Positions 1 through 57,176 of a DNA stretch of 57,176 bases are shown here, piece by piece. This DNA is from Erysipelotrichaceae bacterium 7770_A6. Lineage in GTDB: Bacteria; Bacillota_I; Bacilli_A; Erysipelotrichales; Erysipelotrichaceae. Location of the stretch: NCBI GenBank assembly GCA_014610835.1, contig QQXM01000017.1:1-57176 (forward strand), given 5' to 3'. Each line of letters starts with the position of its first letter. The first letter of the stretch is position 1. The notes below the pieces were generated by a model. That model searched no databases, was not told where the DNA came from, and saw only the letters and a list, made by a program, of their open reading frames with translations. Both the position numbers and the translations under genes were made by a program.

Positions 1-292
1 AACCTATTGGCTTATATCAAAATAAGTACTAAAAAATGGCTTAAATAAGCTAAATAACATTTGACTTATTAGGGAGGTTTATTTTACCTCAAACAACTTA
101 GATACTTAAATTACATGAAGATCAAATGATCAATGAGTTATGTGAAACTCAACTGATTATTTTGGTCTTTTAATGAGCTAAAACGGTACTTCTTCAGGTC
201 CTTTACTTATGTTGTAACGTAAGCGTCAAATAAATACCGTCTACAAAAATATCTCCAGTCTAGGATAATCATATCCAGAAGGGAGATATTTT
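1..292. other. Noncoding stretch, possible end of a mobile element
   Basis: No convincing gene. A frame open from the window edge ends after 15 codons (stop at 46-48) and may be the tail of a gene to the left. Structure is dense: a GAGGT/ACCTC stem near 73-90; ACGGTA (about 184) pairing with TACCGT (about 234) around an inner hairpin CTTATGTT/AACGTAAG; and an imperfect hairpin at 246-292 with arms AAAATATCTCC and GGAGATATTTT enclosing TCT-GGATA/TATCC-AGA. Similarity to the PTS IIC family begins right after that hairpin, so it may mark the end of an inserted element, for example the right end of an IS200/IS605-type element. No transposase is visible, so this is inference. Confidence 0.3.
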
Positions 293-811
293 ATATCTGT
301 ACTTGTTGGCATTGCGTTAACACTTCCAATTTCTTCTGCCGCAATCTGTGCTGCACTTGGCTTAACAGGTTTAGCTGGTGGAGCTGCGGTTGCTGGATGC
401 TGTGCACAAATGATTGGCTTTGCATGCATGAGCTACAAAGAAAATGGTATTGGTGGTCTAGTATCACAGGGTATTGGTACAAGTATGCTTCAGATGCCAA
501 ATATCATTAAGAATCCTAAAACATGGATTCCACCAATTCTTGCTTCTGCAATTACAGGACCTATCGCAACTTGTATTTTCCATTTAGAAATGAATGGACC
601 AGCAGTCAGCTCTGGTATGGGTACGTGTGGTCTTGTTGGTCAGATTGGTGTATATACAGGATGGCTTGCAAGTGGAAAAGCAATTACTGCGTTTGACTGG
701 ATTGGATTAGTAATGATCTGCTTTATCTTGCCTGCAGTATTGAGTGTTTTCTTCTGTAATATTCTGCGTAAAAAACAATGGATCAAAGAAAATGATCTAA
801 AATTAAACTAA
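293..811 (+). pseudogene. PTS sugar transporter subunit IIC, 5'-truncated
   Basis: The reading frame is open from 269, and family-like sequence starts at about 293 with ISVLVGIALTLPISSAA, followed by GLTGLAGGAAVAGCCAQMIGFACMSYKENG. This is the C-terminal half of the PTS_EIIC_2 family (PF13303), multispanning membrane permeases of about 340 residues. Roughly the first half is absent. The ATG at 410 lies inside the conserved membrane region and is not a plausible native start, and no ribosome binding site precedes the frame. The gene is therefore a remnant left by an insertion or deletion at about 292. The C-terminus is intact, and a terminator follows directly. The sugar carried cannot be told from this fragment. 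Confidence 0.75.
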
Positions 812-815
812 TATG

Positions 816-852
816 AAAAAGGAACATTTCTAATTTGAAGTGTTCCTTTTTT
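816..852. terminator. Bidirectional terminator between the IIC remnant and the MATE gene
   Basis: AAAAAGGAACA (from 816) pairs with TGTTCCTTTTTT (ending 852). A-rich and T-rich flanks allow it to end both the plus-strand remnant and the minus-strand exporter gene. Confidence 0.85.
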
Positions 853-855
853 GAA

Positions 856-2184
856 TTAAAACTGAATTGTTTTTTTAATAATTATGATGGATATGAGTGA
901 TGCAATTGTTTCACTGATCCAGAATGCATGCCATACACCACTTGCGCCTAAGAATCTAGATAATACATAGGATACAGGAATAATGACAATAATATAGCGA
1001 AGTGCAGAAATAACAAGAGATGGATTTCCTTTTCCAAGACCTTCTAATACACCGCAGACAATGACAGAAATGGAAGAAATGACAAATCCACTGCTGATGA
1101 TATGCAATGCAGAAGAACCTGCACGGATCGTTTCTGTGTTCTGTGTGAATAAATGCATGAGATCATTTGCAAAAAGCCAGCAGATGCATGTTCCAATAAA
1201 CATGATAGAAACTGCAAGTAACAATGAAGTAAAGAAAATCTTTTTCACTCTTTCATGTTCTTTTGCACCATAGTTATATCCGATTAATGGACGAATACCT
1301 TGTACAATGCCATTGACTGTTAAATAGATAAATGTCTGTAACTTGTAGTAGATTCCTAAAACCAGTACATACATATCTGAGAACTCTGCTAGAATGCCAT
1401 TCAATAGCGTGATCATAATGGATGGAAGAGACAGGTTCATTGTTGCTGGCAAGCCAACACTGTAGATTCTTTTACAGATTGTTTTTTGGAACATTTCTTT
1501 TGAAAAATGAATGCGAAGCTGAGATTCTTTTGTGTAGTAGATAATCAAGTAGATGACAAGTGTAAGTACTTGCCCAATTCCTGTTGCTAATGCTGCACCA
1601 GCAATTCCCATTTCAGGAAAGAAGCCAATACCAAAGATCATCATTGGATCAAGAATAATATTACAGATACATCCACATAACATTGCAATCATAGAAACTG
1701 TCATTTTTCCTTCTGCCTGATAGATCTTTTCATAGGCAATGGCAATAGAGTTTGGAAAATTAAACAGGAATGCAAGTGTTCCGTATGTGATTCCATTTTG
1801 AATGACTTCAGGATTTGTTGTGAATAAATGCAAGAATGGTCGCAATACACCAATACATCCAACAGTTAATAAAATGCCATGGATCATGGAAAGGAATAAT
1901 CCTAAGGATACAGTATCATTTGCACGTTTTTGATCTTGCGCTCCTAGATAGAAAGAAGCAATGGCATTGACACCAATTCCATGTCCCACGGCGACTGCAG
2001 TAACGATGAGCTGCAGTGGATAAACAAGAGAAATTGAGGTCATTGCACTTTCAGAAATCTGTGCAACGAAATAACTATCTACGATGTTATATAGTGCATT
2101 GACAAGCATTCCCAATACCATTGGCAATGACATTGTGAATACAAGTGGCAATATCTTTTTTTCTTTCATGTATGTTTGATTCAT
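856..2184 (-). CDS. MATE family efflux transporter
   Basis: 442-residue polytopic membrane protein of the multi-antimicrobial extrusion (MATE) family, which exports drugs or metabolites in exchange for Na+ or H+. It begins MNQTYMKEKKILPLVFTMS and shows the family's repeated features: LPMVLGMLVNALYNIVDSYFV near the N-terminus, about 12 hydrophobic segments, and a second half beginning near ATMNLSLPSIM. The start at 2184 is preferred over the longer open frame because GGAGGTG lies just upstream, and the extra upstream frame covers promoter and leader sequence. It is divergent from a MocR-type regulator, which may control it. The leader carries an attenuator-like hairpin pair. Substrate unknown. 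Confidence 0.92.
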   Translation of the reverse strand: MNQTYMKEKKILPLVFTMSLPMVLGMLVNALYNIVDSYFVAQISESAMTSISLVYPLQLIVTAVAVGHGIGVNAIASFYLGAQDQKRANDTVSLGLFLSMIHGILLTVGCIGVLRPFLHLFTTNPEVIQNGITYGTLAFLFNFPNSIAIAYEKIYQAEGKMTVSMIAMLCGCICNIILDPMMIFGIGFFPEMGIAGAALATGIGQVLTLVIYLIIYYTKESQLRIHFSKEMFQKTICKRIYSVGLPATMNLSLPSIMITLLNGILAEFSDMYVLVLGIYYKLQTFIYLTVNGIVQGIRPLIGYNYGAKEHERVKKIFFTSLLLAVSIMFIGTCICWLFANDLMHLFTQNTETIRAGSSALHIISSGFVISSISVIVCGVLEGLGKGNPSLVISALRYIIVIIPVSYVLSRFLGASGVWHAFWISETIASLISIIIIKKTIQF

Positions 2185-2199
2185 TGTTGTCACCTCCAT

Positions 2200-2260
2200 A
2201 AAAAAATCGTCACAAATAATATGTGACGAAAAGTGGGGTATTCCCCAGAAAAATTCACAT
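2200..2260 (-). promoter_or_regulatory. Attenuator-like leader of the MATE gene
   Basis: Read on the minus strand, the leader contains ATGTGA (2260-2255), a GGGGAATACCCC hairpin (2246-2235), and a perfect terminator-like hairpin CGTCACA/TGTGACG (2228-2208) followed by seven T (2206-2200), just before the ribosome binding site. ATGTGA can instead pair with TCACAT inside the 5' arm of the terminator, giving a mutually exclusive antiterminator. This is the layout of a riboswitch or attenuator, but I recognise no known aptamer. Confidence 0.6.
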
Positions 2261-2278
2261 GAAGTTTTAGCGGTAGTG

Positions 2279-2330
2279 ATAATACTATAGTTGTTTTCAA
2301 ATGTCAAAAAATATATTTTTCTTTTATAAT
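2279..2330. promoter_or_regulatory. Divergent promoters sharing one -35 hexamer
   Basis: On the minus strand: TTGACA at 2307-2302, 17-base spacer, TATTAT at 2284-2279, driving the MATE gene. On the plus strand: TATAAT at 2325-2330, also 17 bases from the same hexamer (read TGTCAA), driving the MocR gene. Polymerase bound on one strand should exclude the other. Confidence 0.7.
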
Positions 2331-2336
2331 GAAACA

Positions 2337-3392
2337 ATGAAAAAAACACCAGCATATATCCGTGTATATCAAAATATTTCAAATCAAATCATTCATGGGA
2401 TTTATCCATATCAATCCAGAATTCCATCAAAGCGAGAAATGGCACAAAAAGAAAACTGCAGTTTGATTACAATTGAACATGCATATGAACTATTGGTAGA
2501 TGAAGGGTATATTGAATCTAGACCAAGAAGTGGATATTACGTTTCATATCAGGTAGGAGATGTTTTTGAAAGCGAAGCGACACCTGTGGATATCTCTGTA
2601 TCATTTGAGAATACAGATATAACTTTTCCAGCGAGTGTATTTGCAAAGGCATGTAGAAAAGTGACAGGGATGATGCATTCCAAACTTCCATCTAGAAGTG
2701 AAGGAAAAGGCAATATTTATTTAAGAAATGCAATCAGTAAATATCTAGCACGCAGTAGAAATCTCATTGTTCCACCGGAACAGATTATTATTGGTGCAGG
2801 TAGTGAATATTTGTATTCATTGATTGTAGATCTTCTTGGAAGAAGTAAGATCTATGGCATTGAATCACCATCGTATGAAAAAATCTATCGTATTTATCGT
2901 GCAAGCGGCGTGAAAGTAGATTTGTTGAAACTTGGAAGAAATGGTATTTTGTCCACAGAACTGGAAAGAACGCCAGCCTCTATTCTGCATGTCACGCCAT
3001 ATCATTCGTTTCCAACAGGGTCAACAACTGATGCATCCAAAAGAAGAGAGTATATTCAATGGGCAAATGAACGACATGCGATTATTGTGGAAGACGATTA
3101 TGAATCTGAATTTACAAAATCCATCAAATCACAGGAAACTTTATTCTCTTTAGATCCTCAACATGTGATTTATATGAATACTTTTACAAAAACAATCTCG
3201 TCTTCTATTCGAATTGGTTATATGATATTACCAGAAGATTTACTAAAAGCTTATGAACAGACACAATCATTTCGTTCGTGCACGGTGAGTGAATTTATGC
3301 AGCTTGTTGTTGCGGAGCTTTTAAACAACGGTTCTTTTGAAAGGAACCTCAACCACATTCGTAGAAAGAGAAAAACACATGAGAAAGATTGA
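2337..3392 (+). CDS. MocR/GntR-type regulator with aminotransferase-like domain, C-terminally truncated
   Basis: 351 residues. Residues 1-75 form a GntR winged helix (PSKREMAQKENCSLITIEHAYELL, then DEGYIESRPRSGYYVS). The rest is a fold-type I aminotransferase domain with VEDDYESEF and the PLP-lysine motif NTFTKTISSSIRIGY. Full-length MocR proteins are about 450-480 residues; this frame stops at HIRRKRKTHEKD, so the small C-terminal subdomain is missing, and unrelated cupin-like coding sequence begins at the same place. Probably a deletion product. The ATG at 2337 has no Shine-Dalgarno and lies exactly seven bases after TATAAT, suggesting a leaderless message. The effector is unknown, and it may no longer function normally. 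Confidence 0.85.
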   Translation: MKKTPAYIRVYQNISNQIIHGIYPYQSRIPSKREMAQKENCSLITIEHAYELLVDEGYIESRPRSGYYVSYQVGDVFESEATPVDISVSFENTDITFPASVFAKACRKVTGMMHSKLPSRSEGKGNIYLRNAISKYLARSRNLIVPPEQIIIGAGSEYLYSLIVDLLGRSKIYGIESPSYEKIYRIYRASGVKVDLLKLGRNGILSTELERTPASILHVTPYHSFPTGSTTDASKRREYIQWANERHAIIVEDDYESEFTKSIKSQETLFSLDPQHVIYMNTFTKTISSSIRIGYMILPEDLLKAYEQTQSFRSCTVSEFMQLVVAELLNNGSFERNLNHIRRKRKTHEKD

Positions 3393-4046
3393 AGATATAT
3401 ATTTCATTGATAAAAACAATGCGCCTCAACCGCATACAATTATTGAAAATACTTCGTTTAAACAAAATGGGTATCGAATTACTCATTTTCTATGGGAGCA
3501 AATACTGCCGGTTCTCCAGAGAGATATCATCATAGTGGAATTTATACATGTAATACTGGAACATTGCATTTGAAATATTATATAGACAGAAATTCCTATG
3601 AAGAAATTGTTTTGAAACCAGGAGACTTCTGGATTCGTCCAGCGCATACGCTAGTGAGCTGGTATGCAGAAGAAGATACTGTCTTTACTGTTTTATCCAT
3701 GCGCTATACTGCGAATTTCTGTGAGGGGAATATGCTTGGAAAAACGATGTCAATCAATCATTTAATTGATAAAAAAGAATCTGATATTTCTCAGAAAAAA
3801 CTTGTGAACGATAAGCTATTTCAATTAGATGCAATACATATGGGAAAGAACAGTCGCATGGAGCTGAGCAGCAATGATAATTTGATTCTTTGTTCTGTAG
3901 AAGGAAAATGTGCATTGTTTTACCATAATCGACAGATGATCATTGATTCTCAACAATGTTTCCATACAAATATGGCTGATAAAATTGTTCTTTTATCCGC
4001 AACAGATACAAAATTACTGCTTCTCAAATTTGTAAATCAGGGTTAA
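3379..4046 (+). pseudogene. Cupin-like protein with a frameshift
   Basis: Two overlapping frames join into one plausible protein of about 223 residues: MRKIEDIYFIDKNN... to THFLW (ending 3495), then GANTAGSPERYHHSG... to FVNQG. One extra G in the GGG run at 3494-3496 would restore a single frame. The first half has a cupin-type motif (KPGDFWIRPAHT), and the second half resembles another beta-barrel half domain, so a bicupin sensor or isomerase-like protein is possible. It overlaps the truncated end of the MocR frame and has no clear ribosome binding site. It is either a true pseudogene or a one-base sequencing error. Function unknown. Confidence 0.55.
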
Positions 4047-4098
4047 TATATTTGGCGGAAATGATGTCTTCCAGGAAGGAATTCCAAACTGCTATTAC

Positions 4099-4148
4099 AG
4101 CTGATGACTTCTGCAATGTTTTTTATCATGCAGGGAATCAGCTTTTTT
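4099..4148 (+). terminator. Intrinsic terminator or attenuator ahead of the antiporter gene
   Basis: AGCTGAT (4099-4105) pairs with ATCAGCT (4137-4143) and is followed by six T. CTGCA (4111-4115) and TGCAG (4129-4133) extend the stem inside. It ends 24 bases before the antiporter start, leaving no room for a separate promoter downstream, so read-through control is likely. Confidence 0.7.
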
Positions 4149-4172
4149 CTTTGCCTGCTAGAAAGGGTGTTT

Positions 4173-5354
4173 ATGTTATTTAGTTTTGCTTTACTTTTAC
4201 TTTGTGGATTATTGCTTGGAGATTTGTTTAAGAAAATCAAATTTCCACCATTATTTGGCTTTATGTTATGTGGAATCTTGTTAGGGCCATATTGTTTTAA
4301 ATTGATTGATGCTTCGATATTGGATGCTTCTGCATCGATTCGTAAGGTTGCGTTGATCATTATTTTGATCCGTGCGGGATTGAATCTGGATTTGGATGCG
4401 TTAAAGAAAGTTGGCAGACCAGCAATATTAATGTGTTTTCTTCCAGCAACCTTTGAAATCATTGGATTTGCATTATTAGGACCAGTCATTCTGCATCTTT
4501 CATTATTAGATTCCTTGATTCTTGGTTCTGTTATCGCTGCAGTATCTCCGGCAGTTGTTGTACCTAACATGTTAAAACTCATTGAAGAAGGATATGGAAC
4601 AAAGGAAGGTATTCCACAGTTAATTATGGCTGGTGCATCTGTGGATGATGTATTTGTCATTGTATTGTTTACTTCATTTACATCACTTGCTTCTTCTGGT
4701 TCTTTAGATGCACTGAATTTCTTGAGAATACCAACTTCCATTATCAGTGGTGTTGCTTCAGGAATACTCATTGGATACGTTTTGAATCGTTTCTTTGATA
4801 AAGTGGATGTTAGAGATACAGTTAAAGTGATTGTGTTATTATCTTTGTCATTTATTCTGGTGAAAGCAGAAGATGTATGTACTGGCTATTTTGGATATTC
4901 TGGATTGCTTGCGATCATGGCAATGAGTGCAATGATTCATTTTGAAAGAGAACAGATATCTGTTAACTTATCCAATAAATTTTCTCAATTGTGGATTGTT
5001 GCGGAAATATTATTGTTTGAGCTTGTAGGTGCAGCAGTGGATCCAACATATGCATTAAAGGCAGGTACGAGTGCGATTTTAATCATTGTACTAGCTTTGA
5101 TTTTTAGAATGACTGGTGTGTACCTTTGTGTTACTTCAACACCATTAACAAGAAAAGAAAGACTCTTTTGCATGATTGCCTATACACCAAAAGCAACAGT
5201 ACAGGCAGCCATTGGTTCTATTCCTTTAGCAATGGGATTATCTTGTGGAAATATTGTATTAACAGTTGCAGTGTGTGCAATTTTATTAACTGCTCCACTT
5301 GGTGCATTCTTTATCAATCTGACATATCAGAAATTGTTAGAGAAAAATGTATGA
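4173..5354 (+). CDS. Cation:proton antiporter (CPA family)
   Basis: 393-residue membrane protein with about 12 hydrophobic segments, resembling CPA1/CPA2 Na+(K+)/H+ exchangers. Visible features are FPPLFGFMLCGILLGPY near the N-terminus, IRAGLNLDLDAL, SVIAAVSPAVVVP and MAGASVDDVFVIVLF; the paired acidic residues in ASVDDV correspond to the family's ion-binding aspartates. It exchanges monovalent cations for protons across the cytoplasmic membrane. The start at 4173 is chosen because AAAGGGTG lies just upstream; a longer frame from 4104 reads through the terminator hairpin. No partner subunit is encoded next to it. Cation preference cannot be read from the sequence. Confidence 0.88.
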   Translation: MLFSFALLLLCGLLLGDLFKKIKFPPLFGFMLCGILLGPYCFKLIDASILDASASIRKVALIIILIRAGLNLDLDALKKVGRPAILMCFLPATFEIIGFALLGPVILHLSLLDSLILGSVIAAVSPAVVVPNMLKLIEEGYGTKEGIPQLIMAGASVDDVFVIVLFTSFTSLASSGSLDALNFLRIPTSIISGVASGILIGYVLNRFFDKVDVRDTVKVIVLLSLSFILVKAEDVCTGYFGYSGLLAIMAMSAMIHFEREQISVNLSNKFSQLWIVAEILLFELVGAAVDPTYALKAGTSAILIIVLALIFRMTGVYLCVTSTPLTRKERLFCMIAYTPKATVQAAIGSIPLAMGLSCGNIVLTVAVCAILLTAPLGAFFINLTYQKLLEKNV

Positions 5355-5453
5355 AAGAGACATTATTCCTTTACTTTTTTTCTATTTTCTAATAACATAA
5401 TAGCGTCTTTGAACCGTAGTATTTATTGTGTATCAGAGGAAGGAAAACAACTA

Positions 5454-5555
5454 ATGAAATTAATTGTCACATCTTTGAGAACAACAAATAACATTACTGA
5501 TTTGGATGCTAGTAAACTATCCAATCTTATCTGCGGTATCAAACTGTCTAAATAA
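5454..5555 (+). CDS. Possible small protein or leader peptide (33 aa)
   Basis: An ATG at 5454 preceded by AGAGGAAGG opens a 33-codon frame beginning MKLIVTSLRTTNNITDLDAS and ending at 5555, eleven bases before the terminator that precedes purE. The same frame is open back to the antiporter stop codon at 5352-5354, so it could be a decayed 3' extension. It matches no family I know. Its place between an upstream gene and an attenuator fits a leader peptide, but nothing in its composition (no run of one amino acid) shows what it would sense. Confidence 0.3.
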   Translation: MKLIVTSLRTTNNITDLDASKLSNLICGIKLSK

Positions 5556-5565
5556 CGATGAAAAT

Positions 5566-5599
5566 AACAGCTGATGGAATTACTCCGTTAGCTGTTTTT
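5566..5599 (+). terminator. Terminator or attenuator ahead of purE
   Basis: AACAGCT (5566-5572) pairs with AGCTGTT (5590-5596), with inner GGA/TCC pairing and a T5 tail. It ends 22 bases before the purE start. It may end upstream transcription or attenuate the pur operon. No guanine, PRPP or ZTP riboswitch core is visible upstream. Confidence 0.65.
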
Positions 5600-5621
5600 G
5601 ATTCTACTAGAGGAGGTTAAA

Positions 5622-6119
5622 ATGAAAAAAGTCGCAATTGTTATGGGTAGTGATTCTGATGCGCCAGTTATGGCAAAAGCTGTTAAAGTATTAGAAGGTT
5701 ATGAAATTCCTTATGAAGTACATGTATATTCTGCACATAGAACTCCTATGCAGGCAGCTGAATTCGCATCAAATGCAAAAGAAAATGGATTTGGCGTCAT
5801 TATCGCAGGTGCAGGCATGGCTGCAGCTTTAGCAGGTGTTCTTGCTGCACATACAACATTACCAGTCATTGGTGTTCCATTAAAATCAGCAGTTCTAGAA
5901 GGAACAGATGCGTTACTTGCGACTGTCATGATGCCTAGTGGAATCCCAGTAGCAACAGTGGCAATTGATGGAAGCAAGAATGCAGCATATCTTGCCGCAG
6001 AAATCATTGCATTATCTGATGAATCTTTAGCTGAAAAGATTGCTGAAGATAGAAAGAAGCAAAGTGAAGCTGTCTTAAAGAAAGACGCAGGAATACAAGA
6101 AAAGATCAAGGAGCTATAA
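5622..6119 (+). CDS. purE: 5-(carboxyamino)imidazole ribonucleotide mutase
   Basis: 165 residues, the usual class I PurE length. It converts N5-CAIR to CAIR in purine synthesis. The nucleotide-binding start VAIVMGSDSDAPVM, the VYSAHRTP segment with the catalytic histidine, and GVIIAGAGMAAALAGVLAAHTTLPVIGVP are all present. The start at 5622 follows AGGAGG; a longer frame from 5598 has no such signal. First gene of the pur operon, with purM three bases behind. Class I PurE needs PurK to supply N5-CAIR; no purK is in the window. Confidence 0.97.
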   Translation: MKKVAIVMGSDSDAPVMAKAVKVLEGYEIPYEVHVYSAHRTPMQAAEFASNAKENGFGVIIAGAGMAAALAGVLAAHTTLPVIGVPLKSAVLEGTDALLATVMMPSGIPVATVAIDGSKNAAYLAAEIIALSDESLAEKIAEDRKKQSEAVLKKDAGIQEKIKEL

Positions 6120-6122
6120 GAC

Positions 6123-7166
6123 ATGGAAAAAAGTTATTCAAATGCTTACAAAGAAGCTGGTGTAGATGTTACTGCCGGCTATGAATCTGTTGAACTCATT
6201 AAAAAGGATGTAAAGCGTACAGAAATCCCAGGTGTACTTGGTGGTATTGGTGGATTTGGCGGTCTATTTGCTCCAGATCTCAAAGGATATGAAAAGCCAG
6301 TATTTATTTCTGGTACAGATGGTGTTGGTACAAAACTGAAGCTTGCTTTCTTGATGGACAAGCATGACACAATTGGTATCGATTGCGTTGCAATGTGTGT
6401 GAATGATGTTATCTGTGCTGGTGCAAAGCCATTATTCTTTTTGGACTACATCGCATGTGGAAAAAACGTTCCTGAAAAGATTGCCACAATTGTAAAGGGA
6501 ATTGCTGATGGATGTGTTGAAAGCGGATGTGCACTTGTTGGTGGTGAAACTGCTGAACATCCAGGTATGATGCCAGAAGAAGAATATGATCTTGCTGGTT
6601 TTACAGTTGGTATTGTGGATGAAAAGAATATCTTAGATAAGAAGAATGTTAAGAAGGGTGATGTTATCGTTGGCTTAGCATCTACTGGTGTACATTCCAA
6701 TGGTTTCTCTCTTGTTAGAAAAGTCTTTGATATTGATAATGCAGAAGTGCTTGGAAAATACAAGGATGAATTAAATGGCAAGACATTAGGAGAAGCTTTG
6801 CTAGAACCTACACAGCTTTACGTTAAACCAATCTTGAAGCTGTTAGAAGAAGTTGATGTACATTCTATTTCTCATATTACAGGCGGTGGTTTCTATGAAA
6901 ATCTGCCACGTGCATATGGCGATAATCTGAATGCTGTGATTCATAAGGGAAGCTGGGAAGTATTGCCTGTCTTTAAACTCATTCAGGAAAAGGGAAATAT
7001 TGCTGAACATGATATGTTTAATACATACAACATGGGTGTAGGTATGGCTGTCATTGTTGATGGTAAAGATGCTGACAGGACAATTGCATTGATGAATGAA
7101 TTTGGTATCAAGGCAAGTGTCATTGGTGAAATGAGTGAGGGTGATCACTCTGTGGTGATTGAATGA
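6123..7166 (+). CDS. purM: Phosphoribosylformylglycinamidine cyclo-ligase (AIR synthetase)
   Basis: 347 residues. It closes the imidazole ring of FGAM with ATP to give AIR. Family signatures are [55 protein letters not shown] and [13 protein letters not shown]. Its length matches B. subtilis PurM. The last codons overlap the purN start (ATGA at 7163-7166), which implies translational coupling. It acts directly after PurL, encoded at the end of the same operon. Confidence 0.97.
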
Positions 7167-7771
7167 GAAACATCGCAGTCATGGTGTCTGGTGGAGGAAC
7201 AAATCTACAGGCACTGATCGACGCTGAAAAGGCTGGAAAGATCCCACACGGAAAAATTACTTTGGTCGTTGCTTCTAATGATTCTGCATATGCTCTAGAG
7301 CGTGCTGAAAATAATGGTATTGAAACTGTTGTTGTGAAACGTAAAGCATATGAGAATCAGGATGCATTTGATAAAGCAATTGTAGAAACACTACATGCAC
7401 ACAATATTGATATGGTTGTATTAGCTGGCTACTTAAGTATCTTAGGAGAAACAGTGATCCAGGCATATCGAGATCGAATTATCAACATTCATCCATCTTT
7501 GATTCCTTCTTTCTGTGGAAAAGGTTTCTATGGATTGAAAGTGCATGAAGCTGCACTTGCTAGAGGTGTGAAAGTGACAGGTGCTACAGTACATCTTGTT
7601 AATGAAATTCCGGATGGTGGAAGAATTCTAAAGCAGAAAGCAGTATATATTGAAGATGGAGATACTGCAGAAACGTTACAGAGAAGAGTTATGGAACAGG
7701 CGGAATGGATCTTATTGCCAGAAGCCTGTGAAGATATTGCAAAACAATTAGATGAAGGAGAAAACAAATGA
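7163..7771 (+). CDS. purN: Phosphoribosylglycinamide formyltransferase
   Basis: 202 residues. It transfers a formyl group from 10-formyl-THF to GAR. The N-terminus [18 protein letters not shown], the catalytic stretch [29 protein letters not shown] and the late acidic motif are typical. A cysteine follows the catalytic segment (SFCGKGFYG), where many homologues also carry small insertions. Start codon overlaps purM, and stop codon overlaps the IMP cyclohydrolase start by four bases, so these three genes are translationally linked. Confidence 0.96.
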
Positions 7772-8469
7772 GCGTTGATTTAATGGATTACTTGAAGAAT
7801 AACGAATACCCAGGTCGTGGTATCGCAATTGGCAGAACTCCATGTGGAAAAAATATTCGTATTGCTTACTGGATCATGGGAAGAAGCAGCAATTCTAGAA
7901 ATAGAGTATTCCTGGAAACAGAAGATGGCATCAGAACAGAAGCATTTGATCCAAGTAAGATGGAAGATCCTTCATTGATTATTTATCATCCGGTTAGAAA
8001 ACTTGAAAACAAGACAATCGTTACAAATGGTGATCAGACAGATACAATCTGGAATGCATTAAAAGAAGGCAAGACTTTTGAAGATGCACTACGTACAAGA
8101 ACATTTGAACCAGATGGACCAAACTGGACTCCAAGAATTTCTGCACTTGTAGAAGGTGCTGGCTATAAGATGTCAATCTTAAAGAGTATGAATCTTGAAG
8201 GCAGTGCAGTTGGCCGTTATTTCTTTGAATATCCAGAAGCAGAAAATGGTGTTGGGCATTTGATTACAACATATAAGACAAATGGTAATCCAATTCCTTC
8301 TTTTGAAGGAGAACCAATTCGTTGGGATATGGCTCATGAAAAGTTTGATGAATGGGCAAATCATGTATGGGAAGCATTGAATGAAGATAATAAGGTTTCT
8401 TTATATACATGTCATATGAATATTGAAACAGGCGAAACAAAAACAATGATTTTCAATAAGAATAAGTAA
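7768..8469 (+). CDS. purO: IMP cyclohydrolase, PurO-like (PF07826)
   Basis: 233 residues. Predicted to close FAICAR to IMP, the last step of purine synthesis. It is not related to the N-terminal half of the usual bifunctional PurH; it belongs to the IMP_cyclohyd family first known from archaeal PurO and also found in Clostridia-like bacteria. Recognisable parts are YPGRGIAIGRTPCGKNIRIAYWIMGRS near the N-terminus, a NGDQTDTI segment, and FEPDGPNWTPRISALVEG. Its start overlaps purN (ATGA), and the formyltransferase gene follows 14 bases later. Function rests on family recall plus operon position. Confidence 0.85.
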   Translation: MSVDLMDYLKNNEYPGRGIAIGRTPCGKNIRIAYWIMGRSSNSRNRVFLETEDGIRTEAFDPSKMEDPSLIIYHPVRKLENKTIVTNGDQTDTIWNALKEGKTFEDALRTRTFEPDGPNWTPRISALVEGAGYKMSILKSMNLEGSAVGRYFFEYPEAENGVGHLITTYKTNGNPIPSFEGEPIRWDMAHEKFDEWANHVWEALNEDNKVSLYTCHMNIETGETKTMIFNKNK

Positions 8470-8483
8470 GAAGGAGAAAGAAC

Positions 8484-9659
8484 ATGGCTAAGGAAATTGC
8501 TTTGAAGTATGGATGTAATCCAAATCAGAAACCATCTCGTATTTATGTAGAAGATGGTGAATTACCAGTGACAGTATTAAATGGAAAACCAGGTTATATC
8601 AACTTTTTAGATGCATTAAACAGTTGGCAGCTTGTAAAAGAATTAAAAGAAGCAACAGGACTTCCTTCAGCAGCTTCTTTCAAGCACGTTTCTCCTGCAG
8701 GTGCTGCAGTTGGACTTCCATTGAGTGAAACGGATCGTAAGATCTATTTCGTAGATGAGGAAGAATTGTCTCCGATTGCTTGTGCATATGTAAGAGCGCG
8801 TGGTGCAGATCGTATGTCTTCTTATGGTGACTGGGCTGCACTTTCTGATGTGTGTGATGCAGATACTGCTAGACTTCTAAAGAAGGAAGTATCTGATGGT
8901 GTGATTGCGCCTGGCTTTACAGAAGAAGCACTAGAAATTCTGCGTCAGAAGAAAAAGGGAAACTACAATGTTGTTCAGATTGATCCTGACTATGTTCCAG
9001 AAGAAATTGAACATAAACAGGTATTTGGTATTACATTTGAACAGGGTAGAAACAATATCAAGATTGATGAATCTTTATTAACAAATATCATCAGTGAAAA
9101 TAAGAATCTTCCTGAGAGTGCAAAAAGAGATTTGATGATTGCTTTAATTGCATTGAAGTATACACAGTCTAACTCTGTTGCATATGCAAAGGATGGTCAG
9201 TGTATTGGTATTGGTGCTGGTCAGCAAAGCCGTGTCCATTGTGTAAGACTTGCTGGAAATAAGGCTGATAACTGGTGGCTGAGACAGAATCCAAAGGTAT
9301 TGGCATTGCCATTCAAACAGGGAATTCGTAGAGCTGATCGCGATAACACAATTGATGTATATATCTCTGATGAATATGAAGATGTATTAAGAGATGGTAC
9401 ATGGGAAAACTTCTTTGAAACAAAGCCTGAAGTACTGACAAAGGAAGAAAAGAAGGAATGGTTAAGCAAGATGAATGGAGTTTCTTTAGCATCTGATGCT
9501 TTCTTCCCATTTGGAGATAATATTGAAAGAGCACACAAGAGTGGTGTTGAATTCATTGTTGAACCAGGTGGTTCTATCCGTGATGACAATGTCATTGATA
9601 CATGCAATCGATACAATATGACACTTGTATTTAATGGTGTTAGATTGTTCCATCATTAA
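8484..9659 (+). CDS. purH: AICAR formyltransferase (stand-alone, PurH C-domain type)
   Basis: 391 residues. It formylates AICAR from 10-formyl-THF. It corresponds to the transformylase half of PurH: KYGCNPNQKPS, LNGKPGYINFLDALNSWQLV, AASFKHVSPAGAAVG with the catalytic Lys-His pair, SVAYAKDGQCIGIGAGQQSRV and GVEFIVEPGGSIRDD. It has no MGS-like IMP cyclohydrolase domain, so the preceding PurO-type gene is needed to complete the pathway. Good ribosome binding site (AAGGAG) before 8484; purD follows after 18 bases. Confidence 0.93.
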   Translation: MAKEIALKYGCNPNQKPSRIYVEDGELPVTVLNGKPGYINFLDALNSWQLVKELKEATGLPSAASFKHVSPAGAAVGLPLSETDRKIYFVDEEELSPIACAYVRARGADRMSSYGDWAALSDVCDADTARLLKKEVSDGVIAPGFTEEALEILRQKKKGNYNVVQIDPDYVPEEIEHKQVFGITFEQGRNNIKIDESLLTNIISENKNLPESAKRDLMIALIALKYTQSNSVAYAKDGQCIGIGAGQQSRVHCVRLAGNKADNWWLRQNPKVLALPFKQGIRRADRDNTIDVYISDEYEDVLRDGTWENFFETKPEVLTKEEKKEWLSKMNGVSLASDAFFPFGDNIERAHKSGVEFIVEPGGSIRDDNVIDTCNRYNMTLVFNGVRLFHH

Positions 9660-9677
9660 TAAAGAAGGTATAGAACA

Positions 9678-10940
9678 ATGAAATTATTAGTTGTTGGATC
9701 TGGCGGAAGAGAACACGCAGTGATCCGTAAATTAAAAGAAAATAAAGAAATTGAAAAAATCTATTGTGCGCCAGGAAATGGTGGTATCAGTGCAGATGCA
9801 GAATGTGTTGATATCAAGGCAACAGATAAAGAAAACATGGTGAAGTTTGCGAAAGAAAATGCCATTGATTTCTGCGTTGTTACACCAGATGATCCACTAG
9901 CATTAGGCATGGTAGATGAGATGGAAGAAGCAGGAATTCCTTGCTTTGGTCCTAAAGCCAATGCAGCAATCATTGAAGCAAGTAAAGCTTTCTCTAAGGA
10001 CCTGATGAAGAAGTATGGCATTCCTACTGCAGATTATGAAACTTTCGACAATGAGAAAGATGCATTGCACTACATTGAAGAAAAGAATACATTTCCAATT
10101 GTTATCAAAGCAGATGGTCTTGCACTTGGGAAAGGTGTATTGATTTGTGAAACACTGGATGATGCTAAAACTGCTTTGCGTGAAATGATGGTTGAACATG
10201 TGTTTGGCTTGAGTGGCAATAAAGTCGTTGTGGAAGAATTTATGACAGGTAAAGAGGTATCTGTTCTAGCATTTACAGATGGTAATGTTGTGAAGCCGAT
10301 GATTTCTTCTATGGATCATAAGCGTGCATATGATAATGATGAGGGTCTCAATACTGGTGGTATGGGAACAATTGCACCTTCTCCTTATTACACAAAAGAA
10401 ATTGCGGAAACATGTATGGAAACAATCTTTCTTCCAACAGTGAAAGCAATGAATGCTGAAGGAAGAACATTTAAAGGCTGCCTGTACTTTGGTTTAATGC
10501 TTACACCAAAGGGACCACGTGTTGTGGAATATAACTGTAGATTTGGAGATCCTGAAACACAGGTTGTATTACCTTTGTTGAATTCTGATTTACTTACAAT
10601 CATGAAAGCATGTCACGATGGAACATTAAAAGATGTTGATGTTGTGTGGAGTGAAGAAGCTTGTGCTTGTGTTGTAGAAGCAAGTGGTGGATATCCTGTG
10701 AAATATGAAAAGGGATTTGAAATCCATGGCTTAGATGAAAATGGCCAGCATGATGGTGTCATCGTATATCATGCTGGAACAAAGAAAGAAAACGGTAAAT
10801 TCTATACAAATGGTGGAAGAGTACTTGGCATTACTGCTAAGGGCGCTACCTTGCAAGATGCGTTAGATAAGGCATATGAAGCTGTAAAGGAAATTGGCTT
10901 TGACAAGATGCATTATCGTACAGATATTGGAAAGAAATAG
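9678..10940 (+). CDS. purD: Phosphoribosylamine-glycine ligase
   Basis: 420 residues. It joins glycine to phosphoribosylamine with ATP to make GAR. The N-domain starts LLVVGSGGREHAV; the ATP-grasp core contains FPIVIKADGLALGKGV, NTGGMGTIAPSPYY and VVEYNCRFGDPETQVVLP. Length is normal. It lies 18 bases after the formyltransferase gene and 10 bases before purL, each with its own ribosome binding site. Confidence 0.97.
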   Translation: MKLLVVGSGGREHAVIRKLKENKEIEKIYCAPGNGGISADAECVDIKATDKENMVKFAKENAIDFCVVTPDDPLALGMVDEMEEAGIPCFGPKANAAIIEASKAFSKDLMKKYGIPTADYETFDNEKDALHYIEEKNTFPIVIKADGLALGKGVLICETLDDAKTALREMMVEHVFGLSGNKVVVEEFMTGKEVSVLAFTDGNVVKPMISSMDHKRAYDNDEGLNTGGMGTIAPSPYYTKEIAETCMETIFLPTVKAMNAEGRTFKGCLYFGLMLTPKGPRVVEYNCRFGDPETQVVLPLLNSDLLTIMKACHDGTLKDVDVVWSEEACACVVEASGGYPVKYEKGFEIHGLDENGQHDGVIVYHAGTKKENGKFYTNGGRVLGITAKGATLQDALDKAYEAVKEIGFDKMHYRTDIGKK

Positions 10941-10950
10941 GAGAAAGTAA

Positions 10951-13900
10951 ATGAGCGTATATCGTTGCTTTGTGGAAAAGAAACAGCCATTCGCTACAGA
11001 AGCAAATGGTGTGAAGAGTGATCTGAAGATTGCTTTGTTAAATGATGATGTAAGAAATGTAAGAGTCATCAATCGCTATGATCTTGAAAATATTGATGAA
11101 GAAGATTTTAAAATGGCAGAAAGAACAATTCTTTCTGAACCACAGGTAGATACACTTTATGAAGAAGCACCTGTTGCTGAAGATGATGAATGGGTACTCG
11201 CTGTTGAATATCTTCCTGGTCAGTTTGATCAAAGAGCAGACTCTGCTTCTCAATGTATTCAACTTGCTACAATGAAGGAAAAGCCTGAAGTCCGCAGTGC
11301 GCGTTTGTATTACATCAAGGGTAATCTTACAGAAGAAGATAAAGAAAAGATCAAGAAGACTTTGATTAACCCAGTAGAAGCAAGAGAAGCTTCTTTAGAA
11401 AAACCTGAAACAATTCATCAGAATTATGAAAAGCCAGCTTTACCTGAAATCCTGGATGGTTTTATTGATTTAGATGAAGCAGGACTGGAAGCATTTAGAA
11501 GTGAAAATGGCTTGGCTATGGATCTTGCAGACATCAAGTTCCTGCAGGATTATTTCAAGAACGAAGAAAAGAGAGATCCAAGAATCACTGAAATTAAGGT
11601 GATTGATACATACTGGTCTGATCATTGTCGTCATACAACATTCAATACAATTATCAACAATGTTGATATCAAGGATGAAAATATCAAGAAAGCATATGAT
11701 GCTTATCTTGATTTGCGTAAAGAAGTTTACGCGGGAAAAACAGAAAAGCCACTTTCTTTGTGGGATCTTGCAACAATTGGCGTCAAGGCTCTTAAGAAAG
11801 AGGGTAAGCTGAAAGACTTGGATGAATCTGAAGAAATCAATGCTTGTTCTGTAAGAATCAAGGTTGATGTTGATGGTGAAGATCAGGATTGGCTATTGAT
11901 GTTCAAGAATGAAACACATAACCATCCTACTGAAATTGAACCATTTGGTGGTGCAGCTACATGTTTAGGTGGCGCAATTCGTGACCCTCTGTCTGGTAGA
12001 AGCTATGTTTATCAGGCAATGCGTGTAACGGGTGCTGCAGATCCATTACTCCCAATTGAAGATACATTAGAAGGAAAGCTTCCTCAGCGTAAGATTGTTA
12101 CAACAGCAGCAGCTGGTTATTCTTCTTATGGTAACCAGATTGGCTTAGCTACAGGGCATGTCACTGAAATCTATCATCCAGGATACGTTGCTAAGAGAAT
12201 GGAAGTTGGAGGTGTCATTGCAGCAGCTCCAAGTGAAAATGTTGTTCGTGAAAGACCGGAAGCAGGAGATGTTGTTATCCTGCTAGGTGGAAAGACTGGT
12301 AGAGATGGATGTGGAGGCGCTACAGGTTCTTCGAAATCTCATAATGTTGATTCCCTTGCAAAAGACGGTGCAGAAGTACAGAAGGGGAATGCACCTGAAG
12401 AAAGAAAACTGCAGAGACTGTTTAGAAACCCTGAAGCTACAAAGCTGATCAAGAGATGTAATGACTTTGGTGCAGGTGGTGTATCTGTTGCGATTGGTGA
12501 ACTTGCGGATGGATTACATATTGATTTAAATAAGGTTCCTAAGAAATATGAAGGTCTTGATGGAACAGAACTTGCTATTTCAGAATCTCAGGAAAGAATG
12601 GCAGTTGTTGTTAGAAAAGAAGATGCAGATCATTTTCAGAAACTTGCGAGTGATGAAAATCTGGAATCTACTGTTGTTGCAGAAGTAACAGAAGAAGCTC
12701 GTATGATCATGTATCTTGATGGTGTTGATATTGTTAACATTTCAAGAGAATTCTTGAATACAAATGGTGCAAAGCGTTATACAGATGTTGAGGTTGAAGA
12801 CCATGGCAAGAAGCAGGTCGTTATGGAAACAAAACCATTTGCGGAAAGAATGGAAGCATTGGCATCTGACTTGAATGTTTGTTCCCAGAAGGGCCTTGTG
12901 GAAAGATTTGACTCTACAATTGGTGCAGGTACAGTCTTAATGCCATTTGGTGGAAAGACACAGTTAACACCAGCACAGGCAATGTGTGCAAAGATTCCAG
13001 TATTGAATGCGGAAACAGATACTGCTTCTTTGATGGCTTGGGGATTTGATCCATATGAAATGAGTGAAAATCCATTTACAGGTGCACAGGAATCTGTCAT
13101 TTCTTCCATTGCCAAGATCGTAGCTGCAGGTGGTTCTTATCATCATGCATGGATGTCTTTCCAGGAATACTTTGGTCATATGTATACAGATCCTAAGCGT
13201 TGGGGTCAGCCATTCTCTGCTTTACTTGGTGCATTAAAAGCACAGCGGGAATTAGAAATTGGTGCAATTGGTGGAAAAGACTCCATGTCTGGAACATTCG
13301 AAGATATTGATGTTCCACCTACATTAGTTGCATTCTCTGTTTCTACATGTAAGGCTAGTGAAGCTGTTTCTGATGAATGGAAGGGTGCAGGACATCATGT
13401 GTATGTTTTGAAACCTTCTTATGATGCATATGGCAATCCAGACTGGGAAAGTGTTAGAAATACATTTGATGCGATGGAATCTATCATTAAAGATAAGAAG
13501 GCATTATCTGTATGGACATTGGAAAATGGCGGACTTGCAGAAGGTATTCTCAAGTGTGCATTAGGTAACAAGATTGGGTTTGAACTAGATCCTTCCTTTG
13601 CGGTAGATGATTTATTTGATAAATGCTATGGTGCATTCATGGTAGAAGTAGATGGAACTTTAGAAGAAGGTACATTGCTTGGCAGAACAATCGATGCATA
13701 CAAGATCGTATCCAATGAGGGTGAAGTTGATCTAGAGTCATTACAGAAGACATATGAAGATAAGCTTCAGCCTGTATTCCCATATACAGACGTTAACCCA
13801 AAGCAGGAAATTCAACCAATCAACTATGAAGCTAGCGAAACATTACATGCAAGCTATACAGTGGAAAAACCACATGTACTTATTCCAGTATTCCCAGGAA

Positions 13901-14667
13901 CGAACTGTGAATGGGATACAGCACATGCTTTTGAAAGAGCTGGCGCTGAGTGTGAAATCTTTGTTATCAAGAATCTGACAAGTGCAGATATTGAAGCAAG
14001 TGCAAATGCATTCGCTGAAAAGATTCATGCATCACAGATTATTGCAATCCCTGGTGGATTCTCTGGTGGTGATGAACCTGAAGGTTCTGCGAAATTCATT
14101 ACAGCGTTCTTTAGAAACCCTAAGGTAAAAGAAGCCGTAACGGATTTACTTGATAACCGTGAAGGTTTGATGTGTGGTATCTGTAATGGTTTCCAGGCTT
14201 TGATCAAGTTGGGTCTTGTTCCTTTTGGAAAGATCATTGATACAGATGAAAACTGCCCAACATTAACATTCAATACAATTGGCAGACATCAGTCTATGCT
14301 TGTTAGAACTAGAATTGCTTCCAATAAGTCTCCTTGGTTAAAACACACAAAGCCAGGTGAAATTCATACTGTAGCAATTTCTCATGGTGAAGGTAGATTT
14401 GTTGCAAATGATGATGTACTGCAGCAGCTCATTGAAAATGGTCAGGTTGCTACACAGTACGTTGATCTAGATGGCAATCCTACAAGTGATGTTAGATTCA
14501 ATCCTAATAATTCTTATTTAGCAATTGAAGGTATTACATCACCAGATGGAAGAGTATTTGGCAAGATGGGTCACTCTGAAAGAAGTGGTGACAACATGTA
14601 TGTTAATATTCCAGATAAGAATCTAGAAAATGAAATCTTCAAGAGTGCTGTTGAGTACTTTAAATAA
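10951..14667 (+). CDS. purL: Phosphoribosylformylglycinamidine synthase, single-chain
   Basis: 1238 residues. It makes FGAM from FGAR using glutamine and ATP. It is the large one-chain form seen in many Clostridia-like bacteria, so separate purS and purQ genes are not needed. Visible are the synthetase domains (SDHCRHTTFNT, FKNETHNHPTEIEPFGGAATCLGG, GGKTGRDGCGGATGSSKS) and a C-terminal class I glutaminase domain with GICNGFQALIKLGLVPFG, carrying the nucleophile cysteine, and a late SHGEGRF histidine segment. Last gene of the operon; a terminator follows 11 bases after the stop codon. Confidence 0.97.
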   Translation: MSVYRCFVEKKQPFATEANGVKSDLKIALLNDDVRNVRVINRYDLENIDEEDFKMAERTILSEPQVDTLYEEAPVAEDDEWVLAVEYLPGQFDQRADSASQCIQLATMKEKPEVRSARLYYIKGNLTEEDKEKIKKTLINPVEAREASLEKPETIHQNYEKPALPEILDGFIDLDEAGLEAFRSENGLAMDLADIKFLQDYFKNEEKRDPRITEIKVIDTYWSDHCRHTTFNTIINNVDIKDENIKKAYDAYLDLRKEVYAGKTEKPLSLWDLATIGVKALKKEGKLKDLDESEEINACSVRIKVDVDGEDQDWLLMFKNETHNHPTEIEPFGGAATCLGGAIRDPLSGRSYVYQAMRVTGAADPLLPIEDTLEGKLPQRKIVTTAAAGYSSYGNQIGLATGHVTEIYHPGYVAKRMEVGGVIAAAPSENVVRERPEAGDVVILLGGKTGRDGCGGATGSSKSHNVDSLAKDGAEVQKGNAPEERKLQRLFRNPEATKLIKRCNDFGAGGVSVAIGELADGLHIDLNKVPKKYEGLDGTELAISESQERMAVVVRKEDADHFQKLASDENLESTVVAEVTEEARMIMYLDGVDIVNISREFLNTNGAKRYTDVEVEDHGKKQVVMETKPFAERMEALASDLNVCSQKGLVERFDSTIGAGTVLMPFGGKTQLTPAQAMCAKIPVLNAETDTASLMAWGFDPYEMSENPFTGAQESVISSIAKIVAAGGSYHHAWMSFQEYFGHMYTDPKRWGQPFSALLGALKAQRELEIGAIGGKDSMSGTFEDIDVPPTLVAFSVSTCKASEAVSDEWKGAGHHVYVLKPSYDAYGNPDWESVRNTFDAMESIIKDKKALSVWTLENGGLAEGILKCALGNKIGFELDPSFAVDDLFDKCYGAFMVEVDGTLEEGTLLGRTIDAYKIVSNEGEVDLESLQKTYEDKLQPVFPYTDVNPKQEIQPINYEASETLHASYTVEKPHVLIPVFPGTNCEWDTAHAFERAGAECEIFVIKNLTSADIEASANAFAEKIHASQIIAIPGGFSGGDEPEGSAKFITAFFRNPKVKEAVTDLLDNREGLMCGICNGFQALIKLGLVPFGKIIDTDENCPTLTFNTIGRHQSMLVRTRIASNKSPWLKHTKPGEIHTVAISHGEGRFVANDDVLQQLIENGQVATQYVDLDGNPTSDVRFNPNNSYLAIEGITSPDGRVFGKMGHSERSGDNMYVNIPDKNLENEIFKSAVEYFK

Positions 14668-14678
14668 TTGGTAAATGA

Positions 14679-14714
14679 AAAAGACACAGGTTTGTAAAAG
14701 AGCCTGTGTCTTTT
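14679..14714 (+). terminator. Terminator of the pur operon
   Basis: Perfect 12-base stem AAAAGACACAGG / CCTGTGTCTTTT around a 12-base loop, immediately downstream of purL. Confidence 0.92.
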
Positions 14715-14745
14715 CAGGTGTGAATCATTCTTTATCAGCCTGAAA

Positions 14746-14809
14746 TGTTAGCTAACAAAGTGAAAAAGTAAATGTTAGACTAACGAATACGCAAGTTTGG
14801 TTTTATAAT
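14746..14809 (+). promoter_or_regulatory. Promoter with paired palindromes upstream of the metal ATPase operon
   Basis: A perfect palindrome TGTTAGCTAACA (14746-14757) and a second, GTTAG-A-CTAAC (14774-14784), precede TATAAT at 14804-14809; the second overlaps the -35 position, which has only a poor hexamer. The GTTAG...CTAAC core resembles operators of DtxR/IdeR-family metalloregulators (established for the family; identity here inferred). This suggests iron- or manganese-responsive control. Confidence 0.55.
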
Positions 14810-14849
14810 TTGTTTTTGATAAAACCGTGAAACGGCAGGAGGTATAAAG

Positions 14850-15137
14850 ATGAATTTATTAAGTGCGAGACTGGTTGGATATGGTGTTTTACTTGGAACA
14901 GTTGGTGTAAAGATTTTAACAAGTGATGATGCAAAAAAGCTTTACACACATTGTACAGCTGCTGCTATGAGAGGTGTTGATGAAGTGGCAAAAGTTTATA
15001 CAGCATTAAAAGAAAACTGTGAAGATATTGGTGTTGATGCAAAAGAAATCAACGAAAAAAGAGCACAGGCAAAAGAAGCAAAAATGATTGCTGATGCAAA
15101 AGCATTTCTTGAATCTTGCGAAGAGAAAGACGCGTAA
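14850..15137 (+). CDS. Small membrane-anchored DUF6110-like protein
   Basis: 95 residues. An N-terminal hydrophobic segment (about residues 5-22, LVGYGVLLGTVGVKILTS) is followed by a charged, helical region rich in Lys, Glu and Ala. The pattern GTVGVKILTSDDAKKLY...AMRG matches what I recall of the DUF6110 family, which is found beside heavy-metal P-type ATPases. Here the ATPase start is three bases after this stop codon, so both are made from one message. Ribosome binding site AGGAGG. It may be an accessory factor or metal chaperone for the pump, but no metal-binding motif is evident. Confidence 0.7.
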   Translation: MNLLSARLVGYGVLLGTVGVKILTSDDAKKLYTHCTAAAMRGVDEVAKVYTALKENCEDIGVDAKEINEKRAQAKEAKMIADAKAFLESCEEKDA

Positions 15138-15140
15138 TCT

Positions 15141-17213
15141 ATGAAGTGTCAGATTCTACATGAATCAAAGGGACGCATGCGTGTACACATGCTTCAGTAT
15201 CGAATGACACTGGAACAGGCAGATATTCTAGAATACTATCTTAAGAAGCAGACAGGCGTAAAAGATGTTAAGGTCAATGACAGAACATCAGATGTCATTG
15301 TTTTGTTTGATACAGATAGACAGAACATTATTTCTTTGCTTTCTTCTTTTCATTATGAAGAGAATACAGATGTTGTTCCTGAACATACTGGACGTGAACT
15401 TGCAAGAGAATACGAAGATAAAGTCATTTATCACACGTTAAAGCGTGCAGTAACAAGAATGTTTTTTCCACTTTCTTTAAGAAGTGCAATTTCTTTTGCG
15501 AAGAGCTGGAAATTTATTGTGCCTGGTGTACAGGCGCTGCTTGCGGGAAATATTGAAGTGAGCGTATTGGATGCAACGACAATCTTGATTAGTATGCTTC
15601 GTGGCAACTTTGATACTGCAGGCGACTTGATGTTCCTGCTTGGACTTTCAGAAATATTAGAAGAATGGACACACAAGAAGAGTGTTGATGATCTTGCACG
15701 CAGTATGTCATTGAATGTGGAAAAAGCATGGAAAGTACTTGATGATGGTGCGACGGTACTTGTAGCTGTAAATGAATTTAAAAAAGGTGATCGTTTCGTT
15801 GTCCGTACAAGTAATATGATTCCATTGGATGGCATTGTTGTGAAAGAAAATGCGGAAGTAAACCAGGCTTCTATGACGGGAGAATCTTTGCCTGTGAATA
15901 AAGATGCTGGTAAACCGGTTTTTGCGGGTACAGTTGTGGAAGATGGTGAGTGCGTTGTTGAAGTGACTTCTATCAGTGGTAGTGGCAGATATGATCGTAT
16001 TGTCAATATGATTGAAGAATCTGAAAAAATGAAGTCGGATTTTGAAAATCAATCTACAGAATTGGCAGATCGTCTTGTTCCTTATTCTCTAATAGGTACA
16101 GCGTTAACTTACGCACTGACAAGAAATACGAACAAAGCTCTTTCTGTTTTGATGGTTGATTTCTCATGTGCATTGAAACTGTCGATTCCAATTGCGGTAT
16201 TATCTGCGATGAGACAAGCTTCTAACATGGGAATTGTGATCAAGGGCGGAAAGTATATGGAGACAGTAAGTCAGGCTGATACTGTAGTCTTTGATAAGAC
16301 AGGTACATTAACTGTTTCTTCACCAAAGGTGAAAGATATTGTTACCTTTGAAGGAAATGACAAGAAGGAAATGCTGAAGCTTGCCGCGTGTCTTGAAGAA
16401 CATTATCCACATTCCATTGCAAATGCGGTAGTAAAAGCAGCTGCAGATGAAGGTCTTGTGCATGAAGAAAAACATTCAAAAGTGGAATATGTTGTTGCCC
16501 ATGGAATTGTTTCTTCTATCAATGGACAGAAGGTTCTGATTGGATCACATCATTTCTTGTTTGATGATGAAAAGTGTATTATCCCAGAAGGTGAAGAAGA
16601 AAAGTTCAACAATATTCCAGATGAATACTCACATTTATACATGGCAATCGGAAATAGACTTGTTGCGGTAATTCTCATTGAAGATCCAATTCGAAAAGAA
16701 AGTGGACAACTGATACATTCTTTACATGAGAGTGGTTTACATAATCTTGTGATGATGACGGGAGACTCTGAAAGAACCGCAAAGGCTGTTGCGTCAAAAG
16801 TAGGAATGGATGCATATTATTCTGAAGTATTGCCAGAAGATAAAGCAACATTTGTACGTAAAGAAAAGAGTAATGGGAAGAAAGTAATCATGATTGGTGA
16901 TGGTATCAATGATGCGCTTGCCTTGAGTGAAGCAGATGTTGCGGTTGCGATATCAAATGGTGCTGAAATCACACGTGAAATTGCAGATATTACTGTACCG
17001 GTAGACGATATCACAAAAATTGCAGCTTTACGAAATTTGAGTACAAAGCTGGAAAATAGAATTGAAGGAAATTACCATAAGATCATGACAATCAATTCTA
17101 CATTGATTGCACTAGGAATTCTTGGTATATTGCCACCTTCTTCTACAGCATATCTACATAACTTATCAACACTTGCACTAAGTGTTTACTCAATGAGTGA
17201 TATAAAGATGTAA
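15141..17213 (+). CDS. Heavy-metal translocating P1B-type ATPase
   Basis: 690 residues. The N-terminal 60 or so look like an HMA-type fold without the CxxC metal site. The TGE loop (SMTGESLP), the phosphorylated D385 in DKTGTLT, TGDSERTAK and GDGINDALAL are intact. The membrane metal motif is unusual: DFSCALKLSIP (Cys343) replaces the CPC signature, and the HP dipeptide appears as YPHSIANAV. Loss of CPC argues against Cu+ or Zn2+ transport of the standard kind and is closer to CtpC-like Mn/Fe pumps. With the DtxR-like palindromes upstream, an Mn2+ or Fe2+ exporter is the best guess. Co-transcribed with the DUF6110-like gene. Confidence 0.88.
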   Translation: MKCQILHESKGRMRVHMLQYRMTLEQADILEYYLKKQTGVKDVKVNDRTSDVIVLFDTDRQNIISLLSSFHYEENTDVVPEHTGRELAREYEDKVIYHTLKRAVTRMFFPLSLRSAISFAKSWKFIVPGVQALLAGNIEVSVLDATTILISMLRGNFDTAGDLMFLLGLSEILEEWTHKKSVDDLARSMSLNVEKAWKVLDDGATVLVAVNEFKKGDRFVVRTSNMIPLDGIVVKENAEVNQASMTGESLPVNKDAGKPVFAGTVVEDGECVVEVTSISGSGRYDRIVNMIEESEKMKSDFENQSTELADRLVPYSLIGTALTYALTRNTNKALSVLMVDFSCALKLSIPIAVLSAMRQASNMGIVIKGGKYMETVSQADTVVFDKTGTLTVSSPKVKDIVTFEGNDKKEMLKLAACLEEHYPHSIANAVVKAAADEGLVHEEKHSKVEYVVAHGIVSSINGQKVLIGSHHFLFDDEKCIIPEGEEEKFNNIPDEYSHLYMAIGNRLVAVILIEDPIRKESGQLIHSLHESGLHNLVMMTGDSERTAKAVASKVGMDAYYSEVLPEDKATFVRKEKSNGKKVIMIGDGINDALALSEADVAVAISNGAEITREIADITVPVDDITKIAALRNLSTKLENRIEGNYHKIMTINSTLIALGILGILPPSSTAYLHNLSTLALSVYSMSDIKM

Positions 17214-17215
17214 TG

Positions 17216-17247
17216 AAAAAGTGAACCTTCATCTGGTTCACTTTTTT
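17216..17247. terminator. Bidirectional terminator
   Basis: AAAAAGTGAACC (17216-17227) pairs with GGTTCACTTTTTT (17235-17247). It separates the plus-strand ATPase gene from the convergent minus-strand DUF4428 gene. Confidence 0.9.
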
Positions 17248-17253
17248 GTATGC

Positions 17254-18147
17254 TTATCTTTTTTCACCAATCCACTTTAATTCGTATTCACCAGTGACTT
17301 CCAGCGTTCCACCATTAGACAAGTCAATCGAATCTTCTGTTTCATAGTAGTCCGTAATTCTTCCAAGAGAATCTTTGACATGCAGTCCTGCATCTTTTAA
17401 TGCCTTGACTTGATAAATACCTGGACGCAAAGAGCGAGGAATGTCATAGACGCCAGGTGTAATTCTTAATTCATTATCATTCTTGATATAGATAAGATGT
17501 TCATCTTTATGATTCTTTGCGGCATTCACTTTCTGATAGAATCTTTCTCTAATGAAGAACATTTCTGCATTTTCTACTGCGTAAGTGAATGTTTTTGTTG
17601 GCGTTACAACTCTGATTTTGTCTGTATCATTTGTATTTCTAACAACATATCCTAATCTATGACAGTTGATAATATGTTCAGACATGAAGTAAACAGCTGC
17701 TTCTGTTTCGTACAGCATACCTTCAATTTTCATAGATTCTTTTTTGCTGACGGCATCTGGAATATTATTGATTGTAGATTTTCTAACTTCCACAATACTT
17801 CTAGGAGAATATTCATTTGGAATACTGCTTGGAGAAACGCGAAGATTTGCACGAATGGCATTGATACAATGTTCTCCTTCATGTAATAGGATCTTAGGTA
17901 AAGGATATAAACGCGCGATGATATCTTCTGGCTTGTTTGTTTCCAAGTATGTATCCATGATCATATCTTTCATATGTGGCTGCGCAGTTACAATACGTTG
18001 AAAGATATCATATTTTACAGGAAGACCATGTTCACTGATGATTTGTCTGCAGTTTTTACAAACATAGTGTCCATCTGCCAGCTTTTCCGGACGATTAAAT
18101 AATCCTCCCAATTCGGATAAACAAAAATCACATACTTTTTTTGCCAT
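17254..18147 (-). CDS. DUF4428 zinc-ribbon domain protein
   Basis: 297 residues. The N-terminus AKKVCDFCLSELGG and DGHYVCKNCRQII gives a four-cysteine zinc ribbon (Cys6, 9, 30, 33) of the DUF4428 type. The middle and C-terminal parts are soluble and mixed alpha/beta, without membrane segments or a signal peptide; the C-terminus contains RPGIYQVKALKDAGL and ends in TGEYELKWIGEKR. The start at 18147 is preceded by AAGGAGA; the open frame reaches 18201, but there is no signal there. Transcribed away from the str operon. No function is known to me. Confidence 0.7.
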   Translation of the reverse strand: MAKKVCDFCLSELGGLFNRPEKLADGHYVCKNCRQIISEHGLPVKYDIFQRIVTAQPHMKDMIMDTYLETNKPEDIIARLYPLPKILLHEGEHCINAIRANLRVSPSSIPNEYSPRSIVEVRKSTINNIPDAVSKKESMKIEGMLYETEAAVYFMSEHIINCHRLGYVVRNTNDTDKIRVVTPTKTFTYAVENAEMFFIRERFYQKVNAAKNHKDEHLIYIKNDNELRITPGVYDIPRSLRPGIYQVKALKDAGLHVKDSLGRITDYYETEDSIDLSNGGTLEVTGEYELKWIGEKR

Positions 18148-18297
18148 AAAAAATCTCCTTGCTTTAGCTATTATAGCATAAAAGGAATTTGGAATATGCA
18201 CCTTATCTTATTAATAAGCGTGCATGTGAAAGTGCGTGGAAATTATTTGCGATGAAGTGTTAAAAATACATTGATTATTATGCAGAAAATGAATATT

Positions 18298-18370
18298 TGG
18301 CACACACGGATGTGTGGACAAACTTTTTTGCAAAAAAGTATTGACAGATATATGGTAACAACTGTAATAT
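18298..18370 (+). promoter_or_regulatory. str operon promoter and upstream palindromes
   Basis: TTGACA at 18341-18346 and TAATAT at 18365-18370, with an 18-base spacer. Upstream lie a perfect 18-base palindrome ACTTTTTTGCAAAAAAGT (18322-18339), one base from the -35, and CACACGGATGTGTG (18303-18316), whose close copy recurs in the leader. The segment 18298-18321 fits TGGCAC-N10-GTGGACAA, also found before the S10 promoter. Confidence 0.75.
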
Positions 18371-18388
18371 ATACGAGCTTAGCGAAAA

Positions 18389-18450
18389 TTGGCTTTACTT
18401 TGGTAGAGCCAAAAAATAAGGTTAAGAATGACGCACACGGTTGTGTGTGC
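18389..18450 (+). promoter_or_regulatory. Structured leader of the str operon
   Basis: A ten-base-pair hairpin (18389-18398 with 18403-18412, TTTG loop, one G-U pair), and a second hairpin GCACAC/GTGTGC (18433-18438 with 18445-18450) directly before the rpsL ribosome binding site. They may serve ribosomal-protein autoregulation; this is inference. Confidence 0.5.
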
Positions 18451-18471
18451 ATAAGCGAAAGGAGAAAGAAA

Positions 18472-18888
18472 ATGCCAACAATAAACCAGTTAGTACGTAA
18501 AGGCCGTACTGATAAAGTTTACAAGTCAAAGTCCCCTGCATTAAACAGAGGATTCAACAGTTTGAAGAAGAAACCTACAAACTTGAGCAGCCCACAGAAG
18601 AGAGGTGTCTGCACTCGTGTAGGTACAATGACTCCTAAGAAGCCAAACTCTGCATTAAGAAAGTATGCCCGTGTTAGACTTTCCAACGGTATGGAAGTTA
18701 CAGCATATATTCCAGGTGTAGGACATAACTTACAGGAACACTCTGTAGTTATGATCAGAGGTGGCCGTGTTAAGGATCTGCCAGGTGTTCGTTACCACAT
18801 TATCAGAGGTACATTAGATTGTGCTGGTGTTAACGAAAGAAATCAGTCCCGTTCATTATACGGTGCTAAAAAACCTAAGAAGAAGTAA
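18472..18888 (+). CDS. rpsL: Ribosomal protein uS12
   Basis: 138 residues. Decoding-centre protein of the 30S subunit. It shows [31 protein letters not shown] and [12 protein letters not shown]. The Lys-Lys-Pro-Asn segment is the wild-type form associated with streptomycin sensitivity. The start at 18472 follows AAAGGAGAAAG; the longer frame from 18271 runs through the promoter and is rejected. First gene of the str operon. Confidence 0.98.
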
Positions 18889-18895
18889 GAGATAG

Positions 18896-19381
<486 letters not shown>

Positions 19382-19400
19382 TTAGAGAAAGGAGCTAAAA

Positions 19401-21473
19401 ATGCCAAGAGAGTTCCCATTAAACAAGATTCGTAATATCGGAATCATGGCTCACATTGATGCTGGTAAGACAACAACAACTGAACGTATCCTTTATTACA
19501 CAGGTAAGATTTACAAGATCGGTGAGACTCACGATGGCGCTTCCCAGATGGACTGGATGGCTCAGGAACAGGAACGTGGTATCACAATCACTTCTGCAGC
19601 TACAACATGCCACTGGAAAGATTGTCAGATCAACATTATCGATACACCGGGTCACGTAGACTTCACAGCTGAAGTTGAAAGATCTTTACGTGTACTTGAT
19701 GGTGCTGTAACAGTCCTTGACTCAAAGGCTGGTGTTGAACCACAGACAGAAACTGTTTGGAGACAGGCTTCTGAATATAAAGTTCCACGTATCGTTTTCT
19801 CTAACAAGATGGACGCTACTGGTGCTGACTTCGATATGAGTGTTAACTCTATCGGTGATCGCTTAGGCGCTAAGGCAGCTGCTATCCAGATGCCTATCGG
19901 TGCTGAAGCAAGTTTCCGTGGAATCATTGACTTAGTTACAATGAAACAGGAAATGTATACAAATGACTTAGGTACAGATATCCAGGTTGGCGAAATTGAT
20001 GAACAGTTCAAGGAAGAAGCTGAAATGAAACATGCTGCATTACTTGAAGCTATCGCTGACTATGATGAAGACCTCATGATGAAGGTTCTTGAAGGTGAAG
20101 AACCAACAGTTGAAGAAATCAAGGCTGCTATCCGTAAGGGTGTTATGACTTCTGAATTCTTCCCAGTTCTTTGTGGATCTGCATATAAGAACAAGGGTGT
20201 TCAGATGTTATTAGACGCTGTTGTAGATTACTTGCCAGCTCCAACTGATATTGAAGCTATTCAGGGTCATTTACTTGATGGTGAAGAAGCAGTTCGTAAG
20301 CCAAGTGATGATGAACCATTCTCAGCTCTTGCATTCAAGATTGCAACTGACCCATTCGTAGGAAGATTAACATACTTCAGAGTTTACTCTGGACATGCTT
20401 CCGCAGGCTCTTATGTATTAAATGCTACAAAGGGCAAGAGAGAAAGACTTGGACGTCTTGTAAGAATGCACGCTAACCACCGTGCTGATATCGATGAAGT
20501 TTATACTGGTGATATCGCTGGTGCTGTTGGTCTTAAGTTCACAACAACATCCGATACACTCTGTGCTGAAAATGCACCAATCGAGTTGATGCAGATGGTA
20601 TTCCCAGAACCAGTTATCCAGATGTCTGTTGAACCAAAGACAAAGGCTGACTCTCAGAAGATGGATTCTGCTTTACAGAAGTTAGCAGAAGAAGATCCAA
20701 CTTTCAAAGCTTATACTGATGAAGAAACAGGCCAGACAATCATTGCCGGTGTCGGTGAACTTCAATTAGATATCATTCTTGACCGTATGAGAAGAGAATT
20801 CAAGGTTGAAGCAACTGCAGGTGCTCCTCAGGTAGCTTACCGTGAAACAATCAAGTCCGAAGCTGAAGTACAAGGTAAGTTTGTAAGACAGTCCGGTGGT
20901 CACGGTCAGTATGGTGATGTTTGGATTAGATTTAAGCCAAACCCAGGTAAGGGATTCGAATTCGAAGATCAGACTGTTGGTGGATCAATTCCTAAGGAAT
21001 TCATCAAGCCTACACAGGCAGGTCTTGAAGAAGCTCTTCCAAATGGTCTTGTAGCTGGATTCCCAGTTGTTGATATTCGTGCTGAACTATTTGATGGTTC
21101 TTACCATGATGTCGACTCCTCTGAACAGGCATATAAGATTGCTGCATCCTTAGCTCTTAAGGAAGCTGCGAAGAAATGTAACCCAACAATTCTAGAACCT
21201 ATCATGGCTGTAGATATTACTGCTCCATCTGAATACTTAGGTGCAGTTATGGGTGACGTTACTAAGAGACGTGGTCAGATCCGTGAACAGGAAGAAACAG
21301 GTAATGCAATCAAGGTTAAGGCATTCGTACCATTAGCTGAAATGTTTGGTTACGTTACAGACCTTCGTGGATTTACACAGGGTCGTGGTATCTTCTCAAT
21401 GCAGATGGACCACTATGAAGAAGTTCCTAAGAATATCGCTAAGGAAATTATTGAAGCACACGCTTCTAAGTAA
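19401..21473 (+). CDS. fusA: Elongation factor G
   Basis: 690 residues. The GTPase that drives translocation on the ribosome. The G motifs [22 protein letters not shown] and NKMD are present, followed by domains II-V ([18 protein letters not shown] marks domain [17 protein letters not shown] is near the C-terminus). Typical length. A ribosome binding site AAAGGAG precedes it. The 105-base gap to tuf holds a strong hairpin. Confidence 0.98.
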
Positions 21474-21505
21474 TATTCTGTTTGGAATAAAAAATGTTGT
21501 AATTT

Positions 21506-21536
21506 AGTTTGCCATCATATAAAATGATGGCAGACT
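21506..21536 (+). promoter_or_regulatory. Intercistronic hairpin between fusA and tuf
   Basis: AGTTTGCCATCAT (21506-21518) pairs with ATGATGGCAGACT (21524-21536) around ATAAA, 13 base pairs including one G-U. No T-run follows, so it is more likely an mRNA-stability or processing element, or a weak terminator, than a full stop. Confidence 0.6.
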
Positions 21537-21578
21537 GAATAAGTTAAAAAAGTAAAAAACTGGAGGAAAAAAACCAAT

Positions 21579-22772
21579 ATGGCAAAGGAAAAATTCGACC
21601 GTAGCTTAGAGCATGTTAACGTTGGTACTATCGGACACGTTGACCACGGTAAAACAACTCTTACAGCTGCAATCACAAAGTATCTTGCTGATCACCCAGA
21701 AGATGGTAAGGCTTCTTTCGAAGCTTATGACCAGATCGATGGTGCACCAGAAGAAAAAGAACGTGGTATTACTATCAACACAGCTCACGTTGAATACCAG
21801 ACATTAAAGAGACACTATGCACACGTAGACTGCCCAGGCCACGCTGACTATGTTAAGAACATGATCACTGGTGCTGCTCAGATGGATGGTGCTATCCTCG
21901 TAGTTGCTGCTACTGATGGACCAATGCCTCAGACACGTGAACATATCTTACTTGCTCGTCAGGTAGGTGTTCCAGCTATCGTTGTATTCTTAAACAAGTG
22001 CGACATGGTTGATGATGAAGAATTGATCGACCTTGTTGAAATGGAAGTTCGTGAACTTCTTTCTGAGTATGGATTCGATGGAGACAACGCTCCTGTAATC
22101 CGTGGTTCTGCTTTCCAGGCTCTTCAGGGAGATCCAAAGTGGACACCAGCTATCAAGGAATTGCTTGATGCAGTAGATTCATACATTCCAACACCAACAC
22201 ATGACAACGACAAGCCATTCTTAATGGCAGTTGAAGACGTATTCACAATCACAGGTCGTGGTACTGTTGCTACAGGACGTGTAGAACGTGGTGAATTACA
22301 CTTAAACGATGAAGTTGAAATCATTGGTATCAAGGATACATCTAAGACTGTTGTAACAGGTATCGAAATGTTCCGTAAGACTCTTGACTATGCTCAGGCT
22401 GGTGACAACATCGGTGCATTGCTCCGTGGTATTAACCGTGATCAGATCGAACGTGGACAGGTTCTTGCTAAGCCAGGATCCGTTACACCTCATACAAAGT
22501 TCAAGGCTCAGGTTTACGTATTAACTAAGGAAGAAGGCGGACGTCATACACCATTCGTTTCTAACTACCGTCCACAGTTCTACTTCAGAACAACAGACGT
22601 TACTGGTGTAATCACTCTTCCAGAAGGAACAGAACTCTGCATGCCTGGTGATAACGTAGTTATGGAAGTTGAACTTCTTGCTCCTATCGCTATCGAAAAC
22701 GGTACAAAGTTCTCTATCCGTGAAGGTGGTAGAACAGTAGGTTCCGGTTCTATTACAGAAATCGAAGCTTAA
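21579..22772 (+). CDS. tuf: Elongation factor Tu
   Basis: 397 residues. Delivers aminoacyl-tRNA to the ribosome. GTPase motifs are [25 protein letters not shown] and NKCDMVDD; domains II and III follow ([13 protein letters not shown], then a C-terminus [15 protein letters not shown]). Start preceded by TGGAGG. Last gene of the str operon, with a terminator 23 bases beyond. Only one copy is seen in this window. Confidence 0.98.
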
Positions 22773-22794
22773 TTTAATTCTTATTGTTACGTGA

Positions 22795-22824
22795 GGGATA
22801 TCCAATTTGGGTATCTCTTTTTTT
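22795..22824 (+). terminator. Terminator of the str operon
   Basis: GGGATATCC (22795-22803) pairs with GGGTATCTC (22809-22817, with G-U pairs) around AATTT and runs into seven or more T. Confidence 0.8.
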
Positions 22825-22846
22825 GCGTCTGTAGTAATATAAATAC

Positions 22847-23509
22847 ATGATTAAAGGAATTATATTTGATTACGATGGTGTATTAACAAAGAGATATGCT
22901 TCTGCATATCATATGTATCAGTGGATGATTTGTACGCTTGCGAATAAAGACAAAACTGATCTGGATGTTGAGGAAATGGTTCAAAGATGCATGATCTGGG
23001 ATGAATTTGGTCATAGTGATAAAGCTTATGTGCTAGAAAAAATGAAGCAGCACTGGTTTAAAGAGCTAGATGTTTCTTACTGGAGAGCATATTGGTATGA
23101 TCATTTTGATGAATTTCAAATCGTATCTGATGATGCTTTTGATGTGTTGAACAAATTGCATACGCATTATAAATTAGCTATTTTATCGAATGGTTTTTCA
23201 CATGCTCAACATAAAAAAATTTCATCACTCCATTTAGAATCGTATTTCGATGAAGTTGTTGTTTCTGGAGATTATGAGATTCAAAAACCTGATACTAGAA
23301 TTTTCCAGATTGCTTGTGATAAGTTAAAGTTGTCACCAAATGAGGCAGCAATGATTGGAGATACATTCTTTACAGATTTGTCTGGTGCGATGCGAATTGG
23401 AATGCAGCCTGTATGGTATTGCCATGAAAGAAGACCAATTTCTGATTTGAATGTTCCAATCGTTCATGATTTTAAAGAAATAGAACAATATTTCTTAGGT
23501 AATCAATAA
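22847..23509 (+). CDS. HAD-superfamily hydrolase
   Basis: 220 residues. Haloacid-dehalogenase-type phosphatase with all four motifs: I FDYDGVLT, II ILSNG, III lysine in IQKPDTRIF, IV IGDTFFTDLSGA. The helical cap between motifs I and II is of the C1 type. Substrate unknown; likely a cytosolic small phosphate ester. The ATG has no Shine-Dalgarno and lies exactly seven bases after TAATAT, so the message may be leaderless. The barnase-like gene starts two bases after its stop codon, so both are probably co-transcribed. Confidence 0.88.
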   Translation: MIKGIIFDYDGVLTKRYASAYHMYQWMICTLANKDKTDLDVEEMVQRCMIWDEFGHSDKAYVLEKMKQHWFKELDVSYWRAYWYDHFDEFQIVSDDAFDVLNKLHTHYKLAILSNGFSHAQHKKISSLHLESYFDEVVVSGDYEIQKPDTRIFQIACDKLKLSPNEAAMIGDTFFTDLSGAMRIGMQPVWYCHERRPISDLNVPIVHDFKEIEQYFLGNQ

Positions 23510-23510
23510 T

Positions 23511-23954
23511 ATGCTTCGGAAATTAAGAGTTTATATTTTATTTTCTTTTTTACTTTTTGGATGTGTTCCGCAACCTTTAAAAGAATCAGCAAAAACGTAC
23601 CAATCGCAAAATATTAGTGAAACAATTGAAACAGATCAAAAAGAGAAAGTTGCTTTATATATTCATACGTATTCACACCTTCCATCGAATTACATGACAA
23701 AAAAAGAAGCTAGATTGCATGGATGGGAATCCGGAGCTTTATCAAAAATATTACCTGTGAAAAGTATTGGTGGTGATCGGTATGGAAACTATGAAGAAGT
23801 TTTGCCTGTCGATGATGTATACTACGAGTGTGATATAGATACAGAAGGAAAAACTTCAAGAGGGAAGAAAAGAATCGTGTATTCAAAAGATGGAGATATC
23901 TGGTATACAGAAGATCATTATGATACTTTTAAGCAATTATATGAAGGCGAGTAA
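23511..23954 (+). CDS. Barnase-family ribonuclease lipoprotein
   Basis: 147 residues. A signal peptide with lipobox LLFGC (Cys18) predicts an outward-facing membrane-anchored lipoprotein. Residues 50-140 match the barnase/N1 microbial ribonuclease fold: LPSNYMTKKEARLHGW, then KSIGGDRYGNYEEVLP, ending WYTEDHYDTF. The catalytic set is preserved: Lys64, Glu106, Arg117, Arg121 and His136 correspond to barnase K27, E73, R83, R87 and H102, with one extra residue between Glu106 and Arg117. It should cut single-stranded RNA outside the cell. A barstar-like gene lies 6 kb downstream (29958). Starts two bases after the HAD stop codon, with no clear ribosome binding site, so coupled translation is likely. 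Confidence 0.87.
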   Translation: MLRKLRVYILFSFLLFGCVPQPLKESAKTYQSQNISETIETDQKEKVALYIHTYSHLPSNYMTKKEARLHGWESGALSKILPVKSIGGDRYGNYEEVLPVDDVYYECDIDTEGKTSRGKKRIVYSKDGDIWYTEDHYDTFKQLYEGE

Positions 23955-23982
23955 ATATGGATTGGATTGGTGGTAAAAGCGT

Positions 23983-24969
23983 ATGGCAAAGATTACAATT
24001 GATGATATCGCAAAAAAAGTGAATGTAAGCAAAAGTACAGTTTCTCGTTATTTAAATGGAGGAAGTGTCAAAGCAAGTACAAGAGAAAAAATTCAAGAAA
24101 TCGTGGATCAATATGATTATCATCCGAATGCATTTGCAAGATTAAATGCAAAGCAAAGTAGGATGATTGGTGTTATTCTTCCAACGTTGAACTCAAAAGT
24201 AACCTCGCGTGTCATTACAAGTATCGATCGATATCTGAGAGATCGCGATTATGTAACGATTATTCGTAATAGTGATCATGATATTGCGTTAGAATTAGAG
24301 AATTTATCTAGATTAATTAATCTTGGCGTAGATGGTATTGTTTTAAGTTCTATTTCAATCACAGAAGAGCATCATAAACTGATTAATAGTACAAATATAC
24401 CTGTAATTATTTTGGCACAGGAAGATGATCAAGTCCCTTGCATTGTGAATGATGAATATAATGCGGGTAAGTTTATAGGGGAATATATCGGAAAAAAAGG
24501 ACATAAAAAAATTGGCTTTATTACAGTGGATGAAAATGATCGTGCTGTTGGTGTGTTAAGAAAACAGGGCGTTTTGGATGGATTGGAGAAATATTCTGTA
24601 GATTCAATCAATATTGAATACAGTGATTTTAGTTTTGTGGATGCACAGAATGCAACGTGGAAATTATTAACCGAACATAATGATATTGATGCGATCATTT
24701 GTGCAACGGATCGATTAGCATTTGGCGCTTATCGTGTTCTTAGGAAGAATGGATATCATATTCCTTTAGATGTATCTGTTATTGGATTTGGTGGATATGA
24801 AGAGAGTGAGTTGATTGTTCCTGAATTAACAACATTAATGTTTGATTCGTATGAAATGGGAGAACTTGCTGCACAGACAATTACAGATATGATTGAGGGA
24901 CGTGAAGTGAAACAAAAGCAAATTATTCATTATTCATTCATTGAAAGACGAAGTGTGAGTAAACGATAA
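23983..24969 (+). CDS. scrR: LacI-family repressor, probable sucrose regulator
   Basis: 328 residues. The N-terminal helix-turn-helix MAKITIDDIAKKVNVSKSTVSRYLNG is followed by the hinge region and a periplasmic-binding-like effector domain (GVILPTLNSKVTSRV, VIGFGGYEESELIVPELTT). Predicted to bind the two palindromic operators at the promoter of the sucrose PTS gene (25485-25500 and 25544-25557). Sits between the barnase gene and a pRiA4b ORF-3-like gene, 31 bases before the latter. Sucrose specificity is inferred from neighbours; a fructose or other beta-fructoside ligand is possible. Confidence 0.88.
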   Translation: MAKITIDDIAKKVNVSKSTVSRYLNGGSVKASTREKIQEIVDQYDYHPNAFARLNAKQSRMIGVILPTLNSKVTSRVITSIDRYLRDRDYVTIIRNSDHDIALELENLSRLINLGVDGIVLSSISITEEHHKLINSTNIPVIILAQEDDQVPCIVNDEYNAGKFIGEYIGKKGHKKIGFITVDENDRAVGVLRKQGVLDGLEKYSVDSINIEYSDFSFVDAQNATWKLLTEHNDIDAIICATDRLAFGAYRVLRKNGYHIPLDVSVIGFGGYEESELIVPELTTLMFDSYEMGELAAQTITDMIEGREVKQKQIIHYSFIERRSVSKR

Positions 24970-25000
24970 TAAGAAATAAGAGAAGGAGATGAGCTGAAGG

Positions 25001-25414
25001 ATGCGCAAACAGTATTCAATGAAGGTTTATCCTGATGGTAAAGGCCGTGAAGTATATAGAAATATTGAAATTTGTGGTAATAATACATTAGATCAATTGT
25101 GCAAAATAATCATGTATGCATTTGATTTTTTGGATGAGCATTTGTATGAATTTTGTATGGATAATCGTGCGTATAGTGAAAATGCATATCAATCTTGTCC
25201 TGAATGTGATGAACCATCAACAGATATAACTTTGGACGAAGTTGGACTCAGCAAAGGGCAAAAATTTACATTACACTATGATTTTGGAGATGATTGGTTG
25301 TTCAGAATTGCAGTGACGAAAATTAGTGAAGTGCAAGAAGAATCTAAGCCGCGTATTGTTAAGAGTAAAGGTAAAATTCAACAATATCCGGAAAATGATG
25401 ACGTATTTTATTAG
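25001..25414 (+). CDS. Plasmid pRiA4b ORF-3-like protein
   Basis: 137 residues. Belongs to the PRiA4_ORF3 family (PF07929): an N-terminal YSMKVYPDGKGREVYRNIEI, a helix IIMYAFDFLDEHLYEF, and the hallmark FTLHYDFGDDWLFRI. A small cytosolic protein without a known activity; relatives often accompany mobile elements. It carries CPEC in its middle, perhaps a half metal site. Follows the LacI gene by 31 bases with an AAGGAGA ribosome binding site, and is closed by its own terminator, so it is not part of the PTS transcript. Confidence 0.8.
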   Translation: MRKQYSMKVYPDGKGREVYRNIEICGNNTLDQLCKIIMYAFDFLDEHLYEFCMDNRAYSENAYQSCPECDEPSTDITLDEVGLSKGQKFTLHYDFGDDWLFRIAVTKISEVQEESKPRIVKSKGKIQQYPENDDVFY

Positions 25415-25448
25415 GATTTTGTGAAGTTCAAATTATGTCAAAGTTGAT

Positions 25449-25486
25449 AAATACTTTCTCAGGAGTGAGGAAGTATTTATTTTTTT
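25449..25486 (+). terminator. Terminator before the sucrose promoter
   Basis: AAATACTTTCTC (25449-25460) pairs with GAGGAAGTATTT (25467-25478), followed by a T-run to 25486. It isolates the regulator genes from the PTS transcript. Confidence 0.88.
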
Positions 25487-25557
25487 GGAACCGATTTCAA
25501 AAATGTGTTGACAACATAAATAACAAGCTTATAATAGCAATTGTGGAACCGGTTCCA
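25485..25557 (+). promoter_or_regulatory. Sucrose operon promoter with two LacI-type operators
   Basis: TTGACA (25508-25513) and TATAAT (25530-25535), 16-base spacer. Operator 2, TGGAACCGGTTCCA (25544-25557), is a perfect palindrome over the start site; operator 1, TTGGAACCGATTTCAA (25485-25500), is an imperfect copy upstream of the -35. The centre-to-centre spacing is about 58 bases, suitable for loop formation by a LacI-type tetramer. Confidence 0.88.
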
Positions 25558-25576
25558 TTCCGGTGGGAGGAAAATT

Positions 25577-27463
25577 ATGGATTATGTAAGAATCGCACAA
25601 GAAGTAATTGAAAATGTAGGTGGAAAAGAGAATATCATTTCCGTTACACATTGTGCGACAAGATTGAGATTTCAGCTTCGTAACAATCATTTACGCAATG
25701 AAGATGTCATTAGTGATATTGAAGGAGTTAAAGGTGTATTTCTTTCACAGACACAATTTCAGATCATCTTTGGATCTGGTCTTGTAAGTCTTGTATGTGA
25801 TGAAGTGCAGAAACAATTAGGATTTGATACAAATACTGCTGTAGAAGAAACAAAGGAAGAAGGAAATGCATTACAGAGATTTGTAAAGATGTTAAGTGAT
25901 ATCTTTGTTCCAATCATTCCAGCAATCGTTGCAGGTGGTTTGTTGATGGGATTGAATAATGTATTAACAGCCGGCATGTTTGATGGCAGATCCATCATTG
26001 ACATTTATCCACAATGGAATGGATTAGCTACGGCAATCAATACATTTGCGAATGCGCCATTTACATTCTTGCCAGTACTTATCGGCTTTAGTGCTACAAA
26101 GAAATTCGGAGGAAATCCATATTTAGGTGCAGCAATGGGTATGATCATGGTACATCCAGATCTATTGAATGCATATAACATTGGCATTGCAGAACCTCCA
26201 TATTGGAATATTCTCGGATTCAAGATTGCGGCAATCGGTTATCAGGGAACAGTTCTTCCAGTTCTAGCAGTATCATTTATTTTAGCAACAATTGAAAAGA
26301 AGCTTCATAAAGTTACGCCAACATGGCTGGATAACTTAACAACACCAATGTTATCTATTATTGTGACTTCTTTCTTAACATTCATTTTTGTTGGACCGGT
26401 ATTAAGAGAAGCAGGAAATATATTAGCTGCCGGTATTACATGGGGATATAACACACTTGGATTTATTGGTGGTGGATTATTTGGCTTATTCTATGCACCA
26501 ATTTGCTTGACGGGTATGCACCATAGCTTTATTGCGATTGAAACACAGCTTATTGCTGATGTTGCACATACAGGCGGCAGTTTTATTTTCACAACAGCAA
26601 GTATGAATAACGTAGCACAAGGTGCAGCTGTATTAGCAGTATTATTCATGACAAAAAATGAAAAGCTAAAATCAATCTGCTCTGCTTCAGGCGTTTCTGC
26701 ATTACTAGGTATTACAGAACCAGCAATGTTTGGCGTGACTTTAAAACTAAAATATCCATTCTATGCTGCAATGGCAGGATCTGCTGCAGGAAGTGCATAT
26801 TGTGCTGCTACAAAAGTACTTGCACAGGCAATGGGTGCAGCAGGTATTCCAGGTATTATTTCAATGAAACCATCAGATTATGTTAATTTTATGATTGGCT
26901 TAGTATTATCTATGGTTGTTTCTGCAATTCTTACAGCTTTCTTTTTTAAGAAATATGATTTAGATCATGCGGATGAAAAGAAGACAGAAGTTAAAGAAAA
27001 TACAAAAACAGAATTCATTACATCCTGCATGAAAGGTACAGTGAAAGATATCAGCGAAGCAGCAGATGCGGTCTTCTCTTCAAAAGCAATGGGAAATGGC
27101 GTTGTTGTTGAACCAGTCAGCGGAGAAGTTTATGCACCAGTTAGTGGAACAGTAAAAATGATTTTTCCAACACAACATGCGATTGGTTTTGAGAGTGAAG
27201 ATGGTGTAGAAGTATTGATTCATATGGGAATTGATACAGTGAATCTCAATGGAGAAGGATTTACATTATCTGTAAAAGAAGGAGATACTGTTCAGCAGGG
27301 ACAGAAGATTGCTGAGATGGATTTAAATCTAATTAGTGAAAAAGGATACAGCACACAGACTATGTTAGTTGTTACAAAAGCAGACGATAGAAATGTGGAA
27401 ACAATTCCAAATGCATCTGCAGATGTGTCTACAAATGTAATTCATATTGTGGAGAATGTGTAA
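25577..27463 (+). CDS. scrA: PTS sucrose transporter, EIIBCA fusion
   Basis: 628 residues. Imports sucrose (or a related beta-glucoside/fructoside) and phosphorylates it. Domain order: EIIB (residues 1-90) with phosphocysteine Cys26 in THCATRLRF; EIIC (about 105-455), ten or so membrane segments, with GITEPAMFGVTLKLKYPFY; EIIA (about 490-628), with the phosphohistidine His549 in VLIHMGIDTV. Many Bacillota sucrose permeases lack EIIA, so this one is self-contained. Start at 25577 after GGGAGG; the upstream frame reads through the operator. Its stop overlaps the next start by one base. Confidence 0.9.
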   Translation: MDYVRIAQEVIENVGGKENIISVTHCATRLRFQLRNNHLRNEDVISDIEGVKGVFLSQTQFQIIFGSGLVSLVCDEVQKQLGFDTNTAVEETKEEGNALQRFVKMLSDIFVPIIPAIVAGGLLMGLNNVLTAGMFDGRSIIDIYPQWNGLATAINTFANAPFTFLPVLIGFSATKKFGGNPYLGAAMGMIMVHPDLLNAYNIGIAEPPYWNILGFKIAAIGYQGTVLPVLAVSFILATIEKKLHKVTPTWLDNLTTPMLSIIVTSFLTFIFVGPVLREAGNILAAGITWGYNTLGFIGGGLFGLFYAPICLTGMHHSFIAIETQLIADVAHTGGSFIFTTASMNNVAQGAAVLAVLFMTKNEKLKSICSASGVSALLGITEPAMFGVTLKLKYPFYAAMAGSAAGSAYCAATKVLAQAMGAAGIPGIISMKPSDYVNFMIGLVLSMVVSAILTAFFFKKYDLDHADEKKTEVKENTKTEFITSCMKGTVKDISEAADAVFSSKAMGNGVVVEPVSGEVYAPVSGTVKMIFPTQHAIGFESEDGVEVLIHMGIDTVNLNGEGFTLSVKEGDTVQQGQKIAEMDLNLISEKGYSTQTMLVVTKADDRNVETIPNASADVSTNVIHIVENV

Positions 27464-29877
27464 TGATTCAAAAATATTCAAAAGTTACAAAAGAAGATTA
27501 TCGTAACTGGTATCTCGAAAATGGAAAGATGAGAGAGTGCGCTAGAAGTGATAAAAAAAGCTTGAAGTATCATTTGATGCCGGCAAGTGGATGGTTGAAT
27601 GATCCAAATGGGTTACATCAAATGAATGGAGAATATCGTATCTATTATCAATATGATCCATTTGATACAGAAGGTATGATGAAACTTTGGGGATTGTATA
27701 CAACAAAAGATTTTGTTCACTATGAAGAAAAAACACCTGTATTATTCCCTGATCATGAGCTTGATAAGCATGGCGTTTATTCAGGTTCTGCATTTGTTGA
27801 AAATGATACGATTCATTATTTCTACACAGGAAATGTAAAATATTTCGATCGTGAAGACTATGATTATATCAATTCTGGCAGAGGATCAAATACAATTCAT
27901 GTAACAAGCCGTGATGGTGTAACAATGAGTGAAAAGCAATGCGTGCTGAGTAACAAAGATTATCCAGAAGACATGTCATGCCATGTGCGTGATCCTAAAG
28001 TATTTTCTTTGAGTGGAAAGTATTACATGGTTTTAGGTGCAAGAGATCAGCAAGGAAAAGGCCTGGTCTTATTGTATGAATCAGATGATTTAAATACATG
28101 GAAATATAAAAATAGAATCACTACAGAAGTTCCATTTGGATATATGTGGGAATGTCCAGATTTATTTGAATTGAATGGTGAATGGTATTTGACTTGTTGT
28201 CCACAAGGTGTAGAACAGAACGGATTAGATTATGCAAATGTTCATCAGTCCTGCTGGATGAAGATTGATGCTGACTTTGATAACAATCGTTTTGAAGTAA
28301 AAGAAATTCATCAGTTAGATCGTGGTACAGATTTTTATGCACAACAATCTTTTGTGGATGAAAAAGGAAGAAGAATCATGATTGGCTGGTTAGGAATTCC
28401 AGATGCGGATTATACAAATCCAACAGTGGATCATCAATGGCAGCATGCATTAACACTTCCAAGAGAACTTGTTGTGAAGAATGGCAATCTATGCCAGAAA
28501 CCAGTCGATGAGATCTATCAATTACGTGGAAGTCATAAGACATGTTCATTGAACGAGAATGTATCCTGGGAAGAACTACAATATGAATGTGATATGCATT
28601 TTGATATATGCAATACATTTAAGATGCATTTGAGAAAAGGACTAACATTATCATATAAGAATGATGTATTAAAACTATCCTTTGATAAAAATGGATATGG
28701 AAGAAGTGAAAGAGCAGTTCATTGTGGAAAACTAACTGATCTTCAAATCTTTATGGATACGACAAGTGTTGAAATATTTGTGAATGGCGGAAGCAAAGTA
28801 TTTACATGTAGATTCTATGGAATGGAAACAGAATTCTTGTTTGATGGTGAAGCAGAAGGAACAATGGATCTATACCAGATGCATAAATTTTCTGTGAATC
28901 ATACAGAAGAAAAGGGACTTTGTGTTATTGGGGAAGCGTTGATTGATTTTGTGCCTGATGTAAAAGGACTTGCATTAAAAGATGTTCCTTCCTTTCATAG
29001 AGCTGCAGGTGGTGCACCAGCAAATGTTGCGGGTGCAGTAAGCAAGATGGGACTTCCAGCAAAAGTATTAACAAAACTTGGTGAAGATGCTTTTGGGGAT
29101 TATATCGTTGAAACGTTACAAGAAAGTGGAATTGATACTTCTGCAATCTTGCGTGATCGTGAATATGAGACTTCATTAGCTTTTGTATCATTAAGAGAAG
29201 ATGGTAATAGAGACTTTGCTTTCTATAGAAAGAATAGTGCAGATTTGCATCTTACAGAAGAAGAAATTCCAGAGAACATTCTTGATGATTGTGGAATGAT
29301 TCATTTCTGCAGTGTAGACCTTGTGGAATCAAGTATGAAAGAAGCACATCGTAAATTGATTGCGATGGCAAAAGAGAAGGGACTTCTGATCAGCTTTGAT
29401 CCGAACTTAAGACTTTCATTGTGGGAAAGTGAAGAATGTCTTAAAAATACTGTGAAGGAATTTTTACCGTTGGCGGATATTGTAAAGATATCTGATGAGG
29501 AACTGGAGTTCATCACAGGAAAAACAGATATTGAAGAAGCACTTCCAGATTTACTGCAGGGAAATACGAAATGTGTTGTATACACAATGGGAAAAGATGG
29601 CGCTGCAGTATATACAAAAAATCTAAAAGCAGTATCTCGAGGGTATTGCGTAGATGTTGTTGATACGACAGGTGCAGGCGATTCATTTATTGGAGCATTT
29701 GAATATCAATTGTTAAGAGATGGTGTAGAAAATATTGAAGCAGTATCAAAAGAAACATTTGAAGAATATCTGAAATTTGCAAATGCATATGCTGCATATA
29801 CAACGACAAAAGCTGGCGCATTATCCTCTATGGCGAATGCATCTGAAATGAAAGCCTGGTTAAATAAAATTCAATAA
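27463..29877 (+). CDS. Fused sucrose-6-phosphate hydrolase and fructokinase
   Basis: 804 residues in one unbroken frame. Residues 30-475 are a GH32 hydrolase: WLNDPNG with nucleophile Asp47, RDP with Asp177 as transition-state stabiliser, and WECPDL with acid/base Glu230, plus the C-terminal beta-sandwich. Residues from about 485 are a PfkB-family kinase: VIGEALIDFVPD, GGAPANVAGAVSKMG, and DTTGAGDSFIGAF with catalytic Asp740. Sucrose-6-phosphate would be split to glucose-6-phosphate and fructose, and the fructose phosphorylated by the same chain. Normally these are two genes (scrB and scrK). Starts on the last base of the PTS gene stop codon, so it is translationally coupled. Confidence 0.93.
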   Translation: MIQKYSKVTKEDYRNWYLENGKMRECARSDKKSLKYHLMPASGWLNDPNGLHQMNGEYRIYYQYDPFDTEGMMKLWGLYTTKDFVHYEEKTPVLFPDHELDKHGVYSGSAFVENDTIHYFYTGNVKYFDREDYDYINSGRGSNTIHVTSRDGVTMSEKQCVLSNKDYPEDMSCHVRDPKVFSLSGKYYMVLGARDQQGKGLVLLYESDDLNTWKYKNRITTEVPFGYMWECPDLFELNGEWYLTCCPQGVEQNGLDYANVHQSCWMKIDADFDNNRFEVKEIHQLDRGTDFYAQQSFVDEKGRRIMIGWLGIPDADYTNPTVDHQWQHALTLPRELVVKNGNLCQKPVDEIYQLRGSHKTCSLNENVSWEELQYECDMHFDICNTFKMHLRKGLTLSYKNDVLKLSFDKNGYGRSERAVHCGKLTDLQIFMDTTSVEIFVNGGSKVFTCRFYGMETEFLFDGEAEGTMDLYQMHKFSVNHTEEKGLCVIGEALIDFVPDVKGLALKDVPSFHRAAGGAPANVAGAVSKMGLPAKVLTKLGEDAFGDYIVETLQESGIDTSAILRDREYETSLAFVSLREDGNRDFAFYRKNSADLHLTEEEIPENILDDCGMIHFCSVDLVESSMKEAHRKLIAMAKEKGLLISFDPNLRLSLWESEECLKNTVKEFLPLADIVKISDEELEFITGKTDIEEALPDLLQGNTKCVVYTMGKDGAAVYTKNLKAVSRGYCVDVVDTTGAGDSFIGAFEYQLLRDGVENIEAVSKETFEEYLKFANAYAAYTTTKAGALSSMANASEMKAWLNKIQ

Positions 29878-29883
29878 ACAATG

Positions 29884-29915
29884 AATCATGTATCAAAACA
29901 GGTACATGATTTTTT
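29884..29915 (+). terminator. Terminator of the sucrose operon
   Basis: AATCATGTA (29884-29892) pairs with TACATGATT (29903-29911) and is followed by a T-run. Confidence 0.88.
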
Positions 29916-29957
29916 GTGATTCTTAGAAAATGTGTATAGAATAGATACGGTGGAAAT

Positions 29958-30245
29958 ATGAATAGTGAATATGATAAGACAATATATTTAATCGGAAATG
30001 AAATTGAAAATAAAGAGAAGACAATTTACTATTTCAAATCAGAGTTTGATTTACCTTCTTATACAGGAAATACATTGGATGCAATTGCGGATAGTTTATC
30101 AGAAGTGAAAGATCGAGTAGAAATATTATTAACGAAAGAGAATATCAGGTATATATGTGATCATTCTTATGCATTTAAAGTGCTGATGATGCTTGGAAAT
30201 GCTGTGAATGAGAACCCGAATTTACATATTTTCTTTAGAGAGTGA
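29958..30245 (+). CDS. Barstar-like ribonuclease inhibitor
   Basis: 95 residues. Resembles barstar (PF01337): after a beta strand IYLIGN and a helix, FDLPSYTGNTLDAIADSL matches barstar's inhibitory helix region, keeping Tyr35, Gly37, Leu40-Asp41-Ala42 and Asp45 (barstar Y29, G31, L34-D35-A36, D39); barstar Trp38 is Ala here. No signal peptide, so it is cytosolic and would protect the cell from the barnase-like enzyme encoded at 23511. It has its own ribosome binding site (GGTGG), follows the sucrose terminator, and ends in another terminator, so it is expressed separately from the RNase. Confidence 0.82.
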   Translation: MNSEYDKTIYLIGNEIENKEKTIYYFKSEFDLPSYTGNTLDAIADSLSEVKDRVEILLTKENIRYICDHSYAFKVLMMLGNAVNENPNLHIFFRE

Positions 30246-30265
30246 GAAATTGCTCTCTATTTTTT
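30236..30265 (+). terminator. Terminator of the barstar-like gene
   Basis: TAGAGAG (30236-30242) pairs with CTCTCTA (30253-30259), followed by T-run 30260-30265. It overlaps the stop codon. Confidence 0.82.
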
Positions 30266-30527
30266 ATGGAAACTATAAAATGTGAAGAAAGCATACATAT
30301 GAAAGCATATATATGCGAAAATCAATGAATTCAGCATAAAAGTCTCGACACACTGATGCACGTTGCTATGACATATTCATTTTTAAAATACAAAATGAGC
30401 TATAAAAAATGAGATTAAAATATAAATATGCAAACGAAATATAGCATAAATAAGCCATAATGTAATAAAATGGCACGCTGAAAACCGTGGACAAGAGAAA
30501 AAATATCAAAAATAATTAAAAAAAGGC
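30266..30527. other. AT-rich intergenic stretch upstream of the S10 promoter
   Basis: No gene is supported. It holds TGGCAC-N10-GTGGACAA at 30471-30494, matching the same pattern before the str promoter, and one copy of GGCACGCTGAAA (30472-30483) whose second copy is in the S10 leader. A looser relative, CACACTGATGCACGTTGC, starts near 30350. The rest is A/T-rich without clear hairpins. Confidence 0.5.
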
Positions 30528-30682
30528 TTGCATTGGATAAATGATAGTAGTAATATAGTTGAGCACTCGCGTAGAAGTGGGAAGTTGCCGGCACGCTGAA
30601 ATGCGTTGTCACGATAGCGTGATAACCGGGGAACTCACACAGAGCGATCCCTAAGGGGAGTGAATATAAGGAGGAAAAATTC
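30528..30682 (+). promoter_or_regulatory. S10 operon promoter and structured leader
   Basis: TTGCAT (30528-30533) and TAATAT (30551-30556), 17-base spacer. The leader of about 120 bases can form a long-range stem CACTC/GAGTG closing several inner helices: CCGG/CCGG, ACGC/GCGT, TCACG/CGTGA and CCC/GGG. S10 leaders in other Bacillota bind L4 for autoregulation; the same role here is inferred from position. Confidence 0.7.
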
Positions 30683-30994
30683 ATGGCAAAGAACTCTGTA
30701 AGAATTCGTTTGAAGGCTTACGAGAACAGAAGCTTAGATGCAGCTAGCGAAAAGATCGTTAAGACTGCAACAAGCCACGGCGCAAAGAAAATCGTCGGTC
30801 CTGTTCCGCTGCCTACTGAACGTGAGGTTGTAACAATCTTACGTGCAGTTCACAAGTATAAGGACTCTCGTGAACAGTTCGAGATCCGTACACACAAGAG
30901 ACTGATTGAGATCATCGGCCCAAGTGCAGAAACAATTGATGCATTATCAAGACTTGATCTGCCTTCTGGAGTTGATATCGAAATCAAACTTTAA
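30683..30994 (+). CDS. rpsJ: Ribosomal protein uS10
   Basis: 103 residues, standard length. A 30S head protein that also acts as NusE in antitermination. Typical are [31 protein letters not shown] and THKRLIEI. First gene of the S10 operon, with ribosome binding site AAGGAGG and a structured leader upstream. rplC follows after 22 bases. Confidence 0.98.
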
Positions 30995-31016
30995 GAAAGG
31001 AATCGGGTGAAATTAA

Positions 31017-31772
31017 ATGAAAGGTATTTTAGGACGTAAGCTTGGTATGACTCAAGTCTTCACGATCGAAGGAACACTGATTCCTGTTACTGTCGTTGAA
31101 GTTAAGCCAAACGTCGTACTTCAAAAGAAGACAAAGGATGTTGATGGCTACGAAGCAGTTCAGCTCGGTTACGAAGACGTTAAGGAACAACGTTCAAACA
31201 AGCCAGCAATTGGACATGCTAAGAAGGCTAACACAGCACCTAAGAAGTTCATCAAGGAATTCAACTATGATGAAATGCTCAACCTCGAAGTTGGATCTGA
31301 AGTAAAAGCAGACATCTTCAAGGCAGGCGATATCGTTGATGTTCAGGGTACTTCTAAGGGACATGGTTACAACGGTACAATCGTTCGTAACAATGCTCAC
31401 CAGGGACCTAAGACACACGGTGGATCCAAGAACATCAGACACCAAGGTTCATTAGCAACTAACGGACGTAACAACGGTGTAGTTAACAAGGGTACAGCAA
31501 TGCCTGGTCAGTATGGTGGATATACAACAACTAACCAGAACCTCGAAGTAATCAAGGTTGATGCTGAAGAAGGATACATCCTTGTTAAGGGGAATGTTCC
31601 AGGACCAAAGAGAGGTCTTGTAACAATCCATACAACAGTTAAGCCTAAGAAGGAAGTAACAGCTGTTGAACTCATCTCTTATGAAAGTGCTTCTGTTGAA
31701 GAAGAACTTGAAAAGGTTGAAGAAACAATCAATGAAGAATTAGCAACAGAAACAGTTGCTGAAGGAAAGTGA
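31017..31772 (+). CDS. rplC: Ribosomal protein uL3 with acidic C-terminal tail
   Basis: 251 residues; most bacterial L3 are about 205-215. An early 50S assembly protein. Body motifs are GILGRKLGMTQVF, GTSKGHGYNGTIVRNN and MPGQYGGYTTTNQNL. After VTIHTTVKPKKEVTAVELI it carries about 30 extra residues rich in Glu, with Val and Thr (EEELEKVEETINEELATE). The extension has no recognised domain. rplD starts 10 bases later. Confidence 0.97.
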   Translation: MKGILGRKLGMTQVFTIEGTLIPVTVVEVKPNVVLQKKTKDVDGYEAVQLGYEDVKEQRSNKPAIGHAKKANTAPKKFIKEFNYDEMLNLEVGSEVKADIFKAGDIVDVQGTSKGHGYNGTIVRNNAHQGPKTHGGSKNIRHQGSLATNGRNNGVVNKGTAMPGQYGGYTTTNQNLEVIKVDAEEGYILVKGNVPGPKRGLVTIHTTVKPKKEVTAVELISYESASVEEELEKVEETINEELATETVAEGK

Positions 31773-31781
31773 GGATAAAGC

Positions 31782-32411
31782 ATGGCACAGATTGATGTAT
31801 TTAATCAGGAAGCAAAGTCTGTAAAGCAGATGGAACTCGCTGATGCTGTATTCGCTGTAGAACCAAATCAGCAGGCAATCTATGATGCGATTCTTGCTTA
31901 CCAGGCAGGATTAAGACAAGGTACTCATAGCACTTTGACAAGAAGCTTTGTATCTGGTACAGGTAAGAAGCCATTCCGTCAGAAGGGTACTGGTAGAGCT
32001 CGTCAGGGTTCCACAAGAGCAACTCAGTGGAGAGGCGGCGCAATCGCATTTGGACCACATCCAAGAAAGTACAACTTAAAGACAAACCGTAAGGTTAGAA
32101 GATTAGCACTTCGTTCTGCATTAAGCGAAAAGGTTGCTGAAGCTAACTTAACAGTATTAGAAAATCTCAGCTTTGATGAGATTAAGACAAAGAAGGCTGT
32201 AGCATTACTTGCTGCATTCGGATTCGAAAGAAAGACATTATTCGTTGCTGAAGCATCTGAAGACTTCGACAATGCTTACCTTTCTATGAGAAACGTTCCA
32301 AATGCAACTGTAGTAACAGTTTCCAGCTTGAATGTCTATGACATTGTGAATGCTGACAAGATCGTATTCACAGAAGCTGCTGCTGCTAAAGCAGGGGAGG
32401 TGTTCGCATGA
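31782..32411 (+). CDS. rplD: Ribosomal protein uL4
   Basis: 209 residues. A 50S protein lining the exit tunnel and, in several bacteria, the S10 operon autoregulator. It shows GTGKKPFRQKGTGRARQGSTRATQWRGG, which includes the tunnel loop, and a conserved C-terminal half (LNVYDIVNADKIVFTEAA). The stop overlaps the rplW start (ATGA at 32408-32411). Confidence 0.97.
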   Translation: MAQIDVFNQEAKSVKQMELADAVFAVEPNQQAIYDAILAYQAGLRQGTHSTLTRSFVSGTGKKPFRQKGTGRARQGSTRATQWRGGAIAFGPHPRKYNLKTNRKVRRLALRSALSEKVAEANLTVLENLSFDEIKTKKAVALLAAFGFERKTLFVAEASEDFDNAYLSMRNVPNATVVTVSSLNVYDIVNADKIVFTEAAAAKAGEVFA

Positions 32412-32701
32412 GCGCACGCGATATTATCGTAAGACCAATTATCACAGAAAAGACAAGCGTTGCTTCTGCTGATAACAATACAGTAACATTCGAAGTAGCA
32501 AAGAATGCTAACAAGACAGCAATTGCTCAGGCAATCGTTGAAATCTATCATGTTAAACCTGTATCTGTAAACACAGTTAACGTACATCCAAAGAAGAGAA
32601 GAGTTGGACGTTACGAAGGGATGACAAGAGCTTATAAGAAGGCTTATGTCAAGTTCGCTGAAAATGATTCAATCAACATCTTCGGCGAAAACAATGACTA
32701 A
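32408..32701 (+). CDS. rplW: Ribosomal protein uL23
   Basis: 97 residues. A 50S protein at the tunnel exit that docks trigger factor and SRP. Typical are DIIVRPIITEKTS, VTFEVAKNANKTAIAQAIVEIYHV and KKRRVGRYEGMTRAYKKAYV. The start overlaps rplD by four bases. The following 64-base gap holds a short hairpin (CGGAG/CTCCG) before rplB. Confidence 0.97.
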   Translation: MSARDIIVRPIITEKTSVASADNNTVTFEVAKNANKTAIAQAIVEIYHVKPVSVNTVNVHPKKRRVGRYEGMTRAYKKAYVKFAENDSINIFGENND

Positions 32702-32765
32702 AGAGATTTAGTTACAATATCGGAGGAAATCGCTATCTCCGGATAAATGCGAAAGGAAAGAAAAA

Positions 32766-33599
32766 ATGGCAATCGTAAAATACAAGCCAACCTCTAACGG
32801 ACGCAGAAATATGACAGCTCTTAGCAATGAACGTATTACTAAGAGTACTCCAGAAAAGTCATTACTTGCTCCATTAAACAAGAAGGGTGGCCGCGGCAAT
32901 ACAGGCCGTATCACTTCCCGTCATCAAGGCGGTGGTGCTAAACAGAAGTACAGAATCATCGACTTCAAGAGAAACAAGGATAACGTTCCAGCAGTTGTAG
33001 CTGGTATCGAATACGATCCAAACAGAAATGCAAACATTGCATTACTTCACTATGCTGATGGTGAAAAGAGATATATCATCGCTCCAGAAAACTTAAACGT
33101 TGGAGACAAGGTAATCTCTGGTGAAGCTTGCGATATCAAGATTGGTAACGCAATGCCTCTTAAGAATATTCCAGATGGAACATTCGTTCATAACGTTGAA
33201 CTTATCGCTGGTAAGGGTGGACAGATGGCAAGAGCTGCTGGTTGTTCTGCTCAGATCCTCGGTTCCGAAGGTGGATTCGTTACATTAAGACTTTCTTCTG
33301 GTGAAGTAAGAAAGGTTCATGATAACTGCCGTGCAACAGTTGGTGTTGTAGGCAACGGTGATTACTCCTTAATTAACTGGGGTAAAGCTGGTAGAGTTAG
33401 ACATTTAGGTGTTCGTCCTCATGTAAGAGGTTCAGCAATGAACCCAGTTGACCACCCACATGGTGGTGGTGAAGGCAAACAGCCTATCGGTCGTAAGTCT
33501 CCAATGACTCCATGGGGCAAGAAGGCTATGGGTGTTAAGACTCGTAACAAGAAGGCTTCTAGCAACAAGTACATTGTGAGAAGAAGAAACGGAAAGTAA
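32766..33599 (+). CDS. rplB: Ribosomal protein uL2
   Basis: 277 residues, standard length. A 50S protein near the peptidyl-transferase centre. Seen are [16 protein letters not shown]-like sequence ([18 protein letters not shown]), [19 protein letters not shown] and [19 protein letters not shown] with the conserved histidine. Preceded by an intercistronic hairpin, with ribosome binding site AAAGGAAAG. Confidence 0.97.
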
Positions 33600-33619
33600 T
33601 TGGAAGGAGAGAATGAGTA

Positions 33620-33889
33620 ATGTCAAGAAGCATTAAGAAGGGCCCTTTCTGTGATGCATACCTTTTAAAGAAGGTTGATGCAATGAATGCGGCTAATCAA
33701 CATGAAGTAATCAAGACATGGTCACGCCGTTCAACGATTTTCCCAAGCTTCGTTGAGCATACATTCGCTGTTTACAATGGTAAGGAATTCATTCCTGTCT
33801 ATGTAACAGAAGATATGGTAGGCCATAAGTTAGGTGAATTCGCACCTACAAGAAAATTCGGCGGACACGGTGACGATAAGGCCGCTTAA
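33620..33889 (+). CDS. rpsS: Ribosomal protein uS19
   Basis: 89 residues. A 30S head protein forming bridge B1a. It shows [32 protein letters not shown] and [15 protein letters not shown]. Standard length; ribosome binding site GGAGAG. Sits 20 bases after rplB and 16 bases before rplV, the usual S10 order. Confidence 0.97.
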
Positions 33890-33905
33890 TTAGGAGGAAA
33901 TAAAG

Positions 33906-34241
33906 ATGGACGTAAAAGCAACAGCAAAAACAGTTCGTGTTACTCCTCGTAAGGCTAGATTGGCACTTGACCTCGTTCGTGGAAAGAGCGTTGAAGAAGC
34001 ATTAGCTATCCTCAAGTTCTTACCTAACAAGGCAGCCGCTGAAGCATACAAGGTAGTAAAGAGCGCTGCAGCAAATGCAACAAACAATCATCAGCTAAAT
34101 GCTGAAAACCTTTATATCAAGGAATGCTACGCAAATGAAGGTGTTGTCCTCAAGCGTTTCATGCCTAGAGCTAAGGGTTCTGCTTCAAGTATTTTTAAGA
34201 GAACTAGCCACATCACAGTAGTGGTTAGCGATGAGAGATAA
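33906..34241 (+). CDS. rplV: Ribosomal protein uL22
   Basis: 111 residues. A 50S protein whose beta hairpin reaches into the exit tunnel and binds macrolide-site RNA. Seen are [37 protein letters not shown] and [24 protein letters not shown]. Standard length, ribosome binding site AGGAGG. Confidence 0.97.
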
Positions 34242-34258
34242 GGGAGGAAGATCAGAAT

Positions 34259-35068
34259 ATGGGACAGAAAGTTAGTCCAATCGGCATGCGTGTCGGTGTC
34301 ATCCGCGATTGGGAATCCAGATGGTATGCAGATAAGGCTGATTATGGAGATCTTCTGAACGAAGATACAAAGATCCGTGAATTCCTCGAAAAGGAACTCA
34401 AGGATGCTTACATCTCCAGAATCGAAATTGAACGTACAGGCAAGAAGGATGTTAAGGTTATCATCCGTTGTGCTAGACCTGGTGCAGTTACAGGCAAGGC
34501 TGACGAAAACGGCAAAGACAACGCTGCTAAGTTAAGAGCTAAGCTTGCAAAGTTAACAGCAGGTAAGAATGTAAAGATGGACATCGTTCAGGTAGCAAAT
34601 CCTGATTTAGATGCTCGTTTAGTTGCTCGTAAGATTTGCGAACAACTCGAAAACCGTCAGTCTTTCAGAATTGCTCAGAAGAAGGCAATTCAGCAGACAA
34701 TGAGATCTGGTGCAAAGGGTATCAAGACTCTATGTAAGGGAAGACTTGGAGGAGCTGAAATCGCTCGTTCCGAAGGTTATTCTAGAGGTGTCGTTCCACT
34801 CCATACATTAAGAAGTGATATCGACTATGCAGCTGAAGAAGCACATACAACTTATGGTAAGTTAGGTGTTAAGGTTTGGATCTGCCGTGGTGAAGTATTA
34901 CCTGGCCAGATGGTTAAGGAACCAGAAGCTCCAGCTGGAAGAAGAGATAACAACAGACGTGGAAACAACAGACGCCCTCAGCGTGGAAACAGACGTGCAG
35001 CTAGAAATGCTGCAGCTGAAAACGCAGCTCCTGCTGAAAAGACAGCAGCTGAAGGAGGTAACGACTAA
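34259..35068 (+). CDS. rpsC: Ribosomal protein uS3 with basic C-terminal tail
   Basis: 269 residues; typical bacterial S3 is about 215-235. A 30S protein at the mRNA entry. [18 protein letters not shown], the KH domain, and [32 protein letters not shown] are typical. After [13 protein letters not shown] there is a tail of some 40 residues with Arg-Asn-Arg-Gly repeats, then Ala/Glu-rich sequence. The function of the tail is unknown. The last base overlaps the rplP start. Confidence 0.97.
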
Positions 35069-35490
35069 TGTTAATGCCTAATAGAACAAAGTACAGAAGA
35101 CCTCATAGATTAAGTTATGAAGGACGCGCTAAAGCTGGTCGTGAATTAGCATTTGGTGAATTCGGTCTTGTAGCTGATGAAGGTGCTTATGTAAGTAGTG
35201 CTCAGTTAGAAGCAGCACGTATTGCTATGACTCGTTATATGAACCGTGGTGGTAAGGTTTGGATCAAGGTGTTCCCACAGCTTGCAAAAACTAAGAAGCC
35301 TCTCGAAGTACGTATGGGTTCTGGTAAAGGTGCTCCTGATCATTGGGTAGCAGTTGTACAGAAGGGAAGAATTCTCTTCGAAGTAGCAGGTGTTGATGAA
35401 GCAGTTGCAAGAGAAGCATTAAGACTTGCTGCTAATAAACTCTGCGTTAAAACACGCTTTGTAAAAAAGAGTGAGGAGGTTAAGAAGTAA
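35068..35490 (+). CDS. rplP: Ribosomal protein uL16
   Basis: 140 residues. A 50S protein placing tRNA in the A and P sites. It shows [39 protein letters not shown] and [24 protein letters not shown]. The start at 35068 is chosen because GGAGGT lies eight bases upstream and most homologues begin MLMP; a second ATG follows two codons later. TAATG overlap with rpsC. Confidence 0.97.
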
Positions 35491-35492
35491 TT

Positions 35493-35687
35493 ATGAATAT
35501 TAAAGAAATCAGAGACCTCTCTAACGAAGAGCTCGAAAAAGAAGTTGTTTCCCTCAAGGAAGAACTTTATGACTTGAGATTTGCTCAGGCTACAGGTTCT
35601 CTTGAGAATCCAGCTCGTATCAAGGATATTAAGAAGACAATTGCACGTATGAAGACTGTTATTACAGAACGTGCAAATGCACAATAA
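35493..35687 (+). CDS. rpmC: Ribosomal protein uL29
   Basis: 64 residues. A two-helix 50S protein at the tunnel exit. It begins [20 protein letters not shown] and continues [36 protein letters not shown], a standard sequence and length. The start lies two bases after the rplP stop codon; rpsQ follows after 13 bases. Confidence 0.96.
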
Positions 35688-35700
35688 GGAGGGCTAGAAG

Positions 35701-35964
35701 ATGGCAGAAAGAAATAGACGTAAGGTCCTTCGTGGAACAGTTGTTTCCGATAAAATGGACAAAACAATCGTCGTAGAGATCACTACATCTAAGGCTGATC
35801 CTAAATACGGCAGACATGTTAAGTTTTCTACAAAGTTCAAGGCTCATGATGAAAACAATGAAGCAAAAATTGGTGACATTGTAGAAGTTATGGAAACAAG
35901 ACCATTATCTAAGGACAAACACTTTAGATTAGTTAAGATCGTTGAAAAGGCAGTAATTCTTTAA
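35701..35964 (+). CDS. rpsQ: Ribosomal protein uS17
   Basis: 87 residues. A primary 16S rRNA-binding OB-fold protein. Seen are [38 protein letters not shown] and [21 protein letters not shown]. Standard length and place, ribosome binding site AGGAGG overlapping the rpmC stop codon region. Confidence 0.97.
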
Positions 35965-35984
35965 GGCACAGGAGGAAATAGGCA

Positions 35985-36353
35985 ATGATTCAGAACGAAA
36001 GCAGATTGAACGTCGCTGACAACACTGGTGCTAAGGAATTATTAGTCATCAGATGCTTAGGCGGTTCTAAGCGTAAGACAGCTACAATCGGTGATGTTGT
36101 TGTATGTGCTGTTAAGAGTGCATCTCCTAACGGTTCTGTCAAGAGCGGACAGGTTGTTAAAGCTGTAATTGCAAGAACAGTTTACGGTATTAGCCGCGAC
36201 AATGGTTCTTATATCAAGTTTGATGATAACGCAGCTGTTATTATCAAGGAAGATGGTACACCGGTCGGAACACGTATCTTCGGTCCGGTCGCAAGAGAAC
36301 TTCGTGAAAAGGGATATATGAAGATCGTTTCCCTTGCACCAGAAGTTTTATAA
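35985..36353 (+). CDS. rplN: Ribosomal protein uL14
   Basis: 122 residues. A 50S protein at the subunit interface, target of the silencing factor RsfS. It begins [28 protein letters not shown] and ends [52 protein letters not shown] is the conserved core. Standard length; ribosome binding site AGGAGG. Confidence 0.97.
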
Positions 36354-36363
36354 GGAGGCCGCT

Positions 36364-36687
36364 ATGAAGATCAAGACAGGCGATACAGTTAAGGTTATCA
36401 CAGGTCACTACAAGGGAACTATCTCTGAAGTTAAGGCAGTATTCCCAAAGACAAACAAGATCGTTGTTGAAGGTGTCAACATGATCAAGAAGTCTTTAAA
36501 GCCTTCTCAGCAGAGCCCTGAAGGTGGCATTGTTGAAAAGGAAGCTCCAATCGATGCTTCTAACGTCATGTTATATGACAAGAAGTCTAAGTCCGCTGAA
36601 AGAGTTGGATATAAGACAAATGATAAGGGCGAAAAAGTAAGAGTACTTAAGAAGTCCGGTATTGAAGTAAAGGAGGCTAAGAAATAA
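36364..36687 (+). CDS. rplX: Ribosomal protein uL24
   Basis: 107 residues. A 50S assembly initiator with a KOW motif ([20 protein letters not shown]). [36 protein letters not shown] is typical. The start at 36364 follows AAGGAGG; the longer frame from 36334 overlaps rplN and is rejected. Its stop overlaps the rplE start (TAATG). Confidence 0.96.
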
Positions 36688-37226
36688 TGAACCGTCTCGA
36701 ACAGAAATACGTTGAAACAGTTAAGCCTTCTTTAATGAAGGAATTCAATTACTCCAGCTCAATGGAAGCTCCAAAGATCGTTAAGGTTGTTATCAACATG
36801 GGTGTTGGTGATGCTATTGACAATCCAAAGAACTTAGATGAAGCTGTAGCAGAATTGACACAGATTGCTGGTCAGAAGCCAGTAATCACAAAGGCTAAGA
36901 AGTCCATTGCGAACTTCAAGCTTCGTGAAGGTATGCCAATTGGTTGTAAGGTTACTCTTCGTGGTGAAAGAATGTATGAATTCTTAGATAAGTTATTCAA
37001 CATCTCTCTTCCACGTGTAAGAGACTTCCACGGTGTAAGTGCAACAGCATTCGATGGTCGTGGTAATTACACACTTGGTGTTAAAGAACAGCTAATCTTC
37101 CCTGAAATCAACTTTGATAAGGTTAACAAGGTTAGAGGTATGGATGTTGTCATCGTAACAACAGCTAAGACAAACAACGAAGCACATGCCCTATTGAAAG
37201 AAATGGGTATGCCATTTACTAAGTAA
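36687..37226 (+). CDS. rplE: Ribosomal protein uL5
   Basis: 179 residues. A 5S rRNA-binding protein of the central protuberance. Seen are [59 protein letters not shown] and [30 protein letters not shown]. Standard length; starts on the last base of rplX. Confidence 0.97.
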
Positions 37227-37243
37227 TAAAAGGAGAACATAGA

Positions 37244-37429
37244 ATGGCAAAGACAAGTTTAAAAGTTAAGCAGTCAAGACCGGCTAAGTTCTCCACACGT
37301 GAATATACACGTTGCGAGAGATGTGGCCGTCCACACTCTGTATTGAGAAAGTATAAAGTTTGCAGAATCTGTTTCAGAGAATTGGCTTATAAGGGTCAGA
37401 TTCCTGGCGTTAAGAAGGCAAGCTGGTAA
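37244..37429 (+). CDS. rpsZ: Ribosomal protein uS14, zinc-binding type Z
   Basis: 61 residues. The short C+ form of S14 with the two CxxC pairs [24 protein letters not shown], so it carries zinc; the longer zinc-free paralogue is not in this window. It begins [21 protein letters not shown] and ends [11 protein letters not shown]. Eighteen bases after rplE, with ribosome binding site AAGGAG. Confidence 0.97.
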
Positions 37430-37446
37430 GAAAGGAGTAACGAATC

Positions 37447-37848
37447 ATGAATATGACAGATCCTATTGCTGACATGCTGACAAGAATCCGTAATGGTGTT
37501 CAGGCTCACATGACAACAGTTGATGTAACTCCATCTTCTAAGGTTAAGGTAGAAATTGCCAAGATCTTGAAATCTGAAGGTTATATCGAAAACTATGCCG
37601 TTGAAGGCGAGGGTATCGAAAAGAAGATTGTCGTTACTCTTAAGTATGGTGCAAATGACGCTAAGGTCATCACAGGCATCAAGAGAATTTCTAAGCCAGG
37701 TCTACGCGTTTACGCAAAGGGCGACAATGTACCTAAGGTATTAAACGGTTTAGGAATTGCTATCATCTCCACATCAAATGGAATGATGACAGATAAAGAA
37801 GCACGTAAACAACACGTTGGCGGTGAAGTCATCGCTTACGTTTGGTAA
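37447..37848 (+). CDS. rpsH: Ribosomal protein uS8
   Basis: 133 residues. A 16S central-domain protein and, in E. coli, the spc operon autoregulator. Seen are [33 protein letters not shown] and [31 protein letters not shown]. The start at 37447 gives MNMTDP; GGAG is nine bases upstream. An internal ATG two codons on is the alternative. Confidence 0.97.
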
Positions 37849-37864
37849 GAGAAAGGAAAACTAA

Positions 37865-38413
37865 ATGTCACGTATCGGAAATAAAGCGATTACCGTTCCT
37901 GCAGGCGTTGAATTAACAATTGCTGAAGGGAATGAGGTGACTGTAAAGGGACCTAAGGGTTCTCTTACAAAGACATTTTCCCCGTTGATGGAAATCTCTG
38001 TTGACGAAAATGTCATTACAGTCAAGCGTCCTAACGAGGAAAAGCACACAAAACAGTTACATGGAACAACTAGAGCACTTCTAGCAACAATGGTTGAAGG
38101 TGTTTCTACAGGTTTCACAAAACAGTTAAAAGTTGTAGGTATTGGTTACCGTGCAGCTTTAAAGGGTAAGACACTCAACTTGATCGTTGGTTTCTCCCAC
38201 GAAGTAAATATTGAAGTACCAGAAGGCGTTACTGTTGAAGTACCAGATAACACAACAATCAACGTAAGTGGTATTGATAAGCAGATTGTTGGTCAGTTTG
38301 CTGCAAACGTAAGAGCAGTTAAGAAGCCAGAACCTTATGGTGGAAAGGGAATCCGTTATGTGGATGAAGTTGTTCGTCGTAAGGAAGGTAAGACAGCTGC
38401 ATCTAAGAAGTAA
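37865..38413 (+). CDS. rplF: Ribosomal protein uL6
   Basis: 182 residues. A two-domain 50S protein near the factor-binding site. It begins [19 protein letters not shown] and carries [33 protein letters not shown] and [26 protein letters not shown]. Standard length; ribosome binding site AAAGG. Confidence 0.97.
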
Positions 38414-38433
38414 TGGGAAGGAGAGAGTAAGAT

Positions 38434-38790
38434 ATGTTTAAAATGCAAAAGAAAAATGAAGAGCGTATCCGTCGTCATAAGAGAGTACGCCGCATCGTAA
38501 ATGGTACTCCTGAATGCCCAAGACTAAATGTATTCCGTTCTAATGCAAACATCTATGCTCAGGTTATTGATGATACAACAGGAAAGACACTTCTTTCTTG
38601 CTCATCATTAGAACTCAAGCTAGAAAATGGCGGAAACATTGAAGCAGCTAAGAAGGTTGGCGAAGCAATCGCTAAGAAGTGCCTGGAAAACAACATCGAA
38701 TCTATCAGATTTGATAGAGGCGGTTATGTATACCACGGAAGAGTTCAGGCTTTAGCAGATGCTGCTAGAGAAGCAGGACTCAAGTTCTAA
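38434..38790 (+). CDS. rplR: Ribosomal protein uL18
   Basis: 118 residues. A 5S rRNA-binding protein. Seen are [37 protein letters not shown] and [26 protein letters not shown]. Standard length and place between rplF and rpsE; ribosome binding site GGAGAG. Confidence 0.97.
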
Positions 38791-38810
38791 GGAAAGGAGA
38801 CAGAATAGAA

Positions 38811-39392
38811 ATGCCAAACGAAAATGCAGAAGTACGTACTGCAAATACAGAAGCAGGACGTCCACAGCGTAAAGAAAATGGTCGTCGTCCACAGTTCAAA
38901 AGACGCGAACCAAAAGAATTCGACAGTGTTGTAGTCTCCATTAACCGTGTATCTAAGACTGTTAAGGGCGGACGTAGAATGCGTTTCGCAGCACTCGTTG
39001 TTGTAGGTGATCATAAGGGTCGTATCGGTTTCGGTATGGGTAAAGCTACTGAAGTTCCAGATGCAATCCGTAAGGCTGAAGAAGCAGCTAACAAGAATGT
39101 ATTCAGATGCAATCTTGTTGAAGGTACAAGAACAGTACCACATTCCGTTAAGGTTACTCACGGATCAAGTACAGTATTCCTAGCTCCTGCTGCTCCAGGT
39201 ACTGGAGTTATCGCAGGTGGTGCAGTTCGTAACATTCTCGAACTTGCTGGTGTATCTGATGTACTTTCAAAGGTTATCGGCTCTAGAACAGCTGTTAACG
39301 TAGTATATGCAACATTAGAAGCTCTCAAGTCTATGAGAACTGTTGAAGAAGTTGCTAAGATTCGCGATAAGAAAGTCGCTGAAATCAGATAA
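38811..39392 (+). CDS. rpsE: Ribosomal protein uS5 with N-terminal extension
   Basis: 193 residues; B. subtilis S5 is 166. A 30S protein at the mRNA tunnel and accuracy centre. The conserved body starts near residue 42 ([23 protein letters not shown]) and includes [21 protein letters not shown] and [23 protein letters not shown]. The first 40 residues are a charged, low-complexity extension rich in Arg, Glu and Asn. The gene is followed directly by rplO; the usual rpmD (L30) gene is absent. Confidence 0.97.
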
Positions 39393-39406
39393 GGAGGGAC
39401 TCTGGT

Positions 39407-39847
39407 ATGAAACTAAATGAATTAAAAGCTACAGAAGGAGCTCGCTCAACAAAGAAGAGAATCGGCCGTGGTCTTGGTTCCGGTAATGGTAAGACATCCG
39501 GTAAGGGACAGAAGGGTCAGAATTCTAGAAGCGGTGGCGGTGTTGCTATCGGTTTCGAAGGTGGACAGACTCCATTCTTTAAGAGAATGCCAAAGAGAGG
39601 TTTCACAAACTTTACTCGTAAAGAGTACGCTATCGTTAACGTTGAAGATCTCAACAAGTTTGAAGATGGTGTTACAGTTGACTTCGCTGCAGTGAAAGCT
39701 GCTGGCTTAGTTAAGAAAGAACTCGATGGACTTAAAGTTCTCGGCAATGGAAAGTTAGAGAAGAAGTTAACAGTTAAGGCTGCTAAGTTCTCAGCTTCCG
39801 CTAAGAAAGCAATCGAAGAAGCAGGCGGAACAGCTGAGGTGCTCTAA
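39407..39847 (+). CDS. rplO: Ribosomal protein uL15
   Basis: 146 residues. A 50S assembly protein. The glycine-rich, basic N-terminus ([34 protein letters not shown] and onward) and [18 protein letters not shown] are typical. It begins 14 bases after rpsE, with ribosome binding site AAGGAGG at the rpsE stop codon, leaving no room for rpmD. Confidence 0.97.
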
Positions 39848-39849
39848 TT

Positions 39850-41133
39850 ATGATGCGCACGTTCTCCAGCATGTTTAAGAATAAAGAGATTCGTAACAAG
39901 ATTCTCTTTACTCTTGCGATGCTGTTGATCTACCGCGTCGGATCTGCAATCCCAGTGCCAGGTGTTGATGCAACAAAGCTGGCTTCTCAGATTTCAGATA
40001 ACTCTGTACTGAGTATGATGAATTTACTTGGTGGTGGTGCACTTGAAAGATTAAGTGTGTTTGCAATGGGTGTTACACCTTACATCACAGCAAGTATTAT
40101 CATTCAATTGTTATCCATGGATGTTATTCCAGCATTAACTGAAATGACAAAATCTGGACAGACAGGTCGAATGAAAATGGAAAAAATCACTAGATATTTA
40201 GGAGTAGTCTTGTCATTTGTACAGGCTTACTCCTTAGTCTATGGTTTTGATAAACAATATAGCGTATTAGCAAATTCAAATCTTTCTGGATATCTATATA
40301 CGGCTACTGTACTTACAGCAGGAACAATGTTCTTGATCTGGTTAGGTGACCGTATTTCTATGAAAGGTATCGGTAATGGTTTATCAATCATTATCTTTGC
40401 AGGTATCGTTTCAAATATGCCTTCACAGTTTGTGCAGGTGTGGAATGTATTAGCCGGTGGTACTACACAGGGTGAATTGTTCAACGGTATCTTACAGTTT
40501 GCATTATTTGTACTGTTATATATCATCATCATTGTCTTCGTTGTTGTAATGGAGACAGCAGTCAGAAAAATCCCAATTCAGTATACAAACAGTTCTTCTT
40601 ATACAAGAGGAAATGACGTTACATTCCTTCCATTGAAGATTAACTCTGCATCTGTTATTCCTGTTATCTTTGCACAGTCAATTATGACAGCTCCACAGAT
40701 TGTTATCAGTTTCTTCAATCAGGATCTATATAAGACTTTGCAGACATACTTATCTTTAAGTAGTACAACTGGTCTTATCTTGTATGCTGTATTAACATTC
40801 TTATTTACATTCTTCTATACTGATCTTCAGGTTGATCCTGATCAGGTAGCAGATAACTTAAGTAAGTCTGGTGCTTACATTCCTGGTATTAGACCTGGTA
40901 ATGAAACAAAAACATACTTACATAAGGTGTTAAATAGAATTACAGTGTTAGGTGCGATTGCTCTTGTCATCGTAGCTACACTTCCATACATTCTTCCTAT
41001 GTTTACATCACTTCCATCTAGTATTTCAATTGGTGGAACTGGTATTATTATCGTCGTAGGTGTTGCTATGGAAACAATTGCTCAGTTGAAAGGTCAACTT
41101 ACAACAAAGGCATACCATGGCTTCCTAAGATAA
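39850..41133 (+). CDS. secY: Preprotein translocase subunit SecY
   Basis: 427 residues, ten predicted membrane segments. The protein-conducting channel of the Sec system. Seen are IRNKILFTLAMLLIYRVGSAIPVPGVD, FAMGVTPYITASIIIQLLS, KSGAYIPGIRPGNET and a C-terminus ending QLTTKAYHGFLR. Two adjacent ATG codons (39850 and 39853) are possible starts; the ribosome binding site GAGGTG lies inside the rplO end, so the first is used here. Confidence 0.97.
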   Translation: MMRTFSSMFKNKEIRNKILFTLAMLLIYRVGSAIPVPGVDATKLASQISDNSVLSMMNLLGGGALERLSVFAMGVTPYITASIIIQLLSMDVIPALTEMTKSGQTGRMKMEKITRYLGVVLSFVQAYSLVYGFDKQYSVLANSNLSGYLYTATVLTAGTMFLIWLGDRISMKGIGNGLSIIIFAGIVSNMPSQFVQVWNVLAGGTTQGELFNGILQFALFVLLYIIIIVFVVVMETAVRKIPIQYTNSSSYTRGNDVTFLPLKINSASVIPVIFAQSIMTAPQIVISFFNQDLYKTLQTYLSLSSTTGLILYAVLTFLFTFFYTDLQVDPDQVADNLSKSGAYIPGIRPGNETKTYLHKVLNRITVLGAIALVIVATLPYILPMFTSLPSSISIGGTGIIIVVGVAMETIAQLKGQLTTKAYHGFLR

Positions 41134-41160
41134 AATCACTAGAGGGTATAGAAAAAAAGG

Positions 41161-41811
41161 ATGAATATCTTAATTATGGGTCCAGCAGGAGCAGGAAAGG
41201 GCACAATGTCCGATCTCATCCTGAAGGAATACGATATTCCACATATTTCCACAGGAGATATGTTGAGAGACAATGTTAGAAATAACACTGAACTTGGCAA
41301 TTTAGCAAAATCCTATATGGATGCTGGAAATTTAGTTCCTGATGATGTTATTATTGCTATGGTTGAAAAGAGACTTCAAGAAGATGATTGCCAAAAAGGA
41401 TATCTATTAGATGGTTTCCCTAGAACATTAGTTCAGGCAGAAGCTTTCGAAAAGATTGAAAATAAAATTGGAAAACCAGTTGAGTGTGTTATCGCACTTG
41501 AAGTTGGATTCGATACACTTGTTGAAAGAATTACAGGTAGAAGAATCTGTCCAAAATGTGGTGCAATCTACCACATTCATAACAAGCCATCCAAGATTGA
41601 AGGTATCTGCGATGTTTGCGGCAGCGAATTGACACAGAGAAAAGATGATACTGTTGAGCAGTTAACAGTTCGTATGGATGGTTATGAAAAGAGTACAAAG
41701 CCTGTGATTGATTTCTATGACAAGCGCGGTATTGTTTCATATATCGATGCTTCTCAAGAAACAGCAGCTGTATTTGAAAAGGTTAAAGAAGCTTTATCTA
41801 AATTAAAGTAA
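41161..41811 (+). CDS. adk: Adenylate kinase with zinc LID
   Basis: 216 residues. It balances ATP, ADP and AMP. The Walker motif MGPAGAGKGT, DGFPRT, and a LID with two CxxC pairs (CPKCGAIYHIH, then CDVCGSEL) show the zinc-bearing Gram-positive form. The start at 41161 has AAGG directly adjacent and AGAGGG 14 bases away, so initiation may be weak; MNILIMGP is the usual N-terminus. No map or infA gene follows, only a structured gap before rpmJ. Confidence 0.97.
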   Translation: MNILIMGPAGAGKGTMSDLILKEYDIPHISTGDMLRDNVRNNTELGNLAKSYMDAGNLVPDDVIIAMVEKRLQEDDCQKGYLLDGFPRTLVQAEAFEKIENKIGKPVECVIALEVGFDTLVERITGRRICPKCGAIYHIHNKPSKIEGICDVCGSELTQRKDDTVEQLTVRMDGYEKSTKPVIDFYDKRGIVSYIDASQETAAVFEKVKEALSKLK

Positions 41812-41812
41812 A

Positions 41813-41850
41813 AATGATCTGGGGAAGAGTTCTTCTTTCCCAGTATCATT
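41813..41850 (+). terminator. Hairpin after adk, possible terminator
   Basis: AATGATCTGGGGAAGA (41813-41828) pairs with TCTTTCCC-AG-T-ATCATT (41834-41850), 16 base pairs with one bulge and one G-U pair. The downstream sequence is CAATTTCTTA, not a clean T-run, so termination would be partial. Confidence 0.55.
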
Positions 41851-41883
41851 CAATTTCTTAATATGGAAAATTCCGAATATTAT

Positions 41884-41989
41884 GGAAATGGTAACCTACG
41901 TTTCTTGTAAAATCCGCATGTAAAAGTACATCCGCATTTTAAGAGAGTATCATTTCCCCGGAAATATCCAAATTAATACGTAGGTTTTT
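41884..41989 (+). ncRNA. Candidate structured RNA between adk and rpmJ
   Basis: AACCTACGT (41893-41901) pairs with ACGTAGGTT (41978-41986), ending in T-rich sequence like a terminator. Within it, AAAAT-CCGC-ATGT (41909-41921) faces ACAT-CCGC-ATTTT (41928-41940) with a symmetric CCGC/CCGC internal loop, and ATTTCC-CC-GGAAAT forms a hairpin. GGAAATG (41884-41890) can pair with CATTTCC (41951-41957), which crosses the first stem, so the folds exclude each other or form a pseudoknot. No riboswitch class I know fits. No map or infA lies here. Confidence 0.4.
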
Positions 41990-42056
41990 AAAAATATCAG
42001 GAGACAAATCAAGTTTTTTCTGATAAAATAGACAATTGTCCGAGGAGGCAAACAAA

Positions 42057-42170
42057 ATGAAAGTAAGACCATCTGTAAAACCGATTTGTGATAAGTGCAG
42101 AGTTATTAAGCGCAAGGGCGTTGTTATGGTAATCTGCGAAAACCCAAAGCATAAGCAGAGACAGGGTTAA
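42057..42170 (+). CDS. rpmJ: Ribosomal protein bL36
   Basis: 37 residues. A small 50S protein with a zinc site: CDKC near residues 11-14, then CENPKH near 27-32, so the C+ type. It begins [20 protein letters not shown]. Ribosome binding site CGAGGAGG. TAAAAT at 42023-42028, in a TG-N context, may be a -10 element for a separate alpha operon promoter. Confidence 0.97.
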
Positions 42171-42195
42171 TTAAAAGGGAAAAGGAGAATAAACT

Positions 42196-42561
42196 ATGCC
42201 ACGTTTTGCTGGTGTCGATATTCCACGTAACAAGGTTATTGGAGTATCCCTCACATATATTTATGGTATTGGACCTACAACAGCTAAGAAGATTTTAGCA
42301 GCTGCAGGTGTTGATGAAACAGTTAGAGCATCTGAACTAACAGATGAACAAGAAACAGCTATTCGTACTCAGATTGATGCGATCAAGACTGAAGGTGACC
42401 TTCGTCTTGAAAGAAGACTCGATATCAAGAGACTAATGGAAATTGGCTCTTATAGAGGTCTTCGTCACAGAAGAAGCTTACCTGTTCGTGGTCAGCGCAC
42501 AAAGACAAACGCTCGTACAAGAAAAGGACCACGTCGTACAGTAGCTAATAAGAAGAAGTAA
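42196..42561 (+). CDS. rpsM: Ribosomal protein uS13
   Basis: 121 residues. A 30S head protein contacting the P-site tRNA. It begins [34 protein letters not shown] and has [36 protein letters not shown]. Standard length; ribosome binding site AAAGGAG. Follows rpmJ by 25 bases. Confidence 0.97.
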
Positions 42562-42573
42562 TAGGAGGACGAA

Positions 42574-42975
42574 ATGGCAGCTAATAAGAATAAAAAAGTC
42601 GTTACTCGTAAGAAGAAGGCTAAAAGAAATGTCGCTAAGGGCGTCGCTCATATCCATTCAACATTCAACAATACAATCGTTACAATTACTGATGAAGCAG
42701 GTAACGCAGTATCTTGGAGTTCTGCTGGTGCATTAGGATATAAGGGTTCACGTAAGTCTACACCTTATGTTGCTCAGTTAGTTTCTGAAGCAGCTGGTAA
42801 GGCAGCTGTTCAGCAGGGTATGAAATCCGTAGAAGTAAATGTAAAGGGTCCAGGTGCTGGACGTGAAGCTGCAGTTCGTTCACTGCAGACAGCTGGTTTA
42901 ACAATTACAGCTATCAACGACGTTACACCAATCCCTCATAACGGATGCCGTCCACCAAAGAGACCACGTGGATAA
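42574..42975 (+). CDS. rpsK: Ribosomal protein uS11
   Basis: 133 residues. A 30S platform protein. Seen are [47 protein letters not shown] and [15 protein letters not shown], ending [12 protein letters not shown]. Standard length; ribosome binding site AGGAGG. Twelve bases after rpsM. Confidence 0.97.
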
Positions 42976-42999
42976 TAAATAAAAGAGGAGGATTGAAGC

Positions 43000-43959
43000 A
43001 TGCAGAAATTTGAACGCGCTGATTTTGAAGTTAAAGAATACGTTGAATCAGAGAATTACGGTAAGTTTGTGCTCTCTCCATTAGAGAGAGGATTTGGTAC
43101 AACTATCGGAAATGCGCTTCGCAGGGTCCTGCTGTCCTCCCTACCGGGAGCTGCGGTATTCTCAATCAAGGTTGATGGTGTTTATCATGAATTTACAACT
43201 ATCCCTGGTATTAGAGAAGACGTTTCCATGATTATCCTTCAGTTGAAACAATTAGTTATGACAATCGAAGATGATGATGTTTATGACTTACAGATTTCAG
43301 CTAAAGGACCATGTACTATTACAGCAGGAGATATCATTTGCCCAGCTCAGGTTGAAATCCTGAATAAGGACCTTGAAATCGCTCACCTTGAAAAAGATGT
43401 TACTTTAGAAATGGAATTAAAGGCTAAGAATGGTCGTGGTTATGTTTCTGCAGACATCAACAAGCAGTTAAATCAAGGTGCATCTCAGGGAATCGGAACA
43501 GTTTATACTGACTCCATCTATACACCAATTGAAAAGGTTTCCTACAATGTAGAACCTACACGTGTTGGTGAAGATGTTAAGTATGATAGCTTGACTATGG
43601 AAATCTGGACTGATGGTTCAATTAACCCTCAGAAGGCTCTTTCTTTAGCGGCTAAGATTCTGATTGATCACTTAGATATCGTCGCAAGTATCAATGAAGA
43701 CATTCTCAATATGGATAATGTCATCATGGAAGGTACAACAGAGCAACCAAACAAGGGTCAGCAGATGATGATTGAAGATCTTGATCTTTCCGTACGTTCT
43801 TACAATTGTTTGAAGCGTGCTGGTATTCAGACTGTTGATGAGTTGACTCAGAAGACTGAGGATGAAATGATGAGAGTCAGAAACCTCGGTAAGAAATCAC
43901 TGAAAGAAGTAAAGGATAAGCTTATTGAATTAGGAATGGGCTTCAAATCCTTTGACTAA
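43000..43959 (+). CDS. rpoA: RNA polymerase alpha subunit
   Basis: 319 residues. The N-terminal domain (about 1-230) dimerises and holds beta/beta' (LSPLERGFGTTIGNALRRVLLSSLPGAAV); the C-terminal domain (from about 250) contacts UP elements and activators (DLSVRSYNCLKRAGI, NLGKKSLKEVKDKL). Standard length; ribosome binding site GAGGAGG. It sits between rpsK and rplQ as in most bacteria. Confidence 0.98.
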   Translation: MQKFERADFEVKEYVESENYGKFVLSPLERGFGTTIGNALRRVLLSSLPGAAVFSIKVDGVYHEFTTIPGIREDVSMIILQLKQLVMTIEDDDVYDLQISAKGPCTITAGDIICPAQVEILNKDLEIAHLEKDVTLEMELKAKNGRGYVSADINKQLNQGASQGIGTVYTDSIYTPIEKVSYNVEPTRVGEDVKYDSLTMEIWTDGSINPQKALSLAAKILIDHLDIVASINEDILNMDNVIMEGTTEQPNKGQQMMIEDLDLSVRSYNCLKRAGIQTVDELTQKTEDEMMRVRNLGKKSLKEVKDKLIELGMGFKSFD

Positions 43960-43975
43960 TTAGAGAGGAACGTAT

Positions 43976-44338
43976 ATGTGGAATCGTAAATTTGGTAGAA
44001 ACGCTGATCATCGTAAAGCTATGCTCAGAAACCTTGCTACTTCCGTTATTCTCTACGGTAAAGTAGAAACAACAGAAGCTAAGGCTAAGGATATGCGTTC
44101 TGTAGTAGATGAATTAATCACTCTTGGTAAGAGAGGCGACTTACATGCACGCCGTCAGGCTGCTGCTTATATCAGAAACGTTGTTGCTGATGAAGCTAAG
44201 TCTCAGACAGTACTACAGAAGCTATTTGACGAAGTAGCTCCAAAGTATGCAGATCGCAACGGTGGATACACACGTGTTGTTAAGACAGGTACTCGTAAGG
44301 GTGACGCTGCTCCAATGGCATACATTGAACTCGTTTAA
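43976..44338 (+). CDS. rplQ: Ribosomal protein bL17
   Basis: 120 residues. A 50S protein near the tunnel exit. It begins [38 protein letters not shown] and ends MAYIELV. Standard length. Last gene of the ribosomal cluster, closed by a terminator. Confidence 0.97.
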
Positions 44339-44356
44339 TTTAAATATCACAAATTG

Positions 44357-44383
44357 AACCTGCGAAATTTTTCGCAGGTTTTT
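44357..44383 (+). terminator. Terminator of the alpha operon
   Basis: AACCTGCGAAA pairs with TTTCGCAGGTT (44357-44380), then T-rich sequence. It separates rplQ from the convergent XRE regulator. Confidence 0.9.
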
Positions 44384-44422
44384 ATTATAAAAAAAAACAA
44401 GTGTATTTCACTTGTTCATCGA

Positions 44423-44698
44423 TTACAGCTTTAGATATTTCATTAATCGTTGTAAGTGTTCTGGGAATTCATTAAACTGTTGATCTGTTTTAATGTTTCC
44501 AGAAAAGTTTGTTTCATAATATAGAAATTCAACAGTAACATTAAAAAAATCAGCAATTTTAAATGCAAGATCTACGCCAGGTATTTGAATCCCATTTTCA
44601 ATTTTACTCAATGACTGTTGTGTGCACCCAATTTGTTCAGATAGTTCTGTCTGTGAAAGACCTTTTTCTATTCTTAATGACTTAATGCGATTTTTCAT
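44423..44698 (-). CDS. XRE-family transcriptional regulator
   Basis: 91 residues. An N-terminal Cro/C1 helix-turn-helix (MKNRIKSLRIEKGLSQTELSEQIGCTQQSLSKIENG, then IQIPGVDLAFKIADFFNVTVEFLYY), and a short tail of about 25 residues. No sensor domain. The start at 44698 has no Shine-Dalgarno; TACAAT (minus strand, 44710-44705) ends seven bases before the ATG, so the message may be leaderless. It is divergent from a lipoprotein gene whose promoter shares the 160-base gap, so control of that gene is possible. Confidence 0.87.
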   Translation of the reverse strand: MKNRIKSLRIEKGLSQTELSEQIGCTQQSLSKIENGIQIPGVDLAFKIADFFNVTVEFLYYETNFSGNIKTDQQFNEFPEHLQRLMKYLKL

Positions 44699-44858
44699 AT
44701 ATACATTGTAGAAGTGTAAAATCAATATAGTTACATTGAATAGATGTATCCAACAACTTATATATGTAAAAACATAAAACTGATGTTTTTTATGATAAAA
44801 ATACCAAATTTCAGCGTTTCTTCATATAAGTTTGTGATAAGACTGATATAATACATAC

Positions 44859-46073
44859 GTGATGAAAAAATTATTGAAGGTAGCAATTATATCCACGTTA
44901 TTGCTTTATGGATGTACAAATAAAAAACAACAACAGTCAGTATCTTCTACTACAAAAGAAGAAACAAAATTAACAAAGCATACAGGTGATGCATTCGCAT
45001 CTTATATAGAATCTTTAAACAATATTAATAGTGCTTCTAGTTATAGTGCTGGTATTAATTCAGCATATACTATGGGCTACAGCGATGATACAAAAGATAT
45101 ATTTGAATTTGATGGTGTTTTAGAAACAGAAAAGACAGATGCGGATACAAAAGCCCATTTAACACAAAATATTGAATCAAATGGTGGAACATTTAACATC
45201 GAGGGTTATTACTATGGAGGAAGACTTTACAATAATTATAATGATGTAAAGTATTATGAGGACATGGATTATACAGAAGTTGAAAAAATAATGCTTGTTC
45301 CATTACAACCGTATGCATTTGATGAAAAAATCATTGATTCGATTCAGGCTGAAGATGATTCAAATGGGAATGTCATTTATACGATTCAACTGAAAGCTGA
45401 TCAAGCTTCTACTTTATTCAGTGATCGTTACGATACATATGGATTGAAACAATATGATGATTATCAGGTCACAAGTAATAAAATTGTTGATACATTTGAT
45501 GAAGATGGATATTTCATCTCAGAAACGACAGAATTCAATGCAAGTGTATCCAGCAGTGGGCAAAAAGTAAGTATTAAATATACAAGCTCTGTGAATTATT
45601 TGAAACTAAACAACACTTCAGTTTCAATCAGTAAAGATCAGAAAAAAGAGATGAAAGAATATGTATATTTTGAAGATATTGATACCTCTTCACTCAGTTC
45701 TGATTCACAATATGATGATACTGAAGAAAAGACTGTAACTGATACATTCAAGAAGAGATTAGTAAATCGTCTTGGATATGAAAAAGCAAATGATGGTTCA
45801 TATCAGCAAAGTTTTAATGAGAGTGAAGCATATATCATTGATTTTAAGAATTATACATTCACATACACAAAGTATAGTATACGATACACATACAACTGGA
45901 AAGGTGATATTTCAACAATGGGGTCTTGTACATTAAATTATCAAGAAGATAAAAAATCATCTAGTTGTGAAGAAAGTACTGTTGAGATGATGAAAACAGT
46001 GAAACAATACTTTGAGATGGAATTGTATTATTGTGGATTATCTTTAGATGATTTACAAAAAGAGGCAAAATAG
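44859..46073 (+). CDS. Lipoprotein of unknown function
   Basis: 404 residues from the GTG at 44859, or 403 from the ATG at 44862. The signal peptide MKKLLKVAIISTLLLYGC has a lipobox, so it should be membrane-anchored outside the cell. The mature part is Ser/Thr/Asp/Tyr-rich with many beta-strand-like segments, a linker of about 20 residues after the cysteine, and a C-terminal CxxxxxxxxxxxxC pair (SCTLNYQEDKKSSSC). No known domain recognised. TATAAT ends seven bases before the GTG and there is no Shine-Dalgarno, so a leaderless message starting at the GTG is plausible. Confidence 0.75.
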   Translation: MMKKLLKVAIISTLLLYGCTNKKQQQSVSSTTKEETKLTKHTGDAFASYIESLNNINSASSYSAGINSAYTMGYSDDTKDIFEFDGVLETEKTDADTKAHLTQNIESNGGTFNIEGYYYGGRLYNNYNDVKYYEDMDYTEVEKIMLVPLQPYAFDEKIIDSIQAEDDSNGNVIYTIQLKADQASTLFSDRYDTYGLKQYDDYQVTSNKIVDTFDEDGYFISETTEFNASVSSSGQKVSIKYTSSVNYLKLNNTSVSISKDQKKEMKEYVYFEDIDTSSLSSDSQYDDTEEKTVTDTFKKRLVNRLGYEKANDGSYQQSFNESEAYIIDFKNYTFTYTKYSIRYTYNWKGDISTMGSCTLNYQEDKKSSSCEESTVEMMKTVKQYFEMELYYCGLSLDDLQKEAK

Positions 46074-46084
46074 GAGGAAAGTTT

Positions 46085-46351
46085 ATGAGAGCCGTTATTT
46101 CAGTTGTTGGAAAGGATCATCCAGGAATTCTGGCATTTGTTGCAAGCAAGTGTGCAGAAAAAGAAATTAACATTGTGGATGTAACTCAAAAGGTTTTACA
46201 GGGCTTATTTACAATGATGATGATCGTTGAAGTTCCTGAAGGATTGCAGGTACAGGAAATTACTTCATCTTTTGAACAATATGGAAAAGAAGAAGGTTTG
46301 GATATTCATGTGATGGCAGAAGATATCTTTAATGCCATGCATACAATCTGA
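46085..46351 (+). CDS. ACT domain protein (UPF0237)
   Basis: 88 residues, a single ACT-type ligand-binding domain: [35 protein letters not shown] and MMMIVEVP. Small stand-alone ACT proteins of this kind are usually encoded just before a DUF711/UPF0210 gene, as here (eight bases apart), and probably work with it, perhaps as an amino-acid sensor. Ligand unknown. Ribosome binding site AGGAGG. Confidence 0.88.
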
Positions 46352-46359
46352 GGTGTATT

Positions 46360-47724
46360 ATGTGGACTACAGCTTCAGATAATATTTTAGAAACAATTCG
46401 AATGATCGAAGAAGAAAATCTTGATATTCGTACAATTACAATGGGCATTAATCTTTTAGATTGTGCAGATAGTGATATTGATATTTCTTGTAAAAAGGTT
46501 TATGAAAAAATCACTACAAAAGCCAAAAATCTAGTCAAAGTTGCAAAAGAAATTGAAAGTGAATACGGTATTCCAATTATTAATCAGAGAATTACAGTTA
46601 CCCCAATTTCTCTTTTAGTAAGTGTTTCTGGTGGTGATCCAGTAAAGTATGCTAAAACATTAGATGCTGCAGCGAAAGAAGTTGGTGCATCATTTGTGGG
46701 AGGATATTCTGCACTTGTTCAAAAAGGTATGACAAAGGGTGAAGAAGCTTTGATTCGCTCGATTCCACGTGCATTAGCGGAAACCGATATTGTATGTTCT
46801 TCTGTAAATATTGGTTCTACAAAAGCAGGAATCAACATGGATGCGGTTAAACTTATGGGTCAAATCGTTCGTGAAACGGCTGAAATCACAAAGGATAATA
46901 ATTGTTTTGGTGCTGCAAAACTAGTTGTATTCTGTAATGCAGTAGAAGATAATCCATTTATGGCTGGCGGATTCCATGGTGTCAGTGAGCCAGAGGTAGT
47001 TATCAATACAGGTGTATCTGGTCCTGGTGTTGTTAGAGAAGCAGTTAGAAAAGCTGGTAAAGATGCATCCATGAATGAGATTGCTGAAATTATTAAGAAG
47101 ACAGCATTTAAAGTAACACGTATGGGTCAATTGGTTGGCGCAGAAGCTGCAAAGAGACTTGGTGTTCCATTTGGTATTGTTGATTTATCCTTAGCCCCTA
47201 CACCAGCTGTTGGCGACTCTGTTGCACAGATCCTTGAAGAAATTGGATTAGAAACATGTGGTGGTCCTGGTACGACGGCATGTCTTGCAATGTTGAATGA
47301 TGCTGTTAAGAAGGGTGGCGTCATGGCTAGCTCTTCTGTAGGTGGTTTAAGTGGTGCGTTTATTCCAGTCAGTGAAGATGCAGGTATGATAGCTGCAGCG
47401 GAAAAGGGTGTATTAACACTTGAAAAGCTTGAAGCAATGACATGTGTTTGTTCTGTTGGTTTAGATATGATCATTATTCCTGGAGATACAGCTGCTGAAA
47501 CAATTTCTGCAATCATTGCGGATGAAGCAGCAATTGGTATGATTAATACAAAAACAACAGCCTGTCGTTTAATTCCAGCGATTGGTAAAGAAGCTGGAGA
47601 AAAGCTTGTGTTTGGTGGATTACTTGGAGAAGGCCCAATCATGCCAGTTAAAACAACAAAAGCAGATGTTATGATCAACCGTGGTGGAAAGATCCCTTCA
47701 CCAATCAACTCATTAAAGAATTAA
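46360..47724 (+). CDS. PFL-like protein of the DUF711/UPF0210 family
   Basis: 454 residues, the full family length. Glycine-rich segments are scattered through it, for example [76 protein letters not shown] and a C-terminus [11 protein letters not shown]. The family is structurally related to glycyl-radical enzymes such as pyruvate formate-lyase, but I see no C-terminal glycyl-radical motif, so radical chemistry is not supported. Activity unknown. Paired with the upstream ACT gene; followed by a terminator. Confidence 0.88.
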
Positions 47725-47731
47725 TGTATAT

Positions 47732-47764
47732 ACTCTCAAGACAAAACTGTTTTGAGAGTTTTTT
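47732..47764 (+). terminator. Terminator after the ACT/DUF711 pair
   Basis: ACTCTCAA (47732-47739) pairs with TTGAGAGT (47752-47759), followed by a T-run. Confidence 0.88.
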
Positions 47765-48132
47765 CTTATAAGAAATGTGATAATAGAAAATCAGAAAATG
47801 GTATAGTTATGCATCTGAAAGATGAATAAGCATGATGAAAGCAAACGCAATTGATTTCATAATATCGATTATTAATGGAATCTAGATAAATCATCTTTAT
47901 ACATGTCATTCACTCAGAATGGACAGAGCATGTAAGCTTAATCATGCTCATGGTGATACTTCATAGATATCCAAAATATTTGATTATGTGAAAATTCTAT
48001 TTAAGAACATAGATGAAATTCTTCTTCAGCAGTTCTTAACTTGATTCTTTTATCTTAACAATTATTTATTCTGATATAAAGTCTTTTTTTTCTAATAAAG
48101 TACTCTATTCTAGAATTAAGGAAGGATAATTT
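47765..48132. other. Gap without a gene
   Basis: AT-rich, with no credible reading frame. TTAAGAAC and GTTCTTAA form a loose inverted repeat at about 48002-48038. TATAAA after TG-A near 48075 may be a -10 element for the next lipoprotein gene. Otherwise nothing is seen. Confidence 0.5.
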
Positions 48133-49290
48133 ATGCTGAATTACAATCCATCATGGTTTAAAAGTAAATTAAACAATTATCTGATTCATCTGATCGTAAG
48201 TGCACTTTTTCTATCTGGTTGTGATATACAGAAGGAACATCACGCAAATATTTCAGAAGATATTGTTTCTCCAATCCAGCAAGCATCTTTATGTAAAAAT
48301 GTATTTGCGGCAGTTTCTGATGAAGCTATGTATTATCAAATTGAGGGTGGAAAGTTATTCGCATTAGATAAAAAAGGGAATAACATTCAAATTGGCACCA
48401 TGAATTTTGTGGATGATAAAGAAGCTGGTTCTAGCAGAGATGGGATTCCTGCACCAAAAAGATATTCAGACATTGCGGGAACTGGTGTTGGAATGCTTTA
48501 TTTTGATAGAAAGATTATTTATGAGAGTGAGTATTATACTGTAGATGGTCAAATGCGATATCGTCTGAATGCATATGATCCTACGAACAATCATTTTCAA
48601 ACAATTCTTGAATTTGATTTTCAACCATCCTACTTCACTTTACAAAAAGATGTGATTGCGGTAGCAGAAACGATTGCGTCAAGTAGAGAAGGAATTGTTC
48701 ATTTTTTTGATTTGAATGGAGCTGAAAAAAAAGTTATAAAGTTTGGTTCAGATGTTGTAAACATAACAAGTAATGGAAATGATATTATTATCTATTGTGT
48801 TGGATATTTGTATGGTGTAGATATTGATACATTAGAACAACGCACACTTGTTCAAAGAGAGAATACCGAATTTGTATATGTGAATGATAATACATATTCA
48901 TATTGTTCTATTGATGCGGAAGAATTGAAAAAAGAAATTCCGCAGGTTCATTCTGGTATTATAGACAATTCAAGAAATACTGAATTATTTGGGGTAGATA
49001 ATGCAATCATCGATTATTATGATGATGAAAATATCTATACAACGACACTGGAAAATAATGTGAAGTATAGAATCTATGACTGGAATGGCAATTTAGTGGA
49101 TGAAATTATTCCATCTGAAACATTAGGTGCATCAGATGGTGCCATTCCAATAGCTTACCATGAAATGGATTATTCTAGTATCGTTCGAGTATGGAATGAA
49201 CAACTTATTGCTTACCACATTAATAAATCAGAAATAGAATTATTGTCTTGCAGTCTTGAAACACATGCATGTGAATTTCTAAAGTCATAG
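48133..49290 (+). CDS. Lipoprotein with beta-propeller-like repeats
   Basis: 385 residues. An N-terminal signal with lipobox ALFLSGC (cysteine near residue 30) suggests an extracellular anchored protein; a basic stretch precedes the hydrophobic core. The mature part has repeated short strands of the type YYQIEGGKLFALDKKGNNI, MRYRLNAYDPTNNHF and YLYGVDIDTLEQRTLVQ, resembling DUF5050 or WD/PQQ-type propellers, but I cannot assign a family. Ribosome binding site AAGGAAGG. Followed by a terminator. Function unknown. Confidence 0.7.
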   Translation: MLNYNPSWFKSKLNNYLIHLIVSALFLSGCDIQKEHHANISEDIVSPIQQASLCKNVFAAVSDEAMYYQIEGGKLFALDKKGNNIQIGTMNFVDDKEAGSSRDGIPAPKRYSDIAGTGVGMLYFDRKIIYESEYYTVDGQMRYRLNAYDPTNNHFQTILEFDFQPSYFTLQKDVIAVAETIASSREGIVHFFDLNGAEKKVIKFGSDVVNITSNGNDIIIYCVGYLYGVDIDTLEQRTLVQRENTEFVYVNDNTYSYCSIDAEELKKEIPQVHSGIIDNSRNTELFGVDNAIIDYYDDENIYTTTLENNVKYRIYDWNGNLVDEIIPSETLGASDGAIPIAYHEMDYSSIVRVWNEQLIAYHINKSEIELLSCSLETHACEFLKS

Positions 49291-49330
49291 GTAAGTTATG
49301 TAAAAGAATGTTTAAAAAATTATGATTCAT

Positions 49331-49371
49331 CAGCTAATTTACAACCGTGCGGCTGCAGATTAGCTGTTTTT
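49331..49371 (+). terminator. Terminator of the propeller-like lipoprotein gene
   Basis: CAGCTAAT (49331-49338) pairs with ATTAGCTG (49359-49366), with an inner GC-rich part, followed by a T-run. Confidence 0.85.
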
Positions 49372-49378
49372 ATAGTAT

Positions 49379-49406
49379 GAAAAAGAGAATCAATTTCGAT
49401 TCTCTT
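49379..49406 (-). terminator. Terminator of the SNF2 helicase gene
   Basis: AAGAGAATC (49383-49391) and GATTCTCTT (49398-49406) form the stem; on the minus strand it runs into T-rich sequence. Confidence 0.83.
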
Positions 49407-49412
49407 AGTGCG

Positions 49413-52400
49413 TTATAATAATGCTAATAAATCATCTCTAGATAGATTAGAGGAAGAGATACCATCACCAGATAGGATCTTATTTGCTAGATCACTCTTT
49501 GATGCCTGTAATTCAAGGATTCTTTCTTCAATTGTATCTTTCATGATTAACTTATAAACAGTCACAACATTTGTTTGTCCAATACGATGTGCACGATCAC
49601 TTGCCTGGTTCTCAACAGCAGTATTCCACCAAGGATCATAATGAATTACAATGTCTGCGGCAGTTAAATTCAATCCTGTTCCACCAGCTTTTAAAGAAAT
49701 CAAGAAGACAGGTACATCGTCATTCTGGAAAGCTTCTACCATTTCAGCACGTTTCTTTTTCGAGGTTTTACCTTCTAATTTATAGTATGGAATCTTTTTC
49801 TCGTTTAATAGATTAGAAAGCTTATCTAACATTGTGGTGAATTGAGAGAATAGTAGAATTTTATGTCCACCTTCAATTGCATTGCATATAAGATCAATTC
49901 CCATATCTGTTTTAGCAGAATTCTGTCTATATTTATCATATAGCAATCCAGGATAACAACATAATTGTCTTAGCTTTGTAAGTTCGGCTAATATTGCAAA
50001 TTTATTTTCTTTGAATTCCTGATCTGATTGTTTGCCAACAAGTAATTTGATTTTTTGGACTTCTGCTTCATAAAGCTTTTTTTGTTCACCTTCAAGTTGT
50101 GCATAGTAAACTTCTTCAAGTTTATCTGGAAGATCTTTTAATACATCTTTTTTCAGTCTTCTTAGCACAAACGGAGTAATCATTTGTGTGAGTTCTCTTT
50201 CCATGAGATCATCATGATCTCTTACAATTGGTGTCTCAAAACGCTCTCTAAATGTTCTATACGAGTAGAAGAAACCAGGCATGAGGTAATCAAAGATAGA
50301 CCACAATTCAGATAATCTGTTTTCAATTGGTGTACCAGTTAAAGCAATCTTGAATGAAGCATTAATATACTTCACAGCTTGAGAGTTTTGTGTGTTCGCA
50401 TTTTTGATATATTGTGCTTCATCAATGACTTCACATGAGAATTGCATATCTTCATAACAATCAATATCTCTTCTAAGAAGTTCATAAGATGTAATCAATA
50501 CTTCATTATCATTAGATGTTTGAATCAGTTCTTTTCTTTCTTCTGGTGTACCTTGAATCATACGATGCGGAATGAAAGGCAAGAACTTATCAATTTCCTT
50601 TGACCAGTTATATACAAGAGATGCTGGACATACAATTAACGTTCTTTTTCTATTTTTCCATGTACCAAGCATTGCGATGACCTGCAATGTTTTACCTAGA
50701 CCCATTTCATCAGCCAGTAAGCCACCAAATCCATTATCTCTTAATGCACATAGCCATTGCATGCCATGCAGCTGATATGGGCGCATTTCAGCGTTTAAAT
50801 CAATTGGAGGTTCATAGTCTTCCTGATTGACTGTATGCATTTGTTGGATCATTCTTCTAAAAGAAGTATCATAGTCTAAGTTGTATGCTTTTTTATCATT
50901 GAGTGTTTCAAGATACATTGCGCGGAATTTTGGAATATCTGCACTACCTTTTTCCAATTCTTTCTGACTTAGTGATAAAGAATCTTTGAGTGCTAGCAGT
51001 TCATCAATATTGGAGGTTTCTGTATTTAAGAATGTTCCATCTTTTAAGCGATAGAATTTCTTCTTTTTATCATATTTAGATAATATTTCCGCAATTTCTT
51101 TCATAGAAAGCGTATCACAGACAAGATCTAAGCGAAGCAGGTCGTGGTTTACAGAAACGCCAACATTGACCTTTGGCATTGCTTTGATTGTAATTCTTTT
51201 TAATGCATCAGAAATATATACCGTTGCAAGTGACTGTAAGTATGGAATTGTAGCAGTTACAAATGTATAAATGCCTTCATCATCTCCATGAAATACAAAT
51301 TTATGATTTAATTCATCAAGAGCATTAAATGAAGGAGCTATACGATTGACCATAAGAGCTTCTTCATCCTGATCACGTTTAGATAGATCTGTATCTGTTT
51401 CTGTGTTATAGACTGCATTGTTGTAGATTGCTTTGATTTCACATGTAATCGCGTCTTTTTGTGGACTATCTAAATAGAGTTCAAAAGATGGTTTTTCAAT
51501 GACATAGTCATAAGGATCAAATCCATCATTTTTAACAAGTGTCGTTTTAGAAATGACAGGATAAACGTACTTAGAAAATTTAGGCAAATCTTCTTCAGAG
51601 ATAAACTCTGGTTTTTCATTAACTATAGATAAATGACGTAAAAATGGAATCAAATCATCATTTGATTTCGAAATAAATATAGTAGAATTACGATAATCAA
51701 AGATATAGATATGATCATTTCCTAATGCGAAAGGATACTTTGCACCCTGAAAGATACATCCATCTTCTTTCTTTGTCAGGGACGTATGTATTTCAGGAAT
51801 GCCCTCTTCAACTTTAAATGGAAGATCATAATCTGTAATAGGATTGGATACAATGACATTTTGATCTTTTATCAGATTCATAAATGCATCTAAGTATCTA
51901 CCACGAAGACATAAAGAACGCTTCATTGTTTGCTCCATATATCCGTAATAGCCATAATTGTAGTATTGGTTTGTATTTGAAGACATATATGAATCATCTT
52001 TATAGTATAAAGACATTAAAAATTCTATGACAGGTTTTGATTGCATATCAAATGCATCAATCGTATGAATAAACTCTAAGGATTTTCCGTAGTATTTGTT
52101 TTCATGGTTATGAACCAAAGTGCAAAAGGAATCAATGCTTTTAATGACATAAGAACGATTATCAGGTTTGTTTAAAGTGAAAGAAACCTCCACTTGTTCA
52201 TCATTTGTACAATTTAATGTAGGTGTTATATGAACAATTGGCTGTACAGCATCTGCAGGTTTTGCATAGGTATCCAGTAAATCTTGAATGGAACGATCAC
52301 TTTGTACAGATACAGGTTCTTTTGCATATCCATTTCCAATTGTGGATAATTTATCTTCATCAATATATTTCAACAAAACTGCAGCGATGTGTTTGCATGG

Positions 52401-52655
52401 TTCAAAGTTATCCTCGAAGTAAGGACATGTACAATCTTCTGTAATGATATTACCATTTTTCCCAAGTAATACACGCACTTGATATTCATCATATCCACTT
52501 GAGCTGTTAACCCATGTTTCAATTTCTGTCAGGCCAGAAGATTCTTGATCAAATACCATGAGATCACCAACATCATTTGAACGGAAAATATTTTCTCCTC
52601 TTTCAAAGATACGGTTATTTCCAATGTGACGTTTGATTGAAGCTTCATTGATCAT
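49413..52655 (-). CDS. SWIM zinc-finger SNF2-type helicase
   Basis: 1080 residues. The N-terminus holds a SWIM zinc motif (CTCPYFEDNFEPCKHI, about residues 77-92). A long middle region of about 480 residues follows, then the two helicase lobes: LLADEMGLGKT (about 650), the DEAQ box (about 745), LTGTPIENRLSELWSIFDYL, then ILLFSQFTTMLDKL, LKAGGTGLNLTAADIVIHYDPWWN and DRAHRIGQ. ATP-driven DNA translocase of the Swi2/Snf2 class, with a general role in DNA transactions; the exact substrate is not known. The start at 52655 follows AGGAGGTG; a GTG three codons earlier is rejected. Divergent from the methyltransferase gene. Confidence 0.93.
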   Translation of the reverse strand: MINEASIKRHIGNNRIFERGENIFRSNDVGDLMVFDQESSGLTEIETWVNSSSGYDEYQVRVLLGKNGNIITEDCTCPYFEDNFEPCKHIAAVLLKYIDEDKLSTIGNGYAKEPVSVQSDRSIQDLLDTYAKPADAVQPIVHITPTLNCTNDEQVEVSFTLNKPDNRSYVIKSIDSFCTLVHNHENKYYGKSLEFIHTIDAFDMQSKPVIEFLMSLYYKDDSYMSSNTNQYYNYGYYGYMEQTMKRSLCLRGRYLDAFMNLIKDQNVIVSNPITDYDLPFKVEEGIPEIHTSLTKKEDGCIFQGAKYPFALGNDHIYIFDYRNSTIFISKSNDDLIPFLRHLSIVNEKPEFISEEDLPKFSKYVYPVISKTTLVKNDGFDPYDYVIEKPSFELYLDSPQKDAITCEIKAIYNNAVYNTETDTDLSKRDQDEEALMVNRIAPSFNALDELNHKFVFHGDDEGIYTFVTATIPYLQSLATVYISDALKRITIKAMPKVNVGVSVNHDLLRLDLVCDTLSMKEIAEILSKYDKKKKFYRLKDGTFLNTETSNIDELLALKDSLSLSQKELEKGSADIPKFRAMYLETLNDKKAYNLDYDTSFRRMIQQMHTVNQEDYEPPIDLNAEMRPYQLHGMQWLCALRDNGFGGLLADEMGLGKTLQVIAMLGTWKNRKRTLIVCPASLVYNWSKEIDKFLPFIPHRMIQGTPEERKELIQTSNDNEVLITSYELLRRDIDCYEDMQFSCEVIDEAQYIKNANTQNSQAVKYINASFKIALTGTPIENRLSELWSIFDYLMPGFFYSYRTFRERFETPIVRDHDDLMERELTQMITPFVLRRLKKDVLKDLPDKLEEVYYAQLEGEQKKLYEAEVQKIKLLVGKQSDQEFKENKFAILAELTKLRQLCCYPGLLYDKYRQNSAKTDMGIDLICNAIEGGHKILLFSQFTTMLDKLSNLLNEKKIPYYKLEGKTSKKKRAEMVEAFQNDDVPVFLISLKAGGTGLNLTAADIVIHYDPWWNTAVENQASDRAHRIGQTNVVTVYKLIMKDTIEERILELQASKSDLANKILSGDGISSSNLSRDDLLALL

Positions 52656-52743
52656 AAAAAGCACCTCCTGAAGTATCTAACCATTTTACCATGAAAATAA
52701 GTTACACAGATATTGTTTGTCAATTTTCTGATAAAATATACTC

Positions 52744-53331
52744 ATGGAAAAAACGTTGATTGAAATCCATGATGAAGCAAGAAAAGAGCATGTTCCTATT
52801 ATGCTGGATGACGGGATGGCTTTTCTTTTGAATTATATTCGAAAACATGAAGGAGTACGAGATATTCTTGAAGTTGGTACTGCAGTTGGGTTTTCAGCGA
52901 TTAATATGGCTAAAATACGCTGGGATAATACAATTGATACATTAGAAATCAATCCAAAAATGTATGAAAAAGCAATTCAAAATATCAAAAATGAAAAATT
53001 GGATGATAGAATACATGTGCATTTAATAGATGGTGCTGCATTTGAGACAAATAAAATCTATGATTTGATTTTTATAGATGCGGCAAAATCACAGTATCGC
53101 AGATATTTAGAACACTTCATGAAAAATAGTAGAATAGGTACTGTTTTTATTTTTGATAATTTGAATTTTCATGGAATTGTTGACAATGAAGAGTTATCTT
53201 CAAATCGAAGTACGATACAAATGGTTCATAAGATTAAAAAATTCAGGGAACATCTATTGAATGATGATCGTTTTATTACTTCATATTATGAAGTGGGAGA
53301 TGGTATTGCGGTAAGTGTAAGAAAAAAATAA
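52744..53331 (+). CDS. SAM-dependent O-methyltransferase, TrmR/YrrM-like
   Basis: 195 residues. A class I methyltransferase with motif I ILEVGTAVGFSAINMA, acidic motif II DTLEINPKM, and FDLIFIDAAKSQY-type motif (YDLIFIDAAKSQYRRYLE). Sequence style and length fit TrmR (YrrM), the tRNA 5-hydroxyuridine O-methyltransferase of Bacillota; catechol-type methyltransferases share the fold, so the tRNA role is likely but not proven. The ATG has no Shine-Dalgarno and is seven bases after TAAAAT (extended TG-A-TAAAAT), so a leaderless message is likely. A MATE gene follows after 20 bases. Confidence 0.85.
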   Translation: MEKTLIEIHDEARKEHVPIMLDDGMAFLLNYIRKHEGVRDILEVGTAVGFSAINMAKIRWDNTIDTLEINPKMYEKAIQNIKNEKLDDRIHVHLIDGAAFETNKIYDLIFIDAAKSQYRRYLEHFMKNSRIGTVFIFDNLNFHGIVDNEELSSNRSTIQMVHKIKKFREHLLNDDRFITSYYEVGDGIAVSVRKK

Positions 53332-53351
53332 ATATCAGAAGGGGGAAAAGA

Positions 53352-54704
53352 ATGAAAAGTAATTCAATGGTAAAAGATCTTACGAATGGATCTGTGCCTA
53401 AGCTTTTGTTTGCTTTTGCGGCACCGTTGTTTGTATCAAATGCATTACAGGCAATCTATAACATCGTTGATATGATTGTTGTAGGACAGGTGATTGGTGG
53501 ATCTGGAATGTCTGCGGTGAGTACTGGGGGAAATATTCTTCATTTATTAACTTTCGTAGCGATGGGTTTTTCAAGTGCAGGACAAGTTATTATCGCACGT
53601 GAAGTTGGTATGCAGGATCATGATGGAATCAAGAAAACAATTGGAACATTATTCACGTTGTTATTTTCAATTGCATTATTGATTTCTGTGGGATGTTATA
53701 TCTTTAGAGATAACTTATTACAGCTTGTTAATACACCACAGGAAGCATATGCATATACAATGGATTATACTGTCATCTGTATCTTAGGCTTGATTTTTAT
53801 TTATGGATACAATGTTGTTTCTGCCATTATGCGTGGTATGGGAGATTCCAAAAGACCATTTATGTTTGTTGCAATTGCGGCAATTATCAACATTGTATTA
53901 GATATTGTATTTGTTGCAGGATTTAAGATGGAAGTTGCTGGAGCTGCCTGGGCAACAGTTATAGGGCAATCTTTTAGCTTTATCTTTGCATTTGCGTATT
54001 TGTATAAAAGAAAAGAAGAGTTTGGGTTTGATTTTAAATTAAAGAGTTTTATTCCAGATGGAAATGCAATGGCAAAGATTTCTGCATTAGGCATTCCAAT
54101 GGCATTACAGTCTGCTTCTATTTCTATTTCACAGACGGTTGTTGCGGCATGGGTAAATTCCTTTGGAATCATTTACAGTGCAATTGCGGGTATCATCAGT
54201 AAACTCAATATGATGATGGGTATTATGTCAAACTCTATTACAACAGCTGCGGCAAGTATGATTGGTCAAAACTTAGGTGCAAGAAAGTATGATCGTGTTC
54301 CTAAGATTCTTGCCTGGGCATTTGGTGGAGCATTCACATTATCAGTCATTGGAAGTATTGTAATTAAATACGATCCAGATATGATATTTGGAATGTTTAC
54401 TTCTGATGAAGCTGTATTAGCGGAAGCAACAATTATTGTTTTACCAGCAATTTTGAATTTCTTTGGTGCAGCGACACGCTGTTTTGCATTTGGTATTATT
54501 AATGGTTCAGGAAACTCTAAATTAAACCTGTGTGTTGCGATATTAGACGGCATGATTGCACGTGTTGGTTTAGCATATCTTCTAGGATGGGCGCTAGGTA
54601 TGGGGCCAAAAGGGTTCTGGCTTGGTGATGCCTTGGCAGGATTTATGCCGCTTGTCATTGGTGGTGTATTCTATCTCAGTGGATTCTGGAAAAAAGAAGA
54701 GTAA
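53352..54704 (+). CDS. MATE family efflux transporter (second copy)
   Basis: 450 residues, about 12 membrane segments. The two-fold MATE repeat is visible: KLLFAFAAPLFVSNALQAIYNIVDMIVVGQ in the first half and ALGIPMALQSASISISQTVVAAWVNSFG in the second. It exports small organic compounds with Na+ or H+ coupling; the substrate is unknown. Only distantly like the copy at 856-2184. Good ribosome binding site (AGGGGG). It lies 20 bases after the methyltransferase gene, so probably one transcript. Confidence 0.93.
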   Translation: MKSNSMVKDLTNGSVPKLLFAFAAPLFVSNALQAIYNIVDMIVVGQVIGGSGMSAVSTGGNILHLLTFVAMGFSSAGQVIIAREVGMQDHDGIKKTIGTLFTLLFSIALLISVGCYIFRDNLLQLVNTPQEAYAYTMDYTVICILGLIFIYGYNVVSAIMRGMGDSKRPFMFVAIAAIINIVLDIVFVAGFKMEVAGAAWATVIGQSFSFIFAFAYLYKRKEEFGFDFKLKSFIPDGNAMAKISALGIPMALQSASISISQTVVAAWVNSFGIIYSAIAGIISKLNMMMGIMSNSITTAAASMIGQNLGARKYDRVPKILAWAFGGAFTLSVIGSIVIKYDPDMIFGMFTSDEAVLAEATIIVLPAILNFFGAATRCFAFGIINGSGNSKLNLCVAILDGMIARVGLAYLLGWALGMGPKGFWLGDALAGFMPLVIGGVFYLSGFWKKEE

Positions 54705-54712
54705 AAATAAAA

Positions 54713-54756
54713 CTCAGACTTGGATGAAAACAAATCATCTTTGTCTGAGCTTTTTT
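54713..54756. terminator. Bidirectional terminator between the MATE gene and the XRE gene
   Basis: CTCAGAC (54713-54719) pairs with GTCTGAG (54743-54749), with inner GATGA/TCATC pairing, then a T-run. On the minus strand A-rich sequence also allows termination. Confidence 0.83.
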
Positions 54757-55522
54757 ATCTTTTCTTGTATAGAACAAGTTCTGGATTGATTCCATCTTTT
54801 TCATATGTGCAGATGAGTAGAAAATCCATACTTGTAAGAATACCAAAACATCGATCTCCACCAAATTCAGATTCTAATTGATTGCCTAGATATGTTGTGT
54901 CATCATCTAGAAATTGCACTGTTTTTCCATTTGGAAGTGGATATGCAAGATTGACATATTTTCCAACCAAAGCATTTAATTTCTTAACTTCTGGCAATCC
55001 TTCAATATGAAGCGCATTGATTTCTTGTAAGAGTTGTTGTTTAAATGCTTCAAATTGTCCATCATCACTGAGTTCTTCATATCGTTTCCAGTAATCTAGC
55101 TGTGGAAGAATTTCTTCCATATAGGGACGTGCCTGTTCTTCAGTGAATTGATCATTGACCATATTTTTTACACATATGTCAATTAAGTCATTCATGTTAT
55201 GATACGTGTATGTTCCATCTGCATAGCACCATTTGCAGTATTCTTCATTGAATGATCCATCACTTTCATGACTTATGATGGAATCATCTGTAAGTGGCAT
55301 TCCACAACATTGACAAATTAGCCTTCTAGGTGAACCTAAAAGCGTATTGATGGAAACGTTGAATTCTTTTGAAAGAAGTTTGAGAGTTTCAGTATTTGGA
55401 ATTGTTTCTCCATTTTCCCACCGAGATACTGCTTGTCTAGTTACCATGACTTTTTTAGAAAGTTCATCTTGTGATAATTTATTTTTTGTACGCAATTCTA
55501 AAATGATATCTTTTGTTTCCAT
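54755..55522 (-). CDS. XRE regulator with zinc-ribbon and C-terminal domain
   Basis: 255 residues. N-terminal Cro/C1 helix-turn-helix (LSQDELSKKVMVTRQAVSRWENGETIPNTETLKLLS) to about residue 65; then a putative zinc ribbon (CQCCGMPLTDDSI, then YCKWCYADGTY, PF12674-like); the rest is a soluble C-terminal region. Such HTH/zinc-ribbon fusions are common in Bacillota, but their target and signal are unknown. Start 55522 follows GGAGG. The 28-base palindrome at 55566-55593 just upstream may be its operator. Confidence 0.85.
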   Translation of the reverse strand: METKDIILELRTKNKLSQDELSKKVMVTRQAVSRWENGETIPNTETLKLLSKEFNVSINTLLGSPRRLICQCCGMPLTDDSIISHESDGSFNEEYCKWCYADGTYTYHNMNDLIDICVKNMVNDQFTEEQARPYMEEILPQLDYWKRYEELSDDGQFEAFKQQLLQEINALHIEGLPEVKKLNALVGKYVNLAYPLPNGKTVQFLDDDTTYLGNQLESEFGGDRCFGILTSMDFLLICTYEKDGINPELVLYKKR

Positions 55523-55565
55523 TTTTGATTTCCTCCATTAACTATAAATTAGCAAAGAAAAGAAC

Positions 55566-55593
55566 ATGGGTAAAGCAACGCGTTGTTACCCAT
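55566..55593. promoter_or_regulatory. 28-base palindrome upstream of the XRE/zinc-ribbon gene
   Basis: ATGGGTAA (55566-55573) and TTACCCAT (55586-55593) flank a perfect central palindrome CAACGCGTTG (55576-55585), with two unpaired bases on the left arm. It lies between the symporter terminator and the regulator start, a suitable place for an autoregulatory operator. GC content is higher than in the surroundings. Confidence 0.45.
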
Positions 55594-55594
55594 C

Positions 55595-55622
55595 AAAAAA
55601 AGCCACTTCGTTTGAAGTGACT
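55595..55622 (-). terminator. Terminator of the symporter gene
   Basis: On the minus strand CACTTC...GAAGTG (55619-55604) is followed by seven T (55601-55595). Confidence 0.88.
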
Positions 55623-55634
55623 TTCATAGATCGA

Positions 55635-56978
55635 TTACTTGTTTACTGTATTGAATACTTCTTCGTTGAGAGAGTTTTCACTCTTGCATACAACCATTGC
55701 ACAGGCAGTATCACCTGTAACATTTAATGCGGTAACAAGCATTTCAATTGGTCGGTTGATTGCGAGAATCAATGCATATACTGATAATGCGATAGGATTT
55801 GTGAATCCAACGCCAGATAAGATTGTAAATAGGATAATTGCACCTGCACCTGGAGCAGCTGGTGTACCAACAGAAGCAATAACAGCTAATAAACCAATTA
55901 AGATCAACTGAGGAAGGTGTACTGTGTATCCAGCAACACCTGCGATAAAGATTGTAGCGACAACCTGCATTAATGCAGTACCATCCATGTTGATTGTCAT
56001 ACCAAGTGGTAATACGAAGGATGCGATTTCTTCAGATATACCTAATTCTTTTTCTGCAGTTTCAATATTCATTGGAAGAGTAGCTGCACTTGAAGATGTT
56101 GAAAAACCAAATAATGCAACCTTAGCAATCTTCTTTGCGAAGATTGTTGGGGACAGCTTTGTTGTAACGGATACGAACAATGGATAGAAGATAAATAAGA
56201 ATGCGAGTAGTAATACTGTTGTTAATACAATATAGCTAAGTGCTGGTTTTAAATAAGAAACACCATACGCTGCACATGTTCTTGTTAATAAGCAGAAGAT
56301 TGCGACTGGAGCGAATGTATTAACGATCCAGGATAAGATGATTGTAACAAGTTCGGAGATCTGTTCACAAAGAGCTGTGATCTGTTTGAACTTTTCTTTA
56401 TTTGTATTAATACCAAGACCAACAGCAACAGCGCAGACAACAATTGCTAATACACCGCCATTATTGCTCAATGCAGATACAAAGTTGTTTGGCACTGCGT
56501 TAACGATGAATAGTAATGGGTTTGAACCACTCTTGCCAGCAGCTGCTTCAAGGTTTGTTTCAACAGCCTGGAAAAGACCAGCGTTATAAGTAATCATTCC
56601 ACAAACAGCGGCAACTAAAATTGCGATAACTGTTGTTAATAAAAAATAGCCAATTGTTTTACTAGCAATTCTACCAAGTTTCTTAGCATCAGATATTCTA
56701 ATCATTGCAATAACAATAGATGTGAATACCATTGGGATGATGATAACTTGCATTGAATTAACAAACAATTGACCAACAATATAAAATAAACCAATAGCTT
56801 TTTCGTTTCCTTCAGCTGTAATGTCAGCAAACAATAAATTGTTAATCGCTGACCATGTTGCTTCTTGACCGTTTTCTGTGAGATTAACCCTTAAAAAAAT
56901 AGCCCCAATACCGACAACTATGCCAAGTATCAGTGCAATAACCATTTTTTTAGCTAATGACATTTTTGAATTTTTCAT
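55635..56978 (-). CDS. Dicarboxylate/amino-acid:cation symporter
   Basis: 447 residues, 8 membrane segments plus two re-entrant hairpins, the glutamate-transporter (DAACS) fold. Seen are the serine-rich HP1 (STSSSAATLPMNIETAEKEL), TM7 NMDGTALMQ, HP2 (GTPAAPGAGAIILF) and the TM8 motif NRPIEMLVTALNVTGD. Na+- or H+-coupled uptake of acidic or neutral amino acids or C4-dicarboxylates. TM8 starts Asn-Arg-Pro rather than the usual Asp, so specificity is open. Start follows GGAGGAA. A promoter with TATCAT-like -10 lies upstream near 57010. Confidence 0.88.
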   Translation of the reverse strand: MKNSKMSLAKKMVIALILGIVVGIGAIFLRVNLTENGQEATWSAINNLLFADITAEGNEKAIGLFYIVGQLFVNSMQVIIIPMVFTSIVIAMIRISDAKKLGRIASKTIGYFLLTTVIAILVAAVCGMITYNAGLFQAVETNLEAAAGKSGSNPLLFIVNAVPNNFVSALSNNGGVLAIVVCAVAVGLGINTNKEKFKQITALCEQISELVTIILSWIVNTFAPVAIFCLLTRTCAAYGVSYLKPALSYIVLTTVLLLAFLFIFYPLFVSVTTKLSPTIFAKKIAKVALFGFSTSSSAATLPMNIETAEKELGISEEIASFVLPLGMTINMDGTALMQVVATIFIAGVAGYTVHLPQLILIGLLAVIASVGTPAAPGAGAIILFTILSGVGFTNPIALSVYALILAINRPIEMLVTALNVTGDTACAMVVCKSENSLNEEVFNTVNK

Positions 56979-57117
56979 AGTTCCTCCTAAAATTGCCTGA
57001 ACTATGATATCAAATAAAAAAGATTTGTCTATATATTTTTGAAAAAAATATGTGAAAGCTGTGGGTGAAAAATGTTTATAAATGAAAAATTATATTTTTT
57101 TTGGCTATATTAGCAAA

Positions 57118-57176
57118 ATGGTGAATTCAAGAAATAGAATAAATGAAAAGATCATCTTTCTTCATGTCAGCAATAC
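57118..57176 (+). CDS. Partial gene at the right edge
   Basis: An ATG at 57118, seven bases after TATATT (57106-57111) and without a Shine-Dalgarno, opens a frame to the window end: MVNSRNRINEKIIFLHVSN. It is too short to identify; a small helical regulator would be consistent. It fits the leaderless pattern seen five other times here and is divergent from the symporter. Confidence 0.35.
   Translation, partial: MVNSRNRINEKIIFLHVSN

What the first reader, a model, noticed from the sequence alone, without database searches (positions are those of the whole stretch)
27463..29877. One-chain sucrose-6-phosphate hydrolase/fructokinase
A complete GH32 domain and a complete PfkB domain, both with intact catalytic residues, are read as one 804-residue protein. 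Together with a self-contained EIIBCA permease, two genes cover uptake to fructose-6-phosphate, perhaps with channelling of fructose.
Basis: partly seen in the sequence, partly recalled or inferred. Interest (0 to 1): 0.5.

Follow-up and report, generated by a model that had tools for sequence, protein, structure and literature searches.

The report
Fused sucrose-phosphate hydrolase and fructokinase
A bacterium appears to make two consecutive sugar-breakdown enzymes as one protein, by joining two genes that are separate neighbours in its relatives; the same join seems to have arisen several times elsewhere, so it is a real but modest variation on a well-known pathway.

Summary
ORF 27463-29877 (804 aa) carries a GH32 sucrose-6-phosphate hydrolase (ScrB; residues 37-453) and a PfkB fructokinase (ScrK; 486-790), conserved residues intact in both. 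It follows a sucrose-type EIIBCA gene, overlapping it by one base, under a consensus-perfect promoter flanked by two LacI-type operator-like sites and ahead of a terminator. So two genes, with HPr and EI from elsewhere, should run from sucrose to glucose-6-phosphate and fructose-6-phosphate (inferred).

It is an in-place fusion of a conserved scrB-scrK pair. The nearest relatives (Anaerostipes, another Lachnospiraceae) have the genes overlapping out of frame. Eight members of the window's family have them in one frame, split by one stop. The cassette was probably acquired horizontally.

The architecture is not unique. One-chain ScrB-ScrK occurs in 6 of 80 named loci (Clostridia MAGs) and in four genomes read with TGA=Trp (mollicute-like). 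A single clade for the window and Clostridia fusions is rejected. One Clostridia locus repeats the layout: EIIBCA overlapping a fused ScrBK.

Channelling is untested. A free kinase from an internal start, or a one-base error at the junction, is not excluded; I had no reads or second assembly. Ordinary chemistry, new architecture variant, modest interest.

The parts
27463..29877 (+). one-chain ScrB-ScrK, 804 aa
27463..28884 (+). GH32 sucrose-6-phosphate hydrolase moiety (residues 1-474)
   Evidence: scrB_fam 414.7 bits over a cut-off of 356.4; S6PH pattern N46 D47 Q63 G71 K74 S107 R176 D177 E230
28885..28917 (+). junction of 11 codons; in relatives this stretch holds the scrB stop, the scrK ATG and usually a Shine-Dalgarno
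   Evidence: modelled pLDDT 88 (471-480) and 84 (481-490)
28918..29877 (+). PfkB fructokinase moiety (residues 486-804)
   Evidence: PfkB 219.8 bits; best NCBIfam match fructokinase NF006957, 224 bits, below its cut-off of 450, as in two split relatives
25577..27463 (+). sucrose-type PTS EIIBCA
   Evidence: TIGR01996 576 bits over a cut-off of 559.3, EIIA 165.8 bits; TAA overlaps the fusion's ATG
25508..25535 (+). promoter-like TTGACA-16-TATAAT, 12 of 12 matches
   Evidence: promoter-like sites as a whole are not above shuffles (29 found, mean 38.8), so the case rests on the perfect match and its place
25486..25499 (+). second LacI-type operator-like site, 2 mismatches
   Evidence: weak alone: 9 of 100 shuffles reach the 3 matches found at up to 3 mismatches
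25544..25557 (+). palindromic LacI-type operator-like site TGGAACCGGTTCCA, the only place in the genome at up to 1 mismatch
29883..29912 (+). intrinsic-terminator-like site after the fusion
   Evidence: 7 such sites found, 2.9 expected
23983..24969 (+). LacI-family regulator, probable scr repressor
   Evidence: every NCBIfam regulator model listed is below its cut-off, so specificity is inferred from position
25446..25481 (+). terminator-like site that separates the upstream genes from the scr unit

Best explanation
The gene encodes a bifunctional single chain. The LacI-type regulator releases the promoter when sucrose (or a short fructan such as kestose) is available. EIIBCA imports the sugar and phosphorylates it. 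The GH32 half hydrolyses the 6-phosphate to glucose-6-phosphate and fructose, and the PfkB half phosphorylates that fructose to fructose-6-phosphate with ATP. The chain arose in place, by loss of the stop and start between scrB and scrK in a probably horizontally acquired scr cassette. Shown here: the open frame, both domains, intact conserved residues, promoter-, operator- and terminator-like sites, split relatives, and independent fusions elsewhere. Inferred: both activities, substrate, induction, acquisition, and that the chain is not cut or supplemented by a separate kinase. The most likely benefit is fixed 1:1 synthesis with co-location. True channelling is not shown.
For: Domains and cut-offs. 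Conserved sites kept. S6PH pattern. Fold matches: 6nu7 S6PH first, 3lki fructokinase as the best kinase. Operon signals. HPr and EI in the genome. Split relatives, in-frame with one stop or overlapping. One-chain forms in 6 of 80 named loci and in 4 mollicute-like genomes. One clade for the window and the six Clostridia fusions rejected, p-AU 8e-54 (I named this group by its trait after two single-domain trees had been seen).
Against: No activity data. The kinase scores below the NCBIfam fructokinase cut-off (224 against 450), though the stand-alone kinases of two relatives do too (218.7, 217.8). An internal ATG at 28864 has a Shine-Dalgarno as good as the gene's own. A one-base error near 28885-28894 could hide a split pair. 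pTM 0.67 leaves the domain arrangement open. The GH32 half has a longer end branch (0.66) than its three Lachnospiraceae sisters (0.25-0.35). G+C and third-position G+C of the cassette are close to those of its non-ribosomal neighbours, so composition gives no support for recent acquisition. In PMC7833758 one of the five cluster-2 enzymes (A.butyraticus-GH32-2) degraded none of sucrose, kestose and nystose.
Confidence: 0.8

Rival explanations
1. The mRNA makes the fusion and also a free kinase of about 337 residues from an internal start (ATG 28864), so the cell has both forms.
For: ATG 28864 is preceded by AGAAGGA, duplex energy -6.2 kcal/mol, the strongest of 52 internal start-type codons. 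It is similar to the fusion's own start (-6.4) and to two relatives' scrK starts (-5.7).
Against: It is best by a hair: the next internal codons have -6.1 and -5.8. The spacing to the ATG is only about 3 bases. The Met lies in the GH32 C-terminal strand, where the three nearest relatives also have Met. No start codon stands at the usual scrK place.
Confidence: 0.15
2. Assembly or sequencing error has merged two separate genes.
For: Assembly of 233 contigs. The three nearest relatives have the genes overlapping out of frame, and their junctions are only 2, 4 and 7 bases longer. A stop stands in each of the other two frames (TAA 28884, TGA 28895), the TGA overlapping a GTG in the kinase frame, and the stretch holds a run of four T.
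Against: The kinase would then have to start at ATG 28864, ATG 28879 or GTG 28894, all upstream of the usual place; GTG 28894 has no Shine-Dalgarno (0.4 kcal/mol). The GH32 frame matches its relatives up to the junction. The same architecture is in six named MAGs and in mollicute-like genomes, two of them single-contig (G387, G639).
Confidence: 0.07
3. The true substrate is a 6-phosphorylated short fructan (kestose) or another fructoside, with sucrose secondary.
For: The closest relatives are Anaerostipes-type scr loci. PMC7833758 (passages and section 7 seen) reports that genes for A. [quoted passage not shown]
Against: The EII passes the sucrose-specific IIBC cut-off. Those three enzymes prefer sucrose.
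Confidence: 0.15

Closest known systems
Separate ScrB (TIGR01322; L. gasseri S6PH, PDB 6nu7) and ScrK of PTS sucrose operons
   Same: Both domains, gene order scrB-scrK as in many relatives here, EII partner, S6PH residue pattern
   Different: Here one polypeptide; the stop and scrK start are lost
Anaerostipes / Lachnospiraceae scr loci L095, L098, L100
   Same: Closest sequences found: 62% over 769 columns for L095, kinase 68% over 317 columns for L100
   Different: Genes overlap out of frame, two proteins
One-chain ScrB-ScrK in Clostridia MAGs (L087, L088, L090, L091, L094, L101) and mollicute-like genomes (G387, G393, G494, G639)
   Same: Same domain order in one frame; in L088 EIIBCA also overlaps the fusion (by four bases, ATGA)
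   Different: Separate lineages with different junctions; mollicute-like forms need TGA=Trp; in G393 the PfkB half is weak (48.7 bits)
PfkB kinases fused to neighbouring-step enzymes (NCBIfam NF047869 IolC-aldolase, NF041633 KDPG aldolase-sugar kinase)
   Same: A PfkB kinase joined to the enzyme next to it in the pathway
   Different: Partner is an aldolase there, a GH32 hydrolase here (names)

Membership tests
Sucrose-6-phosphate hydrolase (ScrB, GH32) | TIGR01322 above cut-off | tested here: met
   412.4 and 414.7 against 356.4 bits
Sucrose-6-phosphate hydrolase (ScrB, GH32) | Catalytic Asp, RDP, EC and the S6PH residues of PMC7833758 Table 3, including Lys74 | tested here: met
   N46 D47 Q63 G71 K74 S107 R176 D177 E230
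Sucrose-6-phosphate hydrolase (ScrB, GH32) | Hydrolysis of sucrose-6-phosphate | not testable with these tools
   needs assay
Fructokinase ScrK (PfkB) | PfkB domain with DTTGAGD motif and conserved residues | tested here: met
   PfkB 219.8 bits; 39 of 39 sites; Asp740 as the catalytic base is recalled
Fructokinase ScrK (PfkB) | NCBIfam fructokinase equivalog NF006957 above cut-off | tested here: not met
   224 against 450 bits; two stand-alone relatives (218.7, 217.8) also fail, so the model seems narrower than the clade. I call it a PfkB fructokinase by context and best match, not an NF006957 equivalog
Sucrose-specific PTS EII | TIGR01996 above cut-off, with EIIA | tested here: met
   576 against 559.3; PTBA 144.1 against 97.5
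Channelling bifunctional enzyme | Transfer of fructose between sites without release | not testable with these tools
   pTM 0.67; no model coordinates were in the data folder

The most novel reading that the evidence does not exclude
ScrB-ScrK fusion is a repeated, selected end point. At least three lineages independently joined the pair with a short junction because apposition of the two sites, or forced 1:1 assembly on the kinase dimer, raises flux or keeps free fructose low when EIIBCA delivers sucrose-6-phosphate. EIIBCA + ScrBK would then be a minimal two-gene sucrose module that evolves repeatedly.
Probability: 0.2. Interest if true: 0.55.

Novelty: new variant of a known kind. Interest (0 to 1): 0.32.

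Why it matters
It gives a natural one-chain enzyme for two consecutive steps, with related two-chain versions and independent one-chain versions for comparison. That is a ready set for testing whether fusion changes flux, stoichiometry or fructose leakage. It may also be a compact part for engineering sucrose use. The chemistry itself is ordinary.

Tried and rejected
Triple fusion in G078 (open frame of 1166 aa reported): rejected. It holds three separate ORFs, GH32, a 347-aa ORF and the kinase. G119 and G181: G119 has separate ORFs. G181 reads open in most frames, which I take (not checked) for masked or N-filled sequence. G491 and G662 (mollicute-like) were checked as possible fusions: G491 has two overlapping ORFs. 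In G662 a 942-aa ORF holds GH32 but no PfkB by BLAST or Pfam, although the first search matched it as far as query residue 672. L022-L025, L085, L089, L107 and L131 look fused only if TGA is read as Trp; I did not count them. TTG 25541 as the EII start: rejected for ATG 25577.

The one-base error scenario is spelled out, and for it I raised that rival from 0.05 to 0.07 and lowered the best explanation from 0.82 to 0.80.

Literature: five searches showed no paper naming a ScrB-ScrK or GH32-PfkB fusion in the titles and abstract openings listed (20 of 31, 20 of 62, 19 of 19, 6 of 6 and 7 of 7 papers). One paper (PMC7833758) was seen in passages and section 7. The library lacks most subscription journals, so this is weak evidence of absence.

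Limits: the phylum search sampled 392 genomes with cut-off E 1e-70 and scored at most 2 candidates a genome. The order search used the same cut-off, and the family and order searches scored at most 3 candidates a genome; the family list of matches was cut short. In-frame pairs are probably over-represented there because spanning matches score best. Trees are quick trees (SH-aLRT only) of 73 rows, after seven duplicate loci and GH-only rows were dropped. The concatenated tree dropped 18 further distant rows, all mollicute-like ones among them. G393 (L077), G491 and G662 were not in the trees. One structure job of two was used.
Full report
What is there. The ORF 27463-29877 on the + strand encodes 804 residues from an ATG. 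Pfam places GH32N at 37-347, GH32C at 373-453 and PfkB at 486-790. NCBIfam assigns the first half to sucrose-6-phosphate hydrolase above cut-off, 412.4 against 356.4 bits. The second half matches fructokinase NF006957 best, but below its cut-off (224 against 450). The stand-alone kinases of G201 and Anaerostipes hominis also fall below it (218.7 and 217.8), so the shortfall is not peculiar to the fusion.

Are both halves intact? Against 72 other rows, 38 of 38 GH32 sites and 39 of 39 kinase sites that are at least 95% conserved are kept. At the 85% level the window departs at 3 of 64 GH32 sites and 1 of 60 kinase sites, within the range of the other rows. Its GH32 end branch (0.66) is longer than those of its three Lachnospiraceae sisters (0.25-0.35). 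PMC7833758 Table 3 lists nine positions that separate sucrose-6-phosphate hydrolases from plain fructofuranosidases. The window has the S6PH (cluster 2) pattern at all nine, including Lys74. In that paper three of five cluster-2 enzymes were active on sucrose in the assay and one was inactive on all three sugars tried. The AlphaFold2 model has mean pLDDT 86.3 with an ordered junction, but pTM 0.67, so the relative placement of the domains is uncertain. Its best PDB match is the L. gasseri S6PH 6nu7, and the best kinase match is the Xylella fructokinase 3lki. None of the 50 matches listed is longer than 634 residues or named as both.

Operon. A terminator-like site at 25446-25481 is followed by a consensus-perfect promoter at 25508-25535. 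Promoter-like sites as a whole are not above shuffles (29 found, 38.8 expected), terminator-like ones are (7 against 2.9). Two LacI-type palindromes flank the promoter (25486-25499 with 2 mismatches, 25544-25557 perfect); a third match with 3 mismatches lies inside the EII gene, and 9 of 100 shuffles give as many matches at that looseness. The perfect one is the only place in the genome at up to one mismatch. EIIBCA starts at ATG 25577 with a strong Shine-Dalgarno. Its TAA overlaps the fusion's ATG by one base. A terminator-like site follows at 29883-29912. HPr and enzyme I lie elsewhere in the genome. A second GH32 and a second PfkB kinase also exist, so the fusion is not the only source of either fold.

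How it arose. In 7 family members at 51-56% identity and one at 39%, scrB and scrK lie in the same frame, parted by one stop and a few codons before the scrK ATG. Other family members have the pair in another frame (G203; G174) or further apart. In the nearest relatives by both domain trees, Anaerostipes and another Lachnospiraceae, the genes overlap out of frame. In the window the junction reads on, with no stop and no start codon at the usual kinase place. It is 36 bases long against 38, 40 and 43 in those nearest relatives and 45 and 48 in G201 and G081. A one-base error between about 28885 and 28894 could still make a split pair look fused, with the kinase then starting at ATG 28864, ATG 28879 or GTG 28894. 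I judge this unlikely, not excluded.

Acquisition. The grouping with Lachnospiraceae has SH-aLRT 89 in the kinase tree, below the starred level; the seven-row group that adds G201-G203 has 99 in the GH32 tree. The three congeners with the next best matches (G007, G036, G037) fall elsewhere in both trees. In 5 of 29 congener loci examined, the 147-aa gene and the barstar-like gene upstream of rpsJ are neighbours, whereas the window has LacI, PRiA4, EII and the fusion between them. The other 24 loci did not show both genes in the stretch held. Base composition of the cassette is close to that of its non-ribosomal neighbours, so it gives no support. I infer that the cassette was acquired and inserted here.

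Is it unique? In the order search (315 genomes) only the window's genome had a stop-free match across both halves among the rows listed. Elsewhere it recurs. Of 80 named loci, 6 have both domains in one table-11 frame: L087, L088, L090, L091, L094, L101, all Clostridia MAGs. Four genomes of one other family have it when TGA is read as Trp: G387, G639, G494, G393. Pfam finds both domains in all four, but the PfkB half of G393 is weak (48.7 bits), and that genome has another kinase gene. The state fused/split changes at least 3 times on the GH32 tree and 5 times on the kinase tree of 73 rows, and twice on a 55-row tree of both domains, where one clade for the window and the six Clostridia fusions is rejected (p-AU 8e-54). 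L088 repeats the window's layout: EIIBCA overlaps the fusion, here by four bases (ATGA), with enzyme I after it. In L091 the fusion lies among housekeeping genes, with no transporter among the neighbours tested. Five of the six Clostridia fusions have Arg for Lys74. On plasmids, 41 of 1835 matching records cover at least 80% of the query. Of the 15 listed, 14 carry two or more annotated genes under the match and one carries none.

How it works. By established ScrA-ScrB-ScrK biochemistry (recalled), the EII yields sucrose-6-phosphate, the GH32 half yields glucose-6-phosphate and fructose, and the kinase half makes fructose-6-phosphate. The fusion most simply fixes a 1:1 ratio. Channelling is possible but nothing here tests it. 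The internal ATG at 28864 has the strongest Shine-Dalgarno of 52 internal candidates, though only just (-6.2, next -6.1), so a minor free kinase cannot be excluded.

Novelty. Fusion of consecutive pathway enzymes is a known kind, and PfkB fusions to neighbouring-step enzymes already have NCBIfam models. I found no paper naming a GH32-PfkB fusion in the listings of five searches, and among the solved chains shown (60 of 103 by sequence, 50 by fold) none is named as both. I file it as a new variant of a known kind.

Noticed in passing
window 23983-29877: The whole scr cassette (LacI, PRiA4-ORF3-like gene, EIIBCA, fusion) sits between a 147-aa gene and a barstar-like gene that are neighbours in 5 of 29 congener loci; its enzymes are closest to Lachnospiraceae. 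It lies in the stretch between tuf and rpsJ.
   Followed up: partly
L088 3025-9194: An independent locus with EIIBCA overlapping a fused ScrBK by four bases (ATGA), followed by PTS enzyme I.
   Followed up: partly
L063, L064, L077, L078: Mollicute-like genomes with one-chain ScrB-ScrK when TGA is read as Trp; other genomes of the same family have split genes. In G393 (L077) the kinase half is weak, and a separate kinase gene exists.
   Followed up: partly
L087, L090, L091, L094, L101: Five Clostridia fusions share a junction (LRLNDTL.AIGEALIDF) and have Arg in place of Lys74 of S6PH; in L091 the gene lies among housekeeping genes.
   Followed up: no
L083 1393-4218: In G662 a 942-aa ORF (TGA=Trp) has GH32 at its start and over 400 further residues without a Pfam match.
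   Followed up: no
window 29958-30245: Barstar-like protein upstream of rpsJ (Pfam 29.6 bits); I did not look for a barnase partner.
   Followed up: no
window 25001-25414: PRiA4_ORF3-like gene between the LacI regulator and the EII promoter; role unknown.
   Followed up: no
L069 2558-3598: In G078 a 347-aa ORF lies between scrB and scrK; a regulator is a guess, not tested.
   Followed up: no
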